Below, one piece after another: positions 1 to 64,000 of a stretch of DNA of 64,000 nt. The stretch spans positions 1 to 64,000 of the forward strand of contig CABHOP010000011.1 of the NCBI GenBank assembly GCA_902168085.1. Direction: 5' to 3'. The DNA is from an uncultured Bacteroides sp. (lineage in GTDB: Bacteria; Bacteroidota; Bacteroidia; Chitinophagales; Chitinophagaceae). Under the pieces are notes generated by a model. It saw nothing but the letters and a program-made list of their open reading frames with translations. It was not told where the DNA came from and did not search any database. Positions within the stretch are counted from its first letter, which is position 1; every line of letters starts with the position of its first letter. Both the position numbers and the translations under genes were made by a program.

Positions 1-216
1 GGAGCGTATGTACCGCTGGTGTATCTGTTGTGCCGCCAGGTGCAGTGCAGAGTAGCTATGTACAGCCAGGATAAGCGCTGAAAGCATCTAAGCGCGAAAC
101 CTTCCTCAAGATGAGTTTACTTTTAAGGGTCGTCAGAGACGATGACGTTGATAGGCTACAGGTGTAAAGGTGGTAACATCAAAGCCGAGTAGTACTAATT
201 GCCCGTAAGCTTTAAC
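1..216 (+). rRNA. 23S ribosomal RNA, 3' end (truncated by window start)
   Basis: Conserved 23S 3'-terminal sequence (gtatctgttgtgccgccaggtgca...aagcatctaagcgcgaaac...gatgacgttgataggctacaggtgtaaagg...agccgagtagtactaatt); 3' boundary approximate. Confidence 0.95.
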
Positions 217-345
217 TTTATTAAACTACTTCTGAAAAATTGCTTTCTTAATATGTCACCTTATTGTTAGTTGACTTGTTGAATAGTTGATTGGTTCTAC
301 CAATGACTAATCAACGGATAAACAAATCAACGGACGAACCATCTT

Positions 346-457
<112 letters not shown>

Positions 458-464
458 TATTACA

Positions 465-498
465 ACACGCCTCAACTTTTGTTGAGGCGTGTTTTTTT
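465..498 (+). terminator. Rho-independent terminator of the rRNA operon
   Basis: Perfect 12-bp stem ACACGCCTCAAC/GTTGAGGCGTGT, TTTT loop, followed by a T-tract. Confidence 0.9.
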
Positions 499-628
499 AT
501 GTACATACCTGAAGAAATATCTAGCTTGCCCTGATGAACAGCAACCACTACGCATAATTAAAGCCGGACAAAGCCGGCCTTAAGCTAATTAAATAGACTT
601 GGATGACATAGAAGATACCCATAAGATA

Positions 629-1507
629 TCATCGTTTATTGCGCCAATCTTTATAGCTTGTTTTCTTTTTTGTTTTAGCAGGTGGTTTGGAATTTTCGTT
701 TTTATCTTCCTGCCTCTTTACTTCTTTTTTTACCACTGGCTTGTCCTTGGTTTTTGCAGTTTTAGGGTTACTAATGTTCGTGCTGCTGGATTCTGATAGA
801 AGAGATTCAATGGTATCAATTTCAGAATTAGTAAGATAACGCCATTTGCCAACAGGTAAATTACCCAAGGATACATTCATAATGCGTACACGAGTGAGCG
901 TTTTTACATTATAGCCTAAATATTCGCACATACGGCGTATTTGCCTGTTGAGACCCTGTGTAAGAATAATGCGAAATTTGCGGCTGCCTTCCTGGCGCAC
1001 AAAACATTTTTTAGTTACTTCATCCAGTATCGGCACACCATTACTCATTTTCTCAACAAAATCGGGTGTGATGGCTTTATCAACGGTTACTATGTATTCT
1101 TTCTCGTGATTGTTTTCAGCACGAAGTATTTTGTTCACGATATCACCATCATTGGTCAGGAATATCAGGCCGTCAGAATCCTTATCCAGCCTGCCTATGG
1201 GGAATACACGCTTAGGGTAATTGAGAAAACTAATGACGTTAGTCCTGTCTTTTGTGTCAGTAGTGGAGGTAACGCCAACCGGTTTATTCAATGCTATGTA
1301 TATTGGCCGTGCTGATTTTTTCTTCTTTAATGGTTCTCCATCAATAGCTACCGTATCGTGTTCATTTACACGGCTACCGGGCAAGGCTATCTTGTTATTG
1401 ATAGTTACACGTGCCTGTTCTATTAACTTATCGGCTTCCCTACGCGAACAGAAGCCGGTAGAGCTGATGTATTTGTTTAAGCTGATTGCTGATTCTATAC
1501 CTGCCAT
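629..1507 (-). CDS. rluF: 23S rRNA pseudouridine synthase (RluF/RsuA family), basic C-terminal tail
   Basis: S4-like N-terminus (SLNKYISSTGFCSRREADKLIEQARVTIN), GRLDKDSDGLIFLTNDG catalytic motif, LTQGLNRQIRRMCEYLGY. Start moved to MAGIES at 1507, which overlaps the upstream stop by 1 nt (TAATG). Confidence 0.85.
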   Translation of the reverse strand: MAGIESAISLNKYISSTGFCSRREADKLIEQARVTINNKIALPGSRVNEHDTVAIDGEPLKKKKSARPIYIALNKPVGVTSTTDTKDRTNVISFLNYPKRVFPIGRLDKDSDGLIFLTNDGDIVNKILRAENNHEKEYIVTVDKAITPDFVEKMSNGVPILDEVTKKCFVRQEGSRKFRIILTQGLNRQIRRMCEYLGYNVKTLTRVRIMNVSLGNLPVGKWRYLTNSEIDTIESLLSESSSTNISNPKTAKTKDKPVVKKEVKRQEDKNENSKPPAKTKKKTSYKDWRNKR

Positions 1508-2286
1508 TAGTCTATTGTTTTGCCCTCTTTTTGCCATGCTGCATATTGGCGTGTCTTTGCATATTTTATCATTGTTTCCATAGCATTCAGCCTGCAAATG
1601 AGCAAGCCTTCATAGCCATCCAGGAAGCCAAGCCGAAAGATATAGTCAGATAAAAATTTCCATATGGGAACTATCCATATTTGTAGTTTACCATAATTCT
1701 TCCCTTTTTTGACACGCTGACGTGCAGCAATATCTGTGTATTTTTCTATTTTTTTGACATAATCTGAAATAGAGTAGAAGCTGTAGTGCAGCATGTCTCC
1801 CTGTAGCTTGCCTTCTTTTTCTGCTTTATCGTGTAGCAGCCATTTATCATGTGGGTTCTCACCTGTCCATTCACCTTTTGTTCGATTGAACAATCTTACT
1901 TTGGCATCGGGGTATAAACCGGAATGCCGTATCCATTTACCACAAAAATTATTAAGTCTTGCAAAACGGTAAGCGTTGAACCGAGGATTGGCTTTGACTG
2001 ATAATATATTCTTTTCTAGCTCCGGCGTAATAGCTTCGTCTGCATCCAATGATAAAACCCAATTGTGTGATGCATGCGCTGCGGCAAAATTCTTTTGCTC
2101 TATATGGCCAAGAAACTTTTGCAATACAATCTTAGCCCCATACCGCTGCGCTATCTCTACTGTTTTATCTGTAGAAAGGCTATCTACCACGACTATTTCA
2201 TCTGCCAGGTTTTTAACCGATTGCAGGCAGCGCTCCAGATTTTTTTCTTCATTAAGGGTGATGATGACTACACTCAATTGTATCAT
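1507..2286 (-). CDS. Glycosyltransferase family 2 (WaaE/KdtX-like)
   Basis: LSVVIITLNEEKNLERCLQSV...EIVVVDSLSTDKTVEIA...WVLSLDADEAITPEL. Confidence 0.85.
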   Translation of the reverse strand: MIQLSVVIITLNEEKNLERCLQSVKNLADEIVVVDSLSTDKTVEIAQRYGAKIVLQKFLGHIEQKNFAAAHASHNWVLSLDADEAITPELEKNILSVKANPRFNAYRFARLNNFCGKWIRHSGLYPDAKVRLFNRTKGEWTGENPHDKWLLHDKAEKEGKLQGDMLHYSFYSISDYVKKIEKYTDIAARQRVKKGKNYGKLQIWIVPIWKFLSDYIFRLGFLDGYEGLLICRLNAMETMIKYAKTRQYAAWQKEGKTID

Positions 2287-2291
2287 TGCGG

Positions 2292-2299
2292 CAAATGTA
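2292..2299 (-). promoter_or_regulatory. Candidate Bacteroidota -7 element TACATTTG upstream of the GT2 gene
   Basis: Exact TAnnTTTG match 5 nt upstream of the predicted start. Confidence 0.45.
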
Positions 2300-2302
2300 G
2301 CT

Positions 2303-2330
2303 GTAAAAAAATAAAGCCCCAGCGGGCTTT
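2303..2330 (-). terminator. Terminator downstream of response regulator
   Basis: On the minus strand AAAGCCC-GCTG-GGGCTTT followed by ATTTTTTT. Confidence 0.65.
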
Positions 2331-2353
2331 ACCATATTCTGAATATTGTGTGT

Positions 2354-2815
2354 TTATGACAATAGCTGCTGACGCAACAGGAATTCAAGCTGGGCATTGG
2401 TAACACCAAGTTTTTCTGTTAATTCCTTCTCATCTTTCCGCAGTTTATACACATCATAAGCTCGCTGTATGGTCAGGTCCAGTTCCTCTTCATTCCATGG
2501 CTTGGTGAGGTAATGGAATATTTTTCCCTTGTTCACTGCATCTATCACAGCATTCAGGTCGGCATAACCGGTCAGCAAAATGCGCATGGGCTCCATATGT
2601 TTTTCCAGTATAGATTCCAGGAATTCTACACCGGTCATATTAGGCATGCGTTGGTCTGTAATAATAATATCAATAGGGTTATTGTCTAAAATCTTAATTG
2701 CTTCTTCACCACTGATAGCAGTAAATACATTATACTTCATCCTAAATGTAGCCTTGAACGAAACAAGATTGTTCTGTTCATCATCTACGTAAAGTATGTT
2801 TATTTTATCTGACAT
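2354..2815 (-). CDS. Response regulator receiver-domain protein
   Basis: ILYVDDEQNN...DIIITDQRMPNMTGVEFLE...ILLTGYAD...YLTKPW receiver motifs; no DNA-binding domain evident. Confidence 0.9.
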   Translation of the reverse strand: MSDKINILYVDDEQNNLVSFKATFRMKYNVFTAISGEEAIKILDNNPIDIIITDQRMPNMTGVEFLESILEKHMEPMRILLTGYADLNAVIDAVNKGKIFHYLTKPWNEEELDLTIQRAYDVYKLRKDEKELTEKLGVTNAQLEFLLRQQLLS

Positions 2816-3248
2816 TTGATTTTTATAATATGTTTTAATGGGCGCAAATGGTAGTATAAAAATCTGTACACGTAAGTTAAAGATTTTTAATAAATTTCTT
2901 GTTACCTTTAGATAATTTCTTTTTTATATAGCAAATTGTTGGCGTTAAACGTTATTTTTGCAGTAACAAAGATAATACAAGTCCATTACTGGTTAAGGCT
3001 GAGAGAGAGAAAAAAGCTATGATCGGGTAAATATGGGCACAAAAAATTTCCCACCCAATAATTCCTGTTCAAAAAACTAGGTATTGACATTTTACATTTT
3101 AGTATGTAAATTAATATTGTATTTGCACTCTACAGATTTTTTAAGGTAGGGTTCATTGATTATAAGCAGGTTATAACTATACATTGAAACAAAAGATAAA
3201 AAAAACGATGAACGCTCTTTTTCCGACAGTTAAAACACTGGACGCAAT

Positions 3249-3959
3249 ATGAGTGATATAAAATTTGTAATCAAAGCTTTCAGGGCTCCTGACGATACGG
3301 CTGCTTGCCAGAAGTTTGTAGATGGGCATATGAAAGTATTGAAGATATACGGTATTACCATGATAACCTCTGCCAATATAGAATGGTTTGAGGATCCGGA
3401 CACTTATGTGATACTGGTAGAATCGGAAGATGGTGAGAAGGTATATGGCGGGGCAAGGGTACAAGTTGCCGGCGGCAAGTATGAGCTTCCTATAGAAAAG
3501 GCTGTAAAGGATATGGATGACAGTGTCCATGAAACAGTAAGGCAATATGCCGAAAGAGGAACGGCAGAGTTTTGCGGCCTTTGGAATTCGCGAGAGGTAG
3601 CAGGTTATGGCATTGGTAGTATGTACCTGGGCAGGGCGGCTGTGGCTATTACCCAGCAATTGAAATTGACAACGTTATTCGGCCTTTGTGCGCCTGCAAC
3701 GGTAAAGAACAGTGCACGGGTGGGTTTTGAGATAGCAACTTTCCTGGGCAATAATGGCACCTTTTATTATCCTAAAGAAGACCTTATAGCTACTGCTGTT
3801 ATCATTAATGATACTGAAACTTTACTTACTGCAGAACCTGAAGAGCGCGATATTATTTTCGACCTACGGAAAAAACCTGTGCAGTCGAAACTGGAAAGTG
3901 GCCCTAAAGGCCGAATTTTGGATGTTGTTTACGACCTAAGTATACCCAATATCAATTAA
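3249..3959 (+). CDS. GNAT-fold acyltransferase, possibly autoinducer-synthase/FeeM-like
   Basis: Complete ORF directly upstream of the ThiF gene. GGARVQ...YELPIEK and AEFCGLWNSREVAGYGIGSMYLGRAAVAITQQLKLTTLFGLCAPATVKNSARVGFEI resemble the GNAT/LuxI-like layout; assigned by pattern only. Confidence 0.5.
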   Translation: MSDIKFVIKAFRAPDDTAACQKFVDGHMKVLKIYGITMITSANIEWFEDPDTYVILVESEDGEKVYGGARVQVAGGKYELPIEKAVKDMDDSVHETVRQYAERGTAEFCGLWNSREVAGYGIGSMYLGRAAVAITQQLKLTTLFGLCAPATVKNSARVGFEIATFLGNNGTFYYPKEDLIATAVIINDTETLLTAEPEERDIIFDLRKKPVQSKLESGPKGRILDVVYDLSIPNIN

Positions 3960-3978
3960 GCCAAAGTCATTAAAGAAT

Positions 3979-6291
3979 ATGGATGAGATAAAAATTGTAA
4001 AGCAGCAAACTTTACAATATCAGGATGTGTATATGCCCCAGGTATTGAGGCTTACCAACAGTGAGGATAAAGCTGTTTTCGATGAATTATTAAGTTCAGG
4101 TTTTGTTTTTTTATTCGATGAAATAAAAGACCAGTTAAAAGAGCTTTTCAAAATACGCAATCCTAAAAGGCAGCTTACAGATGCAGATTATGAATCGCTG
4201 CTGCAAGCCCATATCGGCCAGACAGATATAGATAGATATGGCGTATGGGTATATTACCCATGGAGCAAAAGGCTGGTGCACCTGCTGGATGAACCTGAAT
4301 TCATAGAAGTACGTACCAGCCGCAATCAATATAAAATAACTAATAAAGAGCGAGACCTGCTTGCGACTAAAAAGATAGGTGTTATAGGCTTGTCTGTAGG
4401 GCAGTCGGTAGCAGTGACGCTGGCAATGGAGCGCTCATTTGGAGAGATAAGGCTCGCCGATTTTGATGTGTTAGAGCTCACCAACCTTAACCGTATACGT
4501 ACCGGCTTGTTCAATCTCGGTATTAAAAAAGTAATATCAGTAGCGCGGGAGATAGCAGAGATAGACCCTTATCTGAAAGTAACCATATTTGAAGATGGCC
4601 TTACGGAAGAGAATATGGATAAGTTTTACCTGGAAGGGGGTAAGCTGGACCTGCTGATAGATGAGTGTGATGGTGTAGATATGAAAATACTATGCCGCAT
4701 CAAAGCCCGGGAACTGAAAATACCGGTGCTGATGGAAGGTAGCGACCGGTGTACGATAGATGTAGAGCGTTTTGACCTGGAGCCTGAACGTTCTATTCTG
4801 CATGGATATATCGATCACCTGGATGTATCTAAGCTAAAACACCTGAAAACGAACGAAGAGAAGATGCCATACCTGGCGCCTATTGTAGGCCTGGCAACTA
4901 TATCCAGCCGCCTGCGTGCATCGGGTATAGAAATAGGGCAAACAATCACAACATGGCCACAGCTGGCATCGGCTGTAACATTGGGAGGTGGGGCAGTAGC
5001 CGACATTTGGCGCAGAATGGCACTGAACCAGTATAAAGGTTCCGGCCGTTTCTTCCTGGATATGGATGAACTGGTAGGCGACCCTAAAGTGGAAGCACCG
5101 GAAGCAGGTGTTGCAGTTAACCCGTTTATACCGCTTAGTCATGACGAAGCATTACAACTGGCATTGAACGCGAATTGCCAACTACCGGTAAATGCCATAG
5201 CGATACCTGAGCCAGATGTAGAAAAAATTGTAGATGCAGCAGGTACGGCCCCATCGGGCGGAAATGCACAGCCATGGAAATGGGTGTATAACAAAGGTAT
5301 ATTATTCTTATTCTTCGACAGATACTATGGTTATTCTTATATGGACTATAAGGATACGGCCTCTTATATAGCATTGGGGGCAGCTATAGAAAATGCCGTA
5401 TTAAAAGCGCATGAACTGGGTTATGAAGTGAAGGTGAACCTGCACGAGCCATCAGGAGAAGATATATTGATAGCAGACTTTACCTTCTATAACACCAAAG
5501 TAGCCGGTGCGGAGCAACACGATAATGATCAGCTTTCCAAAGTAATTACGCAGCGCCATACCAATAGGAAAATAACGGAACGTGTAGTGCTGCAACCGGA
5601 GGTGCTGGAAAGCCTTAAAACAGCGACAGAATCTGTGCCGGGTGCAAAACTGAATTTTTATGAAGACCCGGCCGTACTGGAAGAAATAGGTAAGATTATT
5701 TCTGAAACAGATCGCTACAGGGTATTATATCCTCAAAGCCACTACGACTTCATCTTCCAGGAAATGAGGTGGACAGCTAAAGAAGCTGAAGAACGCAGAA
5801 CCGGTATTGAGATCAGCACACTGGAACTTACACCTGCAAACATGCTGGGCATCAGGTTGGTGAAAGACCCTATGGCGGTTGAGCTGTTACGGGATATAAA
5901 CGGCGCTGACATATTGCGAAGTACATCGATAAAAAATATGACAACAGCCCCTGTGGCCGGATTGCTTACGATGCCCACTTATTTGGGAACGGATTTTGTA
6001 AATGGCGGCCGCGCTTCAGAGCGGCTGTGGCTAAAAGCTACAGAAATGGGGCTGGCATTTCAACCAATGAATGTGCCCCTGGCATTCTTTGCCCGGCTGA
6101 TAGATAATGCTTCAGACCTGCCAAGAGAGATCATCGATGAGGTAGCTGAATTGTACCGGCGTTATAATAAAGCATTGCATAGGAATGAAAGCAGGGCGGA
6201 TATTTACCTATTCAGGGTATTTAAGGCAGAGCCACCTAAGGTTTTGCCATATCGCAAAAAATTAAGCGATATACTTGTATTCAATAGTTAG
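3979..6291 (+). CDS. ThiF (E1-like)-nitroreductase fusion, Rv1355c/MoeY-type
   Basis: ThiF-type Rossmann region KKIGVIGLSVGQSVAVTLAMER...IRLADFDVLELTNLNRI; C-terminal nitroreductase-type FMN motif AAGTAPSGGNAQPWKW. Confidence 0.8.
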   Translation: MDEIKIVKQQTLQYQDVYMPQVLRLTNSEDKAVFDELLSSGFVFLFDEIKDQLKELFKIRNPKRQLTDADYESLLQAHIGQTDIDRYGVWVYYPWSKRLVHLLDEPEFIEVRTSRNQYKITNKERDLLATKKIGVIGLSVGQSVAVTLAMERSFGEIRLADFDVLELTNLNRIRTGLFNLGIKKVISVAREIAEIDPYLKVTIFEDGLTEENMDKFYLEGGKLDLLIDECDGVDMKILCRIKARELKIPVLMEGSDRCTIDVERFDLEPERSILHGYIDHLDVSKLKHLKTNEEKMPYLAPIVGLATISSRLRASGIEIGQTITTWPQLASAVTLGGGAVADIWRRMALNQYKGSGRFFLDMDELVGDPKVEAPEAGVAVNPFIPLSHDEALQLALNANCQLPVNAIAIPEPDVEKIVDAAGTAPSGGNAQPWKWVYNKGILFLFFDRYYGYSYMDYKDTASYIALGAAIENAVLKAHELGYEVKVNLHEPSGEDILIADFTFYNTKVAGAEQHDNDQLSKVITQRHTNRKITERVVLQPEVLESLKTATESVPGAKLNFYEDPAVLEEIGKIISETDRYRVLYPQSHYDFIFQEMRWTAKEAEERRTGIEISTLELTPANMLGIRLVKDPMAVELLRDINGADILRSTSIKNMTTAPVAGLLTMPTYLGTDFVNGGRASERLWLKATEMGLAFQPMNVPLAFFARLIDNASDLPREIIDEVAELYRRYNKALHRNESRADIYLFRVFKAEPPKVLPYRKKLSDILVFNS

Positions 6292-6424
6292 TAAGCTTAT
6301 TAAATTAAGAAATGTAGCTTAACGGGTTGTGAATAATAACAAAGTGTGATATATTAGTGAGGTGTTAAGGCCAAAGCCCAAAATTGAGATAAAGACAACA
6401 AAATAAACAGATTTTGCACCCGTC

Positions 6425-8608
6425 ATGAACGGTATTACGAGGTATATAAATAAAGAAAGGTTTCGATTTAGTCTGGCAGGATTAATATTGTTGTTATTTG
6501 TTTGCGTAAAAGCACGGGCCGATGTATTTATCTATAAAAATGATAAAGCTGAAGTTTCTACAGTAGTACCGGGAATGGTATGGAGTGTGCTGGAAGATAA
6601 AGAAGGTGCTTTAACATATCAGCAAGCATTTAATGCTACCGGGTATCAGAAAATAGATAGGCAAATAGCCAACCTGGGTGTTTCCAATTCCGTCTTTTGG
6701 CTGAAGGCCACTGTGCATAATGGTGCCAATAGCTATCCGCTCCTTTTAATGCTGGAGCAACCGCAGATAGATAAGGCAGAAATATATTCCTTTTCTAATG
6801 GTTCATTAATATTGGTTGATTCTATCAGCAAATGGGAACCTTTTTATAACAGGACCTATCACGATGCCAATTACGTTTTCAACACCGGTGCATTGCCCGA
6901 TTCTACTGTAGAATTACTGGTAAAAATAAAGTCTTCCGCACAATTAGTCTTTCCGATAAAACTGGGTACAGAAAAGCAAATAGCTGAATCCAGCGACAAG
7001 AAAGAATTGCTGTATGCATTGTTTAGTGGCATTATCATAGTGATGTCGCTATACAACTTGTTTGTATACTTTACCGTACGGGACAAGAGCTATCTGCTGT
7101 ATGTTATTTATATACTTCTTGTAGGGGTTACGCAAACCACACTACCGGGCTTTACCTTTAAATACCTTTGGCCACAATCTTCGTGGATGGCTTTGCAAGG
7201 GCCTACCATATTTGCATGCCTGGGCGCTATGGCAGCCATAGAATTCATTAAGGAATTTCTGAGAACGAAAGAACACGTCAGGCGCTTGCATTACGGCTTG
7301 CTTGTTTTCAATGGCATATTCGTTGTAGGCTTGTTGTTCTCGCTTACCGGCAACCGCACTCTGGGTTTCCAGATAATGCAGGCAAATACTGCAATTGCTT
7401 CCCTGTATTCTTTATATACATCTTATCGTATTTACAAGCTGGGTTACCGGCCTGCCAAGTTCTTTTTATATGCATGGACGATATTACTGATAGGTGCGGT
7501 AGTATTTGTATTGAAAGATTCCGGTGTTGTTCCGTACAATACACTTACCACATTTGCCCTGCAGATAACGTCGGTAATTGAAGTTGTGCTGCTGTCATTT
7601 GCTCTGGCCGATAAAATAAATATTCTGCGTAAAGAACGTGAAGAAGCGCAGGCATTAGCCATTACAGCTGCTCAGGAAAATGCACGTATTGTAAAAGAAC
7701 AAAACGTGATACTGGAAGCAAAAGTGAATGAACGTACCAAAGAACTTAAAGCATCTAACGATGGCCTGAATAAAGCATTGAAAGACCTGAAGGATGCGGA
7801 GATGCAACTGGTAGAATCTGAAAAGATGGCGTCGCTGGGCCAGTTAACTGCCGGTATAGCGCATGAGATCAATAACCCGATAAACTTTGTGACCTCGAAT
7901 GTAAAACCATTGAAGCGCGATGTGGATATGCTCATCACCATGCTGAACCAGGTAGAGGAAATATCTTTGCTGGACGAACCGGCAGATGGTAAACGGCAAA
8001 AGATAGACAGCCTGAAAGAAGAATATGATTTCGATTATCTGAAAACAGAGATACAATATTTACTTAACGGTATTCATGAAGGCTCCAGTCGCACGGCAGA
8101 AATAGTGAAAGGGCTGCGTATTTTCTCGCGCCTTGATGAAGATGACCTGAAGAAGGCTGATATAAACGAAGGCCTGGAGTCTACCATGGTTATTGTGAAT
8201 AACCAGATAGACAATGTGCGGATAACCAAGAATTACGGCGACTTGCCATTGGTAGAATGCTATCCGGGCAAACTGAACCAGGTATTCCTGAATATGATAT
8301 CGAATGCCCTGCACGCCGTAAAATCAAGGCATGGCAATGAGAAGACGGGAGAACTGACGATAGGTACCTACAGGAAAGAGGATAAGGTGTATATTAGTAT
8401 TAAGGATAATGGCACCGGTATGAATGAGGATACCAAGAAAAAACTGTTTGAGCCATTCTTTACCACCAAAGATGTAGGTGAAGGTACTGGCTTAGGCCTT
8501 TCTATAGCTTATAATACCATCGTGAAACATAATGGAGCAATCACGGTAAATTCAGTGTTGGGGGAAGGCACCGAATTCCTGATTGAAATACCCATCGTTC
8601 ACCAGTAA
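6425..8608 (+). CDS. Membrane sensor histidine kinase with 7TMR-DISM-type N-terminus
   Basis: Signal peptide, extracytoplasmic region, run of TM helices ([36 protein letters not shown]...), coiled coil, H-box [22 protein letters not shown]-box and DNGTGM...[10 protein letters not shown]. Confidence 0.9.
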
Positions 8609-8617
8609 TAATGTAAG

Positions 8618-9712
8618 ATGTTGGAACAGAAGGATAAGATAAAAGTACTGTATATAGATGATGAGCCTAATAACCTCATCAGTTTCAAAGCATCTTTTCG
8701 CTTTGACTATACAGTGTATGTAGCGAATAATACGGATGAGGCGGTAGTACAGTTGCGCCAGCACCCCGATATCAGCGTAATACTTAGTGACCAGAAGATG
8801 CCGGATAAAACCGGTGTGGAGTTTTTTGAAGAGATAAGAAAAGAATTCCCCAACCCTGTGAGGATATTGATAACCGGTTATGCAGATATCGAGTCTGTAA
8901 TCAATGCCATCAACCGGGGCCATGTTTACCGCTATATCAAAAAGCCATGGTTGGAAGAGGATATAAAATCGTCTATAGAGCAGGCTTACAAATTCTACAT
9001 TACCACAGCCATGCTGGCGGTGAAGAATGATGAATTGCAAAAAGCTTATAACGAGCTGGATAAGTTTGCGTACAGTGCTACGCACGATATGCGCGGGCCT
9101 ATTCTAAGCGTGCTGGGTATAATAGACCTGGCAAAGAATACCGACGATATCAATGAAACCAGGGCCATGCTGGATATGATGGAAAATGCCATGCAGAAAT
9201 TGGATAACTATATTCAGAACCTGCACGACTATTACAGCATTCGCAGGGGTGAAGTGGCCATAGCTGAAATAAACTTTGAAGACACTGTAAAAGATTTGTC
9301 CGATATTTACGAGGTCAGCAGTAAAATGAGCAATGTTCGGTTCGTGAAAACGGTGGATCAGCAGGAAACTTTCAGGTCTGACGATGTTTCATTGAAAATA
9401 ATATTGAACAACCTGCTGTCCAATGCTTTTAAATATCAGCGTAAAGGCAATACGGACAGGCTGGTAGAACTGAAAGTGGAGGTAAGTAAAGGTATGGCAG
9501 TAATAACGGTATCTGATAATGGTATTGGGATACCGGAAAACAGCATCAACCAGATATTCAACATGTTTTACAGGGCTACTAGCGAAGAAGTGGGTTCCGG
9601 CTTTGGCTTGTATAATGTAAAGGATGCATTGGGGAAATTAGGAGGCAAAATAGACGTCTCATCAAAACAAAATGAAGGAACAACTTTTGTAGTAACAATA
9701 CCAAGTAAGTAA
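8618..9712 (+). CDS. Hybrid response regulator-histidine kinase (N-terminal receiver, C-terminal kinase)
   Basis: VLYIDDEPNN...LSDQKMPDKTG...ITGYAD...KKPW receiver; FAYSATHDMRGPILSVLG H-box; NNLLSNAFKYQ; DNGIGIPENS; GSGFGLYNV. Confidence 0.9.
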   Translation: MLEQKDKIKVLYIDDEPNNLISFKASFRFDYTVYVANNTDEAVVQLRQHPDISVILSDQKMPDKTGVEFFEEIRKEFPNPVRILITGYADIESVINAINRGHVYRYIKKPWLEEDIKSSIEQAYKFYITTAMLAVKNDELQKAYNELDKFAYSATHDMRGPILSVLGIIDLAKNTDDINETRAMLDMMENAMQKLDNYIQNLHDYYSIRRGEVAIAEINFEDTVKDLSDIYEVSSKMSNVRFVKTVDQQETFRSDDVSLKIILNNLLSNAFKYQRKGNTDRLVELKVEVSKGMAVITVSDNGIGIPENSINQIFNMFYRATSEEVGSGFGLYNVKDALGKLGGKIDVSSKQNEGTTFVVTIPSK

Positions 9713-9717
9713 CACAA

Positions 9718-10113
9718 ATGTCTCAGGAAAAATTGAATTTTATAGTAGTTGATGATAGCAAGCTCGATTGTTTTATTGCTGAGAAGATAATTCAGAATTC
9801 AGGCAGGGCTGAAAAGATCAATACTTTTCAGCAGGCTACAGACGCGTTGGAACATGTTAAGAACCTGCCTTTGCCGCATGGCAAAACCATCATATTTGTG
9901 GATATACAGATGCCGGTGATGAATGGCTTTGAGTTTGTAGAATCTTTTGAAACACTACCGGATGAAACGAGGGAGGCTATTTCTATCTATATGCTTTCAT
10001 CCTCTATTAATGAAAATGATATAGCACGTGTAAGGGGGTATGCTTCGGTAAAACAGTTTCTGAACAAACCGCTAACTAATAACTCGATAGCTATGGTACT
10101 GGAGCAATTCTAA
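9718..10113 (+). CDS. Response regulator (single receiver domain)
   Basis: FIVVDDSKLDCFIAEKII...IIFVDIQMPVMNGFEFVE...MLSSS...FLNKPL. Confidence 0.9.
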   Translation: MSQEKLNFIVVDDSKLDCFIAEKIIQNSGRAEKINTFQQATDALEHVKNLPLPHGKTIIFVDIQMPVMNGFEFVESFETLPDETREAISIYMLSSSINENDIARVRGYASVKQFLNKPLTNNSIAMVLEQF

Positions 10114-10126
10114 AAGAAGCAAATAA

Positions 10127-10160
10127 AATAAGCAGGCCGGTCATCCGGCCTTATTTTTTT
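10127..10160 (+). terminator. Terminator between convergent genes
   Basis: AATAAG..GGCCGG-TCAT-CCGGCC-TTATT then T-tract; also fits the opposite strand partly. Confidence 0.75.
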
Positions 10161-11035
10161 ACTGGTGTTACAGTATAGCCGGCCTTACGCAGCAGGCTGA
10201 TGATGCCCATTTCGCCGGGTAGATGACCGGCACCAACAGCAAAGAAAACGGCGTTCGTATCCATTTTCTCTATCATGCGGGGCACCCATTTTTCATTGCG
10301 CATATCAAGGAAACCACTCAGGTCGATATCCTTTTTGCCCGATTCCTGTATCAACTTGTGCAGTGCCGGCAGGTCTTGCTTTTTATAAGCGTTTATCAAG
10401 GCTTCAAAACTATGCGGGTCTTCCTCAATGCCATTCACAGCCTCCATTATGTCTTTTATTACACTATCTACAGGCAGGTTGTCAAACAGGTCCAGTTGTT
10501 CGCTTACACTTTCAAGGCCAGTAATGTTCTTATTGGTTTTCTGGGCTTCCTGCATAATGTTTGCTTCGTAAGATTCCGGTGTATCGCAACTGGCGCCTTT
10601 AGTAGAAAACAAGGTTAGTAAGGCAATGGGTTTCATCGGCTGGAATACTTCCAGGTCCATACCCAGGCTATCGTGCACATATTTTTCAAGCTTGGCATAG
10701 TCCGCTTCTGAAAAATATTCTTTTAGTGTTTTGCCGTTTTTGTCCATCATGCCGGTTGCCACTTCCATCATCAGCGATGGTTCATCAAGGTCCATCTCAA
10801 AACACACTTCTTTGCAGGCATCAAGGCTCCTTTTCATAGCGGGTGTCCATACATAATCATCATGGCATATAAGATGTATAGTACCAAAGAGGTAAGAAGG
10901 CTGCTTCATTTCCTTACTGCTTATTTTCCAGAGCAATGTTTTTTCTGCAGCAGTAGTACCCGGCTGCGCATACGCATGCAACTGCAGCAATAACAGAAGG
11001 GGGAGGCAGATAAGGAACGTAAAGCTTCGTTTCAT
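10151..11035 (-). CDS. TraB/GumN family protein
   Basis: Signal peptide; LLWKISSKEMKQPSYLFGTIHLIC and FFAVGAGHLPGEMGIISLLRKAGYTV are typical of TraB/GumN. Confidence 0.85.
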   Translation of the reverse strand: MKRSFTFLICLPLLLLLQLHAYAQPGTTAAEKTLLWKISSKEMKQPSYLFGTIHLICHDDYVWTPAMKRSLDACKEVCFEMDLDEPSLMMEVATGMMDKNGKTLKEYFSEADYAKLEKYVHDSLGMDLEVFQPMKPIALLTLFSTKGASCDTPESYEANIMQEAQKTNKNITGLESVSEQLDLFDNLPVDSVIKDIMEAVNGIEEDPHSFEALINAYKKQDLPALHKLIQESGKKDIDLSGFLDMRNEKWVPRMIEKMDTNAVFFAVGAGHLPGEMGIISLLRKAGYTVTPVKK

Positions 11036-11038
11036 AAG

Positions 11039-11770
11039 TTACTCGAATAACAGGGTGGCTATGCCTATGCTTACGCCTATTGCCATGGCTACTATCTTTT
11101 GCCAGGTAAGCATATGGTGCTTGGTACCGCTTTCAAAGAATATGGTAGTGGAAATATGGATAAAGGCACCGGCTACTATAGGTATCAATACCATTACCAC
11201 CTGCGACATGGCATAATAATTCGTACCAAGGCTATTCGCTAAAAAGCCGGCAACAGGTGTTATCAAAGAGAAGCCTACGAGCATTATCAAAGCTTTCGAT
11301 TTGCCTTTGGTACTTGCTACCAGTATTGTAGCCAGCATAGCTTCGGGCAGTTTATGTGCAGCTACTGCTAAGTATAAAGATGGCTCTGTAGCCGTTTCTC
11401 GATAGTTAAAACCAAGCGGCAGGCCTTCCATAAAGGCATGTACGGTAAGGCCCAGCAAAATGGATGTGAGCGGCACATGATGGTCGTGCCCGGCAGGATG
11501 TATATGTACATGACCATGTTCAAGGCCGTGTGTGAAACGTTGCAATACTAATTGCAAAAAGAAACCGCCTAAAAGATAAAACCCGGCTTTACCACCCAGT
11601 TCTTCAAATGTTTCGGGCAACAGGTGCAAAAACGTTATGCTCAACAGGAATGAACCCGAAAAGGCAAGTAGCAAATGCATGCGTCTATCGTCCAGCCCTT
11701 TCATCCATAGAGGAATGCTACCACCTATAAATGTGATGATAAACAATAAAATACCGTAATAAACCTGCAT
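11039..11770 (-). CDS. ZIP family metal transporter
   Basis: MQVYYGILLFIITFIGGSIPLW...HGLEHGHVHIHPAGHDHH (His-rich loop)...HAFMEGLPLG...AAHKLPEAMLA. Start moved from 12160 because the upstream extension overlaps the divergent gene. Confidence 0.85.
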   Translation of the reverse strand: MQVYYGILLFIITFIGGSIPLWMKGLDDRRMHLLLAFSGSFLLSITFLHLLPETFEELGGKAGFYLLGGFFLQLVLQRFTHGLEHGHVHIHPAGHDHHVPLTSILLGLTVHAFMEGLPLGFNYRETATEPSLYLAVAAHKLPEAMLATILVASTKGKSKALIMLVGFSLITPVAGFLANSLGTNYYAMSQVVMVLIPIVAGAFIHISTTIFFESGTKHHMLTWQKIVAMAIGVSIGIATLLFE

Positions 11771-11881
11771 GCTACTTCTCGTTGGGGTGATCTGGACTGG
11801 TAAATGTAAGCCATTTCTTAACATTACAGCCCGGCAATTGAATTTTGCAAAAATACGTGTTTGTGTTATATTTATAAGGCA

Positions 11882-12463
11882 ATGGATTTTCTGAATATAC
11901 CAAAGCAAGAGGATATAAGACTGAAAACTGCCGGACAATTGCTGGTGGCTGAGCCGTTTTTGAGCGATCCTAACTTTTCCCGGGCTACAGTGCTGCTTTG
12001 CGACCATAGCGAAAAAGGGACAATAGGCTTTGTTATTAACAGGATCACTGACTTTAACCTGGAAGATCTGCTGCCTGAAATAGCGGTGCCTGCTATACCC
12101 ATATACACAGGTGGGCCGGTGCAGGCAGATACCATGCACATGCTGCACCGCATACCCCATTTGCTGGGCGGACAGGAGGTATGTCCCGGAATTTATTGGG
12201 GTGGGGCATTTGAAGCACTGAAAGATGCACTGATAAATAATACCTGCAATACAGATGATGTAAAGCTGTTATTGGGTTATTCCGGTTGGTCGGAAGGGCA
12301 GCTGGATACGGAAATGAAACAGGGTTCGTGGTATGTGGCAGAACCCAGCATTTCATTACTATTCGAAACCGATACCGCACAAATATGGCAGGATGCCATA
12401 CGTTCATTAGGTGCTGATTACACGCACCTGGTAAACCTGCCTGTGAATCCGCAGCTTAATTAA
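11882..12463 (+). CDS. YqgE/AlgH family protein
   Basis: GQLLVAEPFLSDPNFSRATVLLCDHSEKGTIGFVINR...IYTGGPVQADTMHMLH...GYSGWSEGQLDTEMKQGSW. Confidence 0.9.
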   Translation: MDFLNIPKQEDIRLKTAGQLLVAEPFLSDPNFSRATVLLCDHSEKGTIGFVINRITDFNLEDLLPEIAVPAIPIYTGGPVQADTMHMLHRIPHLLGGQEVCPGIYWGGAFEALKDALINNTCNTDDVKLLLGYSGWSEGQLDTEMKQGSWYVAEPSISLLFETDTAQIWQDAIRSLGADYTHLVNLPVNPQLN

Positions 12464-12509
12464 TTATTATTTTTATCACCCCATGCCGTTTTATTAACTT
12501 AGCAAGCCT

Positions 12510-13094
12510 ATGTTATTCAAATCCCGTCTTTCTGTTTTATTGGTAAGTTTCCTGTTTGTAGTTGCTGCTTGTGGCAACAAGAAACAAAAAGAAACACCGC
12601 AACCTGATGCATCCGAAGGCACTTATTTTTCTATACGCCAGTTTGTATCAGACCAATGGGAAACGTTTCACGGACAGCCCTTTGCTATAGCCAAGATAGT
12701 AACGGTGAACGGCAAGACGGACAGCATTATGACCAATGCCGATAAGCTGGATTGGGGTAGTATATTTAAAATATTTTTTGCCACAGACATCAGTGATCCG
12801 AAGTTTCTGGGTAAGTACGATTTTTCACAGTTTGCAGACGATGCTACCGCCAGCAATAACTATTACTACGAGGCTAAAGAACCGGACTTGTTTACCCGCA
12901 AGTTGCACATTATATCAGACGATGTGACAAACAAAATAAAGTCGATATATATAGAAACCGATCAGAAAACAAAATGGGGATCGCGCATACAAAGGTTGTT
13001 TTATATACCTGTTAAAACCATCAGCATACAGGAATTTGAATCTACCACTAACGGCGATAAGAAAGAATTGAGAGTTGAGTACAGATTTATGTAG
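12510..13094 (+). CDS. Hypothetical lipoprotein
   Basis: N-terminal lipobox-like FLFVVAACGNKK; no family recognised. Confidence 0.6.
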   Translation: MLFKSRLSVLLVSFLFVVAACGNKKQKETPQPDASEGTYFSIRQFVSDQWETFHGQPFAIAKIVTVNGKTDSIMTNADKLDWGSIFKIFFATDISDPKFLGKYDFSQFADDATASNNYYYEAKEPDLFTRKLHIISDDVTNKIKSIYIETDQKTKWGSRIQRLFYIPVKTISIQEFESTTNGDKKELRVEYRFM

Positions 13095-14927
13095 ATGACA
13101 AAAGAACAGTTTAGTAAAATAGTATCTTCTATACCACATCAGCCCGGCTGTTATAAATACTACGACGAGCATAGTGAATTATTATATGTAGGTAAAGCAA
13201 AAGACCTGCGAAAACGGGTTAGTTCCTATTTCAATAAAACGGTAGATAATTACAAAACCCGCAGGCTGGTTACGCTTATCAACCATATCGACTTTACCGT
13301 TACCAATAATGAGCATGATGCCTTCCTGCTCGAAAATTCACTTATCAAGCACTATCAGCCAAGGTTCAATATAGACCTGAAGGATGATAAGTCTTACCCC
13401 TACATTGTTATAAAGAAAGAGCCATTCCCTCGTGTGTTCCTTACACGCAGGGTGATACGTGATGGTTCTGAATACCTGGGCCCTTTTACCGGTGTTGCCA
13501 GGGTGCGCGAACTGTTGGGGCTGATAAAACAAAACATCCCGCTACGCACCTGCAACCTAAACTTATCGCCGGCAAACATTGCTAAAGGGAAGTTTAAAGT
13601 ATGCCTTGAGTATCACCTGGGAAATTGTAAAGGCCCTTGTGAGGGGCTGCAAACAGAACAAGACTATGCAGACAACCTGATACAGGTAAGGCATATACTG
13701 AAAGGGAATACTGGTGAGGTTATCAAGTATCTGAAAGATGAAATGATGCAAATGGCATCTGATATGCAGTTTGAAAAGGCCGGAATATTCAAACAAAAGA
13801 TTGATGACCTGCAACGGTATCAGAGCCGTTCAGCAGTTGTCAGTTCTCACCTCGGCAACCTGGATGTAGCCACCATCATCAGTGATGAAGCGAATGCTTA
13901 TGTCAATTATATGATGGTGAGCAATGGCAGTATCATCTATGCTAAGACATTGCAGGTAGAAAAGAAACTGGAAGAAGAAGATGCGGACATATTAGCATTG
14001 GCATTGGATAAAATGCGTACCACCTTTCAAAGCAATGCCACCGAAATAGTAGTACCTTTTGAAATAGATGTAACCGATGAATCTTTAAAAGTGACCGTGC
14101 CTAAAGCCGGGGATAAAAAAAAGCTGCTGGAGCTAAGCTATAAGAATGCGGAAATAACCCAGCAGGATGAAAAACGTAAAGACCTGCTGCTGATAGGGGA
14201 GGCCGCTAAACAAAATGCATCGGTAGTGCTGGAAGAGCTGCAAGATGCCTTGCAACTGATAGAATTGCCGGAACATATTGAATGTTTTGATAACTCCAAC
14301 TTCCAGGGGGCCTATCCGGTTGCCGCCATGGTGTGCTTTAAGCACGGGCAACCGTCAAAGAAAGATTACAGGCATTATCACATCAAAACCGTAGAGGGTA
14401 TTAACGACTTTGCCTCCATGTCGGAAGTTGTGTACAGGCGCTATAAAAGATTGCTGGAAGAAAAAGCGCCACTACCACAACTGGTGATAATAGATGGTGG
14501 CAAGGGACAACTGGGTGCAGCACTGGAAAGTATAGAAAAACTGGGCCTTACCGGCAGAATGACCATAGTGGGCCTGGCAAAACGTGAAGAGTCTATCTTC
14601 TTCCCCGGCGATAGTGAACCGCTACAATTGCCATATGACAGCCCGGCCCATTTACTGATAAGACGGATACGTGACGAGGTGCACCGGTTTGGCATAACGT
14701 TCCATAGGCAAACACGCAGCAAAGGCACTTTTAAAAATGAACTGGAAGGCATACAAGGCATAGGCGAGAAAACAGCCACGGAACTACTCCGCGAATTTCG
14801 TTCTGTAAAAAATATAAAGACGCTTACCGAGCGCGAACTGACCCGCGTTATCGGGGCCTCTAAAGCGCGTATCGTGTGGAGTTATTTTCATGCTAATGAA
14901 GGCGACCCCACAGCGCCGGATGCTTAA
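13095..14927 (+). CDS. uvrC: Excinuclease ABC subunit UvrC
   Basis: GIY-YIG start PGCYKYYDEHSELLYVGKAKDLRKRVSSYF; CLEYHLGNCKGPCEG; IECFDNSNFQG; IDGGKGQL; C-terminal HhH IQGIGEKTATELL. Confidence 0.97.
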   Translation: MTKEQFSKIVSSIPHQPGCYKYYDEHSELLYVGKAKDLRKRVSSYFNKTVDNYKTRRLVTLINHIDFTVTNNEHDAFLLENSLIKHYQPRFNIDLKDDKSYPYIVIKKEPFPRVFLTRRVIRDGSEYLGPFTGVARVRELLGLIKQNIPLRTCNLNLSPANIAKGKFKVCLEYHLGNCKGPCEGLQTEQDYADNLIQVRHILKGNTGEVIKYLKDEMMQMASDMQFEKAGIFKQKIDDLQRYQSRSAVVSSHLGNLDVATIISDEANAYVNYMMVSNGSIIYAKTLQVEKKLEEEDADILALALDKMRTTFQSNATEIVVPFEIDVTDESLKVTVPKAGDKKKLLELSYKNAEITQQDEKRKDLLLIGEAAKQNASVVLEELQDALQLIELPEHIECFDNSNFQGAYPVAAMVCFKHGQPSKKDYRHYHIKTVEGINDFASMSEVVYRRYKRLLEEKAPLPQLVIIDGGKGQLGAALESIEKLGLTGRMTIVGLAKREESIFFPGDSEPLQLPYDSPAHLLIRRIRDEVHRFGITFHRQTRSKGTFKNELEGIQGIGEKTATELLREFRSVKNIKTLTERELTRVIGASKARIVWSYFHANEGDPTAPDA

Positions 14928-14947
14928 TGATAGCCGCCTTTGTGATT

Positions 14948-14984
14948 TTGGTCACTTTTACCCTGTTATTTAGAGCTATCTTTG
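14948..14984 (+). promoter_or_regulatory. Candidate promoter: TTG and TATCTTTG (-7) upstream of DUF983 gene
   Basis: Exact TAnnTTTG at 14977-14984, 17 nt before the ATG; upstream TTG spacing of 26 nt is longer than the usual range. Confidence 0.4.
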
Positions 14985-15001
14985 CGTAAAAGAGTTTTTA
15001 G

Positions 15002-15412
15002 ATGTCTACACAGAAGCCGGCGTTAGTGCCAAGCATGCTAAAAGGTAAATGTCCGAATTGCCGCAAAGGAAATATGTACACCAATAAAAGTGTATTTCCA
15101 TTGGGCAAAATGATGGATATGCCTGAACGCTGCCCGGTATGTGGCCAGAAATATGAATTGGAGGTTGGTTTTTATTATGGAACAGGTTATGTAAGCTATG
15201 CGTTATCAGTAGGGCTTTTCTTTTTCAACCTGGTATGGTACTGGCTTATTTTTGGCCTGTCTTACCAGGATTACAGCATTTTTTACTATCTCATTACCAG
15301 TATCATTATTGTTATCGTGCTGCAGCCGTGGCTGATGCGCTTTTCACGTGTGTTATACTTATATATGTTTGTGAAGTATGGTAAGGGTGCTACACTTAAG
15401 ACAGAAGAGTAA
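15002..15412 (+). CDS. DUF983 family membrane protein
   Basis: Two CxxC motifs (CPNCRKG...CPVCGQKYELEVGFYYGTGYVSYAL) then TM helices. Confidence 0.85.
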   Translation: MSTQKPALVPSMLKGKCPNCRKGNMYTNKSVFPLGKMMDMPERCPVCGQKYELEVGFYYGTGYVSYALSVGLFFFNLVWYWLIFGLSYQDYSIFYYLITSIIIVIVLQPWLMRFSRVLYLYMFVKYGKGATLKTEE

Positions 15413-15461
15413 TACCTCCATTTATACAAACATTTGCATCTATCCACTATCTTAGCAGCTT

Positions 15462-16943
15462 ATGCATAAAATATTGGTAGCCAATCGTGGCGAAATTGCT
15501 CTGCGCGTTATGCGCACTGCCAGGGAAATGAATATTAAAACCGTGGCAGTATACTCAGAAGCGGACAGGAACATGCCATTTGTGCGTTATGCAGACGAAG
15601 CCGTATGTATTGGCCCTGCACCATCTGCACAGTCTTACCTGAGGGCCGATAAAATAATAGAAGTAGCCAAACAAACGGGAGCCGATGCCATCCATCCGGG
15701 TTATGGCTTCCTGAGTGAGAATGCAGGCTTTTCAAAAGCTGTGAGCGATGCCGGTTTGATATTCATAGGTCCTTCTGCCCGTTCTATAGAAATGATGGGT
15801 AGCAAGATAGCCGCCAAACAGGCTGCTAAAAAATTCAATGTACCAATGGTGCCCGGTACGGAAGACCCTGTAAAGGATGCTGCCGAGGCAAAAGAGATAG
15901 CTACCCGTATAGGTTTTCCCATACTCATCAAAGCATCGGCCGGTGGTGGTGGTAAGGGTATGCGTGTAGTAAATAACGAAGGCGAGCTGGAAGAGCAAAT
16001 GCGCATGGCAAAAAGCGAAGCCATGAGCGCGTTTGGCGATGATGCCGTTTTTATAGAAAAATATGTGGGTGCACCACGTCATATAGAGATTCAGCTTTTA
16101 GGCGATCAGCATGGTAACTATGTGTACCTGTTTGAAAGGGAGTGTTCTATTCAGCGCCGTCACCAGAAACTGATAGAAGAAGCGCCATCCAGCTGCCTGA
16201 CAGCGGATATACGCAAGGCTATGGGTGAAAGTGCTGTAGCAGTAGCGCGTTCTTGTAATTACTATGGTGCCGGTACGGTTGAGTTCCTTGTAGATGAAAA
16301 CCTTAACTACTACTTCCTGGAGATGAACACCCGTCTGCAGGTGGAACACTGTGTAACAGAAATGATAACAGGCATCGACCTGGTGAAGGAACAGATAAAA
16401 GTTGCAAGGGGAGAAAAGCTGTCATTTGGCCAGGATGATTTGAAGATGAACGGACACTCGCTGGAATTGCGTGTATGTGCAGAAGATCCGATGAACAACT
16501 TTTTGCCGGATACCGGTAAGCTGGAGATGTATCAGCCACCCAAAGGGCCGGGTGTACGCGTAGATGATGGTTATGAGCAAGGTCAGGATATTCCTATATT
16601 TTATGACCCAATGATAGCTAAACTGGTAGTGCACGCATCTACGCGCGAGGAAGCGATAGACCGCCTGTGCCGTGCTGTAGATGAATATTATATCAAGGGT
16701 ATACAAACCACGCTGAGTTTTGGTAAGTGGGCTGTGCAGACAGAACCATTCCGCTCAGGGAACTTTGATACAAAGTTTATTGAGAAGTATTTCAAACCGG
16801 AATACCTGGTAGAAGATAATGCTGATAGTGAAGCAGTTGCCGCTTTACTGGCATCTGTAGTATGGAACAAGGAAAAGAAGCCAACAGGGGTAACAAATTC
16901 TACAAACGGGCATATGCCAAACTGGAAACTGAGAAGGAAATAA
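15462..16943 (+). CDS. accC: Biotin carboxylase (acetyl-/acyl-CoA carboxylase biotin carboxylase subunit)
   Basis: KILVANRGEIALRVMRTAREM...GYGFLSENAGF...KASAGGGGKGMR...ERECSIQRRHQKLIEEAPS...EMNTRLQVEH. Confidence 0.95.
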   Translation: MHKILVANRGEIALRVMRTAREMNIKTVAVYSEADRNMPFVRYADEAVCIGPAPSAQSYLRADKIIEVAKQTGADAIHPGYGFLSENAGFSKAVSDAGLIFIGPSARSIEMMGSKIAAKQAAKKFNVPMVPGTEDPVKDAAEAKEIATRIGFPILIKASAGGGGKGMRVVNNEGELEEQMRMAKSEAMSAFGDDAVFIEKYVGAPRHIEIQLLGDQHGNYVYLFERECSIQRRHQKLIEEAPSSCLTADIRKAMGESAVAVARSCNYYGAGTVEFLVDENLNYYFLEMNTRLQVEHCVTEMITGIDLVKEQIKVARGEKLSFGQDDLKMNGHSLELRVCAEDPMNNFLPDTGKLEMYQPPKGPGVRVDDGYEQGQDIPIFYDPMIAKLVVHASTREEAIDRLCRAVDEYYIKGIQTTLSFGKWAVQTEPFRSGNFDTKFIEKYFKPEYLVEDNADSEAVAALLASVVWNKEKKPTGVTNSTNGHMPNWKLRRK

Positions 16944-16973
16944 TGTATTCAGTTATCCATAACTAATTCATAT

Positions 16974-17003
16974 AAAGCGCCTTCGGGCGCTTTTGTTTTT
17001 TCT
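16974..17003 (+). terminator. Terminator after accC
   Basis: AAAGCGCC-TTCG-GGCGCTTT followed by a T-rich stretch. Confidence 0.8.
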
Positions 17004-17083
17004 TAACAGTATGCATGCGCTTTTGGTAGCATACTTGTATTTATTTGAATGAGAAAGATAGTTGAATTTTAAAATGAGATGTT

Positions 17084-17428
17084 ATGAAAACCGGGATATT
17101 AAGCACGATTCTATTAACAGCCATGCTCGTTTTTGCAACAGGGCCTGATGCCTCTGCCGACTGTGGCAGGAAAGGGAAATGCAAAGGCCACCACAAGCAC
17201 TATAGTAAACATTATTATAAAAGGCCGCATCACAGAGATGTAGTGGTAGTACGGCATAGGCCTGTGAGAAGGGTGCACCGCAGTGCAGTAGTGGTGGCTC
17301 CGGCTCCGCGTTACAGAACACGCACGGTAGTGGTGGCACCACCGCCGCCAAGAACTGTAGTAGTAGCGCCATTGCCGCATCCGCCATTGCCACCGCGCCC
17401 ACCGTTGCCGCATCCATTGCTGAGGTAG
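17084..17428 (+). CDS. Secreted His/Arg- and Pro/Val-rich low-complexity protein
   Basis: Signal peptide MKTGILSTILLTAMLVFATGPDASA, His/Lys/Tyr-rich segment, VVVAP...PPP repeats; terminator follows. Confidence 0.6.
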   Translation: MKTGILSTILLTAMLVFATGPDASADCGRKGKCKGHHKHYSKHYYKRPHHRDVVVVRHRPVRRVHRSAVVVAPAPRYRTRTVVVAPPPPRTVVVAPLPHPPLPPRPPLPHPLLR

Positions 17429-17488
17429 AAAATACGGTATTAATAGTTGATAGTAGTGTGAGCTTCAGACGCTCAAACTACTATAATT

Positions 17489-17517
17489 TAAAAGCCCTCC
17501 AACCGGAGGGCTTTTAT
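17489..17517. terminator. Bidirectional terminator between convergent genes
   Basis: AAAAGCCCTCC-AACC-GGAGGGCTTTT. Confidence 0.8.
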
Positions 17518-18059
17518 CATTTCTCAATGTCTGCTATCAGCTCTTTGCTTAGTGGCTTTACTTTCGACATATACACGCCTACCAGTTCGCCCTTCTCATT
17601 TATAAGATATTTCTGAAAATTCCATTTCACTTCGCTGTCAGCATATTTGTTGTAAGCCTTTTGCGTCAGCCATTGATATATTGGTGCCTTATCATCACCT
17701 TTTACAGATATTTTGGCAGCCATAGGAAACGTTACGCCATAGTTCTTTTTGCAAAAACCGGCTATTTCTGCATTCGTACCCGGTTCTTGTGCACCAAAGT
17801 TGTTGGCCGGAAAGCCTACCACTACCAGTTTGCCTTTATATTTTTCCGATAGTGCCTGCAGGTCTTCGTATTGAGGTGTGTAACCACATTCAGAAGCTGT
17901 ATTAACAATCAGTATTTTTTTGCCTTTGAAGCTTGAAAAGTCGATAGTACCGCCAGAAAGGCCTTCTACTTTAAAATCATAAATGCTGGCAGGAACATCG
18001 TTTTTAGGCTCCGGTGCAAAAAAGAAAAACTTGAAGAATAGCAGGACACTTAGTAACAT
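17517..18059 (-). CDS. Glutathione peroxidase family protein
   Basis: ILIVNTASECGYTPQYEDLQAL...VVGFPANNFGAQEPGTNAEI...KWNFQKYLINEKGE. Confidence 0.9.
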   Translation of the reverse strand: MLLSVLLFFKFFFFAPEPKNDVPASIYDFKVEGLSGGTIDFSSFKGKKILIVNTASECGYTPQYEDLQALSEKYKGKLVVVGFPANNFGAQEPGTNAEIAGFCKKNYGVTFPMAAKISVKGDDKAPIYQWLTQKAYNKYADSEVKWNFQKYLINEKGELVGVYMSKVKPLSKELIADIEK

Positions 18060-18159
18060 ATGTGCTTTTGTTTAGATAATCAACAAACAATACAGAAAAA
18101 AGTTGCGGCAAACCTAAGGACAAATCGTGAAACCGTATGTTAATGCAAGCCTTTAGTAC

Positions 18160-18167
18160 TATTTTTG
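18160..18167 (+). promoter_or_regulatory. Candidate -7 element TATTTTTG
   Basis: Exact TAnnTTTG, 8 nt before the predicted start at 18175; no clear upstream -33 element seen. Confidence 0.35.
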
Positions 18168-18174
18168 GCAGCAA

Positions 18175-19680
18175 ATGATGCGTTCGGCCATTCGCTTTTT
18201 TATCATAATCATTGTGTTGTGCCTTGGTGCCGGTTGTGCCAATATAGTACCACCGGAAGGTGGCAAGAAAGATACAACACCTCCTAAACTGGTATCGGTA
18301 TCGCCCGCAGATTCTTTATTGAATACAAGAGTCAGTAAGATAGACCTGCGCTTTAATGAATATGTGGAGTTGAACAATGCTTCTGCTGAGGTACAAGTTT
18401 CGCCACTACTGCCTTTTCCCCCTACGGTATCATTAAATGGCAGGCATGTAACGGTGAGTATGCCCGATAGTGTATTGATGGAAAATACCACGTATCGTGT
18501 ATCGATGAATAATGCGATAAAAGACCTGCGCGAAGGCAATCCGTTTCCGCCATATACCTATGTATTCAGTACCAGTAGCTATTTCGATTCATTGCAATTA
18601 GGGGGTATAGTATATGATGCAGCAACCGGTATGCCTGACTCCAGCAGCCTGATACTTGTTTACAGCGCAGCAAAAAGCGATAGCGTGGTGGTACAGGAAA
18701 AGCCATTGTATATAGGCAAGGTAGCTACCGGGGGCCATTTCGACGTAAAAGGATTGCCGGGCAAACGCTTCAGGATATATGCCCTGCACGATGCTAATAA
18801 AAACCTCACGTATGATGGTGGTGAAGAAATGATAGGCTTTATTGATAGTATCGTAGTGCCTACCGATAGCATAGCACAGCTTATCATTTTAAAGGTGTTC
18901 AAAGAAACGATGCCACCTGATTCTGCAAAGAGCGTAACGCAACGTAGCGGGATAAATAAATTGAGAAAGAACCGCGATGCCGATAAGGATGTATGGGGAT
19001 ATGGTGTGGCCATTGATATATCCGACATTAATAAGCGAACAGTAGAAATAATTGAACCTATCAAGATAACCCTTAGCCGTGCGGCAGATACGCTGAACCC
19101 GCAGCGGATATTCTTAAGTTATGATAGTAGCGGAGTAGCGGTAGAGACTGCCTTTACGTTGAAAAAAGATACTGCTAAGCCCGAGTTGCTATTATTAAAC
19201 AGCAACTGGAAAGAAGATATGGTATATACGCTTCGCTTGTTGAAGGGCTTTGCCAAAGATAGTGCCGGTAATGAGCTCATGCCATCGAAGTATATATTCA
19301 GAACAAAGAATGATGATGACTATGGTAAATTGTCTGTAAACATTCCTGTAAAATATAAGTCGCCCGAATATCTGTTTATGGTAAATGGGGATGCTGATAC
19401 GATATATAACCAGCAGATAACAGACACCGTGGTAAGGCTTATACGGATAAAGCCCGGCAATTATCGCTTGCGCATCATTGTAGATAAAAACCGCAATGGT
19501 AAATGGGATACGGGTGACCTGTTTGAAAAACGCCAGCCGGAGAATGTAATACCTTATACGGATGTATTGCAGGTAAAAGCCGGTTGGGATAATACCATAG
19601 ATTTCGAGAAGCTGGAAAAAGGTAAGAAATCAAAAGCAGCGAACTCCCCCGGTAAGCGGGAGCAAACTCCTGAGAAATAG
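18175..19680 (+). CDS. Ig-like (Big_5/SbsA-type) domain lipoprotein
   Basis: Lipoprotein-like VLCLGAGCANIVPPEGGKKDTTPPKLVSVSPADSLLNTRVSKIDLRFNEYVEL; typical Bacteroidota Ig-like domain protein. Confidence 0.8.
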   Translation: MMRSAIRFFIIIIVLCLGAGCANIVPPEGGKKDTTPPKLVSVSPADSLLNTRVSKIDLRFNEYVELNNASAEVQVSPLLPFPPTVSLNGRHVTVSMPDSVLMENTTYRVSMNNAIKDLREGNPFPPYTYVFSTSSYFDSLQLGGIVYDAATGMPDSSSLILVYSAAKSDSVVVQEKPLYIGKVATGGHFDVKGLPGKRFRIYALHDANKNLTYDGGEEMIGFIDSIVVPTDSIAQLIILKVFKETMPPDSAKSVTQRSGINKLRKNRDADKDVWGYGVAIDISDINKRTVEIIEPIKITLSRAADTLNPQRIFLSYDSSGVAVETAFTLKKDTAKPELLLLNSNWKEDMVYTLRLLKGFAKDSAGNELMPSKYIFRTKNDDDYGKLSVNIPVKYKSPEYLFMVNGDADTIYNQQITDTVVRLIRIKPGNYRLRIIVDKNRNGKWDTGDLFEKRQPENVIPYTDVLQVKAGWDNTIDFEKLEKGKKSKAANSPGKREQTPEK

Positions 19681-19717
19681 CCATATATTTAACGCTTTGT
19701 ATATAAACAAAAATAAC

Positions 19718-21736
19718 ATGAAAAAACTGTGGTTCCCACTACTGCTATTGAGCATGCCGGCCCTGGCACAAGAACCCCTGACACCGGAAATGCTATGGAG
19801 TTTGAAGCGGGTAGGTGGTGAAGAACTGACCCCAAGCCGCAAGTCAGTTTATTTTTCAAGCCGTCAATACGATTGGAAAACTGAAAAAAGCAGCACAAAA
19901 AAATACCTGCTGAATATAGCTAAAGGCACTGCCAAAGAATGGACAATGCCGGAAGGCAAGACTATCTTTCAGCGCAGTGCAGATGCATGGTATAGCATGG
20001 ATGATAAAGCCATCTATAGCAGTACAGACAAAGGAAAGAACTGGAGGCAATTTGCATCGCTGGAAGGAGTTGATAATGTGCATGTATCGCCCGATGGTAA
20101 ATATATAGCCTACTCAAAAGACGTGCTGGTACTGCCCATGAATGGTACCGACATTTATAAAGACCTGCCTAAAACAACACTGCAGGCATATACCGACCTG
20201 AACTACAGGCACTGGGATACTTGGGAAGATGGTAAGTTCTCGCACATTTTTATAATGAATGTGACGACTGGTGAGTCTAAAGACATTATGAAGGGCGAGC
20301 CGTATGACGCTCCGCAAAAACCTTTCGGCGGTGGGGAAGACTTTGTATGGGCGCCCGATAGCAAAGGCCTTGTATATGTGTGTAAAAAGAAAGTAGGGAA
20401 GGACTATGCACAAAGCACCAATACCGATATTTACCACTACGATATTAAAACAGGAAATACCACCAACTGGACAGCAGGTATGATGGGCTACGATATGGCC
20501 CCATCATTCAGCCCCGACGGCAAGCGTATTGCTTTTACCAGCATGAGGCGCGATGGCTTTGAAGCTGATAAGACCGATATATATGTGATGGATTATGGCA
20601 AGGCTACGGCAGGAAAGCTAAACCTGACAGCCGGCTGGGATGGCCATGCTGAAGGTTTTATTTGGGATAGCACAGGAAGCACCATTTATTTCAATGCACC
20701 AATAAAAGGTACGCAGCAAGTATTTGAAGTGGAAGTACCCGGCAACCTTATGGTGAAAATGATGCCGGTAGTGCGCCAGCTAACTGATGGCAAGTTTGAT
20801 ATCAATGGCATTGTAGGGCAGTCGGCCAGCGGGCTGGTAGTATCGTGTACGGATATGAATCATGCAGCGGAGCTTTATCTTGTAAATACAGATAACGGCA
20901 ACCTGCGTGCATTGACGCATGAGAATGATGCAGCCTACAGCAACATACAGCTTAGCAATACCGAGCTGCGTACGGTTAAAACCAGTGATGGCAAAAACAT
21001 GGGTGTATGGGTGGTGTATCCGCCAAACTTCGACCCTAATAAAAAATATCCAACATTGCTGTATTGCCAGGGTGGACCGCAGTCTGCATTGTCACAATTC
21101 TACAGCTTCCGCTGGAATTTTCAGTTGATGGCGGCTAATGGATATATAGTAGTAGCGCCCAACCGCCGCGGTATGCCGGGCTGGGGCACCAAATGGAATG
21201 AAGACATCAGTAAAGACTGGGGCGGACAGCCCATGCGTGATTACTTGTCTGCAATAGACGATGTAGCCAAAGAAAGTTATGTAGATAAAAACCGCTTAGG
21301 TTGTGTAGGGGCCAGCTATGGTGGCTACAGCGTATTTATGCTGGCAGGTATGCATGAAAACAGGTTTAAATCGTTTATTGCGCACGATGGCTTGTTCGAC
21401 CTGAAGAGCTGGTATGGCACTACAGAAGAGTTGTGGTTTGCCAACTGGGATATAGGAGGCAATTATTGGAGTAACCCACAACCTGCAAGCTATCAGAAAT
21501 TCAACCCAAGCAACTTTCTGGCTAAATGGAACACGCCTATCATGATTATACAAGGTGGTATCGATTATCGGGTACCTATCGAGCAAGGGTTGGAAGCCTT
21601 CCAGGCTGCACAACTGCGTGGTATCAAAAGCAAACTGCTGTACTTCCCGAATGAGAACCACTGGATATTACATCCGCAAAATGGTATTGCATGGCACAGG
21701 GAGTTTTACAAATGGCTGGATGAAACACTGAAATAA
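19718..21736 (+). CDS. S9 family peptidase (prolyl oligopeptidase/DPP-like)
   Basis: Signal peptide, beta-propeller repeats (WAPDSKGLVYV, SFSPDGKRIAFTS), C-terminal hydrolase LGCVGASYGGYSVFMLAG and IIQGGIDYRVPIEQGLEAF...NENHWI. Confidence 0.93.
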   Translation: MKKLWFPLLLLSMPALAQEPLTPEMLWSLKRVGGEELTPSRKSVYFSSRQYDWKTEKSSTKKYLLNIAKGTAKEWTMPEGKTIFQRSADAWYSMDDKAIYSSTDKGKNWRQFASLEGVDNVHVSPDGKYIAYSKDVLVLPMNGTDIYKDLPKTTLQAYTDLNYRHWDTWEDGKFSHIFIMNVTTGESKDIMKGEPYDAPQKPFGGGEDFVWAPDSKGLVYVCKKKVGKDYAQSTNTDIYHYDIKTGNTTNWTAGMMGYDMAPSFSPDGKRIAFTSMRRDGFEADKTDIYVMDYGKATAGKLNLTAGWDGHAEGFIWDSTGSTIYFNAPIKGTQQVFEVEVPGNLMVKMMPVVRQLTDGKFDINGIVGQSASGLVVSCTDMNHAAELYLVNTDNGNLRALTHENDAAYSNIQLSNTELRTVKTSDGKNMGVWVVYPPNFDPNKKYPTLLYCQGGPQSALSQFYSFRWNFQLMAANGYIVVAPNRRGMPGWGTKWNEDISKDWGGQPMRDYLSAIDDVAKESYVDKNRLGCVGASYGGYSVFMLAGMHENRFKSFIAHDGLFDLKSWYGTTEELWFANWDIGGNYWSNPQPASYQKFNPSNFLAKWNTPIMIIQGGIDYRVPIEQGLEAFQAAQLRGIKSKLLYFPNENHWILHPQNGIAWHREFYKWLDETLK

Positions 21737-21755
21737 GGTATACACTGAAATATTG

Positions 21756-21785
21756 CGCCGCAACAATAACTGTTGCGGCGTTTTT
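21756..21785 (+). terminator. Terminator after S9 peptidase
   Basis: CGCCGCAACA-ATAAC-TGTTGCGGCG then TTTTT. Confidence 0.85.
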
Positions 21786-21833
21786 GTTTACAGGATAAGG
21801 ATAACTCTGCGTTTTTTACTAATATCGCCCTGC

Positions 21834-22565
21834 ATGTGGGCAAAGCTGAAAAAAAAATGGAAACGTAAGCTGCTGGCAAAATTGCTGGCAGGTAACAATG
21901 TGGAGTGTAATGTGTGCAACCATAGATACGCCAGTTTCTTTCCTTACCTGAACCGTGCCAATGCACAGTGCCCCAACTGCGGCAGCCTGGAACGTACACG
22001 GCTTATTTATCGCTTTATTACGGAACTGGAACTATTAAGGCCCGGTAGTAAAATGCTGCATATAGCACCGGAGGCTGCACTGTTTCACAAGTTCAAAGCA
22101 ATGTTGGGTGATGGCTACCTGCCTGCAGATAAGTTTGAAGAAGGCTATACGTACCCAAATGATACCCTTAATATGGATATTACAGCCATAGAACTGCCCG
22201 ATAATAGCATGGATATGGTAATGGCCATACATGTGCTGGAGCATGTGCCGGATGATGCCAAAGCCTTGCGCGAGGTATATCGTGTATTAAAGCCGGGTGG
22301 GGTAGCTATATTGCAAGTGCCGTATGAGGCTGATAGAAAAACGACGTATGAAGATGCCACTATTGTGAACCCTGAAGCACGCAGGCAGCATTTCGGGCAG
22401 AGCGACCATGTGCGTATTTACGGCAGTGATTATATAGAACGTTTTGTGCAGCCGGGTTTCATTATTGAGCATGCGGATTATGCGGCGCGCATTGATAAAG
22501 CTACGCGGGAACGGTATGTTTTTAAAGACGAAGAGATATTTTTGCTAAGGAAACCTTTGCAATAA
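21834..22565 (+). CDS. Class I SAM-dependent methyltransferase with N-terminal zinc-ribbon-like motif
   Basis: CNVCNHRY...CPNCGSLERTRL; MDMVMAIHVLEHVPDDAKALREVYRVLKPGGVAILQVP. Start set at MWAKLKKK after the terminator. Confidence 0.85.
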   Translation: MWAKLKKKWKRKLLAKLLAGNNVECNVCNHRYASFFPYLNRANAQCPNCGSLERTRLIYRFITELELLRPGSKMLHIAPEAALFHKFKAMLGDGYLPADKFEEGYTYPNDTLNMDITAIELPDNSMDMVMAIHVLEHVPDDAKALREVYRVLKPGGVAILQVPYEADRKTTYEDATIVNPEARRQHFGQSDHVRIYGSDYIERFVQPGFIIEHADYAARIDKATRERYVFKDEEIFLLRKPLQ

Positions 22566-22582
22566 ACTAAATAAGAAAGCAA

Positions 22583-22993
22583 ATGAATTACTGGTTGGTA
22601 AAATCGGAACCATTTAAATATAGCTGGGATCAATTTGTAAAAGATGGCAAAACCCACTGGGACGGTGTACGCAACTATGCTGCACGCAACAACCTGAAGG
22701 AAATGGCGAAGGGCGACCATGTATTGTTTTATCACAGCAATGAAGGACTGGCGATAGTAGGCATTGCAGAAGTAGTGAAAACGGCCTATCAAGACCCGAC
22801 AACTGATGACCCGAATTGGGTAGTAGTTGACCTGAAGCCACTGAAAGCTATTCCCAATCCCGTAACGCTGGCTGATATAAAAGCTACGCCTGAACTGAAA
22901 GGTATGGACCTGGTACGCTTGGGCCGACTGAGTGTAGGCACTGTAAAACCTGAGGAGTATAAGCGTATATTGAAAATGGGAGGAGTGAAATAA
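22583..22993 (+). CDS. EVE domain-containing protein
   Basis: MNYWLVKSEPFKYSWDQF...WDGVRNYAARNNLKEMAKGDHVLFYHSN. Confidence 0.92.
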   Translation: MNYWLVKSEPFKYSWDQFVKDGKTHWDGVRNYAARNNLKEMAKGDHVLFYHSNEGLAIVGIAEVVKTAYQDPTTDDPNWVVVDLKPLKAIPNPVTLADIKATPELKGMDLVRLGRLSVGTVKPEEYKRILKMGGVK

Positions 22994-22995
22994 TT

Positions 22996-23589
22996 ATGCT
23001 TAGTCGTATAGGTTTTGCTGTATTAGCTTTGTTTTTTTGCAATATTCAGCTGGTTTTTTCTCAAAAGCCAACCAAACTTCGTCATGTAAGAATTAGGGAC
23101 CAAAGAAATGAATATGGACGTACCATCATGTATGGTTCCTATGTGCCTATGCGTGGTATTAACAGCGGTGCCAAGCTAATAGGTGTTTACAATATCGATA
23201 GTAATAAACATTACTATTTTAATATTGCATTAGGTGGAAAAGAAGGTAGCTTTTTCAGATGGTATACACCACCTGGCAGGTATATTATATTGAAGCATTA
23301 TTGGGCACAAGAGCGATTTGAAGGTGGCCTGGGCCATGCCGATGATGTTTTCAAATGGGGTAGAATGGCAAATAGTTCCGGTTTGAACCGCAACCCTGTT
23401 GATGGCATAGAAGAACGATTTACATTTTATATAGCCCCTGATACAGTAACCTATGTAGGAGCTTGGCACTTTGAAAACTTACAAGTATCCTTTGCCAATG
23501 AAAAGATTATGCAGGATTCTACAGAGCTTTATAAGACAGTGAGAAAAAAACTGGATATTACTAATAGCCTTATAAATATACCAAAATAA
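22996..23589 (+). CDS. Hypothetical secreted protein
   Basis: Signal-peptide-like N-terminus LALFFCNIQLVFSQKPTK; no family recognised. Confidence 0.55.
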   Translation: MLSRIGFAVLALFFCNIQLVFSQKPTKLRHVRIRDQRNEYGRTIMYGSYVPMRGINSGAKLIGVYNIDSNKHYYFNIALGGKEGSFFRWYTPPGRYIILKHYWAQERFEGGLGHADDVFKWGRMANSSGLNRNPVDGIEERFTFYIAPDTVTYVGAWHFENLQVSFANEKIMQDSTELYKTVRKKLDITNSLINIPK

Positions 23590-24489
23590 TCAGGCCTGTA
23601 TTCTTTCCCGCTGCCACTCATCATACATCGCCTTCGATGTATTTCTACTGCCATCGTGGCTCCAGCCGGGTGTCTTAAATATGTAGCCCAGTTTGTCTTT
23701 GAATGAGATAGGCTGTTTCAGGTCTTCACCAATATTCTTCCATTCGTGGAAGATAATATGCGTAGGGTGGTGCTGGCGTTCTATTGGAGATGTGAGCCCG
23801 TAACGTGGCGGTTCATCGTCCAGTTCTTCGGCAAAGGTGCCAAACATCCTGTCCCATATTATCAATGCCATACCCATGTTTTTATCCAGGTAAGGGGCAT
23901 TGCTGGCGTGATGCACGCGATGGTGTGATGGGGTAACAAAAATGTATTCTATCCAGCGCGGAAGTTTTTTTATAGCCTGTGTATGCACCAATATGCCATA
24001 GGTTTGTGTGATGGCATACATAAACAGGATGTCTATAGGTTGGAAACCTAACAGTGCCAATGGTATGAAGTACATATACCTGTAAAAAGGCATAAAGACA
24101 GAAGAGCGGAAACCTGTGGTCAAATTATATTCCTCGCTGCTATGATGGGTTACGTGTACTGCCCAAAACAAGCGGCAGCTATGGTCCACATAATGTTCCA
24201 CCCAGAACAGCAAATCTTCGCACAGGAATAACAGCACCCAATAAGCTATCGGGTTCCACTGTATATCCAGCTTGTACTGAAAGAAAAATATAAGCACTGC
24301 CAATGCAAACCCACGCAGCAGCAGGTCTATGCCGGCATTTACCAGGTTCAGGTATATATTCATAGCTGTTTCCTTCCAGCTATAGTATTTACGATGGCGA
24401 TAATTGCTCAGTATTATCTCCAGCGGTATCAGTATCGCATAGATGGGGATGGAAAACAGTAGTAGTATTTGTTGCTGCAGCTCAGTCAT
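23590..24489 (-). CDS. Sterol desaturase/fatty acid hydroxylase superfamily protein
   Basis: His clusters: HYVDHSCRLFWAVHVTHHSSEEYN and THHRVHH-like PSHHRVHHASN; multiple TM helices. Confidence 0.9.
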   Translation of the reverse strand: MTELQQQILLLFSIPIYAILIPLEIILSNYRHRKYYSWKETAMNIYLNLVNAGIDLLLRGFALAVLIFFFQYKLDIQWNPIAYWVLLFLCEDLLFWVEHYVDHSCRLFWAVHVTHHSSEEYNLTTGFRSSVFMPFYRYMYFIPLALLGFQPIDILFMYAITQTYGILVHTQAIKKLPRWIEYIFVTPSHHRVHHASNAPYLDKNMGMALIIWDRMFGTFAEELDDEPPRYGLTSPIERQHHPTHIIFHEWKNIGEDLKQPISFKDKLGYIFKTPGWSHDGSRNTSKAMYDEWQRERIQA

Positions 24490-24506
24490 TGCACAGTATA
24501 TATTAA

Positions 24507-24530
24507 CAAAGCCCGTATAACCGGGCTTTG
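24507..24530 (-). terminator. Hairpin downstream of frr
   Basis: CAAAGCCCG-TATAAC-CGGGCTTTG. Confidence 0.6.
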
Positions 24531-24533
24531 CAT

Positions 24534-25097
24534 TTATATAGTCATTATTTCTTTGTCTTTGTCTTTGCAGTGCTGGTCTACAATGGCAATGTATTTATCG
24601 GTAACGCCTTGTACACGTGTTTCTGCATCCTTGGCGGCATCTTCACTCAGGCCGTTTTTCTGTTCTTTCTTTATTTGTTCTATCGCATCGCGGCGCAGGT
24701 TGCGCACAGATACTTTGGCTTGTTCGCCTTCATTGTTCACACGTTTCACCAGTTCTTTACGGCGCTCTTCAGTAAGCGGCGGCAAAAACAGGCGGATGAT
24801 ATTGCCGTCATTCTGCGGGTTCAATCCAATGTTGGATGCGATAATAGCTTTTTCTATGGGGCCCAGCATGTTTTTTTCCCATGGTTGAATAGAAAGTGTA
24901 CGGGCATCAGGCGTAGTAATATTGGCAACTTGTGAAAGTGCGGTAGATGCACCATAATAATCTACAAAAACGCCATCTAATATCTGGGGGTTGGCTTTGC
25001 CGGCACGTATCCTGCCCAGTTCCGTTTCCAGGTGATTGATAGCTTTTTTCATCTGGCTGGTGGCCTCATCTATTATCATGTCTAATACCTCGCTCAT
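24534..25097 (-). CDS. frr: Ribosome recycling factor
   Basis: HLETELGRIRAGKANPQILDGVFVDYYGASTALSQVANITTPDARTLSIQPW. Confidence 0.97.
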   Translation of the reverse strand: MSEVLDMIIDEATSQMKKAINHLETELGRIRAGKANPQILDGVFVDYYGASTALSQVANITTPDARTLSIQPWEKNMLGPIEKAIIASNIGLNPQNDGNIIRLFLPPLTEERRKELVKRVNNEGEQAKVSVRNLRRDAIEQIKKEQKNGLSEDAAKDAETRVQGVTDKYIAIVDQHCKDKDKEIMTI

Positions 25098-25120
25098 GCT
25101 GTGTTTTATTTTTGGGTAGG

Positions 25121-25128
25121 CAAATGTA
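25121..25128 (-). promoter_or_regulatory. Candidate -7 element TACATTTG upstream of frr
   Basis: Exact TAnnTTTG on the minus strand 23 nt before the frr start. Confidence 0.4.
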
Positions 25129-25260
25129 AAAAAGTTCCGTTACATACTTTATACCGATACTTTTCTATATATTTATTTCAGGTATAAATACTTTAACTTT
25201 CCTTATTTGGATAGCCTTTTATACATCGGTAAATTTGTATAAAATATAGGAATAATATAG

Positions 25261-25605
25261 ATGGAAACAATAGCAAAAAGTCCCGTTAGCCTGACACAAG
25301 ATGCTGTGAATGAAGTAAAAAGGCTGATGGCAGAACCGGGTTTTGAAGGTGGGCAATACTTGCGTATAGGTGTAAAGGGGGGCGGTTGCTCGGGCCTTAG
25401 CTATATGCTGGGTTTCGACAGGCAGGAAGAGGACGATGAGATGTTTGACATGGAAGGCATATCTGTAGTGATGAAAAAAGCGCACGGTATATACCTGATG
25501 GGTATGCAGGTAGATTTTCAGGATGGATTGAATGCACGTGGTTTTGTGTTCAATAACCCCAATGCCAGCAGCACATGTGGCTGTGGCACGTCTTTCGCAG
25601 TTTAA
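25261..25605 (+). CDS. Iron-sulfur cluster assembly accessory protein (IscA/ErpA-like)
   Basis: LRIGVKGGGCSGLSYMLGFD...VDFQDGLNARGFVFNNPNASSTCGCGTSF. Confidence 0.92.
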   Translation: METIAKSPVSLTQDAVNEVKRLMAEPGFEGGQYLRIGVKGGGCSGLSYMLGFDRQEEDDEMFDMEGISVVMKKAHGIYLMGMQVDFQDGLNARGFVFNNPNASSTCGCGTSFAV

Positions 25606-25618
25606 AAGGTGTAACATA

Positions 25619-26251
25619 TTGTATAAGAGCATTTTCATATCATTGGTATTGTGCGCAGCCGGTTTACAGGTGCAGGCACAGAAAGCTGCTACCGAAGAAA
25701 TCAATAAGGTGGATGGAAAAGGTGCGCGCCATGGTAAATGGTTACTCAACCAACCTGGACGTATGGGCGAAGCCGCTTTTTCAGAATTCGGTACTTATGA
25801 CCACGGTACTAAAATGGGGCAGTGGTATAAGCTGGATAATGAGGGAGACCTGATGGCTATTGAAACCTTTAAGAGTAATGTGCTGGATGGTGAGGTGAAA
25901 TACTATGATAAAGGAAAACTGACTACAATAGGCTATTATTTAAGCCTTAACCCGGCGAATGATTTTGATACGTTTTACGTAATTGACCCCATAACAGATG
26001 TAGAGGTAAGGCGCATTATACCTACCGATAAGCGCACCATCAGGCATGGTACCTGGCGTTTCTATGATACGGAAAATGGGCGCCTGGTTCGAGAAGAGGA
26101 TTACCAGGCCGATGAACTGGTATTTCATAAAGATTATGAAATGTCGAAGGCAGACAGCCTATACTACGCTAAACGGCAAACTAAACTGCCGCATGCTAAG
26201 AAGAAAGTGTACACACCTCCAGCTGCGAAACAAACCAGTTACACAAACTAA
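25619..26251 (+). CDS. Secreted MORN/YwqK-like repeat protein, probable TTG start
   Basis: LYKSIFISLVLCAAGLQVQAQ signal peptide begins at a TTG; GARHGKWLLN, GTKMGQWYKLDNEGDL, RHGTWRFYDTENGRLVREE repeats. Confidence 0.7.
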   Translation: MYKSIFISLVLCAAGLQVQAQKAATEEINKVDGKGARHGKWLLNQPGRMGEAAFSEFGTYDHGTKMGQWYKLDNEGDLMAIETFKSNVLDGEVKYYDKGKLTTIGYYLSLNPANDFDTFYVIDPITDVEVRRIIPTDKRTIRHGTWRFYDTENGRLVREEDYQADELVFHKDYEMSKADSLYYAKRQTKLPHAKKKVYTPPAAKQTSYTN

Positions 26252-26258
26252 ATAAGAA

Positions 26259-26282
26259 AGCCCATCTGTGAGGATGGGCTCT
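26259..26282 (+). terminator. Weak terminator-like hairpin
   Basis: AGCCCATC-TGTGAG-GATGGGCT; no good T-tract. Confidence 0.35.
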
Positions 26283-26303
26283 ATACTGCAATTAACCGTA
26301 TGG

Positions 26304-27443
26304 TTATTGGCTGTTCTTATTTTTATTGTTGGCAGATGTCCTGCTTTCCGATGTGTTGTCAGTGCCGGATGACGAATTATTCCTGTCGTTCCAGCTATTG
26401 TTGTTGTTTTGCACACGCAGGTGGTTTTCTACATTCATAACACCCGATATCGACTCCGCAATGCTTTCTGCGCGGCGTTTAGCCTCACGGCTTTCTACAT
26501 TGCCTTTCAATATTACTTCGCAATTGCTTACACTTACTTCTATATCAGAAGCATCCAGTTGTGAATCATCAGCCAAGCGATCGCTGATATCTTCTTTTAT
26601 TCTTTCATCAGAACGTTTGTAGCCCTTAGGGCCTTTACCTGAATGTTGGCCCCGGCTACTTGTTTGCTGGTTCCAGCCACTGTTGCGCGATGTGTTCCAA
26701 TCGCTGTTGTTGCCGCCCCAGTTCCCTTGATTGGTAGATTGGCCTAATGAGCCTCCATTTGCGCCTTGTCCCCAGCTACCTTGATTCCCATAGTTACCTT
26801 GGTTACCATATTGGCTGCCGTAATTGGAACCACCTGCGTTATAGTCATTGCCATAGCGCGTGCTGCCATAGCCACCGCTGCTCGGGTTGCTGTTCATGCT
26901 TTGCCAGTTATTATCATAATTGTGCTGGCCATAGCCTTGATTTCCATAAGTGTGCGCATAATTGCTTTGGTTGTAACCGCTATCATTATACCCCTGGCCG
27001 TACTGATTGCCATACAGTTGCCTGTATTGATTATCAGGGTTGAAATTCTGGCTGCCTGAATTTGAATAATTACTACCAAACGGGCTGGTATATTGCGAAT
27101 CATTTCGTGGGTTGCCATAGCTGCTTTCACCACTGTATGGCTGGCTTTGCCATTGCGATTGCTGATTCTGCCTTTGGTTATTATAGCCACCTTGCCAATC
27201 TTCGCGATAACCCCCGCGTCCACGGTTCTGGTTTTGCCAATCGCTATAGCCCTGATCTTGTTGAGGGCGGTTGTAGCGGGTACCTTCATTATCCCATTGA
27301 TTATAATCAGAAGAAGCAGCGTTCATATAATCTTCATTGTTCCTGGTTGATGAGGAGCGATAATCGTTAGGATTTGAATAGTCATTTCCTTGCAGCGCAT
27401 TATCAGCAGTTTCCCTGTACTGAGAGCGTGAGTTTGTTGCCAT
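26304..27443 (-). CDS. BON domain protein with long N/Q/G/S/Y-rich N-terminal region
   Basis: C-terminal BON-like RIKEDISDRLADDSQLDASDIEVSVSNCEVILKGNVESREAKRRAESIAESISGVMNVENHLRV; preceding ~250 aa are low complexity. Confidence 0.8.
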   Translation of the reverse strand: MATNSRSQYRETADNALQGNDYSNPNDYRSSSTRNNEDYMNAASSDYNQWDNEGTRYNRPQQDQGYSDWQNQNRGRGGYREDWQGGYNNQRQNQQSQWQSQPYSGESSYGNPRNDSQYTSPFGSNYSNSGSQNFNPDNQYRQLYGNQYGQGYNDSGYNQSNYAHTYGNQGYGQHNYDNNWQSMNSNPSSGGYGSTRYGNDYNAGGSNYGSQYGNQGNYGNQGSWGQGANGGSLGQSTNQGNWGGNNSDWNTSRNSGWNQQTSSRGQHSGKGPKGYKRSDERIKEDISDRLADDSQLDASDIEVSVSNCEVILKGNVESREAKRRAESIAESISGVMNVENHLRVQNNNNSWNDRNNSSSGTDNTSESRTSANNKNKNSQ

Positions 27444-27641
27444 AACTAGTGATTTTTTAAAGTTTATGATTTACTCTTTCTGTACTAAAAACTATGCCTG
27501 CACGTATATACCCATTGCATGTAGAACAATGTACACAAGCTGAAAAGCCTTGGTTGTAGATGTGTCTGTAACGATTTTAGATAACAACTATGTGTGGCTG
27601 GTATTAGATTTATAACGCAGCGTTTCAATAGTCGCGCATAT

Positions 27642-29024
27642 TTATAGCCTGAATAATAAGGCGGCAATAATGCGGTCTTCCGATTTTACAAGGTCGGGTT
27701 GCCAGCCGGTAGGTATAGGGGTAGTGGTGTAGCCTGTAGGCGATGTAACACCACCGCGCCCTGCAAAATAGGGTACACTAGATTGCCTGTGTACATATTC
27801 TATACGGAAGGTGATACTTTGGTTAGGCATCCAGTCGAAATTAGTAGAGCAGTCCCAACCAGTAAACGTGTCGCCGGGATTAGCACTGAATGGGTGGCTG
27901 CCGGCTGTTTGTGTAGGATTGGTAGGGTTTGGCAGTGGGCTGGCATCGCCGGTAGGGTACAGCACCAGGTAGCGGCCTGGGTTGGTCATATACCCGCCAC
28001 CCATGGTCCATGCAAATTTATTTTTATTGAACCATATGCGATTATATATCATGCCGCTGATAAAATGCTGTGAAGGAGTAGTAGCATCACCATTGAAGGC
28101 TTTTACGCCACCACCGGTTTCAAACCCGAAATCACCCGTTAATGAAAATGCCATCCGACTTATGCCACGCGATGTGGGACGATTATAGTATCGCACTAGC
28201 AAACTGTTGTCGGAGTGAAACCTTTTCCTGCCCGGTATATTTGCTGCATCGCTGCCATAATAATCATTAGTTAACAGCTTGATGTATTCCTGCGGGCACC
28301 AGGTAATATTCATACCTAGCCCGGGCATGCTATTGAACTTGCCATAACTCTGCCAGCCATTTATGATCCAGGGCTCTATTTTCAACTTTGCGCTTGGATA
28401 TATCTGCACACGCAAGCCGTTAAAGAACCAGGGAGTATTATCGGATGTAAATGAAGCCTGGTATTCCCAGTTCTCCACCTGGTAATAAGAGTTCAGCCCG
28501 ATATAAGACATGAACATACCTGCATCTACATTGATGCCATGCCATACATTGAAATGGTAGCCTGCATAGGCTTCGCTCAGGTAGCGGTATACATTCGCCA
28601 GTTCATATTGCCCCCGATATACGCTATAATCATTACGCGGTACTACTATGGAACGTGTGCCAAACTGTGTCATTATTTTGGCATGTGCATTTTGGTAATT
28701 GAATTCACCACCTATGCCTGCAAAAGAAACCTGCATTTCATTATTCCGCGCCAGTGCGGTAGAGCCTACCACCGTATTGTCTATCGGGTTGTTGAAGGAA
28801 TGGGTGTAATTGACATCCAGCATTACGCTTCCTGTAAAATATTTAGTTTGCAATGCAGAATGCGTGCGTCGGTCGCTACCGTTTTGCCACGTCATATCCA
28901 TACCGGCAAAAGGTGTCTTTTCTTCTTTTGGTTCGGTGACTTGTTCTTGTTTTGTCTTTGATTGCGCTGGATTATTTATTAATGCTATAGCGTATAGAAA
29001 GCATAGCCATATACCTTTTTTCAT
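27642..29024 (-). CDS. Outer membrane beta-barrel protein
   Basis: Signal peptide, alternating aromatic/polar strands throughout, C-terminal ...SVPYFAGRGG...DRIIAALLFRL ending. Confidence 0.75.
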   Translation of the reverse strand: MKKGIWLCFLYAIALINNPAQSKTKQEQVTEPKEEKTPFAGMDMTWQNGSDRRTHSALQTKYFTGSVMLDVNYTHSFNNPIDNTVVGSTALARNNEMQVSFAGIGGEFNYQNAHAKIMTQFGTRSIVVPRNDYSVYRGQYELANVYRYLSEAYAGYHFNVWHGINVDAGMFMSYIGLNSYYQVENWEYQASFTSDNTPWFFNGLRVQIYPSAKLKIEPWIINGWQSYGKFNSMPGLGMNITWCPQEYIKLLTNDYYGSDAANIPGRKRFHSDNSLLVRYYNRPTSRGISRMAFSLTGDFGFETGGGVKAFNGDATTPSQHFISGMIYNRIWFNKNKFAWTMGGGYMTNPGRYLVLYPTGDASPLPNPTNPTQTAGSHPFSANPGDTFTGWDCSTNFDWMPNQSITFRIEYVHRQSSVPYFAGRGGVTSPTGYTTTPIPTGWQPDLVKSEDRIIAALLFRL

Positions 29025-29193
29025 TTATGATTTATTTAGTTTTAGAAATGTATGTGAAAGCGTCCGGTGTATCCGGATGATTAAATCCTATATTCTTAAC
29101 CGTAAAGTTGGAAGCTTCTTATCAGCGTAGAAGTATTGGTAGAAGAATGTACCAGCAAAAATAAAAGAGTAGTTGCACCGGGATAATGAGATT

Positions 29194-29255
29194 CCACAAC
29201 GCTATTTTTTGACGACGCAAAGTTATAGTCCGTTATGCTGATAATAGCGTTGTGG
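29194..29255. repeat. Perfect 13-bp inverted repeat with 36-nt spacer
   Basis: CCACAACGCTATT (29194-29206) and AATAGCGTTGTGG (29243-29255). Confidence 0.9.
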
Positions 29256-29325
29256 CAATATATTATTTACTTATAGAAACTATAGAACAAATGCATATTG
29301 GTACTATTATTATCTTGCAGCCCAG

Positions 29326-30285
29326 ATGCAGTACGACTTTTCTCAGAAGCTGCCGATGTTTGAAAACCGGCTGCGCAAAATGTATAAACATTATAGCAAG
29401 CTGGCCCGCAGACAAGAGGTGGCATGTTTTCGTTTTTACGATCACGATTTGCCGGAGTTCCCTTTTGCTATAGAACTGTATAATAATGTAGTGCATGCAG
29501 CAGAATACAAACGCAGGCATGGCATGGAAGATGAAGAGCATGAAGCCTGGCTGGAAGCCTGTAAAGGCATTATAGCAACCGTGCTGGAAATAGACCCTGC
29601 TAATGTGTTTATGAAAGTGCGCCAGCGCAAAGCAGGCAGGCAAGGCCAGTACGAAAAATTCTCTGAAGAAAGAGTAGAACGCATTGTACCTGAAGGGGGC
29701 TTGAATTTTATCATCAACCTTACGGATTACCTGGATACAGGCTTGTTTCTCGATCATCGCATTACCCGCAATATGGTACGTGAAGAAGCTAAAGGTAAAC
29801 GTGTACTGAACCTGTTTTGCTATACAGGCTCATTTAGCGTATACGCGGCACATGGTGGAGCGGCGAGTGTTACTTCGGTAGACCTGTCTAAAACCTACCT
29901 GAACTGGGCTAAGCGTAATATGCAGTATAACAAATTGTATGATGATAAGAAGCATGAATTTGTACATGCCGATGTGATGGAAGTGATACGCGACCTGCCT
30001 GCAGATACATTTGACATTATTGTTTGTGACCCGCCTACCTTCTCTAATAGTAAGCGTATGGACGAGACTTTTGATGTGCAGCGCGACCATGTAGCATTGC
30101 TGAAACAATTGCTGAAAGCATGCACCGATGGTGGCAGGATATATTTCAGCAACAATTACCGGAACTTTGAGCTGGACAGGGATAAGATACCCACGCCACA
30201 TATACAGGATATTACCGCAGCCACTACGCCTTTCGACTTCCAGGGTAGGCTGCACCGCAAATGTTATATCATAGATAAGCTATAA
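29326..30285 (+). CDS. Class I SAM-dependent rRNA methyltransferase (RlmK-like)
   Basis: NFIINLTDYLDTGLFLDHRITRNMVREEAKGKRVLNLFCYTGSFSVYAAHGGAASVTSVDLSKTYLNWAKRN...CDPPTFSNSKRM. Confidence 0.85.
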   Translation: MQYDFSQKLPMFENRLRKMYKHYSKLARRQEVACFRFYDHDLPEFPFAIELYNNVVHAAEYKRRHGMEDEEHEAWLEACKGIIATVLEIDPANVFMKVRQRKAGRQGQYEKFSEERVERIVPEGGLNFIINLTDYLDTGLFLDHRITRNMVREEAKGKRVLNLFCYTGSFSVYAAHGGAASVTSVDLSKTYLNWAKRNMQYNKLYDDKKHEFVHADVMEVIRDLPADTFDIIVCDPPTFSNSKRMDETFDVQRDHVALLKQLLKACTDGGRIYFSNNYRNFELDRDKIPTPHIQDITAATTPFDFQGRLHRKCYIIDKL

Positions 30286-30296
30286 ATTGCACCGAT

Positions 30297-31058
30297 ATGG
30301 ATAATGCCATCATAATAGTAAAGGACCTGGTAAAGAAGTATGGCGATTTCACGGCTGTAAAGGGTATCAGTTTCGAAGTGAAGCACGGCGAGATATTTGG
30401 TTTGCTGGGCCCTAATGGTGCGGGTAAAACCACTACACTGGAAATTATTGAAACCCTTCGCGAGAAAACAAGCGGTGAAGTATGGGTAGATGGCAAGAAC
30501 CTTGACAAGGAAGCACAGGATATTAAGAAGATAATAGGTGTGCAACTGCAGGCCGCAGGCTATTACCCCAACCTGAACCTGGTGCAGATTATAAAACTAT
30601 TTGCAGGGCTTTACAATCGTGAGGTAGACCCGATGGCATTACTGGATACCGTGAACCTGCAGGATAAAGCAAAGAATAAATTCAAAGAGCTATCAGGCGG
30701 GCAAAAGCAACGCTTCTCTATAGCCACCACGCTTATAAATGAACCCAAGGTCATCTTCCTGGATGAACCTACTACGGGCCTCGATCCACAGGCACGCCGC
30801 AACCTTTGGGACCTTATAAAAGCGGTTCGCGAGCGTGGTGCTACCGTAGTTATCACTACGCATTATATGGATGAAGCCGAAGTACTGTGCGATAGGGTAG
30901 CGATAGTGGATAGCGGGGAAGTGATAGCGTTGGATACACCGGATAACCTTATCGATAACCTCATAGCGTCCGGCTTTAAGCGTCCTAAGCAGGTAAAAGA
31001 AGCCAACCTGGAAGATGTATTCCTGAATAAAACGGGTAGAGAGTGGCGCAATGAATAG
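30297..31058 (+). CDS. ABC transporter ATP-binding protein
   Basis: Walker A GPNGAGKTT, LSGGQKQR signature, Walker B VIFLDEPTTGLDPQ. Confidence 0.95.
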   Translation: MDNAIIIVKDLVKKYGDFTAVKGISFEVKHGEIFGLLGPNGAGKTTTLEIIETLREKTSGEVWVDGKNLDKEAQDIKKIIGVQLQAAGYYPNLNLVQIIKLFAGLYNREVDPMALLDTVNLQDKAKNKFKELSGGQKQRFSIATTLINEPKVIFLDEPTTGLDPQARRNLWDLIKAVRERGATVVITTHYMDEAEVLCDRVAIVDSGEVIALDTPDNLIDNLIASGFKRPKQVKEANLEDVFLNKTGREWRNE

Positions 31059-31404
31059 GTTGTATATACTGCTGGTAATGCTATTGGCTGCTAATGTTGC
31101 ATTTGCACAACAGGATAGCATCACGGCGGAAGATAAAGCCTACACTGCCATCGAAGCCATCCCTGAAATACAGCAACTGATAAAGAACGATACCGGCAAA
31201 GTATGGCAACTGATGATGCGCACCACGCGCACGCCATCTGCCAATTTCAAATACTATTGGATACAGGTAGGCCAAACCAATAAAGAACGCTTTTATACCC
31301 AGTTCAATTTTTATGTAGACCCCAAAGATTTCGAGGTCTACCTGCTGGATACAAAAACAGATTCCATCTTTACCGTGCCGCAATGGCGCTTACGGTATCC
31401 TTAA
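31051..31404 (+). CDS. Hypothetical secreted protein
   Basis: Signal peptide MNRLYILLVMLLAANVAFAQQ; start overlaps ABC ATPase stop by 8 nt. Confidence 0.6.
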   Translation: MNRLYILLVMLLAANVAFAQQDSITAEDKAYTAIEAIPEIQQLIKNDTGKVWQLMMRTTRTPSANFKYYWIQVGQTNKERFYTQFNFYVDPKDFEVYLLDTKTDSIFTVPQWRLRYP

Positions 31405-32939
31405 AACCAACTACTTTTTTTCTTGCGGCTGGTACCACCCAGTCCCAGTGACCCCAGCAGGCTACGTACTATTGTATTGCCCGCCGTGCGCATCATGCTT
31501 TTAGCTATCGGGTTATCTACTATGGTTTCCAGAATATTCTTTTCTTCCGCCTCGGCAGCTTTCTTTGCAGGTGCTTCTTCTTTAGCTGCTTCCAGTTTTT
31601 GAGATAATATTTCATAGGCACTTTCGCGCTCTACGGGTTGGTTATATTTACCTGCCAGTTGAGATTTATTTACCAGGGCATCTATCTCCTGCGCCGTTAG
31701 TATATCCATCCGCGATTTTGGTGGGCACATCATGGTAGCTACCAGTGGGGTAGGTATGCCTTTTTCATCCAGTAGTGTTACCAGTGCTTCGCCAATACCC
31801 AGTTGGGTGATGATATCTTCTGTTTTATAAAAATCGCTATCCGGATAGTTGGCAGCAGTTAGTTTGATGTCTTTACGGTCGTTGGCAGTAAAGGCACGCA
31901 GCGCATGCTGAATCTTCAAGCCCAGTTGCCCCAATACCGCAGGCGCCACATCCATCGGGTTCTGCGTGATGAAGAAGATACCTACACCTTTAGAACGTAT
32001 CAGCTTGATGATGGTTTCCAGTTGGTTTATCAGCACCTCATTAGCATCAGAAAATATCAGGTGGGCCTCGTCTATAAACATCACCAGTTTTGGCTGGTCC
32101 AGGTCGCCGGCCTCTGGTAGGGTAGCGTATAGCTCCGATAACAGCTGCAGCATGAACGTAGAGAACAGTTTAGGCCGGTCTTGCAAGTCGGTAACGCGTA
32201 CAATGTTGATGATACCACGGCCATCATCGGCAATACGCATCAGGTCATCTACTTCAAATGATTTCTCACCAAAGAACTGGTCGGCTCCTTGCTGTTGCAG
32301 CTCTATCACTTTGCGCATGATAGTACCTACCGATGCAGCAGATATATTACCATAGGTATCGCTCAATTCCTTCTTGCCTTCGTTGGCAGCCCATTGCAGT
32401 GTTTTTTGCAGGTCTTTCAGGTCTAGCAACGGCAACTGGTGGTCATCACAATACTTGAATAACATCGAAAGAATACTTTCCTGCGTAGGGTTCAGGCCCA
32501 ATATCTTAGATAACAACACCGGCCCGAATTCCGTAACCGTAGCACGCAGGCGTACTGCCGGTTCATCACTCAGCGATAGCAGCTCTACAGGGTAGCCCGC
32601 TGGTGTATACGTGATGCCCATATGCTGGGCACGTTCATTTATTTTGTCGTTGGCTACGCCCGGTGCGGCTATACCGCTCAGGTCACCTTTTATATCCATC
32701 ATCAGCACAGGCACACTGGCATCACTCAGTGCCTCGGCTAACACTTGCAGGGTTTTTGTTTTTCCCGTACCTGTAGCGCCGCTTATCAGTCCGTGGCGGT
32801 TCAGTGTTTTCAGTGGTGCAGTAACCGTAGCTTCTGCCACCAATGCACCATCCAATATGCCTTTCCCCAGCATAAAGGAAGCGCCCTTGAATGTATAGCC
32901 CTTATTTATCGTTTCGATGAATTGTTCTTTCGTTGCCAT
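31401..32939 (-). CDS. DUF853/HerA-like ATPase (YjgR family)
   Basis: HGLISGATGTGKTKTLQVLAEALSDASVPVLMMDIKGDLSGIAAPG; LVMFIDEAHLIF; start at MATKEQF. Confidence 0.88.
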   Translation of the reverse strand: MATKEQFIETINKGYTFKGASFMLGKGILDGALVAEATVTAPLKTLNRHGLISGATGTGKTKTLQVLAEALSDASVPVLMMDIKGDLSGIAAPGVANDKINERAQHMGITYTPAGYPVELLSLSDEPAVRLRATVTEFGPVLLSKILGLNPTQESILSMLFKYCDDHQLPLLDLKDLQKTLQWAANEGKKELSDTYGNISAASVGTIMRKVIELQQQGADQFFGEKSFEVDDLMRIADDGRGIINIVRVTDLQDRPKLFSTFMLQLLSELYATLPEAGDLDQPKLVMFIDEAHLIFSDANEVLINQLETIIKLIRSKGVGIFFITQNPMDVAPAVLGQLGLKIQHALRAFTANDRKDIKLTAANYPDSDFYKTEDIITQLGIGEALVTLLDEKGIPTPLVATMMCPPKSRMDILTAQEIDALVNKSQLAGKYNQPVERESAYEILSQKLEAAKEEAPAKKAAEAEEKNILETIVDNPIAKSMMRTAGNTIVRSLLGSLGLGGTSRKKKSSWF

Positions 32940-33014
32940 AGAGGTGAGAAATAAAAAGTCCTGCAAATAATACAGGACTAATTTAAAAACGTTTTTGCTA
33001 TTCGCGGTTGCCGG

Positions 33015-34796
33015 TTAAAAGAAATAACCTTGCTTTTCCAGTATTTGAGCGCTCAGCCTGCGGCGTGCATCCTTAGTATTAAAGCTCGCCGTTTTGGTAT
33101 AGCGTTTCAGGCCCATCAGCATCATGCGTTGTTCGTCACCATCAGCAAAAGCATTGATGGCATTCTTACCTGCGTGGTTGATGCGGTCTGCTGCATCGGC
33201 TATCAGTGTTTGCGTAGCATCTATGGCCAGTACGGCATTTTCGTTATTGTTCTGCTGCATCTTCATAGTGCGTAATAATGCACTTTCGGCCATAAAAGTT
33301 TCATTCACCATATCGGCCAGGTACATCAGTATTTCCTGCTCGCCTTCTATCTTCATCATCAGCTTTTGCACGGCGGCACCGGCACACATCAGTATTGCTT
33401 TTTTGAAATTCGCTATTGCTTTCAGCTCTGCTGCAAATGGTGCATCGTCCTCCCCAAAATCAGGTATGCTGGTCAGCTCCTTCTGTATAGCCATAGCAGG
33501 CCCCAAAAGGTTGATGCGGCCTTTCATGGCACGCTTCAGGTACATATCCAGCGTCAGTAGCCTGTTTATCTCGTTCGTGCCTTCAAATATCCTGTTGATG
33601 CGGCTATCTCTATAAGCGCGTGAGATATTGTACTCGTCAGAAAAGCCATTACCACCATGTATCTGCACCCCTTCATCCACCACATAGTCCAGCGTTTCAG
33701 AGCCTATTACCTTCAGTATGGCGCATTCTATAGCATACTCCTCGGCGGCCCCCAGCAGCGTTTCATCTTCACCCTTGCCGGCTTCTGCCAGTTCGTGTTC
33801 TTTATCAGCTATCCAGCGTGCAGAACGGTACAGCGCACTTTCCGTAGCATATATCTTGATGGCCATCTCTGCCATCTTGTGTTGTATGGCACCAAACTGT
33901 GCTATGGGGGTTTTAAACTGTTCGCGGGTAGCGGCATAGGCTACGCTGATGTTCATAGCGCGTTTAGCGCCGCCCAGTGCCGCAGCACATAGTTTCAGCC
34001 TGCCTATGTTCAGTATATTGAAGGCAATAATGTGCCCACGGCCTATTTCGCCCAGCAGGTTCTCTACCGGCACTTTGCAGTTCTCAAAAAACAACTGGCG
34101 TGTGCTGGAACCTTTGATGCCCATTTTATGTTCTTCTTCGCCAAAGCTTAACCCTTCCGTACCACGTTCTACTATAAAGGCACTGAACTTATCGCCATCT
34201 ATTTTAGCAAATACGGTAAATACATCTGCAAAGCCAGCGTTGGTTATCCATATCTTTTGCCCGTTTATAATATAGTGCTTGCCATCCTCGCTCAATACGG
34301 CAGTAGTGCGCGCACCCAATGCATCAGAGCCCGAATTGGGTTCCGTAAGGGCGTAGGCGCCTTTCATTTCGCCCGTTGCCAGTTTAGGTACATATTTTTG
34401 TTTTTGTTCTTCCGTGCCGAAGTACAGGATAGGCAATGTACCTATGCCCGTATGCGCGGCCATAGCTACTGCAAAGGAATGCCCGCCACCCAGTGCTTCA
34501 TTTATAAGCGTAGCAGTCACAAAGTCTTCACCAAGCCCGTTATATTTTTCGGGTAATGCGGCACCCAGCAGGCCCAGCTCGCCTGCTTTATCCAGCAGCT
34601 GCGGCATCAGGCCTTCTTTTTGTTTGTCTATATCCAGGATATGGGGAAGTACTTCTTTATCGAGAAACTCGTTGCAGGTTTGTTCTATCAGTCTTTGTTC
34701 TTCGTTGAAATCTTCCGGCGTAAAAGTATCGGCAGGGTTGGAAGGCTGAACCAGGAATCCACCGCCTATCAATGCGGATTTTGTATTTGCTTCCAT
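33015..34796 (-). CDS. Acyl-CoA dehydrogenase family protein
   Basis: AYALTEPNSGSDALGARTTAVLSEDGKHYIINGQKIWITNAGFADVFTVFAKI; QIHGGNGFSDEYNISRAYRDSRINRIFEGTNEINR. Confidence 0.95.
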   Translation of the reverse strand: MEANTKSALIGGGFLVQPSNPADTFTPEDFNEEQRLIEQTCNEFLDKEVLPHILDIDKQKEGLMPQLLDKAGELGLLGAALPEKYNGLGEDFVTATLINEALGGGHSFAVAMAAHTGIGTLPILYFGTEEQKQKYVPKLATGEMKGAYALTEPNSGSDALGARTTAVLSEDGKHYIINGQKIWITNAGFADVFTVFAKIDGDKFSAFIVERGTEGLSFGEEEHKMGIKGSSTRQLFFENCKVPVENLLGEIGRGHIIAFNILNIGRLKLCAAALGGAKRAMNISVAYAATREQFKTPIAQFGAIQHKMAEMAIKIYATESALYRSARWIADKEHELAEAGKGEDETLLGAAEEYAIECAILKVIGSETLDYVVDEGVQIHGGNGFSDEYNISRAYRDSRINRIFEGTNEINRLLTLDMYLKRAMKGRINLLGPAMAIQKELTSIPDFGEDDAPFAAELKAIANFKKAILMCAGAAVQKLMMKIEGEQEILMYLADMVNETFMAESALLRTMKMQQNNNENAVLAIDATQTLIADAADRINHAGKNAINAFADGDEQRMMLMGLKRYTKTASFNTKDARRRLSAQILEKQGYFF

Positions 34797-34913
34797 AAGC
34801 TAAAATTGTTTCTATAAATCTAACAAAAATTGCGCGTCAACGTTGTTAATTTTTTGTTGACGAATGGTGCTGCGAATGATTATTTTTGAGCTTTGACAAC
34901 GGCTTTACAATAG

Positions 34914-35729
34914 ATGGATAACAGCAGCGGATATATACCTGTAGGCAATAAAAAATTGCATTACCTGCGTAGCGGTAGTGGTAGCAAGGTGCTGCTGGCC
35001 TTTCATGGTTATGGCAATAGTGCCAATTTATTATTATCTATAGCCGAACCATTGCAGGCACAATACACATTGATAAGCGTAGACCTGCCGCATCATGGTA
35101 ATAGTGAATGGCCTGATACCGAATACCTGGAGCCGGCTGCTTTGCCCCAAATAGTAACACATATACAGCAAACTTTTAAGGTAGAGAAAATAAGCCTGCT
35201 GGGCTATAGCATGGGCGGCCGTGTATGCCTGAAGATAACCGAGATGGTGCCGCAGTATGTAGATGCAATTGTATTGCTGGCTTCCGATGGTTTGCAATTC
35301 AATTCATTTTATTATTTCGTTACGCGTACTACGCCGGGTAAGTATTTATTTCATCGCTTCCTTACCAATCCGGCACGATATACGGGTATGATAGAGTGGG
35401 CGAGGAAGCGCAATTGGATAGATGCTTCGCGCTACAAGTTTGCCATGCAATACCTGAAAGCGGAGCAGGACAGGCAATTTCTGCTGAAGGTGTGGCCGTG
35501 CATGGCGCATATCCTGCCCGATTATAAAAAGCTGAAACGTGTATTGAACGAGCATAAGATACCCGTGCACATCATTATGGGTATGCACGATAGGGTAATA
35601 CCTGTAGCGCTGGCAAAGCAGTTCAAGCGCGATACGGAAACCGTTACGCTGCATATCGTGGACAAAGGCCATCGTCTGCTGGATAGTGATACCATCCCTT
35701 TAGTAGCCCAATGCCTGCTTGCGGAATGA
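34914..35729 (+). CDS. Alpha/beta hydrolase
   Basis: VLLAFHGYGNSA...LISVDLPHHGNS...ISLLGYSMGGRVCLKI...KGHRLL. Confidence 0.9.
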   Translation: MDNSSGYIPVGNKKLHYLRSGSGSKVLLAFHGYGNSANLLLSIAEPLQAQYTLISVDLPHHGNSEWPDTEYLEPAALPQIVTHIQQTFKVEKISLLGYSMGGRVCLKITEMVPQYVDAIVLLASDGLQFNSFYYFVTRTTPGKYLFHRFLTNPARYTGMIEWARKRNWIDASRYKFAMQYLKAEQDRQFLLKVWPCMAHILPDYKKLKRVLNEHKIPVHIIMGMHDRVIPVALAKQFKRDTETVTLHIVDKGHRLLDSDTIPLVAQCLLAE

Positions 35730-36862
35730 TAATAGTGATTATCATATGCGTGTTATTGGGCATAGGCTATGCTGCGCTAATGCTGCTATACCGTAAAGGT
35801 TGGCAGGAGCAGCCGACGTTCATAGTAGATGAAGGTTTCATACCCACTACCACACTCAGCATCATCATCCCTGCCCGCAATGAAGAGACTAATATTGGCC
35901 GTTGCCTTGATTCCATCTTCGCGCAGGACTATCCGCGCCATTTGATAGAAGTAGTGGTAATAGACGACCATTCTACAGATGCTACAGCCAGCATAGTAAA
36001 AGGCTATGACAAGCCGAACCTGAAATGCCTGCATCTTGCCGATTATTTGGATGATGAAACCATAGCTTATAAAAAGAAAGCGCTAACTACCGGCATCAAT
36101 AACAGTACCGGCGAACTTATCATCACTACCGATGCCGATTGCTTTGCCGGCAACCAATGGCTGAAACATATCGCTGCTATCTTTGAAAAGGAGCAGCCTG
36201 TAATGATTGTGGCCCCGGTAGATTTCACCACGAACGGCGATGTGGTTCAAACCTTCCAGTCGCTCGACTTTATGAGTATGCAGGGCATAACGGGGGCAGC
36301 CCACAAGCTGAACCTTGGCAATATGAGCAATGGCGCTAATCTTGCATTCTCCCGCAAAGCCTACCTTTCTGTAGATGGTTATAAAGGTATAGACCATCTT
36401 GCTTCGGGAGATGACTATTTACTGATGATGAAGCTGAATGCCGCATGGCCTTCTCGCATCGCCTACCTGAAGGCAGAAGCAGCTATTGTGCACACACCAC
36501 CACAACCCACCTGGGGTAGCTTCCTGCAGCAGCGCATCCGCTGGGCATCCAAATCGGGCAAGTACGATGATAAGCGTCTTACGGGCATTTTGTTACTGGT
36601 TTATCTGTTCAATTTTTCTTTCCTTGTATTGTTGCTGCTGGGTTTCTGGAATGCATGGTTATGGGCATTAGCACTTACACTACTGGTATTAAAGACCGAG
36701 GTGGAAATATATTACCTGTACCCTGTCAGCAGCTTCTTCCGCAAGCGCAAGCAGCTATGGATATTCCCGTTGCTGCAACCATTACATATCCTTTATATCA
36801 TATCAGCGGGCTTCCTGGGCTTCGTAGGGGTTTATAAATGGAAGGGTAGAAAAGTAAAATAA
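35726..36862 (+). CDS. Glycosyltransferase family 2, membrane-associated
   Basis: TLSIIIPARNEETNIGRCLDSIFAQDYPRHLIEVVVIDDHSTDAT...ITTDADCF...QQRIRWASK; ATGA overlap with upstream stop. Confidence 0.88.
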   Translation: MIIVIIICVLLGIGYAALMLLYRKGWQEQPTFIVDEGFIPTTTLSIIIPARNEETNIGRCLDSIFAQDYPRHLIEVVVIDDHSTDATASIVKGYDKPNLKCLHLADYLDDETIAYKKKALTTGINNSTGELIITTDADCFAGNQWLKHIAAIFEKEQPVMIVAPVDFTTNGDVVQTFQSLDFMSMQGITGAAHKLNLGNMSNGANLAFSRKAYLSVDGYKGIDHLASGDDYLLMMKLNAAWPSRIAYLKAEAAIVHTPPQPTWGSFLQQRIRWASKSGKYDDKRLTGILLLVYLFNFSFLVLLLLGFWNAWLWALALTLLVLKTEVEIYYLYPVSSFFRKRKQLWIFPLLQPLHILYIISAGFLGFVGVYKWKGRKVK

Positions 36863-36873
36863 TATTCATGTTC

Positions 36874-36904
36874 AAAGGCATAGCAATCATGCCTATTTTG
36901 TTTT
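36874..36904 (+). terminator. Hairpin terminator after GT2 gene
   Basis: AGGCAT-AGCAATC-ATGCCT followed by ATTTTGTTTTATTTT. Confidence 0.55.
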
Positions 36905-36935
36905 ATTTTACAATATTAATTAGCATAAGAGAGGT

Positions 36936-37340
36936 ATGCGCAAAGCTATTTTCATATCCATCGTTATCATATTGGTAGCTGTAACAGGTTATATATATTG
37001 GTTCTATTACAATCCCTATAGCGATGGCAGCCGCGAGGGCGTACTGCAAAAGTTCTCCCGCAAGGGCAATGTATTCAAAACCTATGAGGGCGAAATGATA
37101 CAACTGGGCTTTGGCCAGAGGGGCGCCGCCATCAATTCTCAATATTTCTACTTCAGTGTAAACGATGTAGCCCTGGCCGACTCGATAGAAAAATGCATCG
37201 GTAAGATCGTCAAGTTCCACTACACACAATATCGCCGCAACCTGCCCTGGCGTGGCGAAAATTATGATAAAGTCAATGCAGAGCGGGGCCAATATGTGGT
37301 TGACCGTATAGAAATGGTGCGCAATGCAGACTACTACTAA
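36936..37340 (+). CDS. Hypothetical membrane-anchored protein
   Basis: N-terminal TM helix AIFISIVIILVAVTGYIYWFYY; YDKVNAERGQYVVDRIEMV; no family assigned. Confidence 0.6.
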   Translation: MRKAIFISIVIILVAVTGYIYWFYYNPYSDGSREGVLQKFSRKGNVFKTYEGEMIQLGFGQRGAAINSQYFYFSVNDVALADSIEKCIGKIVKFHYTQYRRNLPWRGENYDKVNAERGQYVVDRIEMVRNADYY

Positions 37341-38041
37341 GCCAGTATCAGGAAGACAGCAGGCGATTTTTCCAGTGTAGGTTTCTTTTTCTTCCAGTCA
37401 CCAATGCTTTGTGTTTTTATATAAGCATCGGCGGCTGTTATGTTTTGTGCTATACACAGCCTGGTGCTATCGCTGCATTGTTTCAATACTTCATCCAGTA
37501 GCTGGTTATTGCGGTAGGGGGTCTCTATAAATAATTGAGTCTGGTTCTCTTTTCTTGATAATGCTTCCAGCGCTTTCAGCTTCTGTGTACGTGCCGGGTC
37601 TTTTATAGGCAGGTAGCCATTAAAACAAAAGCTTTGCCCGTTCAGTCCCGATGCCATAAGTGCTAATACTAATGAGCTGGGCCCTGTTAACGGCACTACC
37701 GTAGCGCCTATACTATGTGCTACTGCAGCTACTTCTGCGCCGGGGTCGGCTATGCCGGGGCATCCGGCTTCACTCATCACACCTACATTTTGGCCCTCGT
37801 TCAGCCATTTTTTCAATGTAGCCATATCAGCACCTTCATGCTTATCTATTTCAGAAAAAGCTATTTCTTCTATCACCAGCTCCCTGTGCAGCGATTTAAG
37901 GAAACGCCTGGCGGTACGCACATTCTCAGCAAAGTAGTATTTCAACTCTTTTGTATGTGTCCGTACTTCTGGCGAAAGTGTTTGTACTGCGCCTTCTGCT
38001 ATTGGTATCGGTACCAGGTATAATATTCCTTTTTTGCTCAT
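37337..38041 (-). CDS. SAM-dependent methyltransferase, RsmI/tetrapyrrole methylase-like
   Basis: [22 protein letters not shown]...[61 protein letters not shown]. Confidence 0.88.
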
Positions 38042-38089
38042 AGCCGGGTTAAAAATACGGCATTGTGCTGCAACCTGTACTTTTGCACT

Positions 38090-38695
38090 ATGATATTGCC
38101 CGAATCGTTTTACACACGCAAGGATGTAGTGAAGATAGCTCAGGAATTACTCGGTAAAGTATTGGTCACGAATATAGATGGCATCTATACATCGGGTATG
38201 ATAGTGGAAACAGAAGCGTATGCTGGTGCTGCCGATAAAGCATCGCATGCCCATGGTAACAGGCGCACCAAACGTACAGAGATCATGTTTGGGCAAGGTG
38301 GTATGGCGTATGTATATCTGTGTTATGGCATCCATCATTTATTTAATGTAGTTACCAATATGCGCGATGTACCGCATGCAGTATTAATACGCGCAGTAGA
38401 GCCTTTAGAAGGCATAGAACATATGCTGGAACGGCGAGGAAAGGAAAAGCTGACACCATCGCTTACAGCCGGTCCCGGTGCTATGAGTATGGCATTGGGT
38501 ATTCATACCAGCCAGACGGGCAAATCTTTACTGGACAATGAAATATATATAGAAGACAGAGGCTTCAGGATACCGTCTAAAGATATTGTGCCAGGTACAA
38601 GGGTAGGTGTAGCCTATGCGCAGGAAGATGCATACCTGCCTTACCGGTTTTTCATCCGGGGCAATAAATACGTAAGCAAAGGAAAAGGGTTATAA
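38090..38695 (+). CDS. DNA-3-methyladenine glycosylase (AAG/MPG family)
   Basis: [16 protein letters not shown]...[54 protein letters not shown]...[11 protein letters not shown]. Confidence 0.93.
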
Positions 38696-38700
38696 AAAGA

Positions 38701-38724
38701 AAAGCCCTGCATTTGCAGGGCTTT
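38701..38724. terminator. Terminator between convergent genes
   Basis: AAAGCCCTGC-ATTT-GCAGGGCTTT. Confidence 0.75.
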
Positions 38725-38744
38725 CTGTTAGTATTCTTTACCTC

Positions 38745-39782
38745 TTAGAACTTAGGACAAGCGAAGTTGTAAGTAGGAGTAGATTCACGTTTGTTGATAG
38801 CACCGTTGAATATCAGCGATACTTCCAGTGCGCCATTGCTGTTGGTAGCACGAGAGAAGCCAGACATTGTCAGGTCGTAGCTGATACCCAGTTTCATTTT
38901 AGACCATTCGAAACCTACATAAGGAGCCAGGGCATCGTTGTAGCGATACCAGCCACCCAGGTATAATACGGTGTTTTTAGCATATTCAGCATCGTGGCCG
39001 GGGTTCAGTACGAAACCTACTGCGGCACCTGCCAGTACTTCTGTAGCGCTGGCTTGAGATTGAACCAAACCGCTCGCATACAGTACGATATTCTCATTCA
39101 GGTCGAATGAACCACCCAGGTAACCTGTGTAACGAGAGTGAATTTTGTGGTTATCACCCAGAAAGCTCTCAACAGGCTGTGTCAGGTGGTAGTATGAGAA
39201 ACCTACATAAGCAGTAGAGTGTTCTGTCATACGGCCTGAATACATTAAACCTAAGTTGAAATCAGGATATGTAAGATCCGAATTGTTCATTGCTTCATTG
39301 CTTTGTCCGCTGGCGGTACCGGTAGAAGCGTTCCATTGGTCTTCAAATATCAGCTTAGACGGGTCTACGCTTTTCTGAACCAATATACCTTGCAGGCCCA
39401 ATGACAGGGTGTGTTGTTTTTCATAACCAAAAGCTTTGTGATAAGCTAATGATAATCCGACACTTGTATTTTGCAAACCGCCCGAACCGGAACGGTCGTA
39501 AAGCCCTAACAGACCTATGCCTACTGCATCTCCGTTATCCAGGGTACCCTTCATAGCAGCCATATCAAAGGATATGGTACCTGTAACATAAGGGTTAGAA
39601 GATACACTGCTCCATTGTGAACGGTAGTTGGCCGCCAGGCGAAGGTCGCCCTGGGTAAGGCCCGTAAGCGCAGGGTTTAGTGTGAGGGGTGATGCAAAAT
39701 ATTGGGTGAAGTGCGGATCTTGTGCCATTGCCGAAGTCGCTAACATCATTGATGCACCCACGCCTAGTAATATTTTCTTCAT
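38745..39782 (-). CDS. PorP/SprF family type IX secretion system membrane protein
   Basis: AQDPHFTQYFASPLTLNPALTGLTQGDLRLAANYRSQWSSV is the family signature. Confidence 0.92.
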   Translation of the reverse strand: MKKILLGVGASMMLATSAMAQDPHFTQYFASPLTLNPALTGLTQGDLRLAANYRSQWSSVSSNPYVTGTISFDMAAMKGTLDNGDAVGIGLLGLYDRSGSGGLQNTSVGLSLAYHKAFGYEKQHTLSLGLQGILVQKSVDPSKLIFEDQWNASTGTASGQSNEAMNNSDLTYPDFNLGLMYSGRMTEHSTAYVGFSYYHLTQPVESFLGDNHKIHSRYTGYLGGSFDLNENIVLYASGLVQSQASATEVLAGAAVGFVLNPGHDAEYAKNTVLYLGGWYRYNDALAPYVGFEWSKMKLGISYDLTMSGFSRATNSNGALEVSLIFNGAINKRESTPTYNFACPKF

Positions 39783-39882
39783 CTGGGTAACGTTTATGAA
39801 TTTTATAATTGAGTTTCTGAAAGCCAAAATAAGCCAAATAATCCTATTATCCAAGACAGTAGGAATAATAATTTTAGTTGGG

Positions 39883-40530
39883 TTAAGACTGTTTTTTTAA
39901 TCCGAAAGCTAAGTCCCCTGCATCTCCCAGCCCGGGAACGATGTAGCCCCTTGCAGTCAGTTCTTCATCCACCGCTCCCGTCCATATCTCCACTTCCGGA
40001 AATTTACGCTTTAAAAGCTCTATGCCCTCGGTGCAGGCAATGGCCGAAACGATATGTATTTTACTGGGTTGGGCTACATTTGTAAGGGTTTCCAGTGCCA
40101 ATACCAATGACGCACCCGTTGCCAGCATCGGGTCGGCAATAATTAAGATACGGTTGGTAAGGTCGGGGCAGGTAAAATATTGCTGTTCTATTTCAAAACT
40201 GCCATCACGGTGGTGTTTGCGATACCCCGCAATAAAAGCATTATCTGCTTTGTCAAAATAATTGAGCAGCCCCTGGTGCAGTGGCACGCCCGCCCTTAAA
40301 ATGGTGGCCAGCACAGGTTGCTCTGCTTCCCGGCATATCGCTTCTCCCATAGGCGTTTGCACGGTCAGCATGTTATAATTCATCGTTTTGCTGATCTCAT
40401 AAGCAGCTATTTCGCCTATACGTTCCATATTCCTGCGAAAACGCATACGGTCGCCCTGTACCTCTACATCCCTTATTTCCCGTACCCATTGACATAGAAC
40501 CGAGTTTTGCTCGCTCAGATTGTGAACCAT
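39883..40530 (-). CDS. upp: Uracil phosphoribosyltransferase
   Basis: TILRAGVPLHQGLLNYFDKADNAFIAGYRKH...ILIIADPMLATGASLVLALETL...GDAGDLAFG. Confidence 0.92.
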   Translation of the reverse strand: MVHNLSEQNSVLCQWVREIRDVEVQGDRMRFRRNMERIGEIAAYEISKTMNYNMLTVQTPMGEAICREAEQPVLATILRAGVPLHQGLLNYFDKADNAFIAGYRKHHRDGSFEIEQQYFTCPDLTNRILIIADPMLATGASLVLALETLTNVAQPSKIHIVSAIACTEGIELLKRKFPEVEIWTGAVDEELTARGYIVPGLGDAGDLAFGLKKQS

Positions 40531-40695
40531 AACATCTTAATTAATGTGGTAATGCAATGTACTGCAAAATAACCGGCTATCATATAGGCTTGTTAATGGA
40601 TTGTTTAAATGTGTAATTTGTTCAGCTATTGCCGTTAAAGTGGCGTTAAACTGCCTATGGCATATTTTGATACATACGGCAAGCTTCTATTTTTG

Positions 40696-40703
40696 TACCT
40701 TTG
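40696..40703 (+). promoter_or_regulatory. Candidate -7 element TACCTTTG upstream of uppS
   Basis: Exact TAnnTTTG 36 nt before the uppS ATG. Confidence 0.45.
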
Positions 40704-40739
40704 CACACCTTTTCAAAAGAGGGTAACACAAATTCCAAG

Positions 40740-41501
40740 ATGGACATTCTACAATCTCTTGACCGCTCCAGGCTGCCACAGCACATAGCCATTATAATGG
40801 ATGGTAATGGCCGTTGGGCAAAAGAACAGGGGCAGGACCGTGTTTTCGGTCATCATGAAGGTGTGCTTAGTGTGCGCGATATTGTAAACGGCTGTGCGGA
40901 AATAGGCATATCTTACCTTACACTATATGCATTTTCTACCGAAAACTGGAACAGGCCTAAAGAAGAAGTAGATGCGCTGATGGAATTGCTGGTGAATACC
41001 ATCAGGAAGGAGGTAGAAGAATTGAAGAAAAATAATGTGCGCCTGCACGTTATTGGTGATTTTGAAAGCCTGCCTGCTGTATGCCAGAAGGAATTGAACG
41101 AAGCAAAAGAAATGACAGCCGCTAATACGGGGCTCAACCTGATACTGGCACTCAGCTACAGTTCCCGCTGGGAAATGATAGATGCTGCCAAAAAGATGGT
41201 GGCCGATGCTGCTGCCGGTAAGCTGAAGCCGGAAGAGGTGAATGATGCTGTGTTTCATAAATATCTTAATACGGCACCCTTTCCCGATCCTGAATTGATG
41301 ATACGCACGAGTGGGGAATACAGGATCAGCAATTTTTTACTTTACCAACTGGCCTATGCAGAGCTGTATTTTACACCTGTGCACTGGCCGGCATTCCGAA
41401 AACAAAATTTATACGAAGCGCTGCTTGATTACCAAAAACGTGAGCGCCGTTTCGGTAAAACGAGTGAACAAATTCAAACGAATTCTCCCCAGCATGCCTA
41501 A
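40740..41501 (+). CDS. uppS: Isoprenyl (di-trans,poly-cis-undecaprenyl) diphosphate synthase
   Basis: PQHIAIIMDGNGRWAKEQGQDRVFGHHEG...LTLYAFSTENWNRP...PELMIRTSGEYRISNFLLYQLAYAELYFTPVHWP. Confidence 0.95.
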   Translation: MDILQSLDRSRLPQHIAIIMDGNGRWAKEQGQDRVFGHHEGVLSVRDIVNGCAEIGISYLTLYAFSTENWNRPKEEVDALMELLVNTIRKEVEELKKNNVRLHVIGDFESLPAVCQKELNEAKEMTAANTGLNLILALSYSSRWEMIDAAKKMVADAAAGKLKPEEVNDAVFHKYLNTAPFPDPELMIRTSGEYRISNFLLYQLAYAELYFTPVHWPAFRKQNLYEALLDYQKRERRFGKTSEQIQTNSPQHA

Positions 41502-44190
41502 GAGCTTTTTGCGTTATTCTTTATTGTTTACTACTCTGCTTGCAGCTAATGCGCAGCATTTATATGCGCAGCTGGCTATGCCGGGAGACAGTACTACCAA
41601 CCTCAGCAGTTTGCGTCAGCAAAGGCAAAGCTTTTCCGACCCTGCTACCCCCAAACAGTATGAAATAGCCGGTATCACCGTTAGCGGCACCCGTTATCTG
41701 GATGAAGACCTGTTGATAGCCGTTACAGGCCTAACCATTGGTGGTAAAATAAAATTGCCGCACGATGAAAGCATTGCCAAAGCTATCCGCAACCTGTGGA
41801 AGCAAGAGCTTTTTTCCGATGTTTCCGTAAGCATTACCAAAACAATAGGCACTAAGATATTTCTTGATATTAAAGTAGAAGAACGCCCGCGCCTGGCACG
41901 CTACAACTTTAAAGGCATTAAGAAAAGTGAAGCACAGGAACTGAAAGATAAATCGGGACTTGTAAAAGGTAGGGTAGTGACAGAAGCTACCAAGAAAGAG
42001 GCGATGGTGCGTATCGAAAAGTATTTCTTTGAAAAGGGGTACGGCGATGTGCGCATGAAAGTGACGGAACGGATTGATACCATTTCTACCAACTCCATTA
42101 TACTCACCTTCGATATTGATAAAGGAAACAAAACCCACATCAACCAGGTAAGTATAGCAGGTAATGACAATGCCAATACGCTGAAGCTGAAACGCATGTT
42201 GCGTTCTACTAAAGAGATGGCGCGTATATCTATATACCCTGCTGATGCTACCAGTATGTTTGGAAAGGAGGAACGTTCTTTCGGTAAATACATGAAAGAG
42301 TTCCATTTCTTATCACTTTCAAAAACACTGGAAGCGCTCGACCCTTATTTCCGTTATAATTTCTTCAGCTCTTCTAAGTTCAACCAGAAGAAGTATGAAG
42401 ATGATAAACAAGGACTGATAGAATATTATAATACATTAGGTTTCCGCGATGCTGCTATCGAAAAGGATACGGTTTATCGTGTGGAAAATGGTAATGTAAA
42501 CATTGATATTAAAGTAAAGGAAGGCCGCCGTTATTACTTTGGCGATATAGAGTGGAAGGGTAACACCAAATACTCCAACGACTTTCTTACCAAAACATTG
42601 GGTATAAAGAAAGGCGACATCTATAACCAGCAACTGCTGGATACCCGACTGGGCCGCGCTATGAGCCCCGAGGGTGGTGAAGATATCAGTAGCTACTACA
42701 TGGATGACGGATACTTGTTTTTCAACGTAGACCCCGTAGAAACTTCAATCATTGGCGATACTATTAATTATGAGATGCGCATTACGGAAGGGCCGCAGGC
42801 TACTATCCGTAACATAACCATAACAGGTAACGACCGTACCAATGAGCACGTAGTACGCCGCGAACTCAGGACACTACCCGGTAATAAATTCAGCCGTACC
42901 GACCTGATACGTTCACAGCGCGAGATAGCCAACCTTGGCTTCTTCGACCAGGAGAAAATAGGCATACAACCTAAACCTAACCAGGAAGATGGTACCGTAG
43001 ACATTGAATACAGCCTTGTAGAAAAATCGAGCGACCAATTGCAGCTTTCTGCAGGTTTCGGTGGCGGTGTTAGCTTCTATGGTAATATTGGTATTGTATT
43101 CAGCAACTTCTCGCTGCGCAATATCTTCAAACCGCAATTCTGGGATCCGCTTCCGGTAGGAGATGGCCAGCGCCTGTCGCTGAACTATCAATCGAATGGT
43201 AAATACTACAACTCTTTGAACTTCTCGTTCACGGAGCCCTGGCTGGGTGGTAAAAAGCCAAATGCATTAACTACCAGCCTGCTGTATAGCCGCTATTCAG
43301 GTGTTGGTGCACCGCTACCTGCCGACTCTTCATTCATCAGTGTATGGGGTGGTGGCCTGTCGCTTAGTAAGCGTGTGAAGTGGCCGGATGATAACTTCGT
43401 ATTTACCTATGGGGCAAACTATCAGAACTATCAGCTAAAAGATTACTCCCTGCTGACAGATAACAACAATAATCCATTCAGAAATGGGTTTAGTAATAAC
43501 CTGTACTTCAAATTAGTATTAGCACGTTATTCTGTCGATCAGCCGCTGTACCCGCGTAGTGGTTCTAACATCAGCTTTACATTCCAGTTTACGCTGCCAT
43601 ACAGCCTGTTTAGCGATAAGGATTATGCTAATGAAACTGTGCAGGAAAAGTATAAATGGGTGGAGTATCATAAATACCGTTTCACGGCAGAGTGGTACCA
43701 GAAGATCACCGGCAACCTGGTATTTAAGTTAGCTACCAAGTATGGTTACCTGGGTTATTACAACCCGGAATTGGGTTACTCTCCGTTCGAGCGTTTCCAG
43801 CTGGGTGGCGATGGTCTTTCAGGACGTAACTTCTTCGTGGGCCGCGATATCATAGCGCACCGTGGTTATAAGGATCCGTATCAAACTAACGCTGTAATAT
43901 TTAATAAATATACTGCAGAGGTGCGCTATCCGTTCTCGTTAAGTCCTACATCTACTATATACGGTCTTGCGTTTGTAGAGGCAGCCAATGCGTGGAATGA
44001 TTTTAATGATTACAATCCTTTCAAGCTGAAACGTTCTGCTGGTTTGGGTGTCAGGCTGTTCCTGCCTATGTTCGGCCTGTTGGGTCTTGACTATGGGGTT
44101 GGCTTCGATAGCTTCAACAGGGCTACCGGTGCTACCAAGCTGTCCGATATCGCCGCCTTTACCTTCATGCTGGGCTTCGAGCCGGATTGA
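41494..44190 (+). CDS. bamA: Outer membrane protein assembly factor BamA
   Basis: POTRA repeats (ITVSGTRYLDEDLL, FKGIKKSEAQELKDKSGLVKGRV, ITITGNDRTNEHVVRRELRTLPGNKF), C-terminal barrel with GGDGLSGRNFF; start overlaps uppS stop by 8 nt. Confidence 0.93.
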   Translation: MPKSFLRYSLLFTTLLAANAQHLYAQLAMPGDSTTNLSSLRQQRQSFSDPATPKQYEIAGITVSGTRYLDEDLLIAVTGLTIGGKIKLPHDESIAKAIRNLWKQELFSDVSVSITKTIGTKIFLDIKVEERPRLARYNFKGIKKSEAQELKDKSGLVKGRVVTEATKKEAMVRIEKYFFEKGYGDVRMKVTERIDTISTNSIILTFDIDKGNKTHINQVSIAGNDNANTLKLKRMLRSTKEMARISIYPADATSMFGKEERSFGKYMKEFHFLSLSKTLEALDPYFRYNFFSSSKFNQKKYEDDKQGLIEYYNTLGFRDAAIEKDTVYRVENGNVNIDIKVKEGRRYYFGDIEWKGNTKYSNDFLTKTLGIKKGDIYNQQLLDTRLGRAMSPEGGEDISSYYMDDGYLFFNVDPVETSIIGDTINYEMRITEGPQATIRNITITGNDRTNEHVVRRELRTLPGNKFSRTDLIRSQREIANLGFFDQEKIGIQPKPNQEDGTVDIEYSLVEKSSDQLQLSAGFGGGVSFYGNIGIVFSNFSLRNIFKPQFWDPLPVGDGQRLSLNYQSNGKYYNSLNFSFTEPWLGGKKPNALTTSLLYSRYSGVGAPLPADSSFISVWGGGLSLSKRVKWPDDNFVFTYGANYQNYQLKDYSLLTDNNNNPFRNGFSNNLYFKLVLARYSVDQPLYPRSGSNISFTFQFTLPYSLFSDKDYANETVQEKYKWVEYHKYRFTAEWYQKITGNLVFKLATKYGYLGYYNPELGYSPFERFQLGGDGLSGRNFFVGRDIIAHRGYKDPYQTNAVIFNKYTAEVRYPFSLSPTSTIYGLAFVEAANAWNDFNDYNPFKLKRSAGLGVRLFLPMFGLLGLDYGVGFDSFNRATGATKLSDIAAFTFMLGFEPD

Positions 44191-44231
44191 TGCTAATGGA
44201 TTATATTGCATAATAATAAACTCAGTAAAAG

Positions 44232-44744
44232 ATGAAAAAGATAGTTTTAAGTATTGCCCTTATACTTAGCGTTATTGCCGCTAACGCACAACGCTATTGT
44301 ATCATTGATAGTAAATACATACTGGATAAGGTAGTAGATTATAAAGATGCCCAAACGCGCCTGGATAAGCTATCGAAAGACTGGCAGACCGATATAGACA
44401 ACCGTATGCAGGAAGTAGACCGCATGTATAAAGCCTACCAGGCCGAACGTGCCATGCTTTCCGACGACATGCGTAAAAAACGTGAGGATGAGATTGTGCT
44501 GAAAGAGAAATCGGCCAAAGACCTGCAGAAGCAACGCTTTGGTTATGAAGGAGAACTGTTCAAAGAGCGCCAGAAACTGGTAAAACCCATACAAGACAGG
44601 GTGTACAATGCAGTGCAGAAAATGGCGCAGACAAAAGGTTTTGATTTGGTTCTGGATAAGGCCGGTGGTGTAACAATGTTCTATGCAGATCCGAAACTGG
44701 ATAAAAGTGAGGATGTGTTAAAATTACTTGGAATAAACAAATAA
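44232..44744 (+). CDS. OmpH/Skp family periplasmic chaperone
   Basis: Signal peptide; RYCIIDSKYILDKVVDYKDAQTRLDKLSKDWQTDID; coiled coil; follows bamA. Confidence 0.88.
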   Translation: MKKIVLSIALILSVIAANAQRYCIIDSKYILDKVVDYKDAQTRLDKLSKDWQTDIDNRMQEVDRMYKAYQAERAMLSDDMRKKREDEIVLKEKSAKDLQKQRFGYEGELFKERQKLVKPIQDRVYNAVQKMAQTKGFDLVLDKAGGVTMFYADPKLDKSEDVLKLLGINK

Positions 44745-44795
44745 TGGCATTTACTTTGCACAGCTTAAATAAATAAAAGTTATACAATATACACA

Positions 44796-45302
44796 ATGAA
44801 AAAAATCGTATTATTTCTTGCCTGCGGTTTGTTGATCGGCAACATGGCATTTGCTCAAGCTACGAAATTCGGTTATATAGATTCTCGCGAACTGCTGAAA
44901 GCTATGCCCGAAATGACGAAGGCTGAAGCTGATATTCAAACCTATGCTAAATCTTTCCAGGATCAGCTGCAGACAATGAGCCAGGAGTATGAGAAAAAAG
45001 TGAAAGAGTTTCAAGCTGGCGAAAAAACCATGACAGATGCGGTAAAAGAAGTGAAAGTGAAAGAGATTCAGGACCTGGAAGGCCGCATCCAAAGCACCAA
45101 CCAAAGTGCACAGGAAAAAGTAGAAAAGAAAAGGCAGGAACTGCTGCAACCTATTTTGGATAAAGCAGACAAAGCAATAAAAGATGTAGCTAAGGAAAAA
45201 GCATACGATTATGTTTTCGATTCAAGCACCGGCACTTTATTGCATGCTAAAGAAAGCGATAACATCCTGGCACTGGTAAAAGCCAAACTGGGTATTAAAT
45301 AA
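44796..45302 (+). CDS. OmpH/Skp family periplasmic chaperone (second paralog)
   Basis: Signal peptide; KFGYIDSRELLKAMPEMTKAEADIQTYAKSFQDQLQTMSQEYEKKVKEFQ. Confidence 0.92.
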   Translation: MKKIVLFLACGLLIGNMAFAQATKFGYIDSRELLKAMPEMTKAEADIQTYAKSFQDQLQTMSQEYEKKVKEFQAGEKTMTDAVKEVKVKEIQDLEGRIQSTNQSAQEKVEKKRQELLQPILDKADKAIKDVAKEKAYDYVFDSSTGTLLHAKESDNILALVKAKLGIK

Positions 45303-45324
45303 TCATAGTAAATCTGATAAAAGA

Positions 45325-45350
45325 AAAGGAGCACAATGTGCTCCTTTTTT
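45325..45350 (+). terminator. Terminator after skp pair
   Basis: AAAGGAGCAC-AAT-GTGCTCCTTT then T-tract. Confidence 0.85.
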
Positions 45351-45955
45351 TAATGCTCTTTGCCAAACAATTTCTCGCCCGCCCTTATAGGTATCTTTAA
45401 GCGGTTTTCTACCGGCGGAATGGGGCAGTTATAGCCTCCCGCATAGGCACAATATGGGTTGTAGCACTTGTTAAAGTCAAGTACTATCCTGCCATCTTTT
45501 ATATCTGCAGTAGATAGGTCTATATACCTGCCGCCTCCGTATGTTTCGGTATAAGTAGTTTCGTCTGTAAAAGGCACGAAAAGATGCTGTGCATGTGCCG
45601 TGTCTTCCAGCAGTTTCAGGTTTTGATATACTTGCAATGCCTGCTGTTTTCCGCCAATGGCAAAGGTAAGCACCCCATATTGCCTGAATTGTTTGGTTTT
45701 GCCACTATAGGTAGGCATATCAAATGGCTTAGCCTCCGGTGTCTCCGTTATAGTAGCTACTACACGATACAGGCTATTGGCATTGTAAAAGCGTAAATAG
45801 GCCGTATCACCGCCCTTCAGCGGGCCTCGCGGCTCTGTTATGAATGCTTCCTTGTACTGCTGCCTGTGTGCCGCTATCCGCTCTTCATACGAATGCTGGG
45901 CCTGCGCAGCATAACAGGCGCAGAGCAGTAGGGCAGTGCTGATGATATATTTCAT
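45350..45955 (-). CDS. DUF1684 domain-containing protein
   Basis: Signal peptide; DFNKCYNPYCAYAGGYNCPIPPVENRLKIPIRAGEKLF. Confidence 0.88.
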   Translation of the reverse strand: MKYIISTALLLCACYAAQAQHSYEERIAAHRQQYKEAFITEPRGPLKGGDTAYLRFYNANSLYRVVATITETPEAKPFDMPTYSGKTKQFRQYGVLTFAIGGKQQALQVYQNLKLLEDTAHAQHLFVPFTDETTYTETYGGGRYIDLSTADIKDGRIVLDFNKCYNPYCAYAGGYNCPIPPVENRLKIPIRAGEKLFGKEH

Positions 45956-45960
45956 GCTAT

Positions 45961-45989
45961 TAAAAAAGCCCCGTATCGTTACGGGGCTT
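45961..45989 (-). terminator. Terminator downstream of sigma factor gene
   Basis: Minus strand AGCCCCGTA-ACGA-TACGGGGCT then TTTTTT. Confidence 0.85.
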
Positions 45990-46012
45990 CAAATTTATGT
46001 GTAAAATTACGA

Positions 46013-46888
46013 TTAGTTTCCGAGGTATGATTTAAGCAACTGGCAGCGTGTAGCAGTGCGCAGTTTGGTTATCGCTTTGTCTTTTATCTGGCGTACACGC
46101 TCACGTGTCAGTGAGAATTTTTCGCCTATGTCCTCCAGGCTCATAGGATGTTCTACACCTATGCCGAAATACAGTTTGATAACATCGCGCTGGCGGTCTG
46201 TAAGGGTGCTGAGCGAACGCTCAATTTCACAACGCAGGGAATCGTAATGCTCCAGTTCTGAATCTGCAGAGTCTGAATTGGGGTTTTCCAATACATCCAG
46301 CAGCGTATTATCTTCACTGTCTACAAACGGTGCATCTACAGATACGTGGCGTGCAGCCACACCCAGTGTCGTTTCTACTTCTTCCGTACCAATCTCCAGC
46401 AGTTCTGCCAGTTCTTCGGTAGATGGTTCGCGTTCAAATTCCTGTTCCAGTTGAGAGTAAGCCTTGCTTATTTTGTTAGACAAGCCCACTTTGTTCAGTG
46501 GCAGGCGCACAATACGTGATTGTTCAGCCAATGCCTGCAGTATCGATTGGCGTATCCACCATACTGCATAAGAAATGAATTTAAAGCCGCGTGTTTCGTC
46601 AAAGCGTTGTGCCGCTTTTATCAGGCCCAGGTTTCCTTCATTGATAAGGTCGCTTAACGAAAGTCCCTGGTTTTGATATTGTTTAGCAACAGATACTACG
46701 AAACGCAAGTTGGCCTTTGTCAGTTTTTCAAGGGCGCGCTGGTCGCCTTGCTTTATCCGGATGGCAAGTTGTACTTCTTCTTCCGGTGTAATCAGGTCTA
46801 CTTTACCAATTTCCTGGAGATACTTTTCCAGTGATTGGCTCTCACGATTGGTAATGGACTTCGTGATCTTTAGTTGACGCATAGACAT
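46013..46888 (-). CDS. rpoD: Primary RNA polymerase sigma factor (RpoD/SigA, short Bacteroidota type)
   Basis: [34 protein letters not shown]...[49 protein letters not shown]...[28 protein letters not shown]. Confidence 0.95.
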
Positions 46889-46955
46889 AGGCAGAGCTTT
46901 TGTTTAAGTTAGAGAATAGAAGGAGTATAATGAGTAGATTGTGACATTGTTGTGG

Positions 46956-46987
46956 CAAATCTAAGTGTCAGAGCAATTCAACCCAAA
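46956..46987 (-). promoter_or_regulatory. Bacteroidota-type promoter of the sigma factor gene: TTTG-N20-TAGATTTG
   Basis: Minus strand reads TTTGGGTTGAATTGCTCTGACACTTAGATTTG, matching the TTTG-N(17-23)-TAnnTTTG consensus with an ~67-nt leader. Confidence 0.7.
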
Positions 46988-47134
46988 AAAAAAATTAAGA
47001 AATTCTTAACAGCAAAAATCAAACCAATTTTATGGAGGAGCAAGCTTATTTTACAGGAATTTACTGAAATAATTTTGATTGTTCAAACCTTTTTTTATTA
47101 TTGCAGCAACGTTAAGCTTTCGAGAACATTTACG

Positions 47135-47518
47135 ATGAGTAAGAAAAAGACAATGTATACACTTGAGTTTCCGGTAAGGTGCTCTCCTTCTATTCTATAC
47201 GAATTTTTATCTACCCCTGTTGGTTTGCAAGAATGGTTTGCTGATAAGGTCGATCAGCGCGATCATACTTTTTACTTTAGCTGGAATGGTGCTACAGACA
47301 CGGCTGACGTGGTGGAGCAACTGGAGAATGAATTTGTAAAATATCGTTGGGATTATTACGATGATGATGAATTTTTCGAGTTTCGGATAGAACAAAGTCC
47401 GATAACAAACGAAACAATTCTGAAAATAACTGACTTCGCAGATAAGTATGATATCAAAGATCAGGAACGCTTGTGGAATTCACAGGTGAGTGATCTGAAG
47501 CATCGTATCGGCAGCTAA
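47135..47518 (+). CDS. START-like domain protein (SRPBCC/AHSA1-like)
   Basis: YTLEFPVRCSPSILYEFLSTPVGLQEWFADKVDQRDHTFYFSWNG; start set at MSKKKTMY. Confidence 0.8.
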   Translation: MSKKKTMYTLEFPVRCSPSILYEFLSTPVGLQEWFADKVDQRDHTFYFSWNGATDTADVVEQLENEFVKYRWDYYDDDEFFEFRIEQSPITNETILKITDFADKYDIKDQERLWNSQVSDLKHRIGS

Positions 47519-47541
47519 GCATCGTTTTTTGAAAAAAAATT

Positions 47542-47569
47542 AAAAGCTTGCTGAAAAGCAAGCTTTTTT
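47542..47569 (+). terminator. Terminator after START-like gene
   Basis: AAAAGCTTGCT-GAAA-AGCAAGCTTTTTT. Confidence 0.85.
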
Positions 47570-47654
47570 ACTATGTTAAAAGCACAGGTTTATCTATAGC
47601 AAAGCAACCATAAAGCGGTAGTTTTCTGTAGGTTTGCACAAATTCTTGCCGGCA

Positions 47655-49115
47655 TTGATCAAAAAACTGGACATACTTATACTCCGCAGTTTCATCGGCC
47701 CGTTCATTGTTACCTTTTTTATCACATTATTTGTGCTGGTAATGCAGTTCTTCTGGCTGTATATGGATGAGCTGATAGGTAAGGGCTTAGGAGTGTGGAT
47801 GATTGTTCAGTTGCTGTTCTACATGTCTACCACCATGGTGCCGCTGGCATTGCCTTTAGGCATCCTGCTGGCTTCTATCATGACCTTTGGCAACATGGGC
47901 GAGAATTTTGAGCTGGTGGCCATCAAGGCTGCAGGCATATCCTTGCTGCGCTTTATGCGGCCCTTGCTGTTCTTCATCCTGCTTATTGGCCTGGGGGCCT
48001 TTGTTTTCAGCAATAATGTGATACCATACGCCAATCTTAAGGCATTATCCCTGTTATACGACCTGCGCAATTCAAAGCCTACTTTTAATATTCGCCCCGG
48101 TCAGTTCAATAAAGACATCGATGGCTTTTCTATAAGAGTGGGAGAGAAGGATAAAGACGGGCAAACCATACGAAACATACTTATTTACGACCATACATCC
48201 GGTAGCGGTAATAACAAGGTAGTACTTGCCAGGCAGGGGCAAATGCTGCCTACGCCCGATAAGCATTACCTGATATTCAGGCTGAATGATGGGTGGCGAT
48301 ATGAAGAAAATATAAACAATGAAGGCAGCCGCAATACCAACCAGCAGGTGCGCATGTACTTCAAAAGCTGGGATATGGTTTTCGACCTTTCATCTTTCAG
48401 GGTAAACCGCACGAACGAAAACCTCTTCAAAGATGCCTACCAGATGATGAATGTAAGGCAGCTGAGCCAGCGTATAGATAGTTTCAAACGCTATGAAAAC
48501 CATGTGGCTAAAAATGTAGGCATATACATAGGTCCTAATATAGCGGCACTGGGCAATAACAATTTTATAGATACACTGAAAGTAAAGCCGACAGCTAAAC
48601 TTGCTGCCCGTGCGTACGATTCTACCTTTCTGCAATTTGTACCCGATACACTAAGGGGCAGGGTAATGCAGAATGCCGTGAACCAGGCACGTAATGCTAA
48701 AGGCCTGCTGGATATTTCTGCTACCGATAAGGCTATGCAGTTCAATAACTATCTGCAATTCAATATCGAATGGCACCGGAAGTTTACCCTGTCATTTGCC
48801 TGTGTGCTGTTGTTTTTAATAGGTGCACCACTGGGGGCTATTATACGCAAGGGTGGATTGGGTATGCCGTTGGTAATAGCGGTATTATTCTTCGTGGTGT
48901 TCCATATCATGTCTATAACCGGCGAAAAGCTGGCAAAGGCAAATGCTGTACCCAGTTGGGCAGGCATGTGGATGGCAACGGCCATGCTATTGCCCATAGC
49001 TTTTGTCTTGATAAACCAGGCCCGCAACGATTCACAAATATTCAGTAAAGAATGGTATGCACGCGTGTGGAGTAAAATAATTGCACCGTTTAAACGTAGA
49101 AAACAAATTGGATAA
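47655..49115 (+). CDS. LptF/LptG family (YjgP/YjgQ) permease, non-ATG start
   Basis: KLDILILRSFIGPFIVTFFITLFVLVMQFFWLYMDELIGKGL...PLALPLGILLASIMTFGNMGENFELVAIKAAGISLLR. Start uncertain among TTG 47634/47646/47655. Confidence 0.88.
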   Translation: MIKKLDILILRSFIGPFIVTFFITLFVLVMQFFWLYMDELIGKGLGVWMIVQLLFYMSTTMVPLALPLGILLASIMTFGNMGENFELVAIKAAGISLLRFMRPLLFFILLIGLGAFVFSNNVIPYANLKALSLLYDLRNSKPTFNIRPGQFNKDIDGFSIRVGEKDKDGQTIRNILIYDHTSGSGNNKVVLARQGQMLPTPDKHYLIFRLNDGWRYEENINNEGSRNTNQQVRMYFKSWDMVFDLSSFRVNRTNENLFKDAYQMMNVRQLSQRIDSFKRYENHVAKNVGIYIGPNIAALGNNNFIDTLKVKPTAKLAARAYDSTFLQFVPDTLRGRVMQNAVNQARNAKGLLDISATDKAMQFNNYLQFNIEWHRKFTLSFACVLLFLIGAPLGAIIRKGGLGMPLVIAVLFFVVFHIMSITGEKLAKANAVPSWAGMWMATAMLLPIAFVLINQARNDSQIFSKEWYARVWSKIIAPFKRRKQIG

Positions 49116-49749
49116 GCCGTACACTTCATACAACCCCTTCTTCATTATTCCTTTTATTCTCTGGATAATGGCAGGGGGTATCGCATTATCAGTATATGAT
49201 AAGCAAACGCTATTCGCAGCCTTCAATACGCATCATAGCAGCGTAGGCGACATGCTGATGGAGTATATCACCTTTATGGGTGAAGGTAGTTTCGTTACCA
49301 TTGTATTGCTTTTGCTGTTGGGTTTCAGCCGCCTGCGCAACTGGTGGTATTTTACCGCCGCCGTTATAGCCGGTGTGCTGCCATCTCTCATTACACAGGC
49401 TATAAAAAGCGCAACAAGGGCACCGCGCCCGCTCAAATACTTTAATGAAGCACCCTGGATACATACCTTGCCCGAATGGCCGCGCGTAATGGAGCGTAGC
49501 TTTCCTTCGGGGCATAGCTGTGGCGCTTTCAGCTTGTTTTGCCTGCTGTCTTTATTATTACCTCCAAAATTCAGACCTTTAGGCCTGTTGTTTTTCGTAT
49601 GCGCTCTGGCAGTAGCCTATTCGCGTATGTACCTGGCCGCCCATTTTTTCGAGGATATATATGTAGGCAGCATCATAGGTGGTTGTTTCAGCATGTTTAC
49701 TATTGCTGTAATGAAACGCTACCAGCCTGCCTTTTTCAAAAAGCGTTGA
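49081..49749 (+). CDS. PAP2 superfamily phosphatase, non-ATG start
   Basis: KSATRAPRPLKYF...ERSFPSGHSCGAFSLFCLL...AYSRMYLAAHFFEDIYVGSIIG; overlaps lptF/G-like 3' end. Confidence 0.88.
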   Translation: MHRLNVENKLDKPYTSYNPFFIIPFILWIMAGGIALSVYDKQTLFAAFNTHHSSVGDMLMEYITFMGEGSFVTIVLLLLLGFSRLRNWWYFTAAVIAGVLPSLITQAIKSATRAPRPLKYFNEAPWIHTLPEWPRVMERSFPSGHSCGAFSLFCLLSLLLPPKFRPLGLLFFVCALAVAYSRMYLAAHFFEDIYVGSIIGGCFSMFTIAVMKRYQPAFFKKR

Positions 49750-49773
49750 TTAACTTTTTCAAACCGTATGTAA

Positions 49774-51387
49774 ATGCCAAATTACATCCGTTACTTCATT
49801 ATAATAGCCGGTGCCGCACTGTTGTTCTTTCCCTTTCTGGGGCAGGTGCACCTGTTCGATTGGGATGAGATAAACTTTGCCGAGTGTGCCCGCGAAATGA
49901 TTGTTTCGGGCGATTATCTGCAGGTGCAGATAAATTATAAACCCTTCTGGGAAAAACCACCGCTTTTTATATGGATGCAGGTGCTATCCATGAAGGTGTT
50001 TGGCATTAATGAATATGCAGCACGTTTCCCCAATGCACTGATGGGTGTGGTAACGCTTACATCGCTCTTTTACATTGGCAAAAGGGTGATAAATGAGAAA
50101 ATGGCCGGTTGGTGGGTATTGCTGTATGCAGCATCGTGGTTACCTCATTTCTACTTCAAAACGGGTATTATTGATCCCACTTTCAACTTTTTCATCTTTA
50201 TAGCCTTCTTCCAGGTACACCTCATAAAGTTTGGGGAGCGAAAACTGGTGCATGCTTTACTGGCAGGTGTGTTTCTAGGGCTTGCGGTGCTTACTAAGGG
50301 GCCCGTGGCTATTTTGGTGGCCCTGCTGTCATTTGTAGTATATATTATCGTAAATAAGGGGTTATGGGGCTACAAACCGCTGCATTTACTGGTCGTCGCA
50401 TTGTCTGCCTTTGCTACTACCTGCATCTGGTTTGGCATAGAGGTATTAAACCATGGCTGGGCACTGGTGAGCGATTTTATCGTGTACCAAATCAGGCTTT
50501 TCCAGACAGAAGATGCAGGGCATGGCGGACCATTCTTCTATCACTTTATCATTCTGCTTATTGGCTGTTTCCCTGCTGCGGCATTCCTGTTTCAGTACAG
50601 CCGGAAACGTATTATGGATAATGAAAGCCACCGTGAATTCACCCGCTGGATGTGGATAATGTTTTGGGTGGTGTTATTACTGTTTTCCATCGTTAAGACC
50701 AAAATTGTCCACTATTCATCGTTGTGCTACTTTCCGCTTACATACCTGGCTGCACTGCAGCTTTACAGGCTGTCTACGGAAAAGGTAAAGGTAAAGCCAT
50801 TGGTAAAAGGCATCTTGCTTTTTACAGGCTCACTGGTAGCTATAGCCATCATGTGCCTGCCATTAGTAGGGCTAAATAAGGACAAACTCATTCCGCTTAT
50901 TGATGACCCGTTTGCGGTAGGCAACCTGCAGGCCCCTGTTTCATGGAGCTATGCAGAGTGCATGTGGGGCTTACTATACCTCATCGGCATATGGGTAGCC
51001 GTTATGATGATGAATAAAGATTTCCGAAAGGGCATGATAACGCTGTGCGTTGTCAATCTTGTTATTTTACAGGTCACTGTCATCCATTTTACACCCAAGA
51101 TTGAGGCTTTTTCACAACGTGCCGCTATCGATTACTTTAAAAGTTTCCGGGGCAAAGATGTATATGTACATGTATTAGGTTATAAAAGCTATGCACATCT
51201 CTTTTATACAGATAAACAGCCGCAGGCCAATCCCAACTACGATAATGAAGACTGGCTGTTGAATGGCAATATTGATAAGCCTGCTTACTTTATATGCAAA
51301 ATAATGGATGCCGGTAAATACCGTGCAATGCCTCAACTGCAGGAAACGGGAAGCGCCAATGGTTTTGTATTCTTCCGGCGGAAATAA
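49774..51387 (+). CDS. Glycosyltransferase family 39 (ArnT-like) membrane protein
   Basis: HLFDWDEINFAECAREMIVSGDYLQVQINYKPFWEKPPLFIWMQVLSMKVFGINEYAARFPNALMGV and many TM helices. Confidence 0.9.
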   Translation: MPNYIRYFIIIAGAALLFFPFLGQVHLFDWDEINFAECAREMIVSGDYLQVQINYKPFWEKPPLFIWMQVLSMKVFGINEYAARFPNALMGVVTLTSLFYIGKRVINEKMAGWWVLLYAASWLPHFYFKTGIIDPTFNFFIFIAFFQVHLIKFGERKLVHALLAGVFLGLAVLTKGPVAILVALLSFVVYIIVNKGLWGYKPLHLLVVALSAFATTCIWFGIEVLNHGWALVSDFIVYQIRLFQTEDAGHGGPFFYHFIILLIGCFPAAAFLFQYSRKRIMDNESHREFTRWMWIMFWVVLLLFSIVKTKIVHYSSLCYFPLTYLAALQLYRLSTEKVKVKPLVKGILLFTGSLVAIAIMCLPLVGLNKDKLIPLIDDPFAVGNLQAPVSWSYAECMWGLLYLIGIWVAVMMMNKDFRKGMITLCVVNLVILQVTVIHFTPKIEAFSQRAAIDYFKSFRGKDVYVHVLGYKSYAHLFYTDKQPQANPNYDNEDWLLNGNIDKPAYFICKIMDAGKYRAMPQLQETGSANGFVFFRRK

Positions 51388-51535
51388 TAGTACTTTTTCT
51401 ACATCATATTTAATCAGCCTCTTTCCTAAGGGGCTTTTTCTTGCGCCTTTAAATACGGTTTTGGCGGGCTGTGTTGCAACCTTTTGCCGTTCCTCAATCA
51501 TCATGGCAGTACGTGTTTTCACCTCTGCATGCAAG

Positions 51536-51566
51536 CAAAAAATAAGCCCCGGAATTATCCGGGGCT
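51536..51566 (-). terminator. Terminator of the gliding-motility CTD gene
   Basis: Minus strand AGCCCCGGA-TAAT-TCCGGGGCT then TATTTTTTG. Confidence 0.8.
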
Positions 51567-51592
51567 CTATGATGAAGGTCTGAAATTGTATG

Positions 51593-54058
51593 TTATCGTA
51601 CCAGTATTACTTCACCCTTCTGGTCTACACTCTTACCATCGCACTGGAAGTTGATGTAGTAGAAGTAAGTACCGGCATCTTGTGGTTTGCCATTCAGGGT
51701 ACCATCCCAGCCACCGCGTGTGTTAGCAGTTTCATATACCACCTGGCCATAACGGTTCACTACTTTGAAGGTGCGCATATTTACAAAACGCTCGTTGCCG
51801 GTAGCCTGAGGGAATGGGCGGAACAGATCGTTCCTGCCATCATTGTTAGGCGTAAATGCCGTTGGGAAACCAATTTCGCAGCAAGACTTTGTATTGATCA
51901 GCACACTGTCTGAATTGAAACAGCCAAACTCATCTGTTACACTTAGTTTCACATAGCTCTTATAATCTATGCGTGCATAGGTAACAGGCAGGGAGCTGTA
52001 GGTATCAAAGAACCTTGATGGTGTCCATGAGTATTTGGCAGCCGGTAGTATCGTGTTAGCTGTCATCAGTATGCTATCGCCTATGCAGAACAGGCGGTCG
52101 GCAGTATAGCCATCTACTTTAAAGGTAGCATCGGGTTTTGCATGTATATAAGTACTGTCTACTATCGTGTTAGCACACAGTTCATCTACCAGTCGCAGGG
52201 TGATGTATTTTTTACCTGCATCATTCCATATCACACCGTAAGGACCCTGGTCGGTAGAGTAGTGCGTGGTATAACCGCCATCCCAAGACCAGAAGAAAGA
52301 ATCTACAGTAGAAGTATAGCTGCGCAGCGATACCAGTTCTGTCTGGCCCTGGCATATGTTAGGCCTTACTTCTATGTCAGCCGTAGGTACCGGGTCTACA
52401 CGTATGTTTTTGGTATAGGTTTCGCTCCAGCAATTGCTGTGGCCTACGGTCAGTTTTATTGTTTTAACACCCGCAGAGTCGATGCCTAAGTACAGTGGTG
52501 TTTCAAATGAAGAACCATCCAGTATCCTTACACCGTCAAACGGAGGGAAATCCCATGCATAAGTAGATTGAGGGAAGGCGCTGCCATAGTAACCCAGGGT
52601 CAGCGTATCGCCCTGGCATATCGCATCGCGCGATGCCAGTATCAAACCATTCGGACGGAAGGTAACGATGACTTCCATGCGGGCGCGTTCACTTTCGCAA
52701 CCATCTACCGTTTGCGATACATAGTAGTAGAAAGTATCTTTTGCAGTAGTATTAGGTGCCGGTGCCAGTGTAGTGGGTATACCGCCTGTTGGCTCATAAT
52801 ACCATTTCAGTTCCTGTCCATTTGCATTTACAGGGAAAGATGCGGCATTTTCGCAATAGAAGGTAGGGGTAGTAACCACAGGCACATTTGGCTTAGGTGC
52901 TGCGCTGTATACCACCATGGTACGCGGGCTTTCGCAACCGCTTATGGTTTGCGATACCCAGAAGGTATCTTTATGTGCCGTAGTCGTGTTGAAGTTAACA
53001 GCTGCAGGCGTGATGGGCGAACCGCCTGTTTCCGTATAGTACCATTTAGGGTCTGGGCCCAGTACGGTTACCGGTTGGAAAGGTTCATTCAGGCAATAGT
53101 TTACTTTACCTTCAAATTTAGGTGCCGGCGGCGACAGGAATATCACATCTGCACAGCCTTTTTCTGTTATAAAAGTAGTATTGCTGCCTGTAACGGTAGC
53201 GCAGTACTGGCCTGCCAGCGAGGCATCAAAACTTGGAATGATCAGGGTATCATCTGTTTGGCCGGGTATCACGTTTCCGTTTTTATCATACCAGGTATAT
53301 ACGGGGTTTTCAAAATAAGCGCTCGATTTAGCGCTGATGATCACAGTAGAACCTTTACAGGCAGGGGTTGGGTTCACTGTAAGTACCGGCGGGTTCAGCG
53401 GATAGAATTTGATATTTCCTTCAAATGCAAAGGTATCAGTTGTGCTTGGGCTAAAAATACCTGCATTGGGTGCTACACCTGTATATTGATTGGTATCCAC
53501 CGTATGCAGTCTTACACCACCTGCGGTAAACCCTCTTGGTGCCGGCGCATTACTGTTTGTTCTACCACGTGCTACTATCGAATCATTGCATACTACCGCA
53601 AATCGCATCATGGATTTGGAAGGTACTACTATTGCTAGGTTCTTGAAAATCGGTTCAACGCCAAAAGAGGCACCTCCGCTGTAGACAGTAGACTGTGCAT
53701 TGGTCCAACCCGTAGCTGTCGATATATTAGGTGCTCCACTAAGCCAGGTGGATGTCTGCCACAGCTCATAAGTGGCACCATTAGCACTTATTACTACGTT
53801 TACAGGACCAGGATAAGTGAACGGTTGGTTTGAAATGTGCAGGCTGCTTACATCCGTTATTAATATGGGATAATTATTAGTATTCTCAACGGAGAATGTA
53901 ACATACCTATTGGGGAACGCACCATCTATAAGTACATGTGTTGGAGGAGTTGCCGGGAAGGTATAAGGTGTGTTAATCGTCACCTGTGCCTGCCCTTGCA
54001 TCGCTGCCAGCAATGTACTACATACCAATAAGCCTTGCCTGAATAGCTTTTTTATCAT
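51593..54058 (-). CDS. Secreted T9SS substrate with Ig-like/PKD-like repeats and gliding-motility-associated C-terminal domain
   Basis: Signal peptide; tandem Ig-like units; C-terminus GFPTAFTPNNDGRNDLFRPF...FKVVNRYGQVVYET...GGWDGTLNGKPQDAGTYFYYINFQC...KGEVILVR. Confidence 0.92.
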   Translation of the reverse strand: MIKKLFRQGLLVCSTLLAAMQGQAQVTINTPYTFPATPPTHVLIDGAFPNRYVTFSVENTNNYPILITDVSSLHISNQPFTYPGPVNVVISANGATYELWQTSTWLSGAPNISTATGWTNAQSTVYSGGASFGVEPIFKNLAIVVPSKSMMRFAVVCNDSIVARGRTNSNAPAPRGFTAGGVRLHTVDTNQYTGVAPNAGIFSPSTTDTFAFEGNIKFYPLNPPVLTVNPTPACKGSTVIISAKSSAYFENPVYTWYDKNGNVIPGQTDDTLIIPSFDASLAGQYCATVTGSNTTFITEKGCADVIFLSPPAPKFEGKVNYCLNEPFQPVTVLGPDPKWYYTETGGSPITPAAVNFNTTTAHKDTFWVSQTISGCESPRTMVVYSAAPKPNVPVVTTPTFYCENAASFPVNANGQELKWYYEPTGGIPTTLAPAPNTTAKDTFYYYVSQTVDGCESERARMEVIVTFRPNGLILASRDAICQGDTLTLGYYGSAFPQSTYAWDFPPFDGVRILDGSSFETPLYLGIDSAGVKTIKLTVGHSNCWSETYTKNIRVDPVPTADIEVRPNICQGQTELVSLRSYTSTVDSFFWSWDGGYTTHYSTDQGPYGVIWNDAGKKYITLRLVDELCANTIVDSTYIHAKPDATFKVDGYTADRLFCIGDSILMTANTILPAAKYSWTPSRFFDTYSSLPVTYARIDYKSYVKLSVTDEFGCFNSDSVLINTKSCCEIGFPTAFTPNNDGRNDLFRPFPQATGNERFVNMRTFKVVNRYGQVVYETANTRGGWDGTLNGKPQDAGTYFYYINFQCDGKSVDQKGEVILVR

Positions 54059-54298
54059 GGGTTAACTTGTTTCTTATTATTTGAAAACTTGCTATAAACC
54101 TATATTATATTATTATGACAGCAAAAAGCCTTCCAAACGTTGGTGGTGCTTAAATGGCGATGTGCTGCTAATAATGGTGTTAAAATACTAATAATTATGG
54201 TTTTTGCAAACCTTGTGTTAAAATAAAACACCAATTTGCCCCGGTATTTTAATGAGATATTAATACCATCCGCACATATGTATGACAGTTGGCAAGTG

Positions 54299-55291
54299 TT
54301 ACAGCCCTGCCAGGAAGGCCATCGTATCTACACCATCGGCATAGTCGTTTAGCGATGGCGACTGTGCAGCGCCAAATGCAGTTTGCCCGTGCCCCACTAT
54401 ACATTGTATATCCTCGCTGCCGCTTAATTCCTGCAGCAGGGCATTTTTATCGTCATAACGCCTGTAGTGCAGTACACTTACGGCGCTGAAGGGTAGGGCG
54501 TTTTCCACCATCAGCAGGCTGTCGTTGCTAAGGTAGGCCACCTTGTTCAGCAGGTATATGGCCAGGTAATAGTCGTAGTTGTTCTTATACTTATGGTGGT
54601 GTATCATGTCTGCATACTTATTGCAGGCATCCATCAGTTTGGGCATATCATAGTCCTGCGGCACGCATACCTGCGTTACGTTCCTGCACCCCAGGCCAAA
54701 GTAGGTAAAGATGTCATCGGCCAGCCTGTCCAGCTCCTCTGGCGTTTCGCTGCCATCCAGTACGGCTACCGATGTACGGTTTCGGCGGATGATATGGGGG
54801 TATTTTCCAAAATATTGCTCAAAATAGCGGGCGGTATTATTGCTGCCCGTGGCTATATAGGCATCGCAGCCTTTCAGGTTGTCGGCTATCGTCACCTGTC
54901 CGGCCACTGCCGGTTCCCATTCCACCAGTTTTTCTACTAAGTGTTTCAGCAGTACCTCGTCTTTTCCCGATAGTTTCAGCACGATGGAGTGCCCGCTCAT
55001 AAATCCGCACAGAAAATCGTGAAACCCTACCAATGGTATATTGCCCGCCATCACCATGCCCACCTTTTTAGGTGCGGTAGCCACAGGGTAGGGGGCTATC
55101 CATGCATGTAATGCATCGGACTGCAGAAACCGGGAAACGATATTACGGACTGCTTGTGTTATATGGCCGGGGGTAAACCAGCCATTAGCCTGCACGGCCC
55201 GCTGTTGCGCCGTTTCCCAGGCTTCGTCCTGCCCCTGCATATAGTGGCCCAGCCGTTCCAGTAATGCTATTCTTCCTGCTGTCGTCAACAT
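54299..55291 (-). CDS. Acyl-CoA reductase (LuxC-like)
   Basis: [46 protein letters not shown]...[37 protein letters not shown]...[13 protein letters not shown]; start at MLTTAGR. Confidence 0.88.
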
Positions 55292-55358
55292 GCCATTTAT
55301 ATTTTGGGTGCGAAATTGTAACTTTACCGCCACAATAACCAAAAGAAGATTCAGAATT

Positions 55359-55706
55359 ATGGCTATAAAGATAACGGATGAGTGTATAAACTGCGGTGCC
55401 TGCGAACCCGAATGCCCCAACAACGCGATATATGAAGGTGGCGTAGAATGGGCTATGGCCGATGGCACCGGCGTAAAGGGCGACTATGTAATGATGGATG
55501 GCTCTGTAACGGGTGCTAACGAAAAGCACGAACCGATAGCAGTAGATACCTACTACATTACCCCCAATAAATGCACCGAATGCCAGGGCTTTCACGATGA
55601 GCCGCAATGCGCTGCCGTATGCCCGGTAGACTGCTGTGTACCCGATGAAATGTATCGCGAAACGGTAGAAGAACTACTGGCCAAAAAAGAAAAAATGCAC
55701 CTGTAA
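55359..55706 (+). CDS. 4Fe-4S dicluster ferredoxin
   Basis: [28 protein letters not shown]...[25 protein letters not shown]. Confidence 0.95.
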
Positions 55707-55740
55707 GGGTAGCTGACAAAGTACTCAGCTGAAACACATT

Positions 55741-55774
55741 AAAAAAAGCCTTTTCCTATCGAAAAGGCTTTTTC
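55741..55774 (+). terminator. Terminator after ferredoxin
   Basis: AAAAGCCTTTTC-CTATC-GAAAAGGCTTTTT. Confidence 0.85.
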
Positions 55775-55793
55775 TATATAGTATGGTGTCAAC

Positions 55794-56309
55794 TTATTGT
55801 TTCGGCAGGTCGCCCACTTTTTTCCAGCCTATACCCGGCTTGGCCACTGCATCTATTTTGTTCGCCATCATTTGCAGGTATTTAGGGCCAAAATGGGCAT
55901 TGTGTATCTTCTTTTCCTTGCCATCTATGGTAAACCCGTAGATGATGCCCGGTATATCGGCTATCATATTCTCATATACATCCTTACAGGTATCTACACG
56001 GTAGTTGGTAAATTCCTTCATCAGCTTCTGGGCGTCTTTAGGCTCTATTTCACGCTCGTACACACCGGTATATTCGGTAAACTGCCTGCCGGTATAGCGC
56101 ACAATGCCATTGCGGAATATTTCTACCTGGTAAGAGGGGCAGCGACCAAAGCACGAAGTACGCTCCATGCTGATGTAGCTAACGCCGGCTATGGTTTTAG
56201 TGGCTTTGGTGGTTTTGGTAGTGCCGCCAGTGGTTTTCTTTTGCTGGGCGCAGGCAGTAAACATCAGTGCCAGCGAGGCTACGGCAAAAGCAGAAACGTA
56301 TCTCTTCAT
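55794..56309 (-). CDS. DUF6438 domain-containing lipoprotein
   Basis: SLALMFTACAQQK lipobox; ISMERTSCFGRCPSYQVEIFRNGIVRYTGRQFTEYTGVYE. Confidence 0.85.
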   Translation of the reverse strand: MKRYVSAFAVASLALMFTACAQQKKTTGGTTKTTKATKTIAGVSYISMERTSCFGRCPSYQVEIFRNGIVRYTGRQFTEYTGVYEREIEPKDAQKLMKEFTNYRVDTCKDVYENMIADIPGIIYGFTIDGKEKKIHNAHFGPKYLQMMANKIDAVAKPGIGWKKVGDLPKQ

Positions 56310-56492
56310 TACAAAACTTGTTTTAATTATCGGTTTTACGGTTGCCAAAGATAAGATAAGATGCGGCACCTTGTGTAAGGTAAGCGTAAGATTAAGTGTT
56401 AAAGACTGTGAAAAACACCGGTGTTTTTTACATATGTGTTTTGTAGGTTGTGCAGGCGAAATATTTCGTAACACCTTAAAACACAAAAACTC

Positions 56493-57113
56493 ATGAGAAA
56501 AACCCTTTTAGTAATCGCACTGCTGTGCTACACCCTCACATCGGCATTCGCACAAAAACTGACCCTTACCAACAATAGTTGTGGTGACGTATTCATCCGT
56601 CTGCATGCGGATGATAATACGGGTTGTGGGCCTGCCAGTATTGATGAATCCGATGCCATTTATCTTACAGCCGGCAGTACTATTGTTTATAGTTTTACGG
56701 GTACGATAGGTACCAGTAGTGTAGTAGGTACAAACTTTGTTTGGATAAGTACCGGCACATCAGGTACACCAAGTGCTACATTGGCGGGACCACCCTCGTC
56801 TTTTAATTTCTTTAAAGCAGATGTTTGGTCTTCTTGCGCACCTGGCGGGTGGCCTGTTTCCGGTATCTGCTACCTGTCAAATCCTGTAAATATGCCATTT
56901 GATGGTGTTACAATAGACAATCCAAATTGTTCTGGAACTTCTTCAAATGCTTTTGTAAATTCTACTGCATGTGGAACCTGTGACCCGTGTAGAGAATATC
57001 ATGCACCCTGCACACCTCCTGGTCCATCACTTTGTCACTGGTATAGTTGGGGGACAAATATTACGGCTGCGTTTACCGCTTCAGGTAGTGACTGGAGTGT
57101 AACTGTTTACTAA
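56493..57113 (+). CDS. Hypothetical secreted cysteine-rich protein
   Basis: Signal peptide MRKTLLVIALLCYTLTSAFAQ; multiple Cys incl. TACGTCDPCREYHAPC; followed by terminator. Confidence 0.65.
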   Translation: MRKTLLVIALLCYTLTSAFAQKLTLTNNSCGDVFIRLHADDNTGCGPASIDESDAIYLTAGSTIVYSFTGTIGTSSVVGTNFVWISTGTSGTPSATLAGPPSSFNFFKADVWSSCAPGGWPVSGICYLSNPVNMPFDGVTIDNPNCSGTSSNAFVNSTACGTCDPCREYHAPCTPPGPSLCHWYSWGTNITAAFTASGSDWSVTVY

Positions 57114-57121
57114 ATACATTC

Positions 57122-57155
57122 ATAACCCAAGGTGCATACTTTGGGTTATTTTATT
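57122..57155 (+). terminator. Terminator after secreted Cys-rich gene
   Basis: ATAACCCAA-GGTGCATACT-TTGGGTTAT followed by TTTATTT. Confidence 0.75.
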
Positions 57156-57258
57156 TCCATATATTTTTAAAATGGCGTATATTTGCTATGATTGTGTATG
57201 TTTAAAAAGAAAAAAATACTACCTCTATAAAACCGGAAACAACCCGAAGCAATTTTTG

Positions 57259-57312
57259 AGTTTGTTGCGAAAAAGAAAAAAGTGAAAATTTCACAACAAA
57301 ACACAACAAACT
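57259..57312. promoter_or_regulatory. Nested inverted repeats upstream of dprA
   Basis: Outer AGTTTGTTG (57259-57267)/CAACAAACT (57304-57312); inner GTGAAA-A-TTTCAC (57282-57294). Confidence 0.5.
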
Positions 57313-57335
57313 GAGGAATTGAATATTTTTAAGCC

Positions 57336-58433
57336 ATGAATGAAGAATGGCGTTATAGACTGGCACTCACCTTTGTAAAACAAACAGGCCCTAAAACAGG
57401 CAGGGCATTACTGGCACAATACGGCTCGGCATCAGCGGTATTTCACGCCCCGCTCAAAGAGCTGAAAATGATAGAAGGTATGGGCGAAGTACGTGCCCGC
57501 GCTTTTCGCGATGAGGCCGTAATGGAACGTGCCGATAAAGAACTGGCATATCTTGCCGAAAACAACATCACTCCCATATGGCTGCAGGACGATAACTACC
57601 CCCAACGCCTGAAGGCATGTATAGATAGTCCGCTGCTGCTGTATTATAAAGGCAATGGCAACCTGGATGCACAGAAGATAGTAGCCATAGTAGGCACCCG
57701 CCGCAGTACCGATTATGGCCTGAAACTAACGCAAGACCTTATTGCCGGCCTTGCCGACCAGGAGGATATACTCATCACCAGTGGCCTTGCCGATGGTATT
57801 GATACCATAGCCCATAAAGAGGCACTGAAAAACAATATACCCACCGTAGGAGTAGTAGGCCATGGCCACGACCAGATGTACCCGGCAGGTAATAGAGGGT
57901 TAGCCAAAGAAATGCAGCAGCATGGTGGTATGCTTACAGAGTTCCCATCGGGTACTATACCTATGAAGGAGAACTTCCCCATGCGCAACAGGGTAGTGGC
58001 CGGCCTTAGTGATGTAACCGTAGTGGTGGAAAGCGATATAAAAGGTGGCGCGTTGATAACTGCCCGTATAGCTGCCAGCTACAACCGCGATGTGGCAGCA
58101 TTCCCCGGCAGGGTAAGCGATAAGCGTTCGGGTGGGTGCAATGAACTGATACGCACCAATACCGCCGCGATGATAACCCGTGCTGAAGACCTGCTGGAAC
58201 TGATGAACTGGGGCAAAGCAAAAAAGAAACCCGTTCAGAAACAACTGTTCATCAACCTGTCGCCCGATGAGCAAACGCTCATGAACCTGCTGCAGGGTGC
58301 TGACAGTATGCATGCCGATGACCTGTACCATAAAAGTGGCATGACCAGTTCTCAACTGGCATCTACGCTGCTATTGCTCGAAATGCAGGGATTGGTAAAG
58401 ACTTTACCGGGTAAGATGTACAGGGTGGAGTAG
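57336..58433 (+). CDS. dprA: DNA-processing protein DprA
   Basis: VAIVGTRRSTDYGLKLTQDLIAGL...ITSGLADGIDTIAHKEAL...GHDQMYPAGNRGLAKEM...ESDIKGGALITARIAASYNRDVAAFPG. Confidence 0.95.
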   Translation: MNEEWRYRLALTFVKQTGPKTGRALLAQYGSASAVFHAPLKELKMIEGMGEVRARAFRDEAVMERADKELAYLAENNITPIWLQDDNYPQRLKACIDSPLLLYYKGNGNLDAQKIVAIVGTRRSTDYGLKLTQDLIAGLADQEDILITSGLADGIDTIAHKEALKNNIPTVGVVGHGHDQMYPAGNRGLAKEMQQHGGMLTEFPSGTIPMKENFPMRNRVVAGLSDVTVVVESDIKGGALITARIAASYNRDVAAFPGRVSDKRSGGCNELIRTNTAAMITRAEDLLELMNWGKAKKKPVQKQLFINLSPDEQTLMNLLQGADSMHADDLYHKSGMTSSQLASTLLLLEMQGLVKTLPGKMYRVE

Positions 58434-58436
58434 TGC

Positions 58437-59747
58437 TTATGCTACTACATCGCCCTCCAGGTCATAATCATATGCCTTGGTTATGTGTACATTCACAAAC
58501 TCGCCGGGTGCCAGTGGTCTGTCGGTATTGATGATAACCTCGTTATCTACCTCCACGCTGTCAAATTCGGTGCGGCCCAGGTAGCGTCCGGCTTCTTTCT
58601 TGTCTACTATTACTTTGAAGGTTTGGCCTATTTTCTCCTGGTTCTTTTCATACGATATTTCCTGCTGCACTTCCATTATCTCCTGTGCACGTGCTTCTTT
58701 CTCTTCGGCAGGTATATTGTCTTCAAATTCGTAGGCGCTGGTGTTCTCTTCATGAGAGTAGGTGAAGATACCCACGCGGTCCAGCCTTACATCTTCGAGG
58801 AATTGTTTTAGTTGGTCTACATCATCCCTTGTTTCCCCGGGGAAGCCGGCTATCAGGGTGCTGCGTATAGCTATACCGGGCACTTTATCGCGGATGGCAG
58901 CTACCAGGTCATATATCTCCTGTGTTTCCATCTGGCGTTTCATGGCCTTCAGCATATTGTTGGAGATGTGCTGAAGCGGCATATCCAGGTAATTGCAGAT
59001 GTTGTCGCGCTCGCGCATTACATCCAGTATATCCAGCGGGAATTTTGATGGGTAGGCATAGTGCAGGCGTATCCATTGCAGGCCCGGCACATCGCTCAGG
59101 TGTTTCAGCAGGTCGGCCAGTGCACGCTTCTTGTATATGTCAAGGCCGTAATAAGTAAGCTCCTGTGCTATCAGCATTACTTCCTTCACGCCCATAGACA
59201 CGAGTTTCTTAGCCTCGGCTACTACTTCTTCTATGGTTTTAGATATATGGCCACCACGCATCAGTGGAATGGCACAGAAAGAGCAGGTACGGTTGCAACC
59301 CTCAGATATCTTGAGGTATGCGTAGTGCTTGGGCGTGCTCAGCAGGCGTTCGCCTACCAGCTCGGTTTTATAATCTGCGTTGAATTGCTTGAGTATCAGT
59401 GGCAGCTCCATGGTGCCAAACCATGCATCTACTTCGGGTATTTCGGTCATCAGGTCGCTGCGGTAGCGTTCGCTCAGGCAGCCGGTGATGTACACTTTAT
59501 CCAGTTTTCCTTTTTTCTTCAGTTCTACCTGTTCCAGTATGGTGTTTACGCTTTCTTCCTTGGCCTTGTCTATAAAGCCGCAGGTATTCACCACCACTAT
59601 GTTGTGATCCAGCTTTTCGCTTTCGTGGGCTACGTTTATGCCATTGGCATTCAGCTGGCCACTCAGCACCTCACTGTCCACCATATTTTTAGAGCAGCCC
59701 AGTGTTATGATATTTACCTTATCCTGTTTTAGTTTTTTCGTTTTCAC
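58437..59747 (-). CDS. rimO: Ribosomal protein S12 methylthiotransferase RimO
   Basis: NIITLGCSKNMVDSEVLSGQL...VVNTCGFIDKAKEESV...ISEGCNRTCSFCAIPLMRGGHISKTIEEVV...TLIAGFPGET. Confidence 0.95.
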   Translation of the reverse strand: MKTKKLKQDKVNIITLGCSKNMVDSEVLSGQLNANGINVAHESEKLDHNIVVVNTCGFIDKAKEESVNTILEQVELKKKGKLDKVYITGCLSERYRSDLMTEIPEVDAWFGTMELPLILKQFNADYKTELVGERLLSTPKHYAYLKISEGCNRTCSFCAIPLMRGGHISKTIEEVVAEAKKLVSMGVKEVMLIAQELTYYGLDIYKKRALADLLKHLSDVPGLQWIRLHYAYPSKFPLDILDVMRERDNICNYLDMPLQHISNNMLKAMKRQMETQEIYDLVAAIRDKVPGIAIRSTLIAGFPGETRDDVDQLKQFLEDVRLDRVGIFTYSHEENTSAYEFEDNIPAEEKEARAQEIMEVQQEISYEKNQEKIGQTFKVIVDKKEAGRYLGRTEFDSVEVDNEVIINTDRPLAPGEFVNVHITKAYDYDLEGDVVA

Positions 59748-59770
59748 TATATCAATGTTTTAAGCTGCTA

Positions 59771-61117
59771 TTATTTTTTACGGAAGAAGATGCGAATGGG
59801 CACACCGCTAAACTGGAAGTGGCTGCGCAGTTTGTTCTCCAAAAAGTTGCGGTACGGGTCTTTGATAGCATCCGGGTAATTGGCAAAGAATGCAAAAGAA
59901 GGTACGGCAGTAGGTATCTGCGATACGAACTTGATCTTTACACTATGCCCGCGAGACATAGGTGGTGCAAAGCGTTCTATCTCTTTCAGCATGATGTCGT
60001 TCAGTACCGAAGTAGCTATGCGACGCTGCCTGTTATCATATACCTCCAGTGTTTTTTCCATAGCCTGGAAGATACGTTGCTTGTCTTTGGCGGATATGAA
60101 GATGATAGGCACATCTGTAAATGGCGCTATCCTTTGCTTGATGGCTTTCTCATAATCGCGGGCGGTATTGGTTTGCTTTTCAGCTACCAGGTCCCATTTG
60201 TTTACCAGCAGTACAACGCCTTTACCCTTGCGTGTAGCCAGGCTGAAGATGTTCACATCCTGCGCGGTCATACCTTGTTCGGCATCTATCAGCATCAGGC
60301 ATACATCGGCTTCATCCATAGCGCGTATGGCACGTATCACCGAATAGAACTCCAGGTCTTCATGCACATTCTTCTTCTTGCGCAACCCTGCAGTATCTAT
60401 CAGCACGAACTCTTTACCAAACTGCTTATAGTATGTATGTATAGTATCGCGTGTAGTGCCGGGTATGTTGGAAACAATGGTGCGCTCTTCACCTATCAGT
60501 GCATTCAGCAGGGTAGACTTACCGGCATTGGGCTGACCTATAATGGCAAACTTGGGTATTGTCTCCTGTTCTGTTTCTATTTCGTTACCGTCCTCATCCA
60601 GTTCTATTTCTTTATCTTCTACAGGTATCTGGCTGGCTACTTCATCCAGCAATTCACCCGTACCACTACCGGATATGGATGATATAAAGAACGTCTTATC
60701 GAAGCCTAATGAATAGAACTCTGTAGCATCCAGTGCACGCTCTGCATTATCTACCTTATTTACCACAAGCAACACAGGCTTGGGGCTGCGGCGCAGTATA
60801 TTGGCCATATCCTGGTCCTGGTCGGTAATACCGGTAACCGTATCGCATACGAAAATGATGAGGTTGGCCTCATCTACAGCTATCTGTACCTGTTTGCGTA
60901 TCTCAGTTTCAAACACATCGGCTGAATTGGCTACAAAGCCACCGGTGTCTATTACGTTGAAAGCTTTGCCATTCCAGTCGGCTACGCCATACTGGCGGTC
61001 GCGGGTTACACCACTCACGTCATCTACTATCGCTTTACGCTGTTCCAGCAACCTGTTGAACAATGTTGACTTTCCTACGTTGGGCCTTCCTACTATCGCT
61101 ACCGTAAATCCGGGCAT
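59771..61117 (-). CDS. der: Ribosome biogenesis GTPase Der
   Basis: Two G domains: VAIVGRPNVGKSTLFNRLLEQRKAIVDDVSGVTRDRQYG and FAIIGQPNAGKSTLLNALIGEERTIVSNIPGTTRDTIHT; NKVD/NKWD. Confidence 0.97.
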   Translation of the reverse strand: MPGFTVAIVGRPNVGKSTLFNRLLEQRKAIVDDVSGVTRDRQYGVADWNGKAFNVIDTGGFVANSADVFETEIRKQVQIAVDEANLIIFVCDTVTGITDQDQDMANILRRSPKPVLLVVNKVDNAERALDATEFYSLGFDKTFFISSISGSGTGELLDEVASQIPVEDKEIELDEDGNEIETEQETIPKFAIIGQPNAGKSTLLNALIGEERTIVSNIPGTTRDTIHTYYKQFGKEFVLIDTAGLRKKKNVHEDLEFYSVIRAIRAMDEADVCLMLIDAEQGMTAQDVNIFSLATRKGKGVVLLVNKWDLVAEKQTNTARDYEKAIKQRIAPFTDVPIIFISAKDKQRIFQAMEKTLEVYDNRQRRIATSVLNDIMLKEIERFAPPMSRGHSVKIKFVSQIPTAVPSFAFFANYPDAIKDPYRNFLENKLRSHFQFSGVPIRIFFRKK

Positions 61118-61134
61118 ATTAAAAAATTAGTTGG

Positions 61135-61142
61135 CAAAGGTA
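61135..61142 (-). promoter_or_regulatory. Candidate -7 element TACCTTTG upstream of der
   Basis: Exact TAnnTTTG on the minus strand 17 nt before the der start. Confidence 0.4.
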
Positions 61143-61254
61143 CTATTATAATTGCAGCTATAGCCTGTTTTCATGACAAATATTAACAATGGCTGGAATA
61201 TCAGCTGCTTTTAACCTCCATTTATACCGGCAATCTTTTATGGCCGATGCTTTG

Positions 61255-61262
61255 TAGCTTTG
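61255..61262 (+). promoter_or_regulatory. Candidate -7 element TAGCTTTG upstream of TPR gene
   Basis: Exact TAnnTTTG 12 nt before the ATG at 61274. Confidence 0.4.
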
Positions 61263-61273
61263 CGCGATACAGT

Positions 61274-61588
61274 ATGACTGACAGGATAGAAAAACTCAAA
61301 GCCTTTTTGCAAACCTCTCCCGAGGATTGTTTTCTGAACCATGCACTGGCATTGGAATATATAAAACTGGGTGACGATAACCAGGCGCTGGCGCTGTTTC
61401 GTAAAAACCTGCAGCACGATGAGAACTATGTAGCCACCTACTACCACCTGGGCAAGCTGCTGGAACGTGTGGGTGAAAGCGAAGAAGCCATCACCATATA
61501 CGCGAAGGGCATGGAGAAAGCCAAGGCGGCCAAGGATATGCACAGCTACAACGAATTGCAGAGCGCTTACGAAGACCTGGCTTATTAG
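61274..61588 (+). CDS. Tetratricopeptide repeat protein
   Basis: DCFLNHALALEYIKLGDDNQALALFRKNLQHDENYVATYYHLGKLLERVGESEEAITIYAKGM. Confidence 0.85.
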   Translation: MTDRIEKLKAFLQTSPEDCFLNHALALEYIKLGDDNQALALFRKNLQHDENYVATYYHLGKLLERVGESEEAITIYAKGMEKAKAAKDMHSYNELQSAYEDLAY

Positions 61589-61591
61589 GAT

Positions 61592-62920
61592 ATGGACTTA
61601 CAAAAGCAATTCATACAGCACTGGAATGAAAAGGGTTTTGCCACGGTGCCGCAAAACACACTGCTGGCCGTAAGCGGTGGCAGCGATAGCATGACGATGG
61701 CTACTTTGTTTTTACAGGCAGGCATACCATTTGGTATAGCGCATTGCAACTTTCAGTTGAGAGGAGAAGAAGCCGATAAGGATGAAGCACTGGTAAGGCA
61801 ATGGGCCTTTAGCCATAGTATACCGTTTCACCATGTGCGCTTTGATACCACGCAGAAGATGGAAGAGTGGAAAAAGGGCGTGCAGGAAACGGCCCGCATA
61901 CTGCGCTACGAATGGCTGGAACAGATACGTGCGGAATACAACTACCAATACATAGCTACCGCACACCATGCCAATGATAATGTAGAGACCCTGCTGATGA
62001 ACCTGTTTAAAGGTACGGGTATGGCGGGGCTGCATGGCATACCCCTGCGCAACGACAAGATAATAAGGCCGCTGCTCTTTGCCCCTAAAACGGCGATAAC
62101 GGCTTATATAGCCCAGCATAATGTGCCCTACAGGGATGATGCATCGAACGCGACGGATAACTACCTGCGTAATGAGGTGCGCCACCATATAATACCGGTA
62201 GTAGAGCAGATATTTCCCAACGGGGTGCAACACCTGAACGAGAGCATCAACCGCTTTGCAGAGGCAGAGGTGCTGTATAAGAAAGCAATAGAGGAAGAAC
62301 GCAAGAAGCTGGTAGAAAAGCGTGGACAGGACTACTATATACCCATACTGAAACTACAGAAGCGCGAACCGCTACATACGATATGCTACGAGCTGTTTAA
62401 ACCCTATGGATACTCGGCACAGCAGGTACCCCAAATCATATCGCTGCTGGCATCTGAAAGCGGGCATTATGTAGATAGTGCTACGCATAGGGTATTGCGC
62501 AACAGGGGTTTTCTCATCATCACATCGCTGCAAACTGAGGCTGCCGACCATGTGCATATAGATGCCGTGCCTTGTACCATAGATACACCGCATGGTAAGT
62601 TTACCTTTAGTATAACAGATAAGCCGGATAACATACCCACCGATGCCAACCTTGCCTATATAGATATGGATGTGGCTACCTTGCCGCTGACCCTGCGCAA
62701 ATGGCGCACAGGCGATTATTTCTACCCCTTAGGTATGGGTATGAAAAAGAAGAAGGTGAGCAAATACTTTAAAGACCAGAAGATAGCCCTGCACGAAAAA
62801 GACCATGTATGGGTGCTGGAAAGTAATAAACGTATAGTATGGCTATGCGGCATGCGCCTGGATGAACGCTTTAAACTATTGCCGAAGACACAGCATGTGT
62901 TGAGGGTGGAGGTGAGGTAA
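61592..62920 (+). CDS. tilS: tRNA lysidine(34) synthetase TilS
   Basis: LLAVSGGSDSMTMATLFLQAGIPFGIAHCNFQLRGEEADKDEALV...ATAHHANDNVETLLMNLFKGTG...IIRPLLF. Confidence 0.95.
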   Translation: MDLQKQFIQHWNEKGFATVPQNTLLAVSGGSDSMTMATLFLQAGIPFGIAHCNFQLRGEEADKDEALVRQWAFSHSIPFHHVRFDTTQKMEEWKKGVQETARILRYEWLEQIRAEYNYQYIATAHHANDNVETLLMNLFKGTGMAGLHGIPLRNDKIIRPLLFAPKTAITAYIAQHNVPYRDDASNATDNYLRNEVRHHIIPVVEQIFPNGVQHLNESINRFAEAEVLYKKAIEEERKKLVEKRGQDYYIPILKLQKREPLHTICYELFKPYGYSAQQVPQIISLLASESGHYVDSATHRVLRNRGFLIITSLQTEAADHVHIDAVPCTIDTPHGKFTFSITDKPDNIPTDANLAYIDMDVATLPLTLRKWRTGDYFYPLGMGMKKKKVSKYFKDQKIALHEKDHVWVLESNKRIVWLCGMRLDERFKLLPKTQHVLRVEVR

Positions 62921-62924
62921 ATTA

Positions 62925-63393
62925 CTCGCAATGACGTTATAAATTTTACCGTCATAGCGAGGAGAGTATTTGCGAAGGCAAATATGTACCGTGGCTATCT
63001 CACGATAACATGAGTAGCGTAACACTTATTTCTTGAGATTACCACGTCGCTGCGCTCCTCGTAATGACGATAGTGGGGGTAGTGAGTGAATGCTCAGCAG
63101 CGATATACAGCACAAGGGTGCGACGCAACTGATGTTGCATAGTAGCACTGCAGATCGTTACACAATACTCAATTTACGACGTTGCTCGTCGCGCTTCTTA
63201 GCAACGGCGGGTGTATCACTTGTTACACCTGTTACAGTGTTACAGAGGGGTGAGTAACGAAATAGAGCACAAGGGTGCGATTGCTTCGTCATACTTCCTC
63301 GTAACAGGCTACACGGATGCTGCATAGTAGCACTGTGGTGATACGCAACAATTATATCTTGAGGTTGCTTCGTCGTGCCTCCTCGCAATGACG
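62925..63393. repeat. Cluster of degenerate GTCATTGCGAG-type interspersed repeats
   Basis: CTCGCAATGACG (62925), CGTCATAGCGAGGAG...CGTGGCTATCTCA (62950-62993, opposite orientation), TTGAGATTACCACGTCGCTGCGCTCCTCGTAATGACG (63033-63069), TTGAGGTTGCTTCGTCGTGCCTCCTCGCAATGACG (63359-63393), plus two decayed copies. Confidence 0.8.
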
Positions 63394-63405
63394 CATGAAG
63401 TAGTT

Positions 63406-64000
63406 TTAAAACGTGGGGTTCATTATCTGCTCGAGGAAGATGCGGCCGTGGGTGGGGTCGAACAGGAAGGTGAATACAAAGCCGAATACGGCACCCCAGA
63501 AGTGGGCACCATGGCCTATATTATCGTTCCCTTTTTTATCCATATAGGCTGAATAAGCAAGGTAGGCTATAGCGAATATGATGCCCGGCATGGGTATGAT
63601 GATGAGTATAATCTTCGTCCACGGGGCAAAGTAGATGGCCGAGAACAGTACCGATGCTACACCGCCCGATGCGCCGAGGGCACGGTAATAACTATCATTC
63701 TTATGCTTGGCATAGGGTGGTAGCGAGCTGGCTATGATGCCTGCCAGGTATAACACCGGAAACAGGTAGGGCTTGCCTATCATGGCAAAGAACGTTTCCA
63801 CATGCGTACCGAACATATAGAGGGTGAACATGTTGAAAAACAGGTGCATATAGTCGGCATGAATGAAGCCGGAGGTAAGAAACCTGTGATATTCTGAAGG
63901 GCTATCCATGCGGCGGGGCCACAGCAGGAGCTTATCCATCAGTGTTGCATTATTAAAAGCGCCTAATGATACCAGTACCGTTACAATAACAATGATCAGT
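63406..64000 (-). CDS. Rhomboid family intramembrane serine protease (5' end truncated by window end)
   Basis: HADYMHLFFNMFTLYMFGTHVE...RALGASGGVASVLFSA...GHGAHFWGAVFG. The frame stays open to 64000 (LIIVIVTVLVSLGAFNNATL upstream of the ORF-track Met). Confidence 0.92.
   Translation of the reverse strand, partial: LIIVIVTVLVSLGAFNNATLMDKLLLWPRRMDSPSEYHRFLTSGFIHADYMHLFFNMFTLYMFGTHVETFFAMIGKPYLFPVLYLAGIIASSLPPYAKHKNDSYYRALGASGGVASVLFSAIYFAPWTKIILIIIPMPGIIFAIAYLAYSAYMDKKGNDNIGHGAHFWGAVFGFVFTFLFDPTHGRIFLEQIMNPTF

Follow-up and report, generated by a model that had tools for sequence, protein, structure and literature searches.

A conserved signalling-type gene cassette of Bacteroidota joining a putative N-acyl amino acid/oxazolone pathway to a 7TM sensor kinase

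Introduction

Can a single compact locus of a Bacteroidota genome both produce a small molecule and sense it? The question is raised by positions 2354-10113 of the window, which is the whole stretch of 64,000 nucleotides analysed here and derives from contig 11 of a 3.58 Mb source genome in 101 contigs. An earlier note made from the sequence had proposed that two adjacent enzymes may form an acylated, adenylation-activated and redox-tailored metabolite that a neighbouring phosphorelay senses or controls. We present a computational analysis of these genes, of their relatives in sampled genomes and of the explanations that compete for them.

Organization of the locus

An ORF check on the window recovered all six open reading frames at the coordinates and on the strands previously assigned, with gaps of 19, 133, 9 and 5 nt along the plus-strand genes. 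Pfam agreed with the earlier naming of the ThiF-nitroreductase fusion, the 7TM sensor kinase, the receiver-kinase hybrid and the lone receiver. The features are as follows.

2354-2815, minus strand: divergent single-receiver protein, PhcQ-like in layout (Pfam Response_reg, 9.7e-22)
2816-3248, no strand: intergenic/promoter region of 433 nt separating the divergent receiver from the biosynthetic genes
3249-3959, plus strand: 236-aa GNAT-like, TrzA-like gene, candidate N-acyl amino acid synthase and proposed signal synthase (profile match; predicted fold)
3979-6291, plus strand: 770-aa TrzS-like fusion of a ThiF cyclase and a flavin-dependent oxidase (NF005901; Pfam ThiF and Nitroreductase)
6425-8608, plus strand: 727-aa 7TMR-DISM sensor histidine kinase (Pfam domains; conserved H480)
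8618-9712, plus strand: 364-aa REC-kinase hybrid, PhcR-like in layout (Pfam REC, HisKA and HATPase_c)
9718-10113, plus strand: 131-aa terminal single-domain receiver (Pfam REC; D62)
10134-10151, plus strand: intrinsic-terminator-like hairpin closing the unit, 21 nt past the last receiver (7-bp G+C-rich stem, then TATTTTTTTA)

With a second terminator-like hairpin at 2333-2310, 3' of the divergent receiver, the cassette is flanked by such hairpins on both sides. A sigma-70-like site lies at 3084-3112 inside the divergent intergenic region, where it has to be read against a promoter scan of the window region in which promoter-like sites were overall no commoner than shuffled expectation. Independent transcription of the enzymes and the kinases had been named beforehand as evidence against a common function. 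Since the GNAT and kinase genes overlap or stand at most 1 nt apart in 25/67 related loci (with a 4-nt overlap in 8 of those), separate transcription is unlikely there; in the window itself, the 133-nt gap between the TrzS-like gene and the kinase makes two transcripts possible. Neither an exporter or resistance gene nor a DNA-binding regulator for its own genes was found in the cassette, and no output gene was found linked to it.

The putative biosynthetic enzymes

The 770-aa fusion matched the NCBIfam model NF005901 ("Rv1355c family protein") with 776.9 bits against a cut-off of 476, and the match is full length (residues 13-766 of the fusion, 6-718 of the 722 model positions). On this sequence evidence, the fusion is assigned to the TrzS/Rv1355c family; a ThiF protein of the molybdopterin/thiamine type was rejected, the MoeB/ThiF matches being low-scoring beside the 777 bits of the Rv1355c family. 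In actinobacteria, Rv1355c is TrzS, which carries out the ATP-dependent cyclisation and then the O2-dependent desaturation of an N-acyl tryptophan supplied by its neighbour, the N-acyltransferase TrzA, so that the two enzymes together yield N-acyl oxazolones (PMC12856293). The ThiF motifs are conserved in the window fusion, whose invariant D231 is the ATP Asp corresponding to D217 of Mycobacterium smegmatis TrzS. R579 aligns with an Arg that two mycobacterial homologues carry at +323, a spacing identical to that between D217 and R540 of TrzS; R540 lies at the flavin site, and desaturation suffers when it is mutated (PMC12856293). Q651 probably corresponds to the Q/H position in the AFQP motif. 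The acylated, adenylation-activated and redox-tailored metabolite of the earlier proposal thus gains support, as the fusion belongs to a family for which such chemistry was demonstrated (PMC12856293). The chemical parallel then drawn with azole-modified peptides has to be replaced, because oxazolone biosynthesis (TrzAS, OxzAB, TyzACB) is closer.

The 236-aa protein was more elusive. No Pfam model named the window protein itself as a GNAT, and Acetyltransf_1 was matched weakly by 5/69 members of its cassette family. Comparison by hhalign of this family with the TrzA-like proteins beside TrzS in Rhodococcus and Nocardia gave a probability of 77 and an E-value of 2e-5 over 175 columns, whereas no match came from comparing profiles with a further pair of actinobacterial neighbours (L078, 304 aa; L079, a GNAT). 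An AlphaFold model built from only four close sequences was of low confidence (pLDDT 45); the top PDB matches that Foldseek returned for it were all GNAT folds, among them BjaI (an AHL synthase) and FeeM (an N-acyl amino acid synthase), the same two structures that were reported for TyzA (PMC10404671). H27, W46, P81, E107 and W112 are invariant in 68 homologues. Searches of PDB sequences with the protein and with its profile returned nothing useful, and no relative was found among plasmids with the protein or among viral contigs with the profile. Taken together, the protein appears to be GNAT-like and a remote homologue of the TrzA-like proteins encoded next to actinobacterial TrzS. The lack of an acyltransferase fold, which would have spoken against the proposal, is not what these data suggest: the Acetyltransf_1, hhalign and Foldseek results agree, if weakly, on a GNAT fold.

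Conservation and co-occurrence of the cassette

Two hundred genomes of the window's family were searched with cut-offs of E<=1e-60 for the kinase and E<=1e-6 for the GNAT. The kinase was present in 64 genomes and the GNAT in 62: both genes in 62, the kinase only in 2, the GNAT only in 0 and neither in 136. In one of the two kinase-only genomes, the assembly is fragmented and TrzS lies at the end of a contig; in the other, the kinase is matched in part only. Fisher's test gave p of about 6e-50 with genomes as units and 2e-27 with genera, values that overstate the surprise since the genomes are related. A wider sample of 399 genomes of the phylum contained the GNAT in 13, belonging to five families, and the same 13 held a full-length kinase. 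It had been argued previously that a GNAT usually found without the kinase in other genomes would undermine a functional link; the GNAT was never found without the kinase in either sample.

At ThiF-positive loci, the order is divergent receiver, ThiF-oxidase and GNAT (in either order), 7TM kinase, REC-kinase and often a terminal receiver. In the family sample the cassette is kept in 37 genera and in the phylum sample in five families, with changes of gene order and with gene overlaps, and this arrangement is far beyond chance. We regard the conserved, apparently undescribed signalling-type cassette family as real.

The sensor kinase and relay proteins

Pfam divides the kinase into an extracellular 7TMR-DISMED2 domain (53-181), a 7TMR-DISM_7TM region (194-397), a HisKA domain with H480 and a HATPase_c domain. 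Related genomes carry essentially one copy each, always adjoining the GNAT, and H480 is present in 68/68 homologues. The phospho-acceptor positions of the other relay proteins are equally constant: D58 and H156 of the REC-kinase in 65/65 homologues, D54 of the divergent receiver in 62/62 and D62 of the terminal receiver in 32/32, the last gene being missing from part of the cassettes. The divergent receiver holds its divergent position at nearly all related loci, and its conserved C-terminal tail is its most conserved part. No DNA-binding domain was found by Pfam in the kinase, the REC-kinase or the receivers. A search for the REC-kinase in plasmids returned generic hybrids only.

Exchange of the tailoring enzyme

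The ThiF-oxidase fusion occurs in about 27/200 genomes of the family sample and a ThiF protein lacking a recognisable oxidase domain in 12. Genomes negative for ThiF keep the receiver, the GNAT and the kinase, and nearly always the REC-kinase. In the place of ThiF they have an ICMT-type carboxyl methyltransferase (9 genomes; PF04140, the nearest solved relatives being isoprenylcysteine carboxyl methyltransferases), a class-I SAM methyltransferase (3 genomes, these without the REC-kinase) or a flavin oxidase (2 genomes of the 200; PF01565, E about 1e-59 to 4-cresol dehydrogenase), while 8 genomes have no tailoring enzyme at this position. A methyltransferase remnant was looked for in the empty GNAT-kinase gap of one locus (L099) and none was seen. 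Known ThiF and ICMT-type members act on carboxylates, and enzymes of the 4-cresol dehydrogenase/vanillyl-alcohol oxidase kind oxidise p-hydroxyphenyl compounds. All these enzymes are plausible modifiers of an N-acyl amino acid, and the replacement of TrzS by an oxidase of the latter kind next to a GNAT of 85-87% identity suggests tyrosine as the amino acid substrate. Given this swapping of tailoring enzymes among relatives, members of the cassette family probably produce different chemical "dialects", each with a sensor to match.

Joint change of synthase, tailoring enzyme and sensor domain

Within the window's genus, where the GNAT is found in 12/15 genomes, the cassette proteins differ in unequal measure from those of the window. 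Two loci that keep TrzS (L158 and L159) are 87% identical in the GNAT, 74% in the 7TM region, 78% in the kinase core and 80-81% in the REC-kinase. Three loci with the flavin oxidase instead of TrzS (L081, L160 and L161) show 85-87%, 51-52%, 78-81% and 81-83% for the same four parts. A locus with a divergent TrzS (L162) shows 57% for the GNAT, 46% for TrzS, 41% for the 7TM region, 78% for the kinase core, 82% for the REC-kinase and 88% for the upstream receiver, the last being 86-92% identical throughout the within-genus comparison. By these identities, the synthase, the tailoring enzyme and the sensor domain form a variable block between conserved flanks (upstream receiver; kinase core).

Across 54 loci, GNAT and 7TM identity were associated with a partial r of 0.45 given the kinase core, REC-kinase and receiver (0/2000 permutations), and the same analysis gave 0.01 for the GNAT and receiver, -0.17 for the GNAT and kinase core and 0.29 for the GNAT and REC-kinase. 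The 7TM domains were also more alike than expected in pairs of these loci sharing a tailoring type (0/2000 permutations). For the terminal receiver, which is equally diverged, the link to the 7TM region was 0.12 (linear) and 0.15 (quadratic), against 0.62 and 0.61 for the GNAT. On ranks, the partial r of GNAT and 7TM drops to 0.20 beside 0.19 for the terminal receiver and 7TM, so that the co-variation of synthase and sensor rests on closely related pairs. Block recombination through physical adjacency could be its source.

Proposed mechanism and alternative explanations

These observations are best read as an apparently undescribed Bacteroidota family of autoinducer-like cassettes with N-acyl amino acid/oxazolone signals. 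By homology, the GNAT-fold protein would use acyl-CoA or acyl-ACP to acylate the amino group of an amino acid, probably an aromatic one. As expected of the TrzS family, and with the active-site residues present, the ThiF domain would then adenylate the carboxylate and close the oxazolone, which the flavin domain would desaturate with O2 to the N-acyl oxazolone. Co-occurrence and co-variation suggest that the dedicated 7TMR-DISM kinase recognises the product through its extracellular/7TM part. From the layout, phosphate would next pass to the REC-kinase hybrid and the single receivers, which may influence an unlinked output through protein contacts, in line with the proposal made for PhcS-PhcR-PhcQ of Ralstonia, and the product could so serve between cells. 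We consider it reasonably probable that the locus is a self-contained cassette for signal production and signal sensing. The earlier idea of a phosphorelay that senses or controls the metabolite is supported overall by the family chemistry and the GNAT-kinase co-occurrence; its "senses" part is what we still infer.

The most serious competitor, which we judge rather unlikely, is that the phosphorelay controls metabolite production on an external cue such as stress or nutrients without sensing the metabolite, which would be an antimicrobial, a surfactant or a membrane lipid. A point against the preferred reading is that 7TMR-DISM sensors can bind other external ligands too. The 133-nt gap before the kinase gene of the window suits the competing explanation. 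Moreover, sub-inhibitory antibiotics induce oxazolones in proteobacteria, and N-acyl tyrosine derivatives are antimicrobial (PMC12856293). However, the sensor domain changes with the tailoring enzyme or synthase and the kinase core does not, the kinase is tied to the synthase as strictly as the synthase to the kinase, and the cassette is devoid of a DNA-binding regulator, exporter or resistance gene of its own. It is less likely again that the sensor monitors endogenous product as a feedback on synthesis or envelope state, with no role at the population level. Such autogenous control would agree with the greater abundance of actinobacterial tryptazolones in cells than in medium, as described in the TrzAS study (PMC12856293), and with the suggestion that PhcQ acts directly or indirectly on the synthase (PMC6989110). 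Against it, the same study has acyl-amino acid intermediates accumulating mainly in the medium (PMC12856293), and cassettes with the GNAT alone should make exactly such compounds; a sensor that diversifies alongside the tailoring enzyme is, furthermore, a prediction of signalling between strains.

A role of the ThiF protein in protein conjugation or modification, in the manner of the E1-like members of bacterial ubiquitin-like or anti-phage E1-E2 systems, with the remaining genes regulating this, seems highly improbable. The PADLOC E1-E2 matches of the ThiF domain are weak and partial (best E 3.5e-10 over ~110 residues), the protein matches the oxazolone-forming Rv1355c family over its full length, and no ubiquitin-like, E2 or JAB gene lies in the neighbourhood in the window or at related loci; an E1-E2 defence system was accordingly rejected. 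Chance neighbourhood of unrelated genes in this genome, for which we found no support, is ruled out for practical purposes by the co-occurrence counts and by the gene overlaps, the cassette being conserved over the 37 genera and five families despite changes in gene order.

Returning to the preferred signal-production and signal-sensing cassette, its broadest form is a widespread Bacteroidota family of Phc-like quorum sensing, in which N-acyl amino acid signals are varied by exchangeable tailoring enzymes and the 7TM sensor is exchanged alongside, giving lineage-specific dialects; the case for this is evenly balanced. The physiological role of oxazolones was called a major unresolved question by the authors of the TrzAS study (PMC12856293). 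Here, enzymes of the oxazolone type and a single dedicated sensor kinase are inseparable, and the idea of an oxazolone signal can thus be put directly to the test. If true, this would be the first physiological role for oxazolones and a GNAT-based autoinducer-type system for Bacteroidota; neither a report of such a system nor of such a cassette in Bacteroidota was found in the literature searched, whose coverage excludes most subscription papers and bioRxiv preprints. The swapped synthase, tailoring and sensor modules also form a natural set for studying the evolution of signal specificity.

Comparison with known systems

LuxM-LuxN and CqsA-CqsS each consist of an autoinducer synthase with a polytopic sensor kinase. 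The window resembles them in pairing a putative acyl-transferring synthase with a membrane sensor kinase and differs in substrates, kinase architecture and relay. The OxzAB and TyzACB oxazolone pathways use the same three reactions as proposed here (PMC12856293, PMC10404671), and TyzA is likewise a FeeM/BjaI-like acyltransferase (PMC10404671). However, their ThiF proteins fall in a subcluster other than that of TrzS (PMC12856293), TyzB and TyzC are separate proteins, and no kinase is reported adjoining those genes.

Closer in chemistry is TrzAS (Rv1356c-Rv1355c), the N-acyl tryptazolone pathway of Mycobacterium and Rhodococcus (PMC12856293). In both cases an acyltransferase gene, a putative one in the window, adjoins a ThiF-flavin oxidase fusion, the window fusion exceeds the curated family cut-off and retains the ATP Asp and FMN-site Arg, and the actinobacterial copies also adjoin signalling (GGDEF) genes. 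The phylum differs, the putative acyltransferase of the window is related at profile level only and its fusion is 30-33% identical to the actinobacterial ones; a dedicated 7TM kinase and receivers stand where the actinobacterial copies have c-di-GMP genes.

Closest in relay layout is PhcBSRQ of Ralstonia, which likewise joins a synthase gene to a sensor kinase (PhcS), a receiver-kinase protein lacking a DNA-binding domain (PhcR) and a single receiver that resembles that of PhcR and bears an additional C-terminal part (PhcQ) (PMC8578825, PMC6989110). Pfam and the conserved phospho-acceptors place this order of histidine kinase, REC-kinase without DNA-binding domain and receiver in the window, and Ralstonia strains too fall into groups of synthase and sensor sequence that follow the type of signal. 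In contrast, Phc signalling uses a hydroxy-fatty-acid methyl ester, the product of the methyltransferase PhcB, whereas the window has a GNAT with an exchangeable tailoring enzyme, here TrzS, and no PhcB-type SAM-dependent synthase; a class-I methyltransferase adjoins the GNAT in only 3 relatives, and a PhcA-like regulator is not linked to the cassette. With the proteins compared by domain architecture, we describe the cassette as Phc-like in layout rather than class it as a Phc member. Its chemistry would belong to the known oxazolone kind, and what is new is the combination of a Phc-like relay with exchangeable tailoring enzymes.

Cassette copies and variants among relatives

The entire cassette recurs at 97–100% protein identity to the window on JANLJF010000075.1 (loci L035/L157), where the TrzS-like ThiF-flavin oxidase fusion is the least conserved member at 97% and its neighbours are at about 100%. 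The record is labelled as an Azovibrio restrictus MAG, i.e. a betaproteobacterium; given such identity, either the name is wrong or the MAG contains foreign contigs, in all likelihood.

Among the relatives, one cassette carries two GNAT genes, the proposed signal synthases:

L060 6796–7515, GNAT gene
L060 8050–8760, GNAT gene

One of the two is 59% identical to the GNAT of the window and the other about 43%, and the pair possibly reflects two signals or a synthase in the course of replacement. Three loci of a single genus (L082, L093, L101) represent the variant with a class-I SAM methyltransferase in place of ThiF and are devoid of the REC-kinase, the sensor kinase being followed immediately by a receiver resembling PhcQ of Ralstonia.

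Conservation of the divergent receiver across 62 homologues peaks at its last residues (97% in the final positions; C-terminus at 2354–2420 of the window), which suggests a putative protein-binding tail.

Candidate oxazolone-like gene sets

A MAG labelled Patescibacteria holds a single run of genes:

L038 7418–13778, 507-aa adenylate-forming-enzyme-like gene, ThiF (381 aa), separate nitroreductase, 304-aa gene and membrane histidine kinase

Judged by gene content, this is a predicted further oxazolone-like set, kinase included. In some relatives an extra pair, comprising a small stand-alone ThiF protein and a separate nitroreductase-type protein nearby, was observed, at L109, G134:C138, G070:C23 and G044:C469; it is possibly a second pathway akin to the separate-protein enzymes TyzB/TyzC, or an unrelated pair.

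Two Rhodococcus plasmids carry a putative N-acyltransferase gene beside the fusion gene:

L077 6049–7740, divergent, TrzA-like gene and Rv1355c-family gene
L132 6001–7736, divergent, TrzA-like gene and Rv1355c-family gene

In both, a GGDEF gene adjoins the TrzA-like gene; the same c-di-GMP link is reported in M. tuberculosis, and in these Rhodococcus loci it is plasmid-borne.
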